A stretch of DNA of 34,689 nt from a virus. Under the pieces are notes generated by a model that was not told the DNA's origin, searched no databases, and saw only the letters and a program-made list of their open reading frames with translations. The position numbers and the translations under genes are program-made. The DNA lies in IMG/VR virus record IMGVR_UViG_3300046777_000855, positions 1 through 34,689 of that record. One strand, 5' to 3'. Positions 1-34,689 of this stretch are shown one piece after another. Every line of letters starts with the position of its first letter. The stretch's first letter is position 1.

Positions 1-146
1 CCAGCATTTCGATAAGAATCTCTACCTGCCTCTTTCTCGCAGCAGCCGACGCAGCAGCCGACGCAGCATCCCTCGCAGCCATCGCAGCCCACGCAGCAGC
101 CGACACCGCAGCCGACGCAGCATCCCTCGCAGCATCCCTCGCAGCA
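1..146. repeat. Terminal direct repeat, left copy (contig closure)
   Basis: Positions 1-126 are identical to 34544-34669. The match continues to 146/34689 with mismatches only at 127 (t versus a) and 143 (a versus c). The break lies inside one reading frame that becomes complete when the ends are joined. This is what assembly of a circular or circularly permuted genome produces. A real short direct terminal repeat cannot be excluded from sequence alone. Confidence 0.9.
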
Positions 147-535
147 TCCCTCGCAGCCCACGCAGCAGCCGACGCAGCATCCCTCGCAGCAGGCCTCGCA
201 GCATCCCTCGCAGCAGGCCTCGCAGCATCCCTCGCGGCAGCCAATTCTTCACTACTTGCCTCCCCATTTGCGTAGCGTTCCGTTACCTCAACTGCATACC
301 TGCTCCTTTCATCAGTGAGCAGATGCCATACCTCACGCACACTTTTGCAGCCAAACAGCCGTAATGTACGATCATCAAGGATGCCTTGTCTGGTGGCCGC
401 CCAAATCTTATCCGCATCGGGTATGCGTTCATCCTTCAAAATGTCAAGAATAGTGCCATTAAAGTCACCGTACTTCTCCTGCGGTGAATAGCAGGGGTCG
501 AATTGGTCAAAGTCTGACCATGTGAGTTGTTTCAT
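1..535 (-). CDS. Alanine-rich tetrad-repeat protein (N-terminal 178 of 182 residues; gene crosses the contig junction)
   Basis: The ATG is at 535-533 and overlaps the stop of the gene before it (ATGA). The frame runs unbroken to position 1 and, joined to 34543, ends at a TGA at 34532-34530, giving 182 aa. The first ~95 residues look like a folded domain rich in W, D and R (MKQLTWSDFDQF..., RLFGC, REVWHLLTDERS). The next ~65 residues are AARD, AARP, AASA and AAWA tetrads encoded by 12-bp DNA repeats, followed by a basic RKRQVEILIEMLE end. Such N-domain plus alanine-helix proteins are common in phage and bacterial genomes, but I know no function. It is probably a long single helix. Other frames of the same DNA give Leu/Arg/Gly-rich and Cys/Gly-rich artefacts. 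Confidence 0.85.
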   Translation of the reverse strand, partial: MKQLTWSDFDQFDPCYSPQEKYGDFNGTILDILKDERIPDADKIWAATRQGILDDRTLRLFGCKSVREVWHLLTDERSRYAVEVTERYANGEASSEELAAARDAARPAARDAARPAARDAASAAAWAARDAARDAARDAASAAVSAAAWAAMAARDAASAAASAAARKRQVEILIEML

Positions 536-696
536 ATTTCTTTTATTTCTGTTGAGTTGTAAACATCGTAAATCTCTTGCAGTTCCCGTGCGTAGTCGTA
601 CGAAAAGCAGCAGTACACTTTCAAATCGTCATGCCACAGGCCGTCTTCATCCATGAATTGGCCGAGGCTGTTTGTGATGCAGTATGATTTTCTCAT
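532..696 (-). CDS. Small protein of unknown function, 54 aa
   Basis: The ATG is at 696-694 and the TGA at 534-532 overlaps the ATG of the alanine-rich gene. The product begins MRKSYCITNSLGQFMDEDG and ends NSTEIKEI; it is acidic and rich in Tyr and Cys, with no membrane segment or domain I recognise. It is the first gene of the leftward transcript from the promoter at 717-746, behind an unstructured A/C-rich leader (AACAACAACAAA) of about 15-20 nt. The tight ATGA coupling and the promoter in front support it as a real gene. Confidence 0.75.
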   Translation of the reverse strand: MRKSYCITNSLGQFMDEDGLWHDDLKVYCCFSYDYARELQEIYDVYNSTEIKEI

Positions 697-716
697 TTTG
701 TTGTTGTTTGGTTATG

Positions 717-746
717 CAAATGTATGCAACAAATTGCACCTGTCAA
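717..746 (-). promoter_or_regulatory. Leftward promoter PL1 with spacer palindrome
   Basis: On the minus strand this reads TTG (746-744), 19 bp, TACATTTG (724-717), matching the Bacteroidota -33/-7 consensus TTG-N19-21-TAnnTTTG. The spacer holds the palindrome TGCAA-N4-TTGCA (725-738), directly against the -7 element. Two further sites in the genome (26055-26085 and 29888-29918) share this arrangement. It should drive the gene at 532-696 and the leftward genes beyond the junction. Confidence 0.75.
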
Positions 747-754
747 GAAAAACT

Positions 755-803
755 TTTACGGATTATCGCAAACGGCAGTGTAACAATTTGCATTTATCGC
801 AAA
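755..803. promoter_or_regulatory. Operator pair O1/O2, site 1
   Basis: O1 (755-772) is TTTACG-GATTAT-CGCAAA and O2 (787-803) is TTTGCA-TTTAT-CGCAAA; both are imperfect palindromes of the form TTTRCG-N6-CGCAAA. Left halves are 32 bp apart, about three helical turns. O1 begins 8 bp beyond the -33 TTG of the leftward promoter, and O2 contains the -33 TTG of the rightward promoter at 788-817. The same pair with the same spacing occurs at 26094-26143 and 29927-29975. Binding could activate leftward and block rightward transcription; the direction of control is inferred. Confidence 0.7.
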
Positions 804-817
804 ACGTACTATCTTTG
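788..817 (+). promoter_or_regulatory. Rightward promoter PR1
   Basis: TTG (788-790), 19 bp, TATCTTTG (810-817) is a near-perfect Bacteroidota promoter. The first start codon, ATG at 822, lies only 4 nt after the -7 element, so the transcript should be leaderless or nearly so. The -33 TTG sits inside operator O2. It drives the rightward genes starting at 822, including the sigma-like gene and the packaging genes. Confidence 0.7.
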
Positions 818-821
818 CATT

Positions 822-1178
822 ATGGACATGGTACTGATTGAAGGGCAGGTTGAAGGTCTGCGCACCCGTGTTGACGGCACAATAGCTGTCACTATTGGTA
901 CACAGGAACTTGCGCCCGACACCGCAGCGGCCATTTTTACGCTGAACCGTCGCCACGTCCACGCCCTTTTGAAATCCGACCCTGTTACCGACATTGAGCA
1001 ACGCGCAGTTGCAGAATTAAGCAAGGAATGGGAAAGCGCAAAGTCACCCGCCAGCAGATTGAGGGGCGTGTTATATCGGGTATGGGAGCAGACAGAAACA
1101 GGTCACAGCACATTTGATACGTTCTACCTTGCCGAAATGGAGCGGATAATTAAGCACTACAAAGAAAAGTTGGTATGA
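822..1178 (+). CDS. Conserved phage protein of unknown function, 118 aa
   Basis: The reading frame stays open further upstream, but the promoter -7 element at 810-817 makes ATG 822 (MDMVLIEGQVEGL...) or 828 the real start. The N-terminal half looks beta-rich (VDGTIAVTIGTQELAPDTAAAIFTL) and the C-terminal half helical and basic (RLRGVLYRVWEQ, EMERIIKHYKEKLV). Proteins with this two-part pattern, an 'I.VTI.TQEL.P..AA' segment then a '.LR..LY...' helix, are known in many tailed phages as hypothetical proteins. It is the first gene behind the switch-controlled rightward promoter. Confidence 0.8.
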   Translation: MDMVLIEGQVEGLRTRVDGTIAVTIGTQELAPDTAAAIFTLNRRHVHALLKSDPVTDIEQRAVAELSKEWESAKSPASRLRGVLYRVWEQTETGHSTFDTFYLAEMERIIKHYKEKLV

Positions 1179-1188
1179 ATGGCCAATC

Positions 1189-1473
1189 ATGCAACCGATA
1201 ATACGCCCGGACAGAATGAAGCAGGAAAAAGAAATAAGTCACAAAAATTGGGTTGAACCATTGCCCATGACGGCAACGACACCCAAAGGTCGCAAATACA
1301 GATATGCTTGTGTAATTCAAGACTGTGGTGACCACGTTGTTGAAGTTAGAGTCGGCAAGGCTATTGATTGTTATGGCGTATATAGTTGGTCATTTGGCGA
1401 CATGCAGGATTTGGGGGCCAAAATTGATGATGCGATTGACACGATGATTGAATTTATCAATAGGCATGGATAA
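1189..1473 (+). CDS. Hypothetical protein, 94 aa
   Basis: ATG 1189 gives MQPIIRPDRMKQEKE...; ATG 1216 and ATG 1267 are alternative starts. The product has a mixed beta pattern (RKYRYACVIQDCGDHVVEVRVG) followed by an acidic helix (MQDLGAKIDDAIDTMIEFINRHG). I recognise no domain. It lies 10 bp after the preceding stop and overlaps the next gene by 8 bp, consistent with one operon. Confidence 0.65.
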   Translation: MQPIIRPDRMKQEKEISHKNWVEPLPMTATTPKGRKYRYACVIQDCGDHVVEVRVGKAIDCYGVYSWSFGDMQDLGAKIDDAIDTMIEFINRHG

Positions 1474-1684
1474 AGAACTAAACATAGGAACAGCCGTCAG
1501 GTTTGAATATGGCGTAAATCCCGAAAAGGGAAAGATAATGCACGGCACAATTATACCCATGCCCCATGCACAAATGAGCAGATTTGCAGACACACACTAC
1601 TGCGTTAAGCCGTCGCCAGTTCATCCTGAATATGGTGGTATCGCATGGGTTCTCGTTCCGAAAGATGAAGTTGTCACGGGATGA
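1466..1684 (+). CDS. Hypothetical protein, 72 aa
   Basis: I chose ATG 1466 (MDKELNIGTAVRFEYG...) over the upstream in-frame ATG 1448 because it gives the short overlap usual in this operon. The sequence looks like a small beta-barrel (VRFEYGVNPEKGKIMHGTI, IAWVLVPKDEVV), which fits an SH3-like fold, but this is only a pattern. It overlaps the start of the sigma-like gene by 20 bp. No function is assigned. Confidence 0.6.
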   Translation: MDKELNIGTAVRFEYGVNPEKGKIMHGTIIPMPHAQMSRFADTHYCVKPSPVHPEYGGIAWVLVPKDEVVTG

Positions 1685-2198
1685 AATACTTGACCAAATG
1701 GCACGGGCGCAATGGTTCAATGACCTTTGCCGTAATGTTGGCGGTGATATTGCCGATGATTTACGTCAGCACTTGTTACTCCAATTCTGCGAAATGGACG
1801 GGGAAAAGTTGGCGGGGCTGCATGAACGGGGTGACCTCACCTTTTACTGCGTTAGATCGGCCTGCAATGCCGTCAGGGGTAATAACTTTACGCAGTTCTA
1901 CAAGCAGCACATGGCAGTCAGTCACAGCTTACCCGATAACATCGAACAGCCAGACAGCGAATATACCGATACAACGGACGTCATGCGCCAGGCAACGGGG
2001 CGGGTATGCTTTAAAGCCGTGGCCGATGAACTGCGCAGGGCTGAATGGTACGTCCGTAAGATATGGGAACTTTACAGCGGGGGTATGTCAATGCGGGCTA
2101 TCAGCATAAAGACGGGCATTAATTACGTGGAAATTCAGGAAGTAATAAACACAACAAAGGGCTATATAGTAAGAGAGTATGACCGCCTCAATCGTTAA
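1665..2198 (+). CDS. Sigma-factor-like DNA-binding protein, 177 aa
   Basis: ATG 1665 (MKLSRDEILDQMARAQWF) is chosen over the upstream ATG 1584, which would overlap the previous gene widely. Residues ~1-75 resemble the sigma-70 region 2 helices seen in small Bacteroidota phage sigma-like proteins (QWFNDLCRNV...ADDLRQHLLLQFCEM). The C-terminal ~45 residues form a helix-turn-helix like region 4 (ELYSGGMSMRAISIKTGIN). The family is usually annotated as RNA polymerase sigma factor or left unnamed. It sits early in the rightward operon, so it could direct host polymerase to late promoters; the repeated TACTTTT motif before late genes is a candidate target. That link is inference. Confidence 0.7.
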   Translation: MKLSRDEILDQMARAQWFNDLCRNVGGDIADDLRQHLLLQFCEMDGEKLAGLHERGDLTFYCVRSACNAVRGNNFTQFYKQHMAVSHSLPDNIEQPDSEYTDTTDVMRQATGRVCFKAVADELRRAEWYVRKIWELYSGGMSMRAISIKTGINYVEIQEVINTTKGYIVREYDRLNR

Positions 2199-2415
2199 CA
2201 TATTATCACTTGCCTGCGCTTGCGTGTTGGCATCGCGGTACTTCTTCCCGCCTGTAATATCGTTTATTACGGGCAAAACATCGCTACAACGTGAATCAGT
2301 CAGACCGTTTGAATGCGGATTCTGCCTGTCATTCTGGGCGGGGGTGTTTATCATTGACCCGCTGAGTGGATGCCTTGTTGCTGTATGTGGGGCTTTTATC
2401 GATAGAAACCTATGA
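2179..2415 (+). CDS. Small membrane protein with Cys-x-x-Cys loop, 78 aa
   Basis: Two hydrophobic segments (residues ~4-30 and ~48-75) flank a loop with RPFECGFCLSFWAG. This Pro-Phe-x-Cys-x-x-Cys pattern before a second helix recalls DUF1360-type small membrane proteins, though I cannot confirm the assignment. It should lie in the inner membrane. The start overlaps the end of the sigma-like gene by 20 bp and its stop overlaps the next ATG (ATGA). Confidence 0.7.
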   Translation: MTASIVNILSLACACVLASRYFFPPVISFITGKTSLQRESVRPFECGFCLSFWAGVFIIDPLSGCLVAVCGAFIDRNL

Positions 2416-2603
2416 GAGAATTAGCACTTGAACTAAAAGACGTTTACGCAACCTTGCAACGGACGGGGCAATTTAAGATTTCACAGGAAATGTACAACCG
2501 CATAAGCGAGGCATACAAGAAAGAAAATGGCAAGGCACTACCCGCCTGCCGAACCTGTCTGATGGATTACGTTAAAAAGATAGTGAGGGAACATGGCAAT
2601 TAA
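2412..2603 (+). CDS. Hypothetical protein, 63 aa
   Basis: ATG 2412 overlaps the previous stop by 4 bp (ATGA). The product is helical and charged (MRELALELKDVYATLQRTG, EAYKKENGKALPACRTCLMDYVKKIVREHGN) with a C-x-x-C near the end, perhaps a half zinc site. No domain is recognised. Coupling to its neighbours supports it as a gene. Confidence 0.65.
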   Translation: MRELALELKDVYATLQRTGQFKISQEMYNRISEAYKKENGKALPACRTCLMDYVKKIVREHGN

Positions 2604-3393
2604 AATCGCACACGGGGGCAACGCTGGGGATTTGATTTACTCCCTGCCAGCAATGCACAAGGCATCGCAGATAAGTGGTCAACCTGTCGAATTAATCCTA
2701 CGCACCAACGTGCCGGGCAAGTACAATTTTCAGCACCCGCTCGGAAGCGTACAAATGAACGACAAAATGGCAGCAATGTTAGAACCGCTGTTATTGTCAA
2801 CTGATTTTATATTGTCTGTTCAAATTGTGGACTACCGCGAAGCACCGAAGCCCGATTATGATTTTGACCTGTTCCGCAAGTTTCACAACTACACCGGACA
2901 CATCAGCCAATGGTATTTTCACATTTACCCCGAACTGACCACGGACTTATCCATTCCGATTCACTTTGATTTGTCAGCGGTAAAACCTGACCGCCCGATA
3001 TTGCTGAACCGCACAAACCGATACCACAACCCTACTTTTGATTATTCAATACTTCGCCCGTGGCAGCACCTTATCACCTTTGTAGGGTTGCCCGAAGAGT
3101 ACAGGATAATCAGCGCGAAACTGCCAGACATCACACACACGCAAGTCAGCGACTTTGCAGAACTTTACCAACTTATTAAGGGGTCAGAACTTTTTATCGG
3201 TAATCAGTCTATGGCCTACGCAATAGCAGAGGTTAGCAAACAGCAGCGGATTGTCGAAGTATGCCCCACGGCAAACAACGTCATCCCAACGGGCGCAAAC
3301 GGATATGGTGCATTCACCGCGCTTAACTTGATACAATTAATGAACAAACTATATGGCAGAGACAAGCAAAGCACACAGCCGCAGAGTAAATGA
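2593..3393 (+). CDS. Glycosyltransferase-like protein (GT9/heptosyltransferase-like), 266 aa
   Basis: The N-terminus MAIKIAHGGNAGDLIYSLPA matches the glycine-turn motif of GT-B enzymes of the heptosyltransferase (GT9) type, where GD-[VL]-[IL]-x-x-x-PA follows the first strand. A second hallmark lies near residues 195-220 (IKGSELFIGNQSMAYAIAEVSKQQRIVEVCP), like the 'D..IGnDSG..HlAaA...P.V' sugar-nucleotide loop of that family. It is shorter than typical ~350 aa enzymes. It starts a cassette of sugar-modifying genes (this one, a methyltransferase, a second glycosyltransferase) around the terminase. Likely targets are host surface glycans, virion proteins or DNA; the sequence does not decide. 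Confidence 0.65.
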   Translation: MAIKIAHGGNAGDLIYSLPAMHKASQISGQPVELILRTNVPGKYNFQHPLGSVQMNDKMAAMLEPLLLSTDFILSVQIVDYREAPKPDYDFDLFRKFHNYTGHISQWYFHIYPELTTDLSIPIHFDLSAVKPDRPILLNRTNRYHNPTFDYSILRPWQHLITFVGLPEEYRIISAKLPDITHTQVSDFAELYQLIKGSELFIGNQSMAYAIAEVSKQQRIVEVCPTANNVIPTGANGYGAFTALNLIQLMNKLYGRDKQSTQPQSK

Positions 3394-3934
3394 AGGCTTT
3401 TATCAAAAGTACATCAAAGGACACGGCATTGACATTGGATGCGGGCGCATAGATACGCATGATGGGGCAGATACTATCAGCGTTGATAATTGCGTTCACC
3501 ACGATAAGGACACCTGCGATGCCACCACAATGGATGCGTTTGCAGATAATACGTTTGACTACGTTTATTCATCTCACGTCCTTGAACACATCAGCGACCC
3601 CGTAACAGCATTAAAGAATTGGCACCGGATATGCAAGCCGGGCGGGTGGGTAATTGTTAGCGTGCCGCACCGCGACCTGTACGAGCGCAAAAAAGAACTG
3701 CCTTCAAAGTGGAACGCAGACCACAAGTTTTTCATCATGCCCGACCAATGTGAACCGCCCCACACTTTCAGCATGACGGGATTAATGGCAGCGGCAGGGA
3801 TTGACAACTACGAACTCAACATCCAAAACACCTGCACAAATGTTGACCGCCCCGAAGAACATGGAAACGGGGAATACAGCATTGAAGTGATATGGCAGAA
3901 ATCTAAACTGCGCGGACGTAAACCAAAATCGTAA
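3353..3934 (+). CDS. Class I SAM-dependent methyltransferase, 193 aa
   Basis: Motif I is HGIDIGCG (residues 24-31), followed by an acidic strand end (SVDNCVHHDKDTCDATTMD), the motif NTFDYVYSSHVLEHI and GGWVIVSVP, all typical of the Methyltransf_11/UbiE-type Rossmann fold. No DNA methyltransferase motif such as NPPY or DPPY is visible, so a small-molecule or glycan substrate is more likely. The basic C-terminus (RGRKPKS) overlaps the terminase small subunit start. It overlaps the glycosyltransferase-like gene by 41 bp and probably works with it. Confidence 0.8.
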   Translation: MAETSKAHSRRVNEGFYQKYIKGHGIDIGCGRIDTHDGADTISVDNCVHHDKDTCDATTMDAFADNTFDYVYSSHVLEHISDPVTALKNWHRICKPGGWVIVSVPHRDLYERKKELPSKWNADHKFFIMPDQCEPPHTFSMTGLMAAAGIDNYELNIQNTCTNVDRPEEHGNGEYSIEVIWQKSKLRGRKPKS

Positions 3935-4356
3935 TGGCAAAGGTAGGCAGACCGCGGAACTTTGAAACGCCCGAAGATTTATGGAAGGCGTTTACAGAAT
4001 ATCAGACATGGATAGCGAAGAACCCTATCCGCAAGATGGTTTTTGTAGGTAAGGACGGGGCAAGAGATTTCGAACTTATAGAACGTCCATACAGCATGGA
4101 AGGGTTTGAGGTTTTTTGTTGGGAAGAGTACGGGCAGATTGACCAATATTTCAAAAATGTGGATGGCAGATACTCCGAATTTATACCCATCTGTTCGCAC
4201 GTAAAGAAATTAATCCGTGAACAACAAATCAGCGGAGGCATGGCGGGAGTGTACAACCCCAGCATCACACAGCGACTTAACGGACTGACCGAAAAGACGG
4301 AGAATAACACAACCCTGACGGGAAAGATTGACATAACACTTGATTTAGGAGAATGA
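3934..4356 (+). CDS. terS: Terminase small subunit, 140 aa
   Basis: The N-terminus (GRPRNFETPEDLWKAFTEY) and the C-terminal GGMAGVYNPSITQRLNGLTEK match the DNA-packaging small terminase type common in Bacteroidota phages and prophages. In this family the N-terminal helices recognise phage DNA and the C-terminus contacts the large subunit. The middle (MEGFEVFCWEEYGQIDQYFKN) fits the helical core. The large subunit gene follows after two inserted genes (4353-5563), an unusual separation. Confidence 0.85.
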   Translation: MAKVGRPRNFETPEDLWKAFTEYQTWIAKNPIRKMVFVGKDGARDFELIERPYSMEGFEVFCWEEYGQIDQYFKNVDGRYSEFIPICSHVKKLIREQQISGGMAGVYNPSITQRLNGLTEKTENNTTLTGKIDITLDLGE

Positions 4357-4520
4357 AATACATCAACATTATTGGACTTATTTTGTCCACGCTTGCACTT
4401 GGATTTTCGTGCGCATCATTTTTGGTACCCACATTTCACGTTACTGCATGGGAGTGGACTCGTGAGATTTTGACATGGCTTTACTTTTTGTTAGCCACAA
4501 TATATCAATCTCGCAAATGA
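4353..4520 (+). CDS. Small two-helix membrane protein, 55 aa
   Basis: ATG 4353 overlaps the terS stop (ATGA) and its TGA at 4518-4520 overlaps the ATG of the next gene. The product has two hydrophobic stretches (NIIGLILSTLALGFSCASF and LTWLYFLLATIY) separated by a short polar loop with three Trp or Glu-Trp positions. The Cys at ~20 follows a hydrophobic stretch and might be a lipobox-like site, but the second helix argues for a two-pass membrane protein. ATGA coupling on both sides is strong evidence for expression. Confidence 0.75.
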   Translation: MKYINIIGLILSTLALGFSCASFLVPTFHVTAWEWTREILTWLYFLLATIYQSRK

Positions 4521-5563
4521 AGATATTAGCACTTTGGGAAGGTATGAGCGGGGTTGAATACCACCGCCTTTATATCCCGCTGAAACGATTGCAGATTGAC
4601 CACGTGGTTGAGGTGAGTATATCCCAGAACTTCACACGCGATGGACTGCCCGCGCTGAAAGATTATGACCTTGTAATCTTCAATCGCTACATGGGTGAGC
4701 TGCATTACGAGATACTCGAAACCCTTGCCCGATACGGAGTGCCTTACATTGTGGATGTTGACGATTATTGGGTACTGCCAAAAGGGCACCCGACCTACAA
4801 ATGGTTTAGGCTTAATAACGTGAAGCAGGCTATCATTGACGGCATGAAGTACGCAGACGGTGTCACCTGCACGACTGAGGCATTAGCCGCAAAAATACGG
4901 GGAATAAATCCGCACGTTTCAATTCTGCCGAATGCGTTAGACCTGACAGACGAACAATGGTTGCAACCGAAACAGCAGCGGGACGTTATGACCTTCGGGT
5001 GGGTGGGTGGTCTTACACACGCGGACGACATTCAGATTATCAGCGATGCAATAAACGCCATGTGTGACAAGTGGGGTGACAGGGTTAGGTTTGTACTTTG
5101 CGGGTGGATGCCTAACAATTGGATGTGGGATTCTATTCTTTACAGGTTCAATGGTGGCAGCACGACACTACGCCCGCAGGTGGTGGTCAGTCAGGCGCAA
5201 GCCCCGAATGAATACGGCAATTTTTACCGCCTGTTTGACGTGGCATTAGCCCCGCTGGCAGAAACAACATGGAACGGCTGCAAGTCTGAATTAAAGATAG
5301 TGGAGGCGGCAGCGTATGGCCTGCCCGTCATTGCATCTAACGTTTCACCATACACAAACCATGCAGACAACAAGGGCGTTCAGTTGGTAGAAAACAGAAC
5401 CGATGCGTGGTTTAGGGTTATGGATTGGCACATGACCAATGACGTGAAACAATACGGTATTATCAATCAGGTGTATTGTCAGCAGCACCACAACCTTGAA
5501 ACGATAAACGCTAAACGATTGGAATTCTATGCAAATCGCATACAAAAGACCGTTCGTAACTGA
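4517..5563 (+). CDS. Glycosyltransferase, GT-B fold (GT4-like), 348 aa
   Basis: I chose ATG 4517 (MKILALWEGMSGVEYHRL) because it overlaps the preceding stop by 4 bp; the frame extends upstream but into the membrane-protein gene. A middle motif TFGWVGGLTHADDIQ corresponds to the GT-B inter-domain strand. Near the C-terminus NGCKSELKIVEAAAYGLPVIAS matches the E-x7-E nucleotide-sugar motif of family-4 transferases. Donor and acceptor are unknown. It overlaps the terminase large subunit start by 35 bp, so its dose is tied to packaging genes. Confidence 0.85.
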   Translation: MKILALWEGMSGVEYHRLYIPLKRLQIDHVVEVSISQNFTRDGLPALKDYDLVIFNRYMGELHYEILETLARYGVPYIVDVDDYWVLPKGHPTYKWFRLNNVKQAIIDGMKYADGVTCTTEALAAKIRGINPHVSILPNALDLTDEQWLQPKQQRDVMTFGWVGGLTHADDIQIISDAINAMCDKWGDRVRFVLCGWMPNNWMWDSILYRFNGGSTTLRPQVVVSQAQAPNEYGNFYRLFDVALAPLAETTWNGCKSELKIVEAAAYGLPVIASNVSPYTNHADNKGVQLVENRTDAWFRVMDWHMTNDVKQYGIINQVYCQQHHNLETINAKRLEFYANRIQKTVRN

Positions 5564-6716
5564 ATATCAAAGGCGCATTATAGACAGCCCTGCAAGGTTT
5601 ACCGTAACTGCTGCCAGCACAAAGACGGGTAAAACGGCATCTCATATCATTTGGGATTTTGAGCAGGCATTGCAGTTGAAAGCAAATCAGCGGGTTTGGT
5701 GGGTTGCCCCCGTTTACCAACAGGCAGAGATAGCATTTAACCGTATGCGTTCACAGGTAACTGTTAAAAACTTTTTTAAGGTCAATGAAACGAAGCTAAG
5801 ACTTACACTCCCAACTGGCGCAATAATGGAATTTAAGTCAGCGGAGAAACCGGATAACCTGTACGGGGATGATGTCTATGCCGCTGTGTTTGACGAGTTC
5901 ACACGGGCAAGGGAAGAGGCATGGTTTGCGCTGCGTTCTACACTGACCAAAACGCAGGGCAAGTGCAAGTTTATCGGAAACGTAAAAGGGAAAAAGAATT
6001 GGGGGTATAAGTTAGCCGAACGGGCAAAGGCTGGAGAAAAGGATTACGAGTTCCACAAAATCACAGCATGGGATGCCGTAGAAGCGGGTATATTATCCCG
6101 TGAAGAGGTATTGCAGGCGCAGCGGGATTTACCGCCCCATGTGTTCAGCGAGTTGTATTTAGCGGAACCCACCGAAGACGGCAGCAACCCTTTCGGCCTC
6201 ACGTTTATTCAGAACTGCATCAAACCGCTGTCAACTAAACCTGCCCAATGGTATGGGGTGGATTTGGCGAAATACACAGACTGGACTGTCATTGTAGGAC
6301 TTGACGAAGATTTAAACGTCTGTTATTTTGAGCGTTTCCAAATGGATTGGGCGCAGACAGAGAAACGCATAATAGAAGTAGTGCAGCGCACCCCGGCCAT
6401 GATTGATTCAACAGGCGTTGGTGATCCCGTGGTCGAAAAGATACAGCGGTCATGCCCGAAGGTGGTGGGGGTTAAGTTCACCAGCACGAACAAGCAACAA
6501 ATGATGGAGCAACTGACTGGTGACGTTCATGCCGCGCTGATTGGATTTCCCGAAGGCGTGTTGGCTGACGAAATGCGGAACTTTGAATTTGAGCAGACGG
6601 CAACGGGAATGAAGTACAGCGCACCAAGCGGACTGCATGATGACAGCGTCTGCGCGTTAGCACTTGCGCGGATGTGCAGTATTAAGAATAGAAAGGGTAT
6701 CTTTGTAATAATATGA
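5529..6716 (+). CDS. terL: Terminase large subunit (packaging ATPase-nuclease), 395 aa
   Basis: Walker A is ASTKTGKT (residues 29-36) and Walker B is VYAAVFDE (116-123, with catalytic E123). The RNase H-like nuclease domain starts at YGVDLAKYTD (D245), continues with MIDSTGVGDPV (D293), and ends with LHDDSVCALALA carrying the third acidic site. This is the full two-domain architecture. The product translocates DNA into the prohead and cuts the concatemer. At 395 aa it is at the short end of the family. Confidence 0.95.
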   Translation: MQIAYKRPFVTEYQRRIIDSPARFTVTAASTKTGKTASHIIWDFEQALQLKANQRVWWVAPVYQQAEIAFNRMRSQVTVKNFFKVNETKLRLTLPTGAIMEFKSAEKPDNLYGDDVYAAVFDEFTRAREEAWFALRSTLTKTQGKCKFIGNVKGKKNWGYKLAERAKAGEKDYEFHKITAWDAVEAGILSREEVLQAQRDLPPHVFSELYLAEPTEDGSNPFGLTFIQNCIKPLSTKPAQWYGVDLAKYTDWTVIVGLDEDLNVCYFERFQMDWAQTEKRIIEVVQRTPAMIDSTGVGDPVVEKIQRSCPKVVGVKFTSTNKQQMMEQLTGDVHAALIGFPEGVLADEMRNFEFEQTATGMKYSAPSGLHDDSVCALALARMCSIKNRKGIFVII

Positions 6717-7288
6717 AACTTCCAAAGGATTGGCACGGGGTAACGTTGGGGCAATTTCAGCAATTGCAGAAACTAACAGAACCGTCATTTGAAAACAATG
6801 TAATTACATTGTCTATACTTTCAGGCAAAACTATTGAACAGATTGAGGAACTGCCATTAAATACAATTCAGGATGCCATAGCCTCGCTGTCATGGATGAA
6901 TGAACTGCCCATTTACAAGGGTGTTAATCAGTTCAGGCACGGAAACAACGTTTATCGCTTTGTAGCGAATAAGCACGACCTTGCGGCACATCAATGGATA
7001 ACCGCACAGGACTTGTTCAGCGGTGGTAATTGGGTGGACAACCTGCATAAAATCATGGCAGCGTTAGCGGTACGCCACAGGCTTATCATGCCCAAGCGTT
7101 TCAACATCACAGCAGCGGAGTTTGAAGATACGGCCAACCTGTTTCGAGATAAGATGCCCTGCACCATTGCGTACGGATACGCGCTTTTTTTTTCGGCCTA
7201 CTTTCCCAAATCGCTGGAAGTTACCCGAGCCTATTTAGAAGCAGAGGCGAAGAGGCTGATGCAGATGAAAGGCTCAAAGACAGAATAG
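6713..7288 (+). CDS. Putative tail assembly chaperone, upstream frame, 191 aa
   Basis: ATG 6713 overlaps the terL stop. The product begins MKLPKDWHGVTLGQFQQLQKL, the 'W..VT.GQ...L' start seen in Bacteroidota phage proteins between terminase and tail genes. No catalytic motif is seen. Near the end a run of nine T (7185-7193) forms the zero-frame heptamer T TTT TTT, and the -1 frame is open from 7153 to 7512, as expected for gpG/gpGT-type chaperones that make a frameshifted long form. The chaperone role is inferred from position, the slip site and the overlapping frame. Confidence 0.6.
   Translation: MKLPKDWHGVTLGQFQQLQKLTEPSFENNVITLSILSGKTIEQIEELPLNTIQDAIASLSWMNELPIYKGVNQFRHGNNVYRFVANKHDLAAHQWITAQDLFSGGNWVDNLHKIMAALAVRHRLIMPKRFNITAAEFEDTANLFRDKMPCTIAYGYALFFSAYFPKSLEVTRAYLEAEAKRLMQMKGSKTE
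7186..7192 (+). other. Candidate -1 ribosomal slip site (T TTT TTT)
   Basis: The nine-T run at 7185-7193 is read in the upstream gene as ctt-ttt-ttt-tcg, so T-TTT-TTT is in the X-XXY-YYZ register. A -1 slip enters a frame with no stop until 7512 and joins the first ~158 residues to a ~107-residue extension. The stretch just after the slip (SYPSLFRSRG) looks less protein-like than the rest, so a site nearer the end or a separate TTG start remains possible. Confidence 0.4.
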
Positions 7289-7317
7289 CAATAATATGGC
7301 TGACCACCATTAACAGG

Positions 7318-7512
7318 TTGGCAAAGGGCGATAGAAGCAAATGGCAGTACTACCTTGACATGCCGGTGGTGGAGTTCCTGAACGCTGTCAGCTTTGACAA
7401 TGAGCAGCACAGGGCAAGGCGGGAACGGTTGGAACGGGCGGCACAGGACGCCAAGAACGCAAAGGATGGTCAGGTGTATATGATAGCACTCTTGCAAGAA
7501 TTACTTTTCTAA
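7318..7512 (+). CDS. Tail-assembly-chaperone-associated frame (possibly the frameshifted extension), 64 aa from TTG
   Basis: The only standard start nearby is TTG 7318 (MAKGDRSKWQYYLDMPVVEFLNAVSF). The upstream sequence in the same frame (DRIAIIWLTTINRLAKGD) is equally protein-like, which suggests translation enters from further upstream, by frameshift from the 6713-7288 gene. The tail is helical and charged (RARRERLERAAQDAKNAK). In tailed phages such a pair acts as chaperones that load on the tape measure protein. The end overlaps the TACTTTT motif of the next gene. Confidence 0.55.
   Translation: MAKGDRSKWQYYLDMPVVEFLNAVSFDNEQHRARRERLERAAQDAKNAKDGQVYMIALLQELLF
7502..7509 (+). promoter_or_regulatory. 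TACTTTT start-proximal motif, site 1 (TACTTTTC)
   Basis: TACTTTTC is followed by exactly 5 nt and then GTG 7515. The same 5-nt spacing to the start codon occurs at 8107, 13690 and 16491. It resembles the Bacteroidota -7 box TAnnTTTG with its last base changed. No clear -33 TTG is seen at the proper distance. Confidence 0.45.
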
Positions 7513-7514
7513 GT

Positions 7515-8096
7515 GTGAGCATCAGTAAATCACAACTTGACGCGCTTAACCGCGGACTGCTGGACAAGTTCGGCAAGGCATCAAACGACCCTACACTTAA
7601 CGAGGGCGGGCTGATGGGCGAGATATTGCAGAACGTGGCGCAGCGATTGATTGAAGAACTGCGTAAAGACATTGAAGAAAAAAAACTGACAGGAACCCGC
7701 AACCTTACACAAAGCATTGATTCATCGCGGGCGGTTGAAGTTGCCGATGGGGTGTCGGTAACGATTGATATGAATAAGTATTGGCCATACGTTGAAGACG
7801 GAAGGGGAAAAGGTAACAGGCCACCGATAGCGAGCATCGAGGAATGGATTAGTGCAAAGGGCATACAGGTTAGGCAGTCGGCAAAGGAAAGCACACAATC
7901 GGTTTTAGAAAGGCGCAGATCGCTTGCCTATGCCATAGCATCAAAGATAGCAAAGCGCGGAACAATTAAGCGTTTTGGTTACAAGGGCGGCAACTTCATC
8001 AAAGACGTACTGACACCCGACAATATAGACATCATAGCGCAGCACCTTTCAGAAATGGCGGGCAAGAAGATTGAGTTATACGTCAGTGTGGAATAA
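7515..8096 (+). CDS. HK97 gp10-like head-tail/tail completion protein, 193 aa
   Basis: The start is GTG 7515 (MSISKSQLDALNRGLL), 5 nt after the TACTTTT motif. The middle segment YWPYVEDGRGKGNRPPIASIEEWISAKGI, then SLAYAIASKIAKRGTIKRFGY, is the signature of HK97 gp10-like proteins in Bacteroidota phages: 'Y...VE.GR' followed by a helix and the aromatic G(Y/F) segment. These proteins sit at the head-tail junction or tail end and help stop and join the tail tube. Confidence 0.75.
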   Translation: MSISKSQLDALNRGLLDKFGKASNDPTLNEGGLMGEILQNVAQRLIEELRKDIEEKKLTGTRNLTQSIDSSRAVEVADGVSVTIDMNKYWPYVEDGRGKGNRPPIASIEEWISAKGIQVRQSAKESTQSVLERRRSLAYAIASKIAKRGTIKRFGYKGGNFIKDVLTPDNIDIIAQHLSEMAGKKIELYVSVE

Positions 8097-8106
8097 CCGC
8101 GCCCCC

Positions 8107-8114
8107 TACTTTTA
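8107..8114 (+). promoter_or_regulatory. TACTTTT start-proximal motif, site 2 (TACTTTTA)
   Basis: CTACTTTTA (8106-8114) precedes GTG 8120 by 5 nt and lies in the 23-bp gap after the gp10-like gene. The stretch just upstream, AACCGCGCCCCC, is strikingly GC-rich. If this is a -7 element the mRNA would start at the GTG itself. Confidence 0.5.
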
Positions 8115-8119
8115 TAGGT

Positions 8120-9322
8120 GTGGCAATTACCATTGAACAATCACCGCAGGATTACACACCCGTTTATGGTGACATTATCTATGTAGTAAGCAGCAACAAC
8201 TACGCAAACACTAACTTCAAGTTTGTGGCCGTGGTTAAATCCGGCAGCACTACACTTGCGAAACTGAAAGCACCGATACTCTACGGAACAACCGACAAGG
8301 GAGTGTTCAACATTTCGCAGATCCTGCGCAACTATGTGACCTACGATTACACAAACACGCTGACAGCGGTTGCCAAGTGTTCAAACAGCTATGTAAGTTA
8401 TTCGGTAGAGTTTGGCGAGGAATACGGAACCACACCCGCTGAGTATTTGGCACTCACCACCAGCAGCGGCAAATGGGCGTGGAACGGGGTTATACCTTAT
8501 ATCAGCGTTAACAGCCCGCTTGACTATGTCTGCACTTCGGATTCTGCAAAGTTCCTGACACGGGTAAGGCAGCGAAGGGTGTCAATGTTGCAGCGGGATT
8601 ACCTGTATTTCATTGCGGGGGCGACTACTGACGTTGCTGTGATTGAGGTCAAGGCATACAACGCAGCAGGCACATTACTTGCTGACAGCGATATAAGCCA
8701 GCCGTTCGACGGCAACCCAGCAGATGAATATATGCTTAGGGTGGCAGCAGGGCCGCTGAACCTTAACAGCATTGTGCAGGCGCAACTTATCAGCGGCACA
8801 GAGGGGAACCTTATCCCCGCGAGTACAGCATATTATACGATGCAACTGCACGACAACGCGGCACCACCGCCAACGTATCTGTCCGAATTGTACCGCTTTG
8901 ACGTTGTAGAAGAGTGCAGCAAATACGACACGCACTACCTGTATTTCCTAAATCCGTTAGGCGGCTTTGAATCGGTGCGGTTTAGCTACGCATCAAAAGA
9001 CATTTACAGTGTGGAGCGCAAGCAGTTCAAGCGGAATAACTACACCTATGACGGCAGCAGCTACTTTCTCGACCCGACTAAGCACGCGATGACAAACTAC
9101 CACATTGAGAAAAAACAGCAGGTAGTTCTGAACACGGGTGCGTTAAATGATACTGAATGGGAATGGTTACAAGACCTGATAGCATCGCCCGTGGTTTTCT
9201 ATGACGGCAATAACCCCGTCAATATTGTGGACACTAAATACGAGGTTAGCCCGCAGTTTGAGCCCAACAGCCTGACCGTTACCATTGAGTTTACCGAACC
9301 CGAATATAGTCAGACCGTATGA
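8120..9322 (+). CDS. Tail/baseplate structural protein, 400 aa
   Basis: The start is GTG 8120 (MAITIEQSPQDYTPVYGDI). The product is beta-rich with many Tyr, Ser and Asn and no cysteine cluster or enzymatic motif. The opening 'MAITI.QSPQ.Y.P.Y' and the aromatic C-terminus (PNSLTVTIEFTEPEYSQTV) fit a group of virion proteins found before the large tail-tip protein in Bacteroidota siphophages. It overlaps the next gene by 4 bp (ATGA), suggesting balanced synthesis of two tail-tip components. The exact role is not known. Confidence 0.65.
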   Translation: MAITIEQSPQDYTPVYGDIIYVVSSNNYANTNFKFVAVVKSGSTTLAKLKAPILYGTTDKGVFNISQILRNYVTYDYTNTLTAVAKCSNSYVSYSVEFGEEYGTTPAEYLALTTSSGKWAWNGVIPYISVNSPLDYVCTSDSAKFLTRVRQRRVSMLQRDYLYFIAGATTDVAVIEVKAYNAAGTLLADSDISQPFDGNPADEYMLRVAAGPLNLNSIVQAQLISGTEGNLIPASTAYYTMQLHDNAAPPPTYLSELYRFDVVEECSKYDTHYLYFLNPLGGFESVRFSYASKDIYSVERKQFKRNNYTYDGSSYFLDPTKHAMTNYHIEKKQQVVLNTGALNDTEWEWLQDLIASPVVFYDGNNPVNIVDTKYEVSPQFEPNSLTVTIEFTEPEYSQTV

Positions 9323-12063
9323 ACAATGTAAGGTTAGTTTGCGGCAGTCAGGCGGTAGACCTGCCAACGGATTTCGGTATTCTGATAAACAAGGCCATTG
9401 CCGACATTCGGGAGCCTGAACAGCGCAGCAGCGATTGGAGTAAGACGTTTACCCTGCCAGGAACGAAGGCGAACAATAAATTGTTTTCGCACCTGTTCCA
9501 ACTTGACCTGAGCATCCGCAACACCAGCAGTACACAATTTAACCCCGACTTTAACCCGAACCTGAAAGCCCCTGCGGTTCTGTATGTTGACGAGGTAAGT
9601 CAGATTGAGGGATTTATACGCCTGCTGAATATCAAAGTGACAGACCGCGGTCAGGTGGAATATGAGTGCAGTATGCACGGACAGTTGGCAGATATGTTCG
9701 CAATCATTGCCGATGCCAAGTTGTCAGACCTTGACTTCACAGAGTACAACCACACGATTACCAATACCAACATCTTTAATTCGTGGGATACGCAGGTAAT
9801 AAAGAACGGCAGCGGTTACGTGAACTTTGCCAGCGGTTCGCCCATTGGTGAGGGCTACGTTTACGGTTGGGTGGATAACGGTAACTATGCCAACTATAAC
9901 AACCTGTACACCGATGACATGACGGTTTACCTGTACGCCAAGAACGTGGTGGATAAGATATTTAGCGGGGCGGGGTATGGGTATAGCAGCGGCAGTTTCT
10001 TTAATTCTGCGCAGTTTAAACGACTTGTCGTGCCGTGTTCAACCCGTATGCCCATACTGACCGAATCGCAGGTTGCTAACAGGTCGTTTGAAGGGCAAAG
10101 CAGCGGAACACCTACCTACACAGCGGGGCAAAAGATAAACTTTGCAACAGAAATATCAGACCCTTCATCGCAGTATGACAATGCAACGTCTATTTTCACA
10201 AACGGGTTCAGCGGGCAACGATATGATTTCTATTTTGTTTCTGACTTCACAATTACATCGTTAACGGCTAACACGGACTATGCTATTGAATACGACTTAG
10301 TAATTGATGGGAGCCTATATTTTACAAGTACACATTACTTTGCCACGGGCGTAAGCACGACATATTCAGACGTTTTAGACGTGATTTGGCAGGGATTCAG
10401 GCTGAATGGTGGGCAAACCGTTCAGGTGCAGTTGAAAGGCATTTATGAGTTTGTCCCTGCGCTCAATAGGTATGTTGGCCCGATTACTACTGCAACCTAT
10501 ACGCAGAACGCTAACAGCGCATTTGCTAACAGGGTTGACAATAGCAGGGCGGGGTATAACGATACGATTGATTTTACAGGTTTCTTTTCTGACGAATCAA
10601 AACAGCGCGACTTCCTCAAATGGCTGTTTGTTATGTTCAACCTGTACGCTGAACCCGATCCAGACAACCTCAAAACGCTTGTTGTCAAACCCCGCGAAGA
10701 GTTTTATAACAGCACCGTCCGCGATTGGTCACAGAAACGCGACATATCGCAGCCGCTCGAAATTATCCCGATGGGTGAACTTGACGGCAACAGATACACC
10801 TTCACCTATTCAGAAGGGGATGACGAGGGCAACAAAGAATACAAACAGGACTTTGACCGCATCTATGGTGACAGGCGTATAACCGTTACCAACGACTTCC
10901 AAAAGGATGAGAAAAAGATTGAGGTTGGGTTTGCGCCTACGCTCGTTTATACCTACGCGGATAAGACGTTCCCGTTCATCGGAACAACTAACGATGATGA
11001 AAAGACCAACACGGGCAAGTTAAGGATAATGCAGTTTAAGGCGAAGACGTGCGCATCATACACCGTTTACTACGGAACAACGGGCAGCACATCGTCAACA
11101 ACTAAAACCACATACCCCTACATGGGGCATTTGGATGACCCGTTAGCCAGCAGCACCGATATTAACTTTGGTATGCCGCGCAGGGTTAATCTGCCAATTT
11201 CAACCCCGTACACAAACAACAACCTTTACAACGGCTATTGGTCTAAGTACATGGCCGAGATTACCGACAAGGATAGTAAGATAGTTCGCGGTGCGTTCCA
11301 CCTGTCACCTGCCGACATGGAAAAACTGTCATTTCAGGATTTATACTACTTTGACAGAAACTATTTCAGGCTTAATAAGATTGAAGATTACGACCCCGTA
11401 AACCCGTCCGTCAATATCTGTGAGTTCCTGTTCCTTAAAACGGGGCAGACGTTCACGGCATCCACGGGGAACACAGGCGGTGGCGGTCAGCAGGGCGGTG
11501 GAGTTGACACGGAATATGACCCGACAGGCGGTGGCGGCAATGGTAAGGTCATCAAAGACAAGGGATTCAGCAACGGGCGCAATAACGCAATCGGTGACGG
11601 TCTCGCAGTCGGTGACAATATCAGCAACTTCGGCAGGTCAAATACAGCGTTGGGCGGTTCGGGTGTTGTCTTCGCTCCGGGATGTGAACGGGCGGTTGTT
11701 ATCGGTGGCGGTGTGCAGTTTGTCAATAGTGATGAGGTATGGATTCGGGGCAAAGAAGTAACAGCATCTAATTTCAGCACTAATGGTGTGACGGTTGTTA
11801 GTTCGGCATCCCCATACACAGCACTTGCCATGGATGAAATCATTGTGATAACAACGGCAGGGGCTTATACGGTCAACCTACCCGCAGCGGCAGACGTGCC
11901 AAACAAAATCTATACAATCAAAAAGGGAAGCAATGACGGGGGCGGGGTAACGGTGAGCGCATCGGACAACATAGACGGTTCAGCAACCTATACCATAGCA
12001 ACTTATAACGATGTCATCCGGTTAGTTTCGGACGGTTCAACTTATTACATAATCAGCAAATAA
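9319..12063 (+). CDS. Large tail-tip/receptor-binding structural protein, 914 aa
   Basis: The N-terminal ~150 residues (AVDLPTDFGILINKAIADIREPEQRSSDWSKTFTLPGT, split by neighbours) are typical of large tail proteins of Bacteroidota phages. The middle is beta-rich with many Tyr, Asn and Thr. A glycine hinge near residues 718-745 (TGNTGGGGQQGGG, DPTGGGGNGK) leads to a repetitive part (NAIGDGLAVGDNISNFGRSNTALGG) like beta-helix adhesins. The last ~90 residues (AYTVNLPAAADVPNKIYTIKK...YYIISK) form a small beta domain common at tail-fibre ends. Expected to lie at the tail tip and touch the host surface. Confidence 0.75.
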   Translation: MNNVRLVCGSQAVDLPTDFGILINKAIADIREPEQRSSDWSKTFTLPGTKANNKLFSHLFQLDLSIRNTSSTQFNPDFNPNLKAPAVLYVDEVSQIEGFIRLLNIKVTDRGQVEYECSMHGQLADMFAIIADAKLSDLDFTEYNHTITNTNIFNSWDTQVIKNGSGYVNFASGSPIGEGYVYGWVDNGNYANYNNLYTDDMTVYLYAKNVVDKIFSGAGYGYSSGSFFNSAQFKRLVVPCSTRMPILTESQVANRSFEGQSSGTPTYTAGQKINFATEISDPSSQYDNATSIFTNGFSGQRYDFYFVSDFTITSLTANTDYAIEYDLVIDGSLYFTSTHYFATGVSTTYSDVLDVIWQGFRLNGGQTVQVQLKGIYEFVPALNRYVGPITTATYTQNANSAFANRVDNSRAGYNDTIDFTGFFSDESKQRDFLKWLFVMFNLYAEPDPDNLKTLVVKPREEFYNSTVRDWSQKRDISQPLEIIPMGELDGNRYTFTYSEGDDEGNKEYKQDFDRIYGDRRITVTNDFQKDEKKIEVGFAPTLVYTYADKTFPFIGTTNDDEKTNTGKLRIMQFKAKTCASYTVYYGTTGSTSSTTKTTYPYMGHLDDPLASSTDINFGMPRRVNLPISTPYTNNNLYNGYWSKYMAEITDKDSKIVRGAFHLSPADMEKLSFQDLYYFDRNYFRLNKIEDYDPVNPSVNICEFLFLKTGQTFTASTGNTGGGGQQGGGVDTEYDPTGGGGNGKVIKDKGFSNGRNNAIGDGLAVGDNISNFGRSNTALGGSGVVFAPGCERAVVIGGGVQFVNSDEVWIRGKEVTASNFSTNGVTVVSSASPYTALAMDEIIVITTAGAYTVNLPAAADVPNKIYTIKKGSNDGGGVTVSASDNIDGSATYTIATYNDVIRLVSDGSTYYIISK

Positions 12064-13685
12064 TGGCAAAGACCACAGTAGCAATAGACTTACAGGCCAC
12101 CACGTCAGGGGCGCAATCTGTAAAGTCACTCAAACAGGAGATAAAGGAAGCACAGGCAGAGGCCGTACAACTCGCCCGCAAGTTCGGTGATTTCAGCCCA
12201 GAGGCGACAAAGGCAGCGCAGCGGGTGGCGAAGTTGAAGGACGAAATGGGGGATTTTCAGCAGCGGGTGGCAGCGTTAAACCCTGACAAGTTTCAGGCTA
12301 TTGCGGGGATTACGCAGGGCATCGCGGGCGGTATATCTGCCATGACGGGCGCAATGGCGTTGTTTGGCAGCGAATCCGAAGACGTGCAGAAACTCATGGC
12401 AAAGGTGCAAGGTGCTATTGCATTTAGTCAAGGGGTGCAACAAATTATGGACTTGCGCAATTCCTTTGGTGCGGTGGCTACAATGATAAAGACAAATGTT
12501 GTTGCAGCGTTCACCACGTTAAAGGGCGCAATGATAGCAACGGGCATAGGCGCTGTTATTGCGGGCGTTGCCGCGCTGATTAATTACATGGATGACCTTG
12601 CCGATGCCACACAACGCGCAGCGGATGAACAGGAACGTCTGAACAAATACTATGACCAAGTGTGGGCAAAGGACGACATGGATACTAAAATCCGTATCGC
12701 CAACGCAAAGGCGCGGGGTGCATCGTCAGAGGAACTTTACAAGATTGAGCGCAGGAACATTGAGCGCAGGATTGAAGACCTGACCTATGAAATAGCACAG
12801 GGCAAAGACTTTAACGCGCAGCGTGATATGCTTTATAAGCAGTTGCAGTTGTTGGATGCCGAACATAACGCATCTATGGCAGAACAGCGCACAGCGGCAG
12901 AAAAGGAACGGCAGGCAGCACATAAAGAACTGATTGAGCAGCGCAAAAAAGAGGCGCAGGAACTCATTGACCTTGAAGCAGAAATACAGGCTCAGGTAGG
13001 AAAGACAAACAAAGAACGCAGAGAGGAAGTACAGGACGAAATTGCCGCAGGTGATGCCGAGTGGCTGATGAACACGCAGGAATATCAGGCCGAAACAATG
13101 GCTAAGTTCCGCGAACAGGACGAACAGAAACAGCGGGAATATGCAGCCAAAATCGCAGCGCAGCGGCAGGCGTGGGATCGCGAGCAACTGAAAAACGAAC
13201 AGGCAGCACAGCAGCAGCGCGTAGCATTAACCGCTGACGGATTTCAGGCTATTTCGCAACTTGTCGCAGGCTTTGCCGGACAGAGTGAAGCACAGCAGCG
13301 CAGGGCATTTGAGATACAAAAGTTATCCAATATAGCGCAAACCATTGTGGAGACATTCAGCGCGGCACAGGGCGCGTATCGTTCACAGGTGGCAATACCT
13401 ACACCTGATGCCCCAGTACGTGCAGCAGTTGCAGCAGGTATCGCAGTTGCGCAGGGTTTGGCACGGGTGGCCGCTATCAAAAATACTAAGTTCGGACAGA
13501 CGGGCGTTGGTGGCGCGACAGGTGGCGGTGTGGCAAGTTCGCCAACATTTACCCCAACCACTTTCGGCAGCCTACCCGATGAAGCAGGGCAGTTCGCAGG
13601 CATGGGGCGTGTCTTCGTCCTTGAAGGCGACATCACCAAAACGCAATCACGCGTTCGCAGGCTTAGAAATACGTCAGTCGTTTAA
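12063..13685 (+). CDS. Tail tape measure protein, 540 aa
   Basis: It starts 3 bp after the previous CDS proper, with MAKTTVAIDLQATTSGAQSVKSLKQEIKEAQAEAV. The first ~100 residues are helical; at ~105-200 lie hydrophobic, Ala/Gly-rich segments (TQGIAGGISAMTGAMALFG, MIATGIGAVIAGVAALINYM) typical of tape measures; then comes a long charged coiled coil (~200-400), then an Ala/Gly-rich end. At about 1.5 A per residue the tail would be near 80 nm, which is short for a siphovirus. No peptidase or lysozyme domain is seen. Confidence 0.9.
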   Translation: MAKTTVAIDLQATTSGAQSVKSLKQEIKEAQAEAVQLARKFGDFSPEATKAAQRVAKLKDEMGDFQQRVAALNPDKFQAIAGITQGIAGGISAMTGAMALFGSESEDVQKLMAKVQGAIAFSQGVQQIMDLRNSFGAVATMIKTNVVAAFTTLKGAMIATGIGAVIAGVAALINYMDDLADATQRAADEQERLNKYYDQVWAKDDMDTKIRIANAKARGASSEELYKIERRNIERRIEDLTYEIAQGKDFNAQRDMLYKQLQLLDAEHNASMAEQRTAAEKERQAAHKELIEQRKKEAQELIDLEAEIQAQVGKTNKERREEVQDEIAAGDAEWLMNTQEYQAETMAKFREQDEQKQREYAAKIAAQRQAWDREQLKNEQAAQQQRVALTADGFQAISQLVAGFAGQSEAQQRRAFEIQKLSNIAQTIVETFSAAQGAYRSQVAIPTPDAPVRAAVAAGIAVAQGLARVAAIKNTKFGQTGVGGATGGGVASSPTFTPTTFGSLPDEAGQFAGMGRVFVLEGDITKTQSRVRRLRNTSVV

Positions 13686-13689
13686 ACCC

Positions 13690-13697
13690 TACTTTTA
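13690..13697 (+). promoter_or_regulatory. TACTTTT start-proximal motif, site 3 (TACTTTTA)
   Basis: CTACTTTTA (13689-13697) precedes ATG 13703 by 5 nt, in the 17-bp gap between the tape measure and the protease gene. The preceding sequence contains ATACGTCAGT (13670s), also found before site 2 (8080s). Confidence 0.5.
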
Positions 13698-13702
13698 CTG
13701 AT

Positions 13703-14275
13703 ATGGATTTACCTGTTTACCGCATTGTAGTTAATGAAGACGATGACACGGGCGTGGAGTTCGTGTCATTGGTGGATAAGCCCGCAATACAGAAAGACTT
13801 TTTGGCTTTTAACGAGCGGCAGCGATACGCCATACAATCAGAGGAAAAGCGGATAGTAACCGGCCCCGCTATGTTGGCCGACCTTCCGATATACCGCTAT
13901 GATGACCAGCGCGGGGAATACTATGTCACATTTGACGCGCCCACCATTTGGACAATCGCAAAGAAGTTTGTCCGCACAGGATCTTATAAGGCGGTCAACA
14001 CAGACCATGCCGATATCGTGGACAGCGGTGTTCACATGATTGAAAGCTATTTTATAGACCGCGAGCGCGGAGTGATGCCCCCGAAAGGGTACGAAGATGC
14101 CAAAGACGGGTCATGGTTCATGTCCTATCTTGTTGACAACAACGACATATGGGCGAATATCAAAGACGGCAAGTGGAAAGGGTTTAGTGTAGAAGGTTTG
14201 TTTGACATGGAGTACGACCGCAGCATTGAGACTATGTTGCAGGAAATCAATCAGTTACTCCGAAATTTTACATAA
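13703..14275 (+). CDS. XkdF-like prohead protease, 190 aa
   Basis: The opening PVYRIVVNEDDDTGVEFVSLVDKPAI, the middle GPAMLADLPIYRYDD and the end DGKWKGFSVEGLFDME match the XkdF-type putative serine protease found before scaffold and capsid genes in PBSX-like and Bacteroidota phages. A histidine in KAVNTDHAD and a serine in GFSVEG are the plausible catalytic pair. It would cut scaffold and capsid N-termini during head maturation. It is followed directly by scaffold and major capsid genes, which supports the call. Confidence 0.8.
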   Translation: MDLPVYRIVVNEDDDTGVEFVSLVDKPAIQKDFLAFNERQRYAIQSEEKRIVTGPAMLADLPIYRYDDQRGEYYVTFDAPTIWTIAKKFVRTGSYKAVNTDHADIVDSGVHMIESYFIDRERGVMPPKGYEDAKDGSWFMSYLVDNNDIWANIKDGKWKGFSVEGLFDMEYDRSIETMLQEINQLLRNFT

Positions 14276-14288
14276 TTGTTCAGCCATG

Positions 14289-14296
14289 CACTTTTA
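14289..14296 (+). promoter_or_regulatory. TACTTTT-like start-proximal motif, variant site (CACTTTTA)
   Basis: CACTTTTA differs from the core in its first base and lies 7 nt, not 5 nt, before ATG 14304. It is listed as a weaker member of the TACTTTT group. Confidence 0.3.
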
Positions 14297-14303
14297 AACG
14301 TGT

Positions 14304-14885
14304 ATGGATATCAAAGAACAACTGAACGAAATGAAAGGCAACCTGTCTGCATTTATGGCAGAGGTGCGCCAAAAGTTCAGCGCAGAACCCGTACAGGAAC
14401 CCGCCTCCGCTGCATTTGGTGAAGTCACACTTGTTGACGGAACCGTTGTGGTATTTGAGGGTGAAGAACCTGCTGTTGGTGTTGCGCTGAATGTAAAAGG
14501 TGTGGACGGTGTTACCCCCGCGCCTGACGGTGTTCACGAAACCGAATCCGGTCTGCTGATTACCACCAAAGACGGTGTAATTGAAAGCATTGAACCGAAG
14601 GAGATGGAAGAACCCGATGACGATGGAACGCCTGCTGAATTTGCAAGCCTTGAACAATTTGACGCACTCCGCGCTGAAAACGAGGCTATCCGCAATGAAG
14701 TGGCCGAACTAAAAAACACAATGATTAGCATCCTCGGCAAGGTTGAGGAAACTTTCAGCGTGTTTGACAAGTTCGCATCGCAGACCCCTGAGCCTGCCGA
14801 AAAGCCCTTCGGGTTCAGAAAAGTAGAAAAACAGGATGCACTTAAAGGCTTTGCATCAGCATTCAAAAACATTCAAACAAACTAA
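14304..14885 (+). CDS. Capsid scaffolding-like protein, 193 aa
   Basis: The product is acidic, with an N-terminal helix (MDIKEQLNEMKGNLSAFMAEV), a beta-rich Val/Gly domain (VDGTVVVFEGEEPAVGVALN...), a coiled coil at ~115-150 (FDALRAENEAIRNEVAELKN) and a short basic C-terminal helix (FRKVEKQDALKGFASAF). The coiled coil and capsid-proximal position are typical of scaffolds. The extra beta domain resembles the 'dGT.v......pAvG..v' repeats seen in Bacteroidota phage scaffolds. It lies between protease and capsid genes. Confidence 0.7.
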   Translation: MDIKEQLNEMKGNLSAFMAEVRQKFSAEPVQEPASAAFGEVTLVDGTVVVFEGEEPAVGVALNVKGVDGVTPAPDGVHETESGLLITTKDGVIESIEPKEMEEPDDDGTPAEFASLEQFDALRAENEAIRNEVAELKNTMISILGKVEETFSVFDKFASQTPEPAEKPFGFRKVEKQDALKGFASAFKNIQTN

Positions 14886-14890
14886 TAACT

Positions 14891-15841
14891 ATGGCATTTG
14901 AAGTATCAGGTCTTGGTAATTATACCAAAGAGGAGCGTCTGCAACTCCTGACCGAAGCAATGTTTGCAGCTAAAACCGCCCGCCTGCTTAGCGGTGCTGG
15001 TCAAGTCGTACCGGGCATCAAGTCTGCCGAAATTCTGCCTATCCTGAACAGCGATGTTTATTTTCAGGCTGACGGCTGCGGCTATACTGCCAGCGGAACC
15101 ACCACCATCACTAAACGCACCCTGACCGTGGGTAAGGTGAAAATTGAAGAAACCCTTTGCCCCAAAACTCTGGAAGCTAAATACACCCAGAAAGGTCTGG
15201 CCGCTGGTGCGCCTGTTGACCTCGGTGTGTTTGAACAGCAGATCGGAGCTGAAAAGGCTGCAAAGATTGCCGAAAGCATCGAAACTGCTATCTGGCAGGG
15301 CGACAGCACAGGCGGCAGCGGTAACAACGGCTATTGGGACGGTTTCCTGACCATTCTTGACGACCTCGGATATGGTGGCGCAGGTGACCCAATCAAGGGC
15401 AACGTGGCCGATGCTTACGCATCTATCACTGCATCAAACATTGACGACATCATCATCACCATTTACGGAGTTATCCCCGCTGAACTGCTGGGCAAATCTG
15501 ACCTGTTCATGGCAATGGGAACCGACACCTTCCGTCTGTATCGTCAGTGGCTGGTAACTGCTAACCTGTTCCATTACCCTGCCAACGAAACCGCAGAGAT
15601 GGAAATCGTTGACCCTATCACCGGAATTAAAATCTACGGTCTGCACGGCATGAACGGAACCAACAAAATCGTTGCCGGTCTGTGGTCTAACTTCTTCCTC
15701 GGAACCGACATGATGAACGAAGAAGAAGATTACAAATTCTGGTATTCACAGGACAATGATGAGGTACGATTCCGCGCTTGTTTCAAGTACGGTTGTCAAA
15801 TCGCGTTCCCTGCTGAGGTTGTTTACTTTAAACTCCCCTGA
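14891..15841 (+). CDS. Major capsid protein, 316 aa
   Basis: The length, position after protease and scaffold, and composition fit an HK97-fold capsid protein. Segments include an N-terminal helix (KEERLQLLTEAMFAAKTARL), a long spine-like helix region (FEQQIGAEKAAKIAESIETAIWQGD) and a C-terminal aromatic strand (GCQIAFPAEVVYFKLP). Codon use is shifted toward gcc, ctg, acc and gaa compared with neighbours, as expected for a very highly expressed gene. A strong hairpin terminator follows at 15866-15896. Confidence 0.85.
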   Translation: MAFEVSGLGNYTKEERLQLLTEAMFAAKTARLLSGAGQVVPGIKSAEILPILNSDVYFQADGCGYTASGTTTITKRTLTVGKVKIEETLCPKTLEAKYTQKGLAAGAPVDLGVFEQQIGAEKAAKIAESIETAIWQGDSTGGSGNNGYWDGFLTILDDLGYGGAGDPIKGNVADAYASITASNIDDIIITIYGVIPAELLGKSDLFMAMGTDTFRLYRQWLVTANLFHYPANETAEMEIVDPITGIKIYGLHGMNGTNKIVAGLWSNFFLGTDMMNEEEDYKFWYSQDNDEVRFRACFKYGCQIAFPAEVVYFKLP

Positions 15842-15865
15842 TTCTAAATAGATGTTAAACCCGAA

Positions 15866-15896
15866 GGGTGGGGTATAAACACCTCACCCTTTTTTT
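15866..15896 (+). terminator. Rho-independent terminator after the major capsid gene
   Basis: GGGTGGGGT (15866-15874) pairs with ACCTCACCC (15881-15889), 9 bp with one G-U, around a 6-nt loop, followed by seven T (15890-15896). Partial read-through would let the capsid message exceed that of the downstream tail and portal genes. Confidence 0.85.
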
Positions 15897-15909
15897 ATAA
15901 CAAACAAAA

Positions 15910-16425
15910 ATGAGTTGCGTATTAACCACAGGATTTACCCTCGACTGCAAAACAGCCGCAGCGGGTATCAAATCAATATGGCTTGTTGAATGGGATGCAC
16001 AGGCAACCCTGACCAAAAGCAGCGGAGAGGTGTCAGCCCACACCCTTGACGGTGGCAAATCTTACTTCAAGTATGAATTGGAGAAAGAAACCGCCTCAAT
16101 GACTTGGCGTACCATCCCCAGCACCGAAAACGGCACCGTGTTCTACGAAGCCGAATTGGTGGCACGTCTGCACAAAGTAACCACAGCACAGCGGAACGAA
16201 ATAAAACTGCTTGCACAGAACAGGCTTTTGGCCATTGTTTTGGATGCCAGCGGTGACTATTGGCTGCTGGGTGCTGACTACGGTGTGCAATTGCAGCAGA
16301 GCGAGAGCAATTTCGGTCAGGCGTTTGGAGACTTCAAAGGCCATGTCCTGAACTTCTTGCACAAAGAAACTGACCTGCCGCTGAAAGTACAGGCAAGCGT
16401 TGTGAGCGGATTGTCATTGACCTAA
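15910..16425 (+). CDS. Major tail (tube)-like protein, 171 aa
   Basis: MSCVLTTGFTLDCKTAAAGIKSIWLVEWDA is a start found in Bacteroidota phage structural proteins. The product is beta-rich, with LDGGKSYFKYELEKETASMTWRT-like strands (split here), a helix (TTAQRNEIKLLAQNRLLAIV) and a beta-rich end. The size and fold pattern fit a tail tube subunit. It lies between two terminators (15866 and 16444), so it may be expressed as a near-monocistronic, abundant message. The tube role is inferred. Confidence 0.65.
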   Translation: MSCVLTTGFTLDCKTAAAGIKSIWLVEWDAQATLTKSSGEVSAHTLDGGKSYFKYELEKETASMTWRTIPSTENGTVFYEAELVARLHKVTTAQRNEIKLLAQNRLLAIVLDASGDYWLLGADYGVQLQQSESNFGQAFGDFKGHVLNFLHKETDLPLKVQASVVSGLSLT

Positions 16426-16443
16426 TCCCCCATGTTCATACAG

Positions 16444-16471
16444 AAAGGGCTGCCGAAAGGTGGCCTTTTTT
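16444..16471 (+). terminator. Rho-independent terminator after the major tail gene
   Basis: AAAGGGCTGCC (16444-16454) pairs with GGTGGCCTTTT (16459-16469) around a GAAA tetraloop, with G-U pairs, followed by a T run to 16471. It lies 19 bp after the stop of the tail gene. An ATG at 16432 upstream of it would put this hairpin inside a coding region, which argues for the later GTG start of the next gene. Confidence 0.8.
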
Positions 16472-16490
16472 GTTTAATGACGTGCCGCGC

Positions 16491-16498
16491 TACTTTTA
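16491..16498 (+). promoter_or_regulatory. TACTTTT start-proximal motif, site 4 (TACTTTTA)
   Basis: CTACTTTTA (16490-16498) precedes GTG 16504 by 5 nt and comes 19 bp after a terminator T run. A promoter is needed at this point if the terminator is efficient, which strengthens the promoter reading of the motif. The upstream spacer (GACGTGCCGCGC) is GC-rich, as at site 2. Confidence 0.55.
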
Positions 16499-16503
16499 AG
16501 GGT

Positions 16504-16881
16504 GTGCAGTACATTACTAAGGCAGCGGCAAATACTTTGCTTATCACAGGACGGGAAAAGGTGACAATCACATCACCTGTTTACCTGCTGCGCTTTGTCA
16601 GCCAAACCACGGGTGTTGATACCGCTTTCATCGTTTCAGACGTTAGCACCCATCCCGCAAGGTATCAAGAATTTACATTTACCGAAGGCGCAAGCGCCGC
16701 AAAGACGTTGCAGGTCGGAACGCATTATTGGTACCTGTATGCACAATCGTCAGCGGTTAACACCGATTATACATTGGCGGATGAACTGATTGATAGCGGG
16801 GTTGCCCGTGTCAGCACTACGCACACAGCAGACGAACAGCACGAAGTAAACGTAACAATTAAACAGCATCACATCGGATGA
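16504..16881 (+). CDS. Putative virion protein, 125 aa
   Basis: The start is GTG 16504 (MQYITKAAANTLLITGREKVT), chosen because the in-frame ATG 16432 would translate through the terminator. The product is a beta-sandwich-like protein (PVYLLRFVSQTTGVDTAF, HYWYLYAQSS) with no enzymatic motif. The 'Y.L.F......' pattern recalls small structural proteins encoded next to the portal in Bacteroidota phages. It overlaps the portal start by 4 bp (ATGA). Confidence 0.6.
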   Translation: MQYITKAAANTLLITGREKVTITSPVYLLRFVSQTTGVDTAFIVSDVSTHPARYQEFTFTEGASAAKTLQVGTHYWYLYAQSSAVNTDYTLADELIDSGVARVSTTHTADEQHEVNVTIKQHHIG

Positions 16882-18785
16882 GTTGGCAATTACAAAGGAT
16901 AGATTTCAGCGAAAGCAAACTGCCTAAGTTCAAAGAACAAAAGCAAAAGGGATTCGTCACCTACGGGGAAAAGAACGACTTTCCGCAATCGCTGATTGAG
17001 TTATATAAACGATCACCGAAACATGGGGCGATTGTAAAGCAAAAGGCGCGTTTTGTCGGTGGCGAGGAAACCACTATTGAAGGCAACGCAAGCGCGGGAA
17101 GGTTACAAGAAACCGTCAACCCGTTTGAGGGGCTGCAAGACCTTAAAAACAAACTTGCGTTAGACTATGAATTGTTTAACGGGTTTTGCTTTGAGGTGCA
17201 TTACAACCGCCTCGGTGAGCAGTCGGCGTATTACCATGTTGATTTCAGCAAGGTCAGGACGTTAGACCACACAAAGTATTTCTTTCTTGACGATTGGACA
17301 AAGTACAAAGCAGATGATGTCCGCGAATACCCCGCATACAATCCGCAAAGCGCAAAGCCGTTCATGGTGCAGTTGTACTACTACCGCGAATACGATGCCG
17401 GTTTAGGCACTTACCCCCTTCCACCCTATATCCACGCGCTGCAATACATAGAGATTGACGTGGAAATTGCCAACTTCCACAACAACAATATCAGAAACGG
17501 TTTCAGCAACGGAACGCTGGTGCAGTTGTTCAAGGGCGAACCGACACCCGAACAGGCGCGGGCGTTTGAAAGGAAGTTCAAGGGCAAAACCACAGGAACG
17601 GACAACGCGGGCGGGGTGCTGATTCAGTTCAATGAGGGCAACGAAAGACCCGCAGAGGTCAGCCACATTCAGCCGTCTGACATGGACGAGCAGTTTTTGA
17701 CCCTGAATAATACCGTACAACAAGAGATTTTTATCGCGCACGGGGTAACGTCGCCCATGCTGTTCGGTATGCGTGTAGAAGGTCAATTAGGTGGCCGAAA
17801 TGAACTGATAGAAGCCTATGAAATATTCCACAAATCGTATGTAAACCACAGGCAAGACAAGCTTGACCGCTGCCTTTCATACGTTTTTGAGGCTGCATAT
17901 CCGGGCATTGAGTTGGGAACGCAGGATGCGGAACTTATCGGTTTGGATTATGTTGGTCTGTACCAACTTGGCGGCATTACAAACGATGAATTGAGGTCTG
18001 AACTTGGCCTGCCTGAATCTGTTAAGCCTGACGTGGGTAGTTCGCAACGTACTATTGAAAGTATCAACAGCCTTTCACCGCTGGTTGCTAATAATGTTCT
18101 GCGCCAAATGACTATAAACGAGGTTCGCGGCCTTGCTGGCTTGCCACCTGTTCCAAATGGTGACCAACTTAACACCCCGCCACCCACTGCCGAGGCTTTC
18201 AGAGATGAAGCAACAGACGTTAGGCTGTGGTCTGACAACGATATTTCAGTATTTGAAAAGTTCGGGGCCGATGCGTCAGAATTTGAGGCTGTGCCGCTGT
18301 ACTTTGCCGACCTGACCGCAGACGAATTAAAAGTTTTGGGCGTGGTTAATGGTGACGAAACCGCAAGCGTTAAGGACATCAGCAGCGCGGTAAAGGTGGA
18401 TGAGGACGAAGTGTTAAAGATTCTGAAAAAGCTGCAAGAGGCTGGCAAAATCAAGTGGACTAACAATGTCGTGAACATCACAGAGATAGGTAAAAAGGCC
18501 ATCAGCGATGCGGGTGGGGTTGATAAAGTGGAATTACGCTACCGCTACAACGTTAGCCCTAACGCTCCCGAACTGCGCGGACAATCGCGGCCATTCTGCC
18601 AGCGTTTGGAAGGGCTAAACAGGCTATACACAAAACAGGACATCGAGCAAATGAGCAGTATTTTGGGCTATGACGTATGGAAACGCAGGGGCGGGTGGTA
18701 CACCGTACCGGACAGCGACCCACCGCTACACATTCCGCATTGCCGTCATGAGTGGAAACAAGTAATCGTAAGGAGGCGCGGATAA
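16878..18785 (+). CDS. Portal protein with C-terminal MuF-like segment, 635 aa
   Basis: The N-terminal ~430 residues are portal-like: KNDFPQSLIELYKRSPKHGAIVKQKA, the long helix region after NFHNNNIRNGFSNG, IAHGVTSPMLFGMR, and EAYEIFHKSYVNHRQ, as in HK97/SPP1-type portals of Bacteroidota phages. Around residues 480-550 a winged-helix-like unit appears (VKDISSAVKVDEDEVLKILKKLQEAGKI). The last ~70 residues (RPFCQRLEGLNRLYTKQDI... and CRHEWKQ) resemble the end of MuF minor head proteins. The gene seems to combine portal and minor head functions. The portal forms the 12-subunit DNA gate. Confidence 0.85.
   Translation: MSWQLQRIDFSESKLPKFKEQKQKGFVTYGEKNDFPQSLIELYKRSPKHGAIVKQKARFVGGEETTIEGNASAGRLQETVNPFEGLQDLKNKLALDYELFNGFCFEVHYNRLGEQSAYYHVDFSKVRTLDHTKYFFLDDWTKYKADDVREYPAYNPQSAKPFMVQLYYYREYDAGLGTYPLPPYIHALQYIEIDVEIANFHNNNIRNGFSNGTLVQLFKGEPTPEQARAFERKFKGKTTGTDNAGGVLIQFNEGNERPAEVSHIQPSDMDEQFLTLNNTVQQEIFIAHGVTSPMLFGMRVEGQLGGRNELIEAYEIFHKSYVNHRQDKLDRCLSYVFEAAYPGIELGTQDAELIGLDYVGLYQLGGITNDELRSELGLPESVKPDVGSSQRTIESINSLSPLVANNVLRQMTINEVRGLAGLPPVPNGDQLNTPPPTAEAFRDEATDVRLWSDNDISVFEKFGADASEFEAVPLYFADLTADELKVLGVVNGDETASVKDISSAVKVDEDEVLKILKKLQEAGKIKWTNNVVNITEIGKKAISDAGGVDKVELRYRYNVSPNAPELRGQSRPFCQRLEGLNRLYTKQDIEQMSSILGYDVWKRRGGWYTVPDSDPPLHIPHCRHEWKQVIVRRRG
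18771..18776 (+). promoter_or_regulatory. Shine-Dalgarno sequence deciding the connector start
   Basis: AGGAGG at 18771-18776 lies 8 nt before ATG 18785. It supports this start over the in-frame ATG 18752 inside the portal gene. Strong Shine-Dalgarno sequences are rare in this genome. Confidence 0.6.
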
Positions 18786-19336
18786 TGGCAACATTTGCAT
18801 TTTTTGTAAGCGAACAGGACGTAAAGAAAAACACGCCCATTGACGAAAATGTAGATTCCAAACTGCTGCAAACGGCAATGAGGGCAGCACAGGACATCTA
18901 CATTCGTGACATCATAGGCAGTGGCCTTTATGATAAGATTTGTACCGACATTAACGGCAGCGGATTGTCCGGTAACTACCTGAACCTGGTCAATTACTAC
19001 ATAGCCCCCTGCCTTTACCACTACATCATTACGCAGTCAATGCTACCGATGACCTACAAAATGATGAACAAGTCAGTCAGCACACGGACAAGCGACAACG
19101 CTAACCCCGTGGATATGGATGCACTTGTCATGATTGAGCGCAGGTATCAGGAAAAGGCGAATTACTACGCTGAAAGGCTGCGGGATTACCTGTGTGAGAA
19201 TGATGCGGACTTCCCTGAGTTCCTGAATCCCGGCAGCGGTATCGACACCATCCACCCGCATAAGCAGTCATTATTCGGTGGGTTCATTTTGGATTCAGAC
19301 GATGATTGTGGGCTTAACTACGACTTTCCCAAATGA
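18785..19336 (+). CDS. Head-tail connector-like protein, 183 aa
   Basis: The start ATG 18785 (MATFAFFVSEQDVKKNTPID) overlaps the portal stop by 1 bp and has a good Shine-Dalgarno sequence. The product is mainly helical (LLQTAMRAAQDIYIRDIIG, YYIAPCLYHYIITQSMLP) with an acidic C-terminus. The pattern 'D..L...I..AQ...I..ilG..LY..i' is the one found in gp6-like connectors (DUF6712-type) directly after portal genes. It should sit below the portal ring. Confidence 0.7.
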   Translation: MATFAFFVSEQDVKKNTPIDENVDSKLLQTAMRAAQDIYIRDIIGSGLYDKICTDINGSGLSGNYLNLVNYYIAPCLYHYIITQSMLPMTYKMMNKSVSTRTSDNANPVDMDALVMIERRYQEKANYYAERLRDYLCENDADFPEFLNPGSGIDTIHPHKQSLFGGFILDSDDDCGLNYDFPK

Positions 19337-19467
19337 ATAAGGTCAGGATTAAAAACGAACAGAAATTAAAGCAGTTCCTAAATGGTCACAATAAACCAGC
19401 TACTAAACGCACTAACGACAGCAGCGGAAAATCACAGGCAGGTAAGGACAGCGGTCGTAAGCATTGA
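19333..19467 (+). CDS. Small basic protein, 44 aa, overlapping the next gene
   Basis: ATG 19333 overlaps the connector stop (ATGA) and the TGA is at 19465-19467. The product is Lys/Arg-rich (MNKVRIKNEQKLKQFLNG... GKDSGRKH) with no hydrophobic core. It overlaps the next gene by 86 bp in another frame, which lowers confidence, but the coupled start and the otherwise empty 45 bp before 19382 favour translation. Confidence 0.4.
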   Translation: MNKVRIKNEQKLKQFLNGHNKPATKRTNDSSGKSQAGKDSGRKH

Positions 19468-19921
19468 CCCTGATCTTAATACGTCTGGTGAAACCACCTA
19501 TCCGCTGGTGCGTATCTTTCCCGATGGTGCGCAGGTAAACACCGATAAGGTTGTTTTTCGCTTTGCTGTGGCTGTTATGGATATGCACCGCGAAGATTTC
19601 AGCGATGCCGTGGAAAGGTTGAGTGATACGCACCAGATACTGATTGACCTTTACAGCACTTTGCGTTATATCTACCGCGATGACAGCGCGGGTAATTGGG
19701 TTGTTAATGACACGGCTACCCCGTTCTATGACGACAAAACAGACATTGTGGCAGGTCATGCAATGGTATTCGAGTTCCACGCATCAAACCTGCGGGATTT
19801 CTGCGATGTGCCGTCAAATGATTACGACTTCCCCGGACTTGACTTGTCGGGGTTGACGGTGATAGACGGTGGGTATTACAATAGTTCTTATTCAAACACG
19901 ATTAACGGAGGCATAGCGTGA
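19382..19921 (+). CDS. Head-tail completion/neck-like protein, 179 aa
   Basis: ATG 19382 gives MVTINQLLNALTTAAENHRQVRTAVVS. The core (VFRFAVAVMDMHREDFSDAVERLSDTHQILIDLYSTLR) matches a pattern of alternating strand and helix seen in neck or tail-terminator proteins placed after connectors. The C-terminus is Tyr/Asn/Ser-rich. No enzymatic motif is seen. The TGA overlaps the GTG of the tail fibre gene. Confidence 0.6.
   Translation: MVTINQLLNALTTAAENHRQVRTAVVSIDPDLNTSGETTYPLVRIFPDGAQVNTDKVVFRFAVAVMDMHREDFSDAVERLSDTHQILIDLYSTLRYIYRDDSAGNWVVNDTATPFYDDKTDIVAGHAMVFEFHASNLRDFCDVPSNDYDFPGLDLSGLTVIDGGYYNSSYSNTINGGIA
19907..19911 (+). promoter_or_regulatory. Shine-Dalgarno sequence before the tail fibre gene
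   Basis: GGAGG at 19907-19911 lies 6 nt before GTG 19918. It supports the GTG start, which also overlaps the previous TGA. Confidence 0.5.
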
Positions 19922-21222
19922 GTTATATTACTATAAAATTGAGGCGCGGAACGGCAGCGCAATGGACAGCATCAAACCCTGTTTTAGCAGAGGGCGAAGT
20001 AGGACTTGAAACCGACACCCGTAAGTTCAAAGTCGGTGACGGGCTGACCGCGTGGTCAAGTCTGAGTTATTGGCAGACGGGCGGTGGCGGTGCTACTGCA
20101 TTAGATGACCTGTCAGACGTTATCATAAGCGGTGCAGCATCGGGCGAATACCTGCGATATAACGGCACTAATTGGGTAGATGCAACGATACAGGCATCCG
20201 ACCTGCCAACGGGCATAGATGCCGCAAAGATTGCAAACGGAAATGTCAGCAATACGGAGTTCCAATACCTTGACGGGGTAACATCTGCCATTCAAACGCA
20301 GTTGAACGGAAAGGCCACCGAAGGCACGGCAGTTGCGTTTACATCGGTGAACATAAACGGAACGGCAGGGAACGGCCATATCCATTTTAAGCACCAGAGC
20401 GGTGATCCTTCGGTGAGTGCTAACAACACCGCAATATGGGCAGACAACGCAGGCGACCTTTACGCAAAGAATGACGGCAACGCAAAAAGCAAGGTATTAA
20501 CAGCGGCAGAGATAGGAACAACCGTGCAGGCTTATTCGTCTGTATTGGCAAACACTACCGCAAGTTTTACAACCGCAGACGAAACCAAGTTAGACGGCAT
20601 AGAGGCAGGCGCAGACGTAACAGACGCAGGTAATGTTGGCAGCGCAATTCATGGTGCAACGGGCAAAACCACACCCGTGGATGCAGACACCGTTCCGCTC
20701 ATTGATTCAGCTGCATCTAACGTCCTTAAAAAGGTTACATGGGCTAATGTCAAGGCAACGCTGAAAAGCTACTTTGATACGCTGTATCAGGCAGCGGGTT
20801 CATACCTGACAAGTGCCAACATTACTCAAACAATTACCAACGGGGTAACGGACAAAGCCCCGTCCGAAGATGCGGTATTTGACGCGCTGGCATTAAAGGG
20901 TTCATCCACGTTTATAGACTGCATCGGTGGGATTATTGAAACACCCGCAGACGGTGACTATATGTTGGTGGTTAAAATGCCTTACGCGGGAACCATTAAC
21001 GAAACCGTTACAAAGTCAGCATCGGGAACCTGTACGGCTACCTTTAAGGTAAACACGACTGCATTAGGTGGAACAGCAAACAGCGTAAGTTCTGCCGAAC
21101 AATCGCAAACCCACAGTAGCAGCAACACATTTGCAGCGGGTGACGATATACAGGTGACTATAAGCAGCAACAGCGCGTGTTCTAAAATGTCATTCAGCAT
21201 AAAGGTTACGCGGTCAATATGA
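19918..21222 (+). CDS. Tail fibre protein with Mtd-like N-terminal domain, 434 aa
   Basis: The start is GTG 19918 (MSYITIKLRRGTAAQWTASNP). The first ~50 residues (RRGTAAQW...LAEGEVGLETDTRKFKVGDG.TAW) match the small N-terminal domain known from the phage major tropism determinant and many tail fibres. After a TGGGGA linker come fibre repeats (DETKLDGIEAGADVTDAGNV, SAIHGATGKTTPVDADTVPL). The C-terminal ~100 residues form a beta-rich cap (GDYMLVVKMPYAGTINETVTK). A trimeric fibre or adhesin is likely. No reverse transcriptase or template repeat is nearby. Confidence 0.8.
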   Translation: MSYITIKLRRGTAAQWTASNPVLAEGEVGLETDTRKFKVGDGLTAWSSLSYWQTGGGGATALDDLSDVIISGAASGEYLRYNGTNWVDATIQASDLPTGIDAAKIANGNVSNTEFQYLDGVTSAIQTQLNGKATEGTAVAFTSVNINGTAGNGHIHFKHQSGDPSVSANNTAIWADNAGDLYAKNDGNAKSKVLTAAEIGTTVQAYSSVLANTTASFTTADETKLDGIEAGADVTDAGNVGSAIHGATGKTTPVDADTVPLIDSAASNVLKKVTWANVKATLKSYFDTLYQAAGSYLTSANITQTITNGVTDKAPSEDAVFDALALKGSSTFIDCIGGIIETPADGDYMLVVKMPYAGTINETVTKSASGTCTATFKVNTTALGGTANSVSSAEQSQTHSSSNTFAAGDDIQVTISSNSACSKMSFSIKVTRSI

Positions 21223-22505
21223 TTTGGTCATACATAAGCGGTGCGCCTTCGTTGTTTTGGGATAAATACACCCTTGCGGGTGCTTACGCCCTGCGCAAAC
21301 TACGCACAGCCTACACAGGCAGTTGTATTCGCGTAAGGCGGGCGGCTGACAGCTACGAAGAGGATATTGGGTTCAGTTCTAACGTAATTGATAACGACAG
21401 GCTTACAGCACTCACCACCGCGCAGAACCTGCTTATTAACAGCGAAGACTTCACAGCGGGTTCATGGGCAAAGACAGCGGGCGCGGTAACAGGTGACAAC
21501 ACAACCGCACCAGACGGAACCACAACAGCGGACAAACTAACAGACGGCAGCGCGATAAACATAAACCAAGCACTAACCACAACGGCAAGTCAAACTTATG
21601 TGTTCAGTTGCTACCTGAAAAAGTCTGGCAGCGTAAATAACTGCGACCTGTACATATTCCGTATTGGCACGGGCTTTGTATCACAGGCCACCTTTAATCT
21701 TAACAGCGGGACAATCGTATCAGAAACATTCGGCACGGGCGCAACAATTACAAGTGTCGGATCGGGATGGTATCGGTGCAGCGTACAGGGTAGCCACGCG
21801 GGTACGTCTACATCATTCGGTGTTTACCAAAGCACAGAGGTATTTGCATGGGGGGCGCAGGTGAATACGTCAACCCTCAAAACATACACTAAAACCACAT
21901 CTTCAACCATTGACAGCAGTTCGTTGTTCGTTACTAAATGGTATGACCAGAGCGGCAACGGGTACGATTTAGCGCAGACCACAGCAAGCCAACAGCCCCG
22001 AATTGCCAATAACGGAACCATTGACACCGAAGGCGGCAAAACCACCATTTACTTTGATGGTTCTAACCATGTATTGTCAAACGGCAGTATAGCGGTAACG
22101 CAGGCAAACACAACATACCTTGCAACGAGGTACAGGACAGGAAACGCAAACTGCAACGCAATAGATGGCATCACAAACCGACAGGCCATTTACAGCGATG
22201 GAAGTAGTAACATTAGCTTTTTTGCGGGTACAACGCAGGGCAGCGCGACAGCGTGGGGAACATCTACATTCCGACTTGTTACGGCCATGTTTAACGGGGC
22301 AAGCAGCGTGTTAAGAAACAACGGCTCGCAGATACTCGCAGCAAATCCCGGCAGCAACGGATTAACGGGCATCGATGTAGGTGCATTCGGTGGCGTGTCG
22401 CATTGGGGCGGCAACATATCAGAGCTGCTCATATTGGATTCAGACGAAACAAGCAACTTCACAGCACAGGAAGGCAATATCAATGGGTACTATTCGATAT
22501 TTTAA
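21219..22505 (+). CDS. Tail adhesin with carbohydrate-binding and LamG-like domains, 428 aa
   Basis: The start ATG 21219 overlaps the previous stop by 4 bp. The N-terminus (AGAYALRKLRTAYTGSCIRVRR) and VTKWYDQSGNGYDLAQTTASQQPRI are typical of phage proteins with an arabinofuranosidase-B-like start split by an inserted carbohydrate-binding domain (LINSEDFTAGSWAKTAG, GSGWYRCSV). The C-terminal third (TTIYFDGSNHVLSNG... NISELLIL) is concanavalin/LamG-like. It likely binds host glycans; I see no clear catalytic acid pair. Confidence 0.75.
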   Translation: MIWSYISGAPSLFWDKYTLAGAYALRKLRTAYTGSCIRVRRAADSYEEDIGFSSNVIDNDRLTALTTAQNLLINSEDFTAGSWAKTAGAVTGDNTTAPDGTTTADKLTDGSAININQALTTTASQTYVFSCYLKKSGSVNNCDLYIFRIGTGFVSQATFNLNSGTIVSETFGTGATITSVGSGWYRCSVQGSHAGTSTSFGVYQSTEVFAWGAQVNTSTLKTYTKTTSSTIDSSSLFVTKWYDQSGNGYDLAQTTASQQPRIANNGTIDTEGGKTTIYFDGSNHVLSNGSIAVTQANTTYLATRYRTGNANCNAIDGITNRQAIYSDGSSNISFFAGTTQGSATAWGTSTFRLVTAMFNGASSVLRNNGSQILAANPGSNGLTGIDVGAFGGVSHWGGNISELLILDSDETSNFTAQEGNINGYYSIF

Positions 22506-22803
22506 ACTTGACAGCGCAGAACAGGCGGAGGCGTTAAGCCGTTTAATGTGGTCGTTATGCCATGACGGCAGCAGCACCTGCACACACTTGTTTGAGTGGT
22601 ACGCAGACGGCACAATCAAACTCAATGACATGGTCATACCCGTTTACATGAAAGCCGACTTTCAGCAGACTTTGGAACAAATGAAGGTTGTGCTTAACGG
22701 GTATTTGTCGGACGAAGAGGGGCAGCGGATTGCCGCGCTGCTGCGAACAGGTAAGGCAAACGTATTGGATTTAGTTCCAGCTGGGTTGAATGAAAAATTG
22801 TAA
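22483..22803 (+). CDS. Hypothetical protein, 106 aa
   Basis: ATG 22483 (MGTIRYFKLDSAEQAEALSRL) is chosen because it gives a short overlap with the adhesin gene. It is a compact alpha/beta protein (STCTHLFEWYADGTIKLNDMVIPVY) ending in a helix (DEEGQRIAALLRTGKANVLDLVPAGLNEKL). It may be a tail-fibre chaperone or baseplate accessory because of its place after the adhesin, but the sequence itself does not show this. Confidence 0.65.
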   Translation: MGTIRYFKLDSAEQAEALSRLMWSLCHDGSSTCTHLFEWYADGTIKLNDMVIPVYMKADFQQTLEQMKVVLNGYLSDEEGQRIAALLRTGKANVLDLVPAGLNEKL

Positions 22804-22933
22804 ATTAACAGATAGCCAAGTTTTAGACGTTAAACGTCAGTTGGATGATGGCATCCCAATGTCGTTCTTATCTGCTATTTACGGCATTTCAATCAGCCTC
22901 ATAAAAAAAATTAAGCACGGATACAGGCAATAG
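22790..22933 (+). CDS. Small helix-turn-helix protein, 47 aa
   Basis: ATG 22790 overlaps the previous gene by 14 bp and TAG is at 22931-22933. The sequence (MKNCKLTDSQVLDVKRQLDD, then GIPMSFLSAIYGISISLIKKI) has the 'LT..QV..I...L..G.....LA..YGVS...I..I..G' pattern of single homeodomain-like helix-turn-helix units found in small phage proteins. It could regulate late or lysis genes; its DNA target is unknown. Confidence 0.7.
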   Translation: MKNCKLTDSQVLDVKRQLDDGIPMSFLSAIYGISISLIKKIKHGYRQ

Positions 22934-22948
22934 GTATTTAATACTAAA

Positions 22949-22976
22949 TTTGTTTACATGAAACACTATACATTTG
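22949..22976 (+). promoter_or_regulatory. Rightward promoter before the lysis-region genes
   Basis: TTTG (22949-22952), 16 bp, TACATTTG (22969-22976), a perfect TAnnTTTG -7 box with a slightly short spacer. ATG 22981 follows after 4 nt, the same close spacing as at PR1, so translation probably starts at or near the transcript's 5' end. Confidence 0.6.
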
Positions 22977-22980
22977 AAAT

Positions 22981-23205
22981 ATGTTTACCGTATATTACTA
23001 CCCTGAACAGGCATCTTTCGTGCAATCCCAATTCCCATTCCTAATTTTTCAATCAGCGCAATGGATTCAACAGCACGGAGTATGGGGAATAGCACAGGAA
23101 CTGAACCCACCGCAGTACAACGCGATAGCGCAGCAGGTGGACGCAAACCGCGTATGCGGGATAAAGCCGGGTCAATTCCCTCCGGGAAGTCCTATTGGGA
23201 AATAA
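22981..23205 (+). CDS. Hypothetical protein, 74 aa
   Basis: ATG 22981 lies 4 nt after a -7 promoter box. The product (MFTVYYYPEQASFVQSQFPF...) is aromatic and proline-rich with a Gly/Pro-rich end (KPGQFPPGSPIGK), lacking a clear membrane helix. It leads a short group of membrane and lysis genes. No family is recognised. Confidence 0.55.
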   Translation: MFTVYYYPEQASFVQSQFPFLIFQSAQWIQQHGVWGIAQELNPPQYNAIAQQVDANRVCGIKPGQFPPGSPIGK

Positions 23206-23597
23206 TGCGTATTAAGATGCGTTGGAATTGGCATTGGTTTAGCACTCGACACGCTGACAGGGTTAACGTTATCCTGCTGTGGTCTATTATGCCGCTGCTG
23301 ATGCTGACGTATTTCTTTATGTATTATTACTTTCAGGATGCAGAAACACAATGGTACACGCTATTTGTAAGCAGACAGGCGCAAATATTTATGATGGCTG
23401 TCATTATATGGCAGTTCTACAAGAATACCCGCCATGCTGCTATCGCTACGTCTAACCTGATCCTGTCAATCTTTGAACTGCTGTTGGAATTGTTCGGAGT
23501 GAGTACAAAGGGCAGCGTTTGGGATGTGGCGTGGAAGTTGTTTATTATTTCACTTTTTATCTACTCAATTAATAGCTGGCATAAGCGCAGAAAATGA
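23205..23597 (+). CDS. Multi-pass membrane protein, 130 aa
   Basis: ATG 23205 (MRIKMRWNWHWFSTRHADRV) overlaps the previous stop by 1 bp; an upstream in-frame ATG 23061 would run inside the previous gene. Three hydrophobic segments (VILLWSIMPLLMLTYFFMYYY, IFMMAVIIWQFY, FIISLFIYSINSW) are separated by short loops and the ends are basic. It may be a second holin or antiholin because the holin and spanin-like genes follow directly. Confidence 0.65.
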   Translation: MRIKMRWNWHWFSTRHADRVNVILLWSIMPLLMLTYFFMYYYFQDAETQWYTLFVSRQAQIFMMAVIIWQFYKNTRHAAIATSNLILSIFELLLELFGVSTKGSVWDVAWKLFIISLFIYSINSWHKRRK

Positions 23598-23926
23598 CTA
23601 CCCCTAAAACAGACATATGGAACTACGTTGTCACCTTTTTTGAAAAGTGGGTGCCTGTGATATTTTGGATTGTGTTGGGGATAGGTGCGAGGCTTGCGGT
23701 TTACGCTAAAAAGGAAAGGCTGACAAAGGCGCAGATTTTCACAACTACGATAATAGGCTTTGCAATAGGTGTAACTGCCTATAATCTTTGCTATGCTATA
23801 GGATGGGAAAAGTCAGCGGGATATATTACCCCTTTGGCTACGTTGGCCGGTGAAGGTATCGCGGATTGGGTGATTCTGAACGCTGGCAGGATATTGAACA
23901 AAAAAGTATTAGGCAAAGACGAATGA
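23594..23926 (+). CDS. Holin, 110 aa
   Basis: The start ATG 23594 overlaps the previous stop (ATGA). The N-terminal amphipathic part is followed by hydrophobic segments (VPVIFWIVLGIGARLAVYA, TTIIGFAIGVTAYNLCYAIG, a weaker third around PLATLAGEGIADWVILNAG) and a charged tail (NKKVLGKDE). The length, two to three membrane passes and the spanin-like gene next door fit a phage holin, which makes inner-membrane holes that release the endolysin. Confidence 0.75.
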   Translation: MTTPKTDIWNYVVTFFEKWVPVIFWIVLGIGARLAVYAKKERLTKAQIFTTTIIGFAIGVTAYNLCYAIGWEKSAGYITPLATLAGEGIADWVILNAGRILNKKVLGKDE

Positions 23927-24408
23927 GGTGGTTTTATTTGTTGGCGGGGGTGTGCATTGCTGCGCTGTGGGTTTACCATTGCAACAACCCCGTTAAAGTC
24001 GTTGTAAGCGACGGAAAGGCAGAATATTATAAAAGATTAGCAGACAGCCTTGCGGAACGCACGGACAGCGTTATTTACGTCCGTGAAGTGAAGTATCGCA
24101 CGGTGGTGCATTACCGCGATAGCTGGCGGGTAGATACTGCGCTCGTTCACCATTACGATACTACCTGCCCCGAACTTGCCAAAGAGAATACCATGCTCTG
24201 GGAAATTGTGGCCGATGATAGTCTGATAATCGCAAACCAGGGTCAGGTGATACGGTGGCAGGATAGCGCGTTAGATTGGAAACAGAAAGAGGTGGCAAGC
24301 CTGTGGCGGGCGGTTGATGCGTTAGATGCACAAAAAAGAAAAGCCCAGCGTTTGCAGGGCCTTTCATTTATCGGAGGGTTTGGTTTGGGTGTGTTTTTAA
24401 GGCGTTGA
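23923..24408 (+). CDS. Inner-membrane spanin-like protein (Rz-like), 161 aa
   Basis: ATG 23923 (MRWFYLLAGVCIAALWVYHC) overlaps the holin stop (ATGA). An N-terminal membrane anchor is followed by a periplasmic, charged, helical region (EYYKRLADSLAERTDSVIYV..., NQGQVIRWQDSALDWKQKEV) and a glycine-rich hydrophobic end (LSFIGGFGLGVFLRR). The order holin then anchored coiled coil fits an i-spanin. I do not see an embedded lipoprotein (Rz1-like) frame, so a single-gene system or an unrelated fusion protein is possible. Confidence 0.6.
   Translation: MRWFYLLAGVCIAALWVYHCNNPVKVVVSDGKAEYYKRLADSLAERTDSVIYVREVKYRTVVHYRDSWRVDTALVHHYDTTCPELAKENTMLWEIVADDSLIIANQGQVIRWQDSALDWKQKEVASLWRAVDALDAQKRKAQRLQGLSFIGGFGLGVFLRR
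24343..24360. terminator. Hairpin terminator between convergent operons
   Basis: GCCC (24343-24346) pairs with GGGC (24357-24360) around a 10-nt loop. On the minus strand it is followed by TTTTCTTTTTTG, a good tail for the leftward operon ending at 24397; on the plus strand CTTTCATTT is weaker. It lies inside the coding end of the spanin-like gene. Confidence 0.55.
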
Positions 24409-24657
24409 AATGTAGTCGATACCTTTCTGTGTTATTTCGTAATCTCCTCGACAGCCACACGGGCAACCATCGACAAGGCCGCGCCCTATTAGTTTAGCCA
24501 TTTTCTTTATTACAAGTTTTTCGGGGGTGTTTGGCGGCATTGCAACGTCTATGGAGTTGTCATAACCGCTATACCACGTGCAGTTCCTTAAACCTGTTAT
24601 TTTCCTTGCGTAAAGAAAATGAAGTATTGGTTTGTCTGGAATGTCTTTTAACTGCAT
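24397..24657 (-). CDS. Conserved phage protein with winged-helix-like end, 86 aa
   Basis: ATG 24657 (MQLKDIPDKPILHFLYARKI) starts 4 bp after the upstream stop; a GTG at 24681 would give 94 aa with an overlap. The C-terminal half (EKLVIKKMAKLIGRGLVDGCPCGCRGDYEITQKGIDYI, split here) has the helix-then-beta-wing order of a winged helix, with a CPCGCRGD turn that may bind metal. It is the last gene of the leftward operon from 26049 and converges on the lysis genes. Confidence 0.7.
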   Translation of the reverse strand: MQLKDIPDKPILHFLYARKITGLRNCTWYSGYDNSIDVAMPPNTPEKLVIKKMAKLIGRGLVDGCPCGCRGDYEITQKGIDYISTP

Positions 24658-24661
24658 AGCA

Positions 24662-24994
24662 TTACGGAAGTAACCACTCACTTTTCAACTGATACACCGT
24701 ACACCTGCGACCTGCATCACCCATGTTCGTGCCGACTTCGTCAATGATTTCGGCTTTCACCATTTCGGGCAGTCGCTTTCTGATTGTTTCCGCTGACCAT
24801 TTGCCGCCCATACGCTGAACTTCGCGGGCTATTTGGTAATAGTTGCCGCAGTATCTTGACAGCCTCGCAATATCAGGAGACATATTAACCCATTTAATTA
24901 CTTTCATCCCCTGCATGGCAATGATGATCTGCTGCTGCATGACGGTCAGTTCAGGCTTGATTGATTCAAATGATTCGCGTGATGTGGTTTTCAT
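24662..24994 (-). CDS. Winged-helix-like DNA-binding protein, 110 aa
   Basis: ATG 24994 overlaps the stop of the gene before it (ATGA). The middle (YYQIAREVQRMGGKWSAETIRKRLPEMVKAEIIDEVG) has the helix-helix-recognition helix order of a winged helix and a basic face. It is a candidate regulator for the operators found at the promoter of its own operon (26055-26143), but nothing in the sequence proves binding. Confidence 0.65.
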   Translation of the reverse strand: MKTTSRESFESIKPELTVMQQQIIIAMQGMKVIKWVNMSPDIARLSRYCGNYYQIAREVQRMGGKWSAETIRKRLPEMVKAEIIDEVGTNMGDAGRRCTVYQLKSEWLLP

Positions 24995-25173
24995 ATCTTT
25001 TTCCTTTCTTTGTCTATTTTAATCCAAAACGTAAACCACAGAATGCGCATTGTGAAAACGCAAACGGTGATATAATTTGATGGGCCTTGTGGGCAGTCTG
25101 TTTCGAGTATAACACCAATCCCCTGAAACTTTTTTGAAAAAAACGCATTCCAGAAAACTTCAAAACGTTTCAT
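24991..25173 (-). CDS. Small aromatic, partly hydrophobic protein, 60 aa
   Basis: ATG 25173 overlaps the upstream TGA and its own stop overlaps the next ATG. The product (MKRFEVFWNAFFSKKFQGIG...) has a hydrophobic aromatic segment (ITVCVFTMRILWFTFWIKI) and a basic end (DKERKKI). Double coupling supports it as a gene. It may associate with the membrane. Confidence 0.65.
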   Translation of the reverse strand: MKRFEVFWNAFFSKKFQGIGVILETDCPQGPSNYITVCVFTMRILWFTFWIKIDKERKKI

Positions 25174-25568
25174 CCCTTTACCTCCAATTCTTCGCCGGTA
25201 AGCGCGAAAAACAAATTTTGCAGTTGGTGGACTGACTTCAATTCCATTGCGTATGGTAGTTTTTCAATCCACAACATAAGATGACCTTTTGTTTTGTCGC
25301 ATTCAATGTGTAGCACCCCCATTTCGTATCTGTCAAAATACGGATTTGAAATAAACCCAAACTTAACCAGCCATTCTTCGGTCAGGGGGATGGGTTGTAA
25401 ATGCTCAACCCATTCAGTTATTGGGTGGCCTCGCAGCAACATACCGCAAGTATTCATTTCAGGTTCCTTTGCCGAAACCTTGTCCTTGTATTCCCAATGG
25501 TCAATTTGGAACATTTTGCCGCCCCTATCAGCGACCCAATTACCAATTCTCAATTCGTTTGCTTTCAT
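25170..25568 (-). CDS. Conserved Bacteroidota phage protein of unknown function, 132 aa
   Basis: The start MKANELRIGNWVADRGGKMFQI is the hallmark opening of a very widespread Bacteroidota phage and prophage family. It has beta-rich segments (MGVLHIECDKTKGHLMLWI) and a C-terminal helix that typically reads 'H.LQNL.FALTGEEL'. The function is unknown to me. Both ends are ATGA-coupled to neighbours. Confidence 0.8.
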   Translation of the reverse strand: MKANELRIGNWVADRGGKMFQIDHWEYKDKVSAKEPEMNTCGMLLRGHPITEWVEHLQPIPLTEEWLVKFGFISNPYFDRYEMGVLHIECDKTKGHLMLWIEKLPYAMELKSVHQLQNLFFALTGEELEVKG

Positions 25569-25753
25569 CCCTTCACCTCCTTAAAATGCTGCTGAACGTA
25601 CTTGTCAGCCTTTAAAAAGATTGTCCAAACTGGCATTCCGATTTCTGATGCGTGGCGTTCTGCGAGGAACGCATGAAGGGCTTTCACCTCTTCGGGGGTC
25701 AGCCTCATGTCGGGGGTCGGGTTAATGTCGGGGGTCGGGTTAATGTTAGTCAT
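25565..25753 (-). CDS. Small protein with INPTPD repeat, 62 aa
   Basis: ATG 25753 overlaps the upstream TGA, better than the in-frame ATG 25771 inside the previous gene. The N-terminus holds two copies of INPTPD from an 18-bp tandem DNA repeat (25707-25742). The rest is helical (LTPEEVKALHAFLAERHA, FLKADKYVQQHFKEVKG). No family is recognised. Confidence 0.6.
   Translation of the reverse strand: MTNINPTPDINPTPDMRLTPEEVKALHAFLAERHASEIGMPVWTIFLKADKYVQQHFKEVKG
25707..25742. repeat. 18-bp tandem repeat, two copies
   Basis: The unit ATGTCGGGGGTCGGGTTA occurs at 25707-25724 and 25725-25742 without mismatch. It lengthens the N-terminus of the small gene at 25565-25753 in frame (INPTPD x2), so copy number could vary without breaking the gene. 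Confidence 0.75.
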
Positions 25754-26049
25754 GCGTTTTCGTATAACCATTTAAGGGCTTCTTTCAGAGTGTTGAAAGC
25801 ATGATATTCATGCGGTTTAGGCGTATTTTGTGTAAAGTGCCTCACTAATCCACTCTTAGACATCCTGTCATTTCCGCTATACGCATTAAGATTTTTATCT
25901 TTCAAAATAACAGCGTGATGATATTCTGAATCGTAATTAATCGGAAGAATCATTAGCAAATTGCCCTGATCGTCTTTTCCGACAACGTACATGTTACCAA
26001 TGCGATTTACGTCAATGGTGTCTTTTGTGTTTTCTACTATTACTTTCAT
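25750..26049 (-). CDS. Hypothetical protein, first gene of leftward operon, 99 aa
   Basis: I chose ATG 26049 (MKVIVENTKDTIDVNRIGNM) because the promoter -7 box at 26055-26062 rules out the longer start. The first half is beta-rich (YVVGKDDQGNLLMILPI) and the end helical (HAFNTLKEALKWLYENA). With the -7 box ending 5 nt from the start codon the mRNA is probably leaderless. No function is assigned. Confidence 0.7.
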   Translation of the reverse strand: MKVIVENTKDTIDVNRIGNMYVVGKDDQGNLLMILPINYDSEYHHAVILKDKNLNAYSGNDRMSKSGLVRHFTQNTPKPHEYHAFNTLKEALKWLYENA

Positions 26050-26054
26050 GCCTA

Positions 26055-26085
26055 CGAATTTAGTGCAACAAATTACACCGCGCAA
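26055..26085 (-). promoter_or_regulatory. Leftward promoter PL2 with spacer palindrome
   Basis: Read on the minus strand: TTG (26085-26083), 20 bp, TAAATTCG (26062-26055; one mismatch to TAnnTTTG). The spacer palindrome TGYAA-N4-TTRCA lies at 26064-26077. The layout matches PL1 and PL3. Confidence 0.65.
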
Positions 26086-26093
26086 GAAAAAAG

Positions 26094-26143
26094 TTTACGG
26101 ATTTCTGCAAATGCTATTGTAACTATTTGCGCTATTCCGTAAA
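26094..26143. promoter_or_regulatory. Operator pair O1/O2, site 2
   Basis: O1 (26094-26111) is TTTACG-GATTTC-TGCAAA; O2 (26126-26143) is TTTGCG-CTATTC-CGTAAA, that is, the same operator in inverted orientation. Starts are 32 bp apart. O1 begins 8 bp beyond the TTG of PL2, as at the other two sites. O2 overlaps the -7 element of the rightward promoter at 26117-26146. Confidence 0.7.
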
Positions 26144-26146
26144 TTG
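26117..26146 (+). promoter_or_regulatory. Rightward promoter PR2
   Basis: TTG (26117-26119), 20 bp, TAAATTG (26140-26146), a weaker match to TAnnTTTG. ATG 26152 follows 5 nt later. O2 covers part of the spacer and -7 element, so a bound protein would block this promoter, which feeds the endolysin cluster. Confidence 0.45.
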
Positions 26147-26151
26147 CAGCC

Positions 26152-26382
26152 ATGTACCGCGTTATCATTCAGAAAGACAAGGCCGACCATTACCTAACCA
26201 CCGAACTTTTAATCGTGCCGCTGGCCGACTGCCTGCCGCATGGGGATGAAGTAGCACCCCACGAAGCAAAGGAATTTCGCACTATTGAGGGCGCAACGTC
26301 TGCTTACTACGGTGTTAACTGCGGCCTGCCTGGCTTTGTGTTTGACGTGGAAACAAAGGTGAAATACCATATACCGACATGA
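26152..26382 (+). CDS. Hypothetical protein, 76 aa
   Basis: ATG 26152 (MYRVIIQKDKADHYLTTELL) lies just after the promoter element. It has an alpha/beta pattern (LIVPLADCLPHGDEV, LPGFVFDVETKVKYHIPT). It is the first gene of the rightward cluster ending with the endolysin. The stop overlaps the next ATG (ATGA). Confidence 0.65.
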   Translation: MYRVIIQKDKADHYLTTELLIVPLADCLPHGDEVAPHEAKEFRTIEGATSAYYGVNCGLPGFVFDVETKVKYHIPT

Positions 26383-26561
26383 ACACCATTTATCATTATA
26401 TTGGGCTGATTGTCTTTTGGCTTTGCGCTTTTATCGGATTTATGGAAGTTTTAATGTTTCTGATTGACGCGTTAAAAACAAAATGTGAGTTTATTCGTGT
26501 GTTTACAGAGTACATTTTTAACAGGACATCATTTAAGAAATATATCAATGGCAGACATTAA
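26379..26561 (+). CDS. Small membrane protein, 60 aa
   Basis: ATG 26379 overlaps the upstream TGA. A long hydrophobic segment (YIGLIVFWLCAFIGFMEVLM) is followed by a basic, aromatic cytoplasmic-type tail (NRTSFKKYINGRH). A one- or two-pass membrane protein; next to the endolysin it might modulate lysis, but this rests on position only. Confidence 0.6.
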   Translation: MNTIYHYIGLIVFWLCAFIGFMEVLMFLIDALKTKCEFIRVFTEYIFNRTSFKKYINGRH

Positions 26562-26757
26562 CGTAATAGTTGGCGTAAAGCCTACGGGAAATTTGGTTAA
26601 AATCGTGGACATTGTCGAAGACGGTGATTTGCACGGTGCTTTAGAATTAGCAACAATGATTCCGGTTGCTGAGATTTATGTGAATTATAAATTAAACAGC
26701 CTGCTTTATTTGGAGCATGGTGAAGATGGATTGCAAGCAAAAGTTGAAAAGGTATGA
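26548..26757 (+). CDS. Hypothetical protein, 69 aa
   Basis: ATG 26548 (MADINVIVGVKPTGNLVKIV) gives a 14-bp overlap with the previous gene; ATG 26485 would overlap far more. The product is acidic and alpha/beta (DIVEDGDLHGALELATMI). No family is recognised. It is ATGA-coupled to the next gene. Confidence 0.6.
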   Translation: MADINVIVGVKPTGNLVKIVDIVEDGDLHGALELATMIPVAEIYVNYKLNSLLYLEHGEDGLQAKVEKV

Positions 26758-26915
26758 AGCGCAAAATTGAGCCGATAGTTTTGAAGGTGAGTGCCGAAGG
26801 TGAAAAGAAACTTTTGGCAGAACAAAGGCGAAGGGCTAATTTTATTGCTGCGTTTAGGCGGGGCGATAAAGATGCAGCAGCAAAGTTTGGGTTTAAATTG
26901 GTAACACCTATATGA
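26754..26915 (+). CDS. Small basic protein, 53 aa
   Basis: ATG 26754 overlaps the upstream TGA, and the TGA at 26913-26915 overlaps the endolysin ATG. The product is Lys/Arg-rich and helical (MKRKIEPIVLKVSAEGEKKL, LAEQRRRANFIAAFRRGDKD, AAAKFGFKLV). Coupling on both sides makes translation likely. The function is unknown; its charge would allow nucleic-acid binding. Confidence 0.65.
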   Translation: MKRKIEPIVLKVSAEGEKKLLAEQRRRANFIAAFRRGDKDAAAKFGFKLVTPI

Positions 26916-27538
26916 TAAAGCTTCAACAACTACTTAACGCAAAGAATAACGCAGGGCTGACCCCCGACGGCATCATTGGGGCTAAGTCTTTGGCCGCGCT
27001 GCATAATTACGTTTCTGCCGAAATAAAAAAAAGGAATTGGGTAATGCCCACGGACGGCCTTGTATGGATCAGGACGGATGACAGGCTAACAGATACCTTT
27101 GATGACTTCGTAGCCGTCTATCAGGGCGGGGTGTGCGTTGCCGCTGCGCCTTGCAGCACCACAGCAGGGGATTACTACATTTACAACCCTATTACTTACG
27201 GTGGCATCACAGGCACGGCAGTAGCGCAGGAACAGCAGGTGTTGCAATGTCACCGCTTCGTAACGGGTGCAAACTGGGCAAACCTTTGGTTAAAAGCTCC
27301 ATACTTCCAACAGGTGCGGGATATGCTCATTTTCAGGGATGGCAATAAGGACAGGCAACTTGACACGAAGATTACGCAAAAAGGAATGTTCGGTATCAAC
27401 CTACATCGGGGATGGGCTGGCAACAGGATTTACAACGCTTCGGCAGGGTGCATGGTTGTGCCCGATGCTTATTGGTTTGAGATTCAAAAGCGGTTCAGGT
27501 TGGGGCAACTGATAGATTTTACGTTGTTTGTGGCATAA
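26912..27538 (+). CDS. Endolysin-like protein: peptidoglycan-binding plus L,D-transpeptidase-like domain, 208 aa
   Basis: The N-terminal ~35 residues (IKLQQLLNAKNNAGLTPDGIIGAKSLAAL) form a peptidoglycan-binding repeat of the 'LQ..LN...g..G..PDG..G..T..A' type. The C-terminal part (MFGINLHRGWAG..., NASAGCMVVPDAYW at ~165-190) has the His ... S-x-G-C arrangement of YkuD-type L,D-transpeptidases, likely used here as a wall hydrolase. No signal peptide is visible, so release would depend on the holin. It is separated from holin and spanin by an opposite-strand operon and has its own operator-controlled promoter. Confidence 0.75.
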   Translation: MIKLQQLLNAKNNAGLTPDGIIGAKSLAALHNYVSAEIKKRNWVMPTDGLVWIRTDDRLTDTFDDFVAVYQGGVCVAAAPCSTTAGDYYIYNPITYGGITGTAVAQEQQVLQCHRFVTGANWANLWLKAPYFQQVRDMLIFRDGNKDRQLDTKITQKGMFGINLHRGWAGNRIYNASAGCMVVPDAYWFEIQKRFRLGQLIDFTLFVA

Positions 27539-27543
27539 GAAAA

Positions 27544-27563
27544 GCCCCCGATTTCTCAGGGGC
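27544..27563 (-). terminator. Terminator for the leftward operon ending near 27593
   Basis: GCCCC (27544-27548) pairs with GGGGC (27559-27563) around a 10-nt loop. On the minus strand it is followed by TTTTCTTATG, giving the T-rich tail. It also lies 6 bp after the endolysin stop and could act weakly rightward. Confidence 0.65.
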
Positions 27564-27588
27564 TAAACCACAACAACAATGAAAACAG

Positions 27589-27605
27589 ACCCTCAGCGGG
27601 TTTTT
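27589..27605 (+). terminator. Weak rightward terminator after the endolysin gene
   Basis: ACCC (27589-27592) pairs with GGGT (27598-27601) around a 5-nt loop, followed by TTTTT (to 27605). The stem is only 4 bp, so the call is tentative. Confidence 0.35.
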
Positions 27606-27679
27606 ACTTTATCCGCTATGTAGTCAATTACTGCCAGCACAGCGGGGGATAATATCAGCAGGGTTTCTAAAATGGGCAT
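27593..27679 (-). CDS. Possible 28-residue membrane peptide
   Basis: ATG 27679 overlaps the end of the ribbon-helix-helix gene by 13 bp; TGA is at 27595-27593. The product is a single hydrophobic helix with a basic end (MPILETLLILSPAVLAVIDY, then IADKVKTR). Short size limits confidence. A stable single-pass peptide is plausible and the frame lies within the leftward transcript. Confidence 0.35.
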   Translation of the reverse strand: MPILETLLILSPAVLAVIDYIADKVKTR

Positions 27680-27846
27680 GATGATTTTTCTTTAACCTGC
27701 AATTTAGGGTAATCACGCTGTATCTTTTCTGCAATGGCCTCACGCACAAAGTCACCGACACGTATATTTCTCTGCCGCAATTTGTCAAGTGTGGCGGCCT
27801 GAGTTATCGTAATCTTAACTTGAAGTAGTTCTGTATATTTAAGCAT
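27667..27846 (-). CDS. Ribbon-helix-helix-like DNA-binding protein, 59 aa
   Basis: ATG 27846 to TAG 27669-27667. The sequence has an N-terminal strand with alternating residues (LLQVKITITQAATLDKLRQR) followed by two helices (NIRVGDFVREAIAEKIQRD), the order found in Arc/CopG-type ribbon-helix-helix dimers; the 'R.IRVGDFVREAI..KI' part is close to that family. It is a good candidate for the protein that binds one of the repeated palindromes. A long inverted repeat (27864-27995) lies directly upstream and may be its own operator. Confidence 0.75.
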   Translation of the reverse strand: MLKYTELLQVKITITQAATLDKLRQRNIRVGDFVREAIAEKIQRDYPKLQVKEKSSCPF

Positions 27847-27863
27847 TTTGTAATACTTTTATA

Positions 27864-27995
27864 GCGTGTAGCCATAAGTTAGGCAACATTTATCCGAAGA
27901 TAAGTTTCCTTTCATATTGTTCTTCCGTAAGCACATTATATACACCCCATCTTGTTTTAGTGATATATAAACGTTGCCTAACATCAGATACACGC
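27864..27995. repeat. Long imperfect inverted repeat upstream of the ribbon-helix-helix gene
   Basis: Left arm 27864-27893 and right arm 27967-27995. Paired blocks: GCGTGTA with TACACGC (7 bp), GTTAGGCAAC (27878-27887) with GTTGCCTAAC (27973-27982; 10 bp, perfect), and ATTTAT with the ATAAAC side (6 bp with one G-U), giving about 23 paired bases around a ~73-nt loop. It spans the 3' part of the small gene at 27890-28048. It could be an RNA hairpin in the leftward transcript or a pair of operators. Confidence 0.6.
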
Positions 27996-28048
27996 AATTT
28001 TTCTTCTGCTGCACCTGAAACTTTTGTCTTTAATTTAGTCTTTTTCAT
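27890..28048 (-). CDS. Small basic protein, 52 aa
   Basis: ATG 28048 (MKKTKLKTKVSGAAEEKLRV); an in-frame ATG at 28102, overlapping the previous gene, would give 70 aa. The product is basic at the start and alpha/beta later (RLYITKTRWGVYNVLTEEQ). The DNA of its second half lies in the loop and one arm of the long inverted repeat. No family is recognised. Confidence 0.5.
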   Translation of the reverse strand: MKKTKLKTKVSGAAEEKLRVSDVRQRLYITKTRWGVYNVLTEEQYERKLIFG

Positions 28049-28091
28049 TTCTATAAAATTTAGTGTTAAAACTACGTGTATCTGTGAACCG

Positions 28092-28385
28092 TTACATGCC
28101 ATTTAAAGACAACCACGCCTTTAAGCATTTTTGACAAGTATTCGACCTTCTATCTGTTATCGGGTAAAGGTGCTTCATGTTTTCGGGGTAACCGTTTTCG
28201 TCTATGATATATTCAGATGCTTCCATCCAAAATGATTTAACCCCGCAAAGCACCTTTCTATCGTCTGTGATAATGTGTAGTTTTGTGTTTTGACCATGTT
28301 TCATACCACCGAAAGGATAATAAACGGCAGGTAACACATTATTTGCGTCAGTGGGGGCTACGTGCTTTTTTGAATCTTGGGGCAT
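28092..28385 (-). CDS. Hypothetical protein with Cys-x-x-Cys end, 97 aa
   Basis: ATG 28385 (MPQDSKKHVAPTDANNVLPA). It contains KVLCGVKSFWME and a C-terminal TCQKCLKAW, so four Cys/His ligands for a zinc site are possible. The pattern 'lCG.....' plus late 'C..C' with 'W' resembles small phage zinc-ribbon proteins. It follows a 70-bp gap after the gene upstream. Confidence 0.6.
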   Translation of the reverse strand: MPQDSKKHVAPTDANNVLPAVYYPFGGMKHGQNTKLHIITDDRKVLCGVKSFWMEASEYIIDENGYPENMKHLYPITDRRSNTCQKCLKAWLSLNGM

Positions 28386-28455
28386 ATTTTGAATTTTAGT
28401 TTGTTAATTGAACTGTGGTGGTGTAACGCCCCACCGAACGCAAATAATCGGAACG

Positions 28456-28632
28456 TTACCCGTTCAACTTCATTTTAAAGTTACTCTGCGCCTGTTCATG
28501 CCATGCTTTCACAGCCTCGTTAAAGCCTTCTACCGGCATATCCCGTGGGGGTATGTACCGCGCGGCCTCTTCCATTTCGCTGCAACGTACCGGCAGCAGT
28601 TTGGCGACAAGTTTAGTTAGTAGTTGTTTCAT
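28456..28632 (-). CDS. Hypothetical protein, 58 aa
   Basis: ATG 28632 overlaps the upstream TGA (ATGA); TAA is at 28458-28456. The product (MKQLLTKLVAKLLPVRCSEM..., VEGFNEAVKAWHEQAQSNF) is helical with an amphipathic basic start. The opposite strand holds a 70-codon open frame, but the ATGA coupling favours this strand. Confidence 0.65.
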   Translation of the reverse strand: MKQLLTKLVAKLLPVRCSEMEEAARYIPPRDMPVEGFNEAVKAWHEQAQSNFKMKLNG

Positions 28633-28904
28633 TTCCTAAAAAACCCTTCCTGAATTCTTAGTTGATCTTCCTTAATCCACAGGTCAATCTTGCGCTCCAA
28701 CTTAGCTGCGCGTTCTGATATTGCGCCCGTGAACATTTTCTTTACCCTGTTGGCAGACCTGCTGCAAAATTCAGCGGTGATGCCGTCTCCGTCGTATGCC
28801 TTTTCCATGTCGTCAAGATATTCGGTTGCCTGCTGTTCGTCTGCGGGGTTGAACTCCTGAATGTATCGCGCCCAATCGTATGGGGTCATGTGTAGCTTGT
28901 TCAT
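28629..28904 (-). CDS. Hypothetical helical protein, 91 aa
   Basis: ATG 28904 (MNKLHMTPYDWARYIQEFNP) is coupled to the upstream stop (ATGA); longer starts would run into the previous gene. It has charged helices (ADEQQATEYLDDMEKAYDGD, ISERAAKLERKIDLWIKEDQ). No family is recognised; it lies in the recombination cluster behind the erf-like gene. Confidence 0.65.
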   Translation of the reverse strand: MNKLHMTPYDWARYIQEFNPADEQQATEYLDDMEKAYDGDGITAEFCSRSANRVKKMFTGAISERAAKLERKIDLWIKEDQLRIQEGFFRK

Positions 28905-29149
28905 AGTGATTGCAGTTTTCTTTGTGCGGTTTCTAAATTTTTGTATGTCCACGCCCACGCGCCAAATGCTTCATTGCCGGGGAAAGATACACACTCGAAA
29001 TATGTGTTTATTCTCCTTTCAAAAACTTCATAGGCAATTATTTCACCTTCATATGATTGTGAGTAAATATACCCTTTGTCTGTGGCTTCTATTTGCGTGT
29101 AATCAAAACCATTCTTTTTTATGTGTTTTGACAATTCTTTAATTTTCAT
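28901..29149 (-). CDS. Hypothetical protein, 82 aa
   Basis: ATG 29149 overlaps the stop of the erf-like gene (ATGA). It is alpha/beta (MKIKELSKHIKKNGFDYTQI, GEIIAYEVFERRINTYFECV) and ends in a helix (NLETAQRKLQSL). No domain is recognised. Confidence 0.65.
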   Translation of the reverse strand: MKIKELSKHIKKNGFDYTQIEATDKGYIYSQSYEGEIIAYEVFERRINTYFECVSFPGNEAFGAWAWTYKNLETAQRKLQSL

Positions 29150-29679
29150 GCTGTCAAGGCCTCCTGCACCTTCTTAGATACTTTGTACTTCTTTTGAACG
29201 TCTGCCATGCTGCCGCCACCCTTGACGAACTCACGCGCCTTTGTGAACGCTTCCGTGCCTTCGTTAAGCCACGGCTTATCATCTGTCTGTGGTGCGGGTG
29301 CGCTGGCCTTGTTGCCGTCGTCGTCTTCGTCAATGTTCAGGCCGAGGATAGCACCGAGGGCGTACCGCCTTGCGTACGTAATTGCGCTACCTACCGCCTG
29401 CGGGTCTGACTTAACGGGGTGCATTGCGTAGCTTGCTTCCATCCATTCCCCGCTTTCAGGGTGCATCAGAATTGTGGTCAGGCTATCACCATCGGGGAAC
29501 TGAGCAAATGAAAGTTTAGCCTGTTTCAGCGGCTCTGCAATGGCTTCCAATATTTCAGGCAGTGGCGCGTACTTTGATTTAAAGAATGGGTTGTCGGCTG
29601 ACTTAGCCACCTTTCCGCAATGAATGTGAAACGTAGCGATAGCCGCTGCAATATTCTTTATGCTGTCTGACTTGTTCAT
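29146..29679 (-). CDS. erf: Erf-family single-strand annealing protein, 177 aa
   Basis: The motif run ADNPFFKSKYAPLPEILEAI, LSFAQFPDGDSLTTILMHPESGEWMEASY (split here), and DPQAVGSAITYARRYALGAI followed by LGLNIDEDDDGN is the Erf signature. Erf proteins anneal complementary single strands and in P22 circularise the injected genome. After residue ~125 comes a Pro/Ala/Asp linker and a helical C-terminus (SMADVQKKYKVSKKVQEALT). At 177 aa it is slightly shorter than P22 Erf. A VRR-NUC nuclease gene lies upstream. Confidence 0.9.
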   Translation of the reverse strand: MNKSDSIKNIAAAIATFHIHCGKVAKSADNPFFKSKYAPLPEILEAIAEPLKQAKLSFAQFPDGDSLTTILMHPESGEWMEASYAMHPVKSDPQAVGSAITYARRYALGAILGLNIDEDDDGNKASAPAPQTDDKPWLNEGTEAFTKAREFVKGGGSMADVQKKYKVSKKVQEALTA

Positions 29680-29867
29680 TTTACAGCCTCCTGTAATACT
29701 TCAATTAATGCGTGAACCTGTGCGGGTGTAAGGTCAATGTCATGGATTGAAGATTCATTATCTTCACGAATTTGAAGGCTCAAATGTGACCAACCTTCTT
29801 TAAACTCTGTTTTGAACTCAGCACCTTCCCAAGTTTGTTTTACTTCTTTTGTCATTATGATTTCCAT
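29676..29867 (-). CDS. Hypothetical protein, 63 aa
   Basis: ATG 29867 (MEIIMTKEVKQTWEG), with ATG 29855 as alternative; the promoter -7 box at 29888-29895 excludes the longer frame. The product is acidic and ends in a helix (DLTPAQVHALIEVLQEAVK). It is the first gene after promoter PL3 and is ATGA-coupled to erf. The 5' leader is A/C-rich (ACAACAACAG), like that at PL1. Confidence 0.65.
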   Translation of the reverse strand: MEIIMTKEVKQTWEGAEFKTEFKEGWSHLSLQIREDNESSIHDIDLTPAQVHALIEVLQEAVK

Positions 29868-29887
29868 ATCTGTTGTTGTTTGTTTCA

Positions 29888-29918
29888 CAAATATAGTGTA
29901 ATAAATTGCACCGAGCAA
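29888..29918 (-). promoter_or_regulatory. Leftward promoter PL3 with spacer palindrome
   Basis: Minus strand: TTG (29918-29916), 20 bp, TATATTTG (29895-29888), a perfect -7 box. The spacer palindrome TGYAA-N4-TTRCA is at 29897-29910. It drives erf and the small genes down to 27593. Confidence 0.75.
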
Positions 29919-29926
29919 GATATATT

Positions 29927-29975
29927 TTTACGGATTATCGCAAGTGGTCGCATAGCCTTTACGGATTATCGCAAA
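29927..29975. promoter_or_regulatory. Operator pair O1/O2, site 3
   Basis: O1 (29927-29944) is TTTACG-GATTAT-CGCAAG; O2 (29958-29975) is TTTACG-GATTAT-CGCAAA, identical to O1 of site 1. Starts are 31 bp apart and O1 lies 8 bp beyond the PL3 TTG. Unlike sites 1 and 2 there is no rightward gene here; O2 overlaps the stop region of the nuclease gene. This argues that the pair acts on leftward transcription. Confidence 0.7.
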
Positions 29976-30340
29976 TAATTCCTTATGATTTCCTGCGCCT
30001 GCTCGAATGACCATACAAAACAAGCCGCATACCCCCTAAATTGTAATTGTAAAATGCTATCCGCTTGCGCTTGAATGTGAGTGTTAGTTTTTAGCCTGCC
30101 ATCTTTTCTTAGAGGTGGTTCTGTCTTTAATTCAATGAACAACCCTGCATGTAATTTGTTCTTAGTAATGATAAACAGGTCAGGACACTTAAACCCATCC
30201 TTTTGAATGGCCTTATTCCGCGCTGCCTGCGCTGCCGTTAGCTTGCCCTGCCCCGTGGATATGAACAGCACATCGGGGAACTCCGCGCTTAGCCATTGGC
30301 AGATTTGCTTTTGCAGGTGGTATTCAGGTTGCTTTTTCAT
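29966..30340 (-). CDS. VRR-NUC domain nuclease, 124 aa
   Basis: The fold markers are an N-terminal helix (EYHLQKQICQWLSAEFPDVL), a glycine turn (STGQGKLTAAQAARNKAI), then GFKCPDLFI and GLFIELKTE, which give the D ... E-x-K catalytic set of the PD-(D/E)XK superfamily in its stand-alone VRR-NUC form. Such phage nucleases are thought to act in recombination or DNA repair. The gene sits between the replication and erf genes, which fits. Confidence 0.85.
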   Translation of the reverse strand: MKKQPEYHLQKQICQWLSAEFPDVLFISTGQGKLTAAQAARNKAIQKDGFKCPDLFIITKNKLHAGLFIELKTEPPLRKDGRLKTNTHIQAQADSILQLQFRGYAACFVWSFEQAQEIIRNYLR

Positions 30341-30537
30341 TCCATCATATCAAATGCCCGGTCAATAACAGCCTGCCATTTAGCGGGCTTGTACTTCGCG
30401 GGGGTGTTAAGTGCCTTTATGCAGGTGCGTTCACCGCAGATATTATCCGCAACAACCGCGCGTTTGACGGCTGCCTTAAAACCCTTCGTTGTGCTGGCGT
30501 ATCTGATGACCGCCTGCCGTTTAGATTCGTAATCCAT
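30337..30537 (-). CDS. Hypothetical protein, 66 aa
   Basis: ATG 30537 (MDYESKRQAVIRYASTTKGF), 5 nt after a perfect -7 box, preferred over ATG 30555. The product is helical and basic (KAAVKRAVVADNICGERTCI) with two Cys. The stop overlaps the nuclease ATG (ATGA). It may bind nucleic acid, but no family is recognised. Confidence 0.7.
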   Translation of the reverse strand: MDYESKRQAVIRYASTTKGFKAAVKRAVVADNICGERTCIKALNTPAKYKPAKWQAVIDRAFDMME

Positions 30538-30542
30538 TGATG

Positions 30543-30573
30543 CAAAGTTATGCAATAGTGTACAAATTTACAA
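30543..30573 (-). promoter_or_regulatory. Leftward promoter inside the replication cluster
   Basis: Minus strand: TTG (30573-30571), 20 bp, TAACTTTG (30550-30543), a perfect consensus. ATG 30537 follows after 5 nt. A related palindrome, TGTACAAATTTACA (30559-30572), covers the -33 side and may be a further operator. No O1/O2 pair is seen here. Confidence 0.7.
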
Positions 30574-31023
30574 CAATGCAGCGGCACGAATTGCGCGGAC
30601 GTTCGTTGTATAGAACTCCATGTTTGCAGCAAGTGACAGCGCAGATTCGGTATCAGGCAGGATATCTATGTCCTTTTCTTCAATCCTGTTGAACCGGATA
30701 ACGCAGTCTTTAACTATTTTGCGGGTATGTTTGTCGAACTTGACAAGGCCGTCAATATTTCCGATGCTATGCAGCACGGTTGTGTGGTCATAAGCACCAC
30801 CAAACATTCTACCCATTGTTTTTAGGCTTACAAACTTGCCCACCTCTTCGTCAATGATAAACCATGCTATCTGCCGCGCTACGCAAATTTCTCGCTTTCG
30901 TGACCTCATACACATGGCAGCGTATGGCACTCCGGTTACATCTTCAACCGCCTGAATGATTCTCATGCACGTTCTTTCGGTGGATGCTGTACACTCTTTT
31001 TGTGTTCTGTCTATTGTTTCCAT
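30568..31023 (-). CDS. DnaA domain IV-like protein, 151 aa
   Basis: Residues ~20-85 match the DnaA DNA-binding domain: RSRKREICVARQIAWFI (helix with basic loop), SLKTMGRMFGG, and AYDHTTVLHSI, the DnaA signature where D-H-T-T-V contacts the DnaA box. No AAA+ Walker motifs are present. Stand-alone DnaA domain IV proteins occur in phages next to replication genes and could bind the phage origin, block host DnaA boxes or act as a regulator. The gene directly follows the primase-helicase. Confidence 0.85.
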   Translation of the reverse strand: METIDRTQKECTASTERTCMRIIQAVEDVTGVPYAAMCMRSRKREICVARQIAWFIIDEEVGKFVSLKTMGRMFGGAYDHTTVLHSIGNIDGLVKFDKHTRKIVKDCVIRFNRIEEKDIDILPDTESALSLAANMEFYTTNVRAIRAAALL

Positions 31024-32654
31024 TATACGTTTGTTTCTATGTAAAGTCCTGTTTGAATATCGTAGTTAAACATCTGCATACCGACCTCGCCCCAGTGGCT
31101 AAACTTCACTTTTTGCACATAAACCTCAACCGTGTTTTTAGCAAAGTTCCTGTAAACGGTTATGCCGTTGTCCGTTTTGTTGTAAAAGTTGGCAGAACCG
31201 GCAATATCGTAAAGTGACGGCACGTTATAAACACCTGCCTCGTTTCGCTGTATCTTTCGCGGGTGGGCAACAAGAAAGCAGTGCAGGTTGTGACGTTCGC
31301 AAAAGTTCACCAGTTTGTCAAGTGACTGGCCGATATACCTTGTTTCGCTGTCTGTGTACTGGTGTTCAAGTTTATTCCATGCGTCAATAACAAACCAATC
31401 AATCCCTTTGCGGTTTTTCAAAAGTGCAACGTGCTGTAATATGCTGTCAAGTGTAAAGTCGTTTTCCGGCTTGACAAAAAAGATACTATCATCCAACAGC
31501 ATCATGGCCTCAAAAATTTCCTCTTGGTTCATCCGGTGCTGTCCGACAAATGGCCGCTGTGTAATCTTTCTGAGTAGCTTAGATATGTGTAGTTCCACCG
31601 GCCTGTTTTCAGGTGAGTAAAACGCGCCTTTCAGGCTATGCCGCTGCAATAGTTTCACCAGCAGGTGGTCGAGAAAGTCAGATTTACCGTGACCGGGTAC
31701 GCCTGTTATCGTTGTAAGGTAGCCTTTGTGAAATTTCAGCAACCTGTCAAATCCCAGCATCCCGGTTTCGTATCCCGGAGGCAAACCATAGTTGTACAGA
31801 TTTTCCACCTCTTGCAGGTAATCTCTGATTGCAAATACACCTGTCATTGGGAACTCAACAAAGTTCCGGCATGCGTCGACAAGCGCAAGGCCACCGTTCT
31901 GCATCAGATACTCGTTAGCATCCTTGCACTCGCCCCATTCAATGTAGTTGCATTTCTCTTTCCCAAACCTGTCTGCAATAGCGTTTCGCAATTCAAGTCC
32001 GGGGCTATCATTGTCAACCGCAATATGTATTTTCTGAACGCTGTCAAACAGCGGCATGAACTTATCAAAGTATTGCAGATTCTTTGCGGCTCCGTTAGGT
32101 ACGCTGATAACATTGTTAATACCTACCTCAATCAGCGACAAAGCATCCATTTCGCCTTCAACTATCCACACTTCATCAGCGTTAATGATGCAGTCAATGT
32201 TATATGGTATCAGTTCGGCATCCTTGAAAAGTTTAAAGTTCTTTCTGCCGTCACGATATTTCACATTCACCAGTTCGCCATTCAAAAAGTAATTAAAACC
32301 GATTACAGCAACTTTTTCATTCACCTGCGGCATAAACTCCGTTTCGTGCGAAATATTCATTTTAAGGCAGGTTTCTGCGCTTATACGCCTACCTTCAAAC
32401 CATTTCAAAACTTTGTCAGGCAGATTTGTGTTGTTTTTCCACTCCGGTCGAACGTACTTTATTTCGTTGGTGCGCTCAATGATTGCACCTTTCCAGTTGC
32501 AGTGGTGGCAGAACCATGTCTTTTTGTCAAGGTTTATAGACAGGCATTTGTCGGTTTTCTTTTTGCGGGTGTGACTGCACTGCGGGCAAATAGTTTGAAC
32601 TTCACCTGCTGTTTTGCCGTGAGGCAGTTCTATGTTGTAGTATGCAAAGTTCAT
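31023..32654 (-). CDS. Bifunctional primase-helicase (T7 gp4-like), 543 aa
   Basis: The N-terminal zinc-binding domain has C23-P-Q-C26 and C49-H-H-C52. A TOPRIM domain follows with VWIVEGEMDALSLIEVG (catalytic E at ~165) and HIAVDNDSPG. The C-terminal helicase has Walker A GVPGHGKSD (~318), a Walker-B-like DWFVIDAWN and SGAN-like loop segments (IAGSANFYNKTDNG). This order is that of T7 gp4. It unwinds DNA and makes primers at the phage fork. No DNA polymerase is encoded, so the host polymerase must be used. Confidence 0.9.
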   Translation of the reverse strand: MNFAYYNIELPHGKTAGEVQTICPQCSHTRKKKTDKCLSINLDKKTWFCHHCNWKGAIIERTNEIKYVRPEWKNNTNLPDKVLKWFEGRRISAETCLKMNISHETEFMPQVNEKVAVIGFNYFLNGELVNVKYRDGRKNFKLFKDAELIPYNIDCIINADEVWIVEGEMDALSLIEVGINNVISVPNGAAKNLQYFDKFMPLFDSVQKIHIAVDNDSPGLELRNAIADRFGKEKCNYIEWGECKDANEYLMQNGGLALVDACRNFVEFPMTGVFAIRDYLQEVENLYNYGLPPGYETGMLGFDRLLKFHKGYLTTITGVPGHGKSDFLDHLLVKLLQRHSLKGAFYSPENRPVELHISKLLRKITQRPFVGQHRMNQEEIFEAMMLLDDSIFFVKPENDFTLDSILQHVALLKNRKGIDWFVIDAWNKLEHQYTDSETRYIGQSLDKLVNFCERHNLHCFLVAHPRKIQRNEAGVYNVPSLYDIAGSANFYNKTDNGITVYRNFAKNTVEVYVQKVKFSHWGEVGMQMFNYDIQTGLYIETNV

Positions 32655-32655
32655 G

Positions 32656-33351
32656 TCAGTAAACCATTATTCTGCGGTGTGGTGGCTGTGATTCGTCTAT
32701 GCACCTGCCAAGTTCATCCATGTACGGCTGTCCGTTTGCCTGCGGCTTTTCTTTTTTCAGCCAGTTACGCGCTGTAAGGTACAGTGATTTATACTCTTTG
32801 TTCCTTTTGTAGTTCTCGATCCTGTCCAGTATATCGTCAACCTGTGCAAGAGAATAACCAGCGGCCACAAGTTCGTCAACTTCATCCTGCGTTATTGACA
32901 AATGACCAAAAGCCCTATATACTTTCTTTTCATTATTATCATTCTCTTCATTCTTGTTAGTGTCCGTCTGCTGTCCGTTTGCTTTACTACTTGGTTTCTT
33001 ACTTGCTTTGTTTTCTGCGTTATCGTCTGCCTGATAGTCTTCGTACTTAACTATTGACAATAAAGTAGTTACGTTGTTTTTTTGCCTTACTATCTGCCCG
33101 TCTGTTTCAAGTATCAAAATAAAGCGTTCTACCTTGCCTCTGCTCCACTTCCATCTGCTGGCCAGCGTTTCAAGGCCATACCCAACCTGACCGCGCTTAA
33201 CAACAACACGGATTCCGCGCTGTATAATGTGACCTTCTTTGTGGTTCGCTATCAGTAATAAGTCAACCCATGCCTGCATCCGCGTAAATGGTTCTGCATG
33301 ATACATAGGGTTGTCCATAATCTTCCGGTGTATCTTTATCCAGCCGCTCAC
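32656..33351 (-). CDS. Replication initiator/helicase-loader-like winged-helix protein, 231 aa
   Basis: The start is GTG 33351 ([20 protein letters not shown]), overlapping the previous TGA. The first ~105 residues form a winged helix ([27 protein letters not shown]... [13 protein letters not shown]) of the type seen at the N-terminus of phage replisome organisers. A low-complexity Lys/Asn/Ser linker (~108-143) leads to a DnaD-like helical C-terminus ([33 protein letters not shown]). It likely brings the primase-helicase to the origin. Confidence 0.8.
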
Positions 33352-33569
33352 AACTGCCTCCGTTTCTTTTCGTATTGCAGGGTCAAAACGTCCGTTGCAA
33401 GGTCTGTTTTTTTCAGGCGGTAAACCTGATAGTTAATCTTCTTTGTGATTTCCTGAAACTCTAAGTTGCCAAGTTTAGCAACAAGGTCATTCTCAATAAT
33501 GACAAGTTCAGCGTCTGTAAGTTTGGAATAATCTTTCAATGTAGTGGAATTTAAAAAATGGGCGGGCAA
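33348..33569 (-). CDS. Hypothetical protein, 73 aa, start uncertain
   Basis: There is no ATG; candidate starts are TTG 33569 ([16 protein letters not shown]), which lies in the 3' strand of the terminator-like stem, and TTG 33539 (63 aa), which lies just after it. The conserved-looking core ([38 protein letters not shown]) is helical. It is GTGA-coupled to the winged-helix gene and probably belongs to the replication module. Expression would depend on read-through or refolding of the structured leader. Confidence 0.6.
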
Positions 33570-33661
33570 GGTACGCCACTACACGACCGCCTGAATGAAG
33601 TTCAGGAACGCCCGCCCATAAGATTTTTGCTGTATGATTTCTCATTTCAGTCGTGTAGTGT
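33553..33661 (-). ncRNA. Structured leader or small RNA with interleaved helices and terminator
   Basis: Starting just after the -7 box, the minus-strand RNA begins CACTACACGAC (33660-33650), which pairs perfectly with GTCGTGTAGTG (33587-33577; 11 bp). Between them lies ATGGGCGGGC (33619-33610), which pairs perfectly with GCCCGCCCAT (33567-33558; 10 bp) beyond the first helix. The two helices are interleaved (pseudoknot order) and enclose a 6-bp hairpin CCTGAA/TTCAGG (33606-33590). The 10-bp stem is followed by TTTTTT, a terminator. It may be an attenuator for the replication genes or a free RNA of about 110 nt. I do not recognise its class. Confidence 0.6.
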
Positions 33662-33665
33662 TTTA

Positions 33666-33695
33666 CAAATATAGTTCTTTTCTGTTAAATGTCAA
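33666..33695 (-). promoter_or_regulatory. Leftward promoter of the structured RNA and replication genes
   Basis: Minus strand: TTG (33695-33693, within TTGAC), 19 bp, TATATTTG (33673-33666), a perfect consensus. The expected start point (about 33659-33662) coincides with the first base of the 11-bp helix at 33660. It lies in the end of the gene at 33685-33885. Confidence 0.75.
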
Positions 33696-33885
33696 GCGTT
33701 GTCTGCGGATTTTGTTCCGGCTGCTCTTCCATGTATTCCTGCCAGCTTTCGTTTATCCGCTGCTGCCATCCCTTTTCCCATTCCGTGAAGGCATCGCTGT
33801 TTGGCGGGTATGGGTTGATGCCGTCATGCTGTTCGTTAAGGAACTCGTCAGCGGCTTTATATCCGCGGTTAAAATAGGTGTTCAT
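33685..33885 (-). CDS. Rmf/CrpP-like small protein, 66 aa
   Basis: The sequence MNTYFNRGYKAADEFLNEQH ... INPYPPNSDAFTEWEKGWQQ has the 'G..A...G...NPYP..S..F..W..GW' pattern of ribosome-modulation-factor-like proteins often found in phages. The C-terminus is acidic (EYMEEQPEQNPQTTLDI). In bacteria Rmf dimerises ribosomes; the phage versions have no settled role. It is ATGA-coupled to the gene upstream, and its end carries the promoter for the replication genes. Confidence 0.65.
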   Translation of the reverse strand: MNTYFNRGYKAADEFLNEQHDGINPYPPNSDAFTEWEKGWQQRINESWQEYMEEQPEQNPQTTLDI

Positions 33886-34178
33886 GGTTTGCCATCCTTT
33901 ACTTTGGCGATTAATTTTAAAAAACCACCGCTACAACTTGCATTATTACCGAGAAATAAAACAGCTTTCTCCAAAGCATTCAGCAGTTCGTCACGCCGTT
34001 GTTTCAGGGCTGCGATTTCGGCTGCGGGGTCATCCATGCCTTGACAAGCGTTCACGCAGGCGACAGCTCGGGAATAATCATCAAATGACATATTTACTCT
34101 GCCGCCACCACCCATACTGAGTGATGAAACTCCGTGTGTAGCATTCCCCCACGGTTCGGGTGTATGTTTCTGTGTCAT
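33882..34178 (-). CDS. Conserved phage protein of unknown function, 98 aa
   Basis: The opening MTQKHTPEPWGNATHGVSSL and the later DYSRAVACVNACQGMDDPA match a very common phage family ('HTPEPW ... N..RivaCVNAC.G') of unknown function. The C-terminal half is a coiled coil (EIAALKQRRDELLNALEKAV). ATGA-coupled at both ends. Confidence 0.75.
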   Translation of the reverse strand: MTQKHTPEPWGNATHGVSSLSMGGGGRVNMSFDDYSRAVACVNACQGMDDPAAEIAALKQRRDELLNALEKAVLFLGNNASCSGGFLKLIAKVKDGKP

Positions 34179-34354
34179 GGTTTTATGTGTTTGTTATCTG
34201 TGATATAGCTTTTCCCGCCCTTCTGCACCCGGTAAATGCCCGGCTGCACTTCCGTCACCGTCTTACAGCAACCCAGCAGGATCATGATGGTAGCGCAGAC
34301 AGCGCAGATGATGATGAAGTCACCGAATTTGCGGATTGGTTTATTATTTTTCAT
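34175..34354 (-). CDS. Small membrane-anchored protein, 59 aa
   Basis: ATG 34354 (MKNNKPIRKFGDFIIICAVC) is preferred over an upstream TTG. A basic start is followed by a hydrophobic segment ending ATIMILLGCCKT, so it is either a single-pass membrane protein or a lipoprotein with cleavage before a Cys at LLGC. The rest is short and polar (GIYRVQKGGKSYITDN). Confidence 0.65.
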   Translation of the reverse strand: MKNNKPIRKFGDFIIICAVCATIMILLGCCKTVTEVQPGIYRVQKGGKSYITDNKHIKP

Positions 34355-34356
34355 AG

Positions 34357-34533
34357 TCAATCCATATCTGATATGTCAAACGGTGCTTTTTTAAGCCTGA
34401 TTTGTTTGAGTCTCTGAGCTCTACGCACACCCCTAAAATAATTACGTATGTCGTTTTTTACACTATCTCCCATATATGTATAAGAAATATACCATCGAAG
34501 TAGTTTCTGTTTTAGTTTGCGTAATCGTTTCAT
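34357..34533 (-). CDS. Small very basic protein, 58 aa
   Basis: ATG 34533 overlaps the stop of the alanine-rich gene (ATGA). The product is Lys/Arg-rich (MKRLRKLKQKLLRWYISYTY, NYFRGVRRAQRLKQIRLKKA) with an acidic end (PFDISDMD). It probably binds nucleic acid or membranes. A longer frame upstream (Cys/Gly-rich) is an artefact of the 12-bp repeats. Confidence 0.7.
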   Translation of the reverse strand: MKRLRKLKQKLLRWYISYTYMGDSVKNDIRNYFRGVRRAQRLKQIRLKKAPFDISDMD

Positions 34534-34689
34534 GGCTGCACCTCCAGCATTTCGATAAGAATCTCTACCTGCCTCTTTCTCGCAGCAGCCGACGCAGCAG
34601 CCGACGCAGCATCCCTCGCAGCCATCGCAGCCCACGCAGCAGCCGACACCGCAGCCGACGCAGCATCCCACGCAGCATCCCTCGCCGCA
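34530..34689 (-). CDS. Alanine-rich tetrad-repeat protein (C-terminal part at contig end)
   Basis: This is the second, partial copy of the gene described at 1-535, with the true stop TGA at 34532-34530 (end: EMLEVQP). Compared with the left copy it has one amino-acid change, Arg (agg) to Trp (tgg), at codon 34668-34670, and one silent change in the last full codon. Both residues are usual in such tetrads, so the difference may be natural variation or an assembly error at the contig end. Confidence 0.8.
   Translation of the reverse strand, partial: AARDAAWDAASAAVSAAAWAAMAARDAASAAASAAARKRQVEILIEMLEVQP
34544..34689. repeat. Terminal direct repeat, right copy
   Basis: Repeats 1-146; the first 126 bases are exact. 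The unit genome therefore runs from 1 to 34543. Confidence 0.9.

Follow-up and report, generated by a model that had tools for sequence, protein, structure and literature searches.

Genome context and the replication operon

What kind of RNA lies between the promoter and the replication genes of this virus, and how could it act on them? The window (the whole stretch of DNA that was analyzed, 34,689 bases) is a viral record with a replication operon on the minus strand and terminase, portal, and tape-measure genes on the opposite strand. The operon includes the following genes:

33348..33569, minus strand: small ORF, the first operon gene, with 63 codons from TTG 33539 (likelier) or 73 codons from TTG 33569; shares bases with the GTG start codon of the gene that follows
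32656..33351, minus strand: DnaD-like helicase loader (PHROG 2514, E 2.6e-30)
31023..32654, minus strand: TOPRIM/DnaB primase-helicase (Pfam Toprim_2 and DnaB_C; PHROG 239, E 1.6e-98)
30568..31023, minus strand: DnaA C-terminal helix-turn-helix domain protein, same operon (Pfam PF08299, E 6e-15)

The helicase loader does not follow the leader RNA element immediately; the small ORF intervenes. No relative was found for its 73-aa product. In Cellulophaga phage phi10:1, a small gene, a second gene, the primase gene and, farther away, a DnaA-domain gene all run in one direction. Elsewhere in the window, a glycosyltransferase gene (4475-5563, plus strand; PHROG 7162, E 1.4e-54) adjoins the terminase gene, and an imperfect tandem repeat of CGCAGCAGCCGACGCAGCATCCC-like units occupies the right end of the contig (34580-34689) within a minus-strand ORF.

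Architecture of the leader element

The leader of the operon consists of the following parts:

33666..33695, minus strand: Bacteroidota-type promoter predicted from sequence, with the -7 box TATATTTG at 33666-33673 and a -33-like TTGACA at 33690-33695
33650..33660, minus strand: strand a, CACTACACGAC; part of a 13-bp helix when extended to 33648
33610..33619, minus strand: terminator strand b, ATGGGCGGGC, between a and a'
33590..33606, minus strand: small hairpin CCTGAA-CTTCA-TTCAGG (arms 33606-33601 and 33595-33590), between b and a'
33577..33587, minus strand: strand a', GTCGTGTAGTG, partner of a; reaches 33589 in the 13-bp form
33558..33567, minus strand: terminator strand b', GCCCGCCCAT, partner of b
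33553..33558, minus strand: T6 run of the intrinsic terminator, whose first T doubles as the final base of b'

Read 5' to 3' on the minus strand, the promoter is followed by a, an A-rich linker, b, a', b', the U-run, and then the replication genes. The order a-b-a'-b' is a true pseudoknot order, and a:a' and b:b' have no base in common. The a:a' helix is perfect over 11 bp and extends to 13 bp (33648/33589) counting one G-U pair. The interleaved 11-bp and 10-bp helices, with a 6-bp hairpin between them and upstream of T6, are present as first described. The -7 box TATATTTG fits the consensus TAnnTTTG of Bacteroidota promoters (PMC7366714), and the transcript is therefore expected to begin a few nucleotides later, at or just before helix a. 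Relatives carry TAnnTTTG or TATAATTG at the equivalent promoter place. TATATTTG occurs exactly at just one further site in the window, 29888-29895 (minus strand); over 43 nt the sequence there is 79% similar to that around the promoter of the element, and no pseudoknot follows it.

Folding of the growing transcript, with pseudoknots disallowed, gave a:a' as the best fold at approximately 80-100 nt and a switch to the terminator hairpin at 103 nt, when b' is complete. The nested fold of the element has a z-score of -3.3. An 8-nt match of a' to CCACTACA (33547-33540), located 3' of the terminator, was considered as an alternative pairing and rejected, being near chance level and having no conserved counterpart.

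The two helices had been called very improbable by chance. This holds for the pair: among 40,000 dinucleotide shuffles of a 221-nt segment, interleaved perfect stems summing to at least 21 bp appeared in only 2. Single stems are commoner than had been claimed, with at least 11 bp in 233 and at least 10 bp in 823 of the 40,000 shuffles. The first reading had also matched the element to no nameable RNA class, and the Rfam scan that it proposed agrees: the Rfam 15 covariance models gave 0 matches at the gathering cutoff across the window and 31 relative loci, and a scan at permissive E-values yielded nothing credible for the window element and its relatives.

Structural relatives in other phages

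Among related loci, fetched via loader and primase, blastn gave no nucleotide homologue of the window element, and a search of the phage collection gave none either. Covariation of the two helices, a check suggested at first reading, consequently had to be sought in other members of the class, where compensatory changes do occur; exact-element homologues contributed none. When scanned by structure alone, other phages proved to have this strand order, equally far from the primase. Family A comprised 33 distinct sequences initially and then 65 model matches, one per locus. Family B comprises 31 strong loci by model; several weak type B matches were dropped after inspection.

Family A begins with a 5' hairpin (UCGG..CAGG/CCUG..CCGA), the loop of which pairs with part of the terminator interior. 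A second long-range pairing reaches the loop of a CGGY/RCCG hairpin, and an AGUA/GAA internal loop resembles a sarcin-ricin motif. In family B, the 5' hairpin loop (7-8 nt) makes a kissing contact with a second loop, that of a 4-bp hairpin which the terminator encloses. Double changes occur in 25 of 41 pairs in family A, a result repeated on 36 distinct rows, and in 18 of 26 pairs in family B. Restricted to the interleaved helices, both-side changes are found in 4/7 and 6/6 pairs (family A) and 5/8 pairs (family B). In the family A alignment 94.6% of cells are paired, compared with 33-45% when slid. Both families have conserved internal-loop nucleotides, and no competing conserved stem, i.e., no alternative antiterminator pairing against b:b', was seen in either. 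The earlier proposal of a structured RNA acting as an attenuator, with a first helix formed before the terminator, thus stands in its structural part, since relatives have this topology at the head of the corresponding operon, with compensatory changes in the pairs, and no Rfam family fits; attenuation itself is predicted from sequence.

Some loci differ from this picture. One type A element (L148:202-339, minus strand) lies on the strand opposite the primase match and about 3.7 kb from it, unlike other family A loci. A further type of leader, possibly another leader RNA, is found in Bacteroides prophages (L162 and L164), where GCAACAAT/ATTGTTGC-type inverted repeats and a short ORF lie approximately 100-250 nt 5' of the loader.

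Distribution of kissing-loop terminators

Upstream of relatives of a phage helicase gene, 19 distinct interleaved elements were detected, compared with 2.6 per shuffled set. A detector for the kissing layout, in which a 5' hairpin loop kisses a hairpin nested in the terminator, returned 56 distinct elements in 5.8 Mb, compared with 1 in shuffles. These 56 elements fall into about 25 sequence families, the last two of which are weak. Cognate halves are complementary over at least 7 nt in 48 of the 56, compared with 9.6% when halves are swapped between elements. In the commonest form of the class, a is a 5' hairpin loop and a' is the loop of a second hairpin, enclosed by the terminator. The window element, which has neither hairpin, is an H-type pseudoknot variant; it has the order promoter-a-b-a'-b'-U-run at the head of an operon, and what places it, putatively, in the class is its topology, its position in the operon, and the leader ORF described below.

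Several cultivated phages carry such elements. A kissing element precedes the small gene of the primase operon in Cellulophaga phages phi10:1, phi19:1, and Nekkels_1 and in Flavobacterium phage lillamy9-5; in FCV-1 it precedes other genes. The kissing loops are GTGAGACG in lillamy9-5, GTGAGAAG in morran9-1, GTGGAACG in snusmum9-1, and GTAGAGAG in FCV-1, with an exact complement in each. These 8-nt loops of Flavobacterium phages vary on both sides, and elements within one genome have differing loops. Upstream of the primase operon, phi19:1 (L446) and Nekkels_1 (L447) have an identical promoter region followed by unrelated RNA elements, suggesting that the element behaves like an exchangeable cassette. 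Nekkels_1 apparently has two kissing contacts, ATTGGAA/TTCCAAT and GTCTAAC/GTTAGAC. Elements found in named phages with a loosened promoter (score 36-40) were mostly background and were kept only with flanking hairpins. In morran9-1 (L450:118-261) and snusmum9-1 (L451:86-181), CDSs annotated as 'hypothetical protein' lie over the RNA element and may be leader ORFs or spurious calls.

Judged by eye from the first codons, some B-type elements head putative homing endonuclease genes. By the same inspection, kissing leaders at L315:152-244 (minus strand), L038:4563, and L274:1597 precede ORFs resembling NUMOD4/HNH and GIY-YIG homing endonucleases. Each of these leaders has a distinct loop sequence, which would fit a mobile gene bringing along an orthogonal copy.

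Chromosomal copies were sought in sampled Bacteroidota genomes with the type A and B models, and nothing real was found in 395 genomes (class of a Lutibacter MAG), although strict filters make this weak evidence. A 42-bit chromosomal match (L361) proved to be a gene end with a plain terminator, and three matches of 25-27 bits also look like plain terminators.

A reading frame through the terminator

A stop-free frame through the terminator was missed in the first-pass annotation:

33508..33645, minus strand: leader ORF of 45 codons plus stop; begins in the A-rich linker, stays open through b, a', b', and the U-run, and stops at 33510-33508

In the window this ORF overlaps the next ORF. In family A, an ATGA in the A-rich linker opens a stop-free frame through the terminator and U-run in all 33 distinct elements. 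Across the 33 sequences, with the window included in the count, the ATG frame contains 0 stops, compared with 78 and 74 in the other two frames. The open frame is not fixed to the RNA sequence: relative to the fixed AGUA motif it is one frame in 21 of the family A sequences, another in 11, and the third in 1, and it shifts with the ATG. The encoded peptide is unconserved and variable. The frame joins the next gene in 31/33 and overlaps it in 2/33. Two elements that belong to neither family, L048:7058 and L058:892, also have stop-free leader frames, and the freshwater relatives, like the window, have a stop-free frame of variable peptide through the terminator.

The leader ORF is absent from family B and from most helicase-linked elements, which rules out translation as the general trigger; given its absence from family B, the leader frame is an overlay on a basic design. 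A reading frame that looks open in many family B elements was rejected, because its start is inconsistent and stops occur in other members; it is taken as an accident of conserved RNA sequence.

Ribosomes close behind the polymerase suppress intrinsic terminators, and terminators in the first ~100 nt of an ORF are suppressed less readily because coupling is not yet established (PMC4824070). Attenuation of pyrBI relies on ribosome-polymerase coupling (PMC5021804). By analogy, the attenuator proposed for the window is probably coupled to translation.

Proposed mechanism

We consider it probable that the element is a cis-acting leader RNA working as a transcription attenuator, in which a long-range pairing would form before the terminator and tune read-through into the replication genes. 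The evidence for the structure is good; termination, read-through, and the direction of control are what we infer. Since b is always flanked by a and a', with b' transcribed last, a:a' can close a ring around b before there is any b'. The a:a' helix would form while the polymerase is still transcribing b', and b would be held in the ring closed by a:a' when b' emerges. With the polymerase still on the 3' end, the winding of b' round b through the ring would be hindered. The ring could thereby delay or tune completion of the terminator helix and set the share of polymerases that reach the loader, the primase, and the rest of the operon. As to sign, the long-range pairing could be a timer or antiterminator or, in the opposite sense, a brace of the terminator. 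In the window and family A, a ribosome that loads early in the linker would sit over b and block termination, following a pyrBI-like logic.

Four other explanations were weighed. The terminated transcript could be a stable small RNA that acts in trans on a host or phage target; the 5' pairing would protect one of its ends and the terminator the other, and the downstream genes would be served by leakage or other promoters. Its compact tertiary architecture, together with the second long-range pairing and the sarcin-ricin-like AGUA/GAA loop of family A, would suit such a role, as would the elements that head other genes, apparently homing endonucleases. We nevertheless regard it as rather unlikely. 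Wherever inspected, and in many unrelated families, the element is directly 5' of the first gene of a transcription unit, a constant position in mRNA leaders that argues for cis action. Searches of six phage genomes revealed no complementary targets beyond chance, the longest matches being within the shuffled range, and an independent small RNA gene would have no need for a stop-free frame through itself.

The terminated RNA, which contains both a and a', might instead act in trans by pairing with nascent leaders of its own type, disrupting their a:a', and altering termination. Copy-number control or superinfection exclusion with type-specific loops would result, i.e., pT181/ColE1 logic with no counter-transcript. 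The location on replication genes, loops that diverge fast yet stay exactly complementary, loops that differ among the elements of one genome, and the retained promoter with a replaced RNA cassette in phi19:1 and Nekkels_1 are all compatible with such self-recognition. Fast covarying loops are, however, expected of any structured RNA, and lytic phages perhaps need no copy control; this explanation seems unlikely. We regard as doubtful a wider generalization, in which a 5' segment pairing inside its own terminator would be a topological timer and a general mode of phage gene control, and each terminated RNA, bearing both complementary strands, would act in trans on sister leaders for copy-number control and superinfection exclusion, with specificity changed by cassette swap.

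Alternatively, the leader pseudoknot could be a recognition site for a phage or host protein, such as an autoregulating replication protein or an antitermination factor, as in T4 gene 32 and ribosomal-protein leaders. A pseudoknotted leader on replication genes and the conserved internal-loop nucleotides of families A and B would fit, yet no motif is common to the families, and structures are completely different among phages whose primases are 72-76% identical, which makes a conserved protein site hard to see; we judge it improbable. Finally, an ordinary terminator with a coincidental repeat is hardly credible: long single stems are not so rare in a GC-rich segment (the 233 shuffles with an 11-bp stem) and the exact sequence has no homologue, but the interleaved pair arose in only 2 of 40,000 shuffles and the layout recurs with covariation at the orthologous place in relatives.

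Significance of the element

To our knowledge, little is known about the control of replication genes in Bacteroidota phages. The present analysis provides an RNA element that is concrete and recurs, and for which the start, the stop, and the pairing are predicted. Because it is present in cultivated phages (Cellulophaga phi10:1, phi19:1, and Nekkels_1; the Flavobacterium lillamy and mumin groups; FCV-1), it is directly testable. The topology is retained in many Bacteroidota phages while nearly all letters change, which hides it from sequence-based searches for RNA families; the element looks like a widespread, unnamed on/off valve for replication genes. In one lineage, the RNA structure and a stop-free, peptide-variable frame were apparently selected together, a possible natural case of translation-coupled attenuation in the phylum. 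The architecture, in which a kissing loop or pseudoknot links the 5' end to a promoter-proximal terminator, appears to be new as an RNA class; the open-access literature searched did not describe a kissing-loop terminator class.

Comparison with known systems

The put RNA of phage HK022 is a structured RNA just 3' of the early promoters that makes the polymerase resistant to later terminators, whereas the terminator here belongs to the element itself. The CI RNA of phage P4 is a small phage RNA produced by early termination of a transcript that heads replication genes. Unlike the P4 CI and P1 c4 immunity RNAs, the present elements have no Rfam C4 match and no trans target in the phage genome. 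The element does not fit a type III toxin-antitoxin RNA, which would have a toxin gene immediately 3' of it: the downstream genes are the small ORF, the loader, and the primase.

The leader of IncI-alpha plasmids acts on repZ translation together with an antisense RNA, and its pseudoknot is not known to contain an intrinsic terminator. The likeness of repY-repZ (ColIb-P9) to the present elements is that the leader controlling a replication gene combines a loop-based pseudoknot with a leader peptide (titles cited in PMC10724649). The pT181 and pIP501 attenuators share with our elements a terminator in a replication-gene leader whose folding is set by long-range RNA pairing (PMC5703833). They need a counter-transcript and an alternative preterminator fold, whereas here one RNA carries both complementary strands, and the search for antisense promoters gave no convincing candidate; antisense TAnnTTTG, counted as motif matches, occurs 11 times near and 4 times far across 41 elements. 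A preterminator pairing of the pT181/pIP501 type that excludes the terminator was likewise not found, a:a' and b:b' being disjoint and no competing conserved stem being seen in families A and B.

In pyrBI of E. coli, termination depends on where the ribosome is, with UTP-sensitive pausing of the polymerase. We know of no pseudoknot or kissing loop reported for it, and the class also differs from it in that family B and most other families have no leader ORF. What the window and family A have in common with pyrBI is a promoter-proximal intrinsic terminator inside a leader ORF (pyrL in pyrBI) that reaches the next gene.
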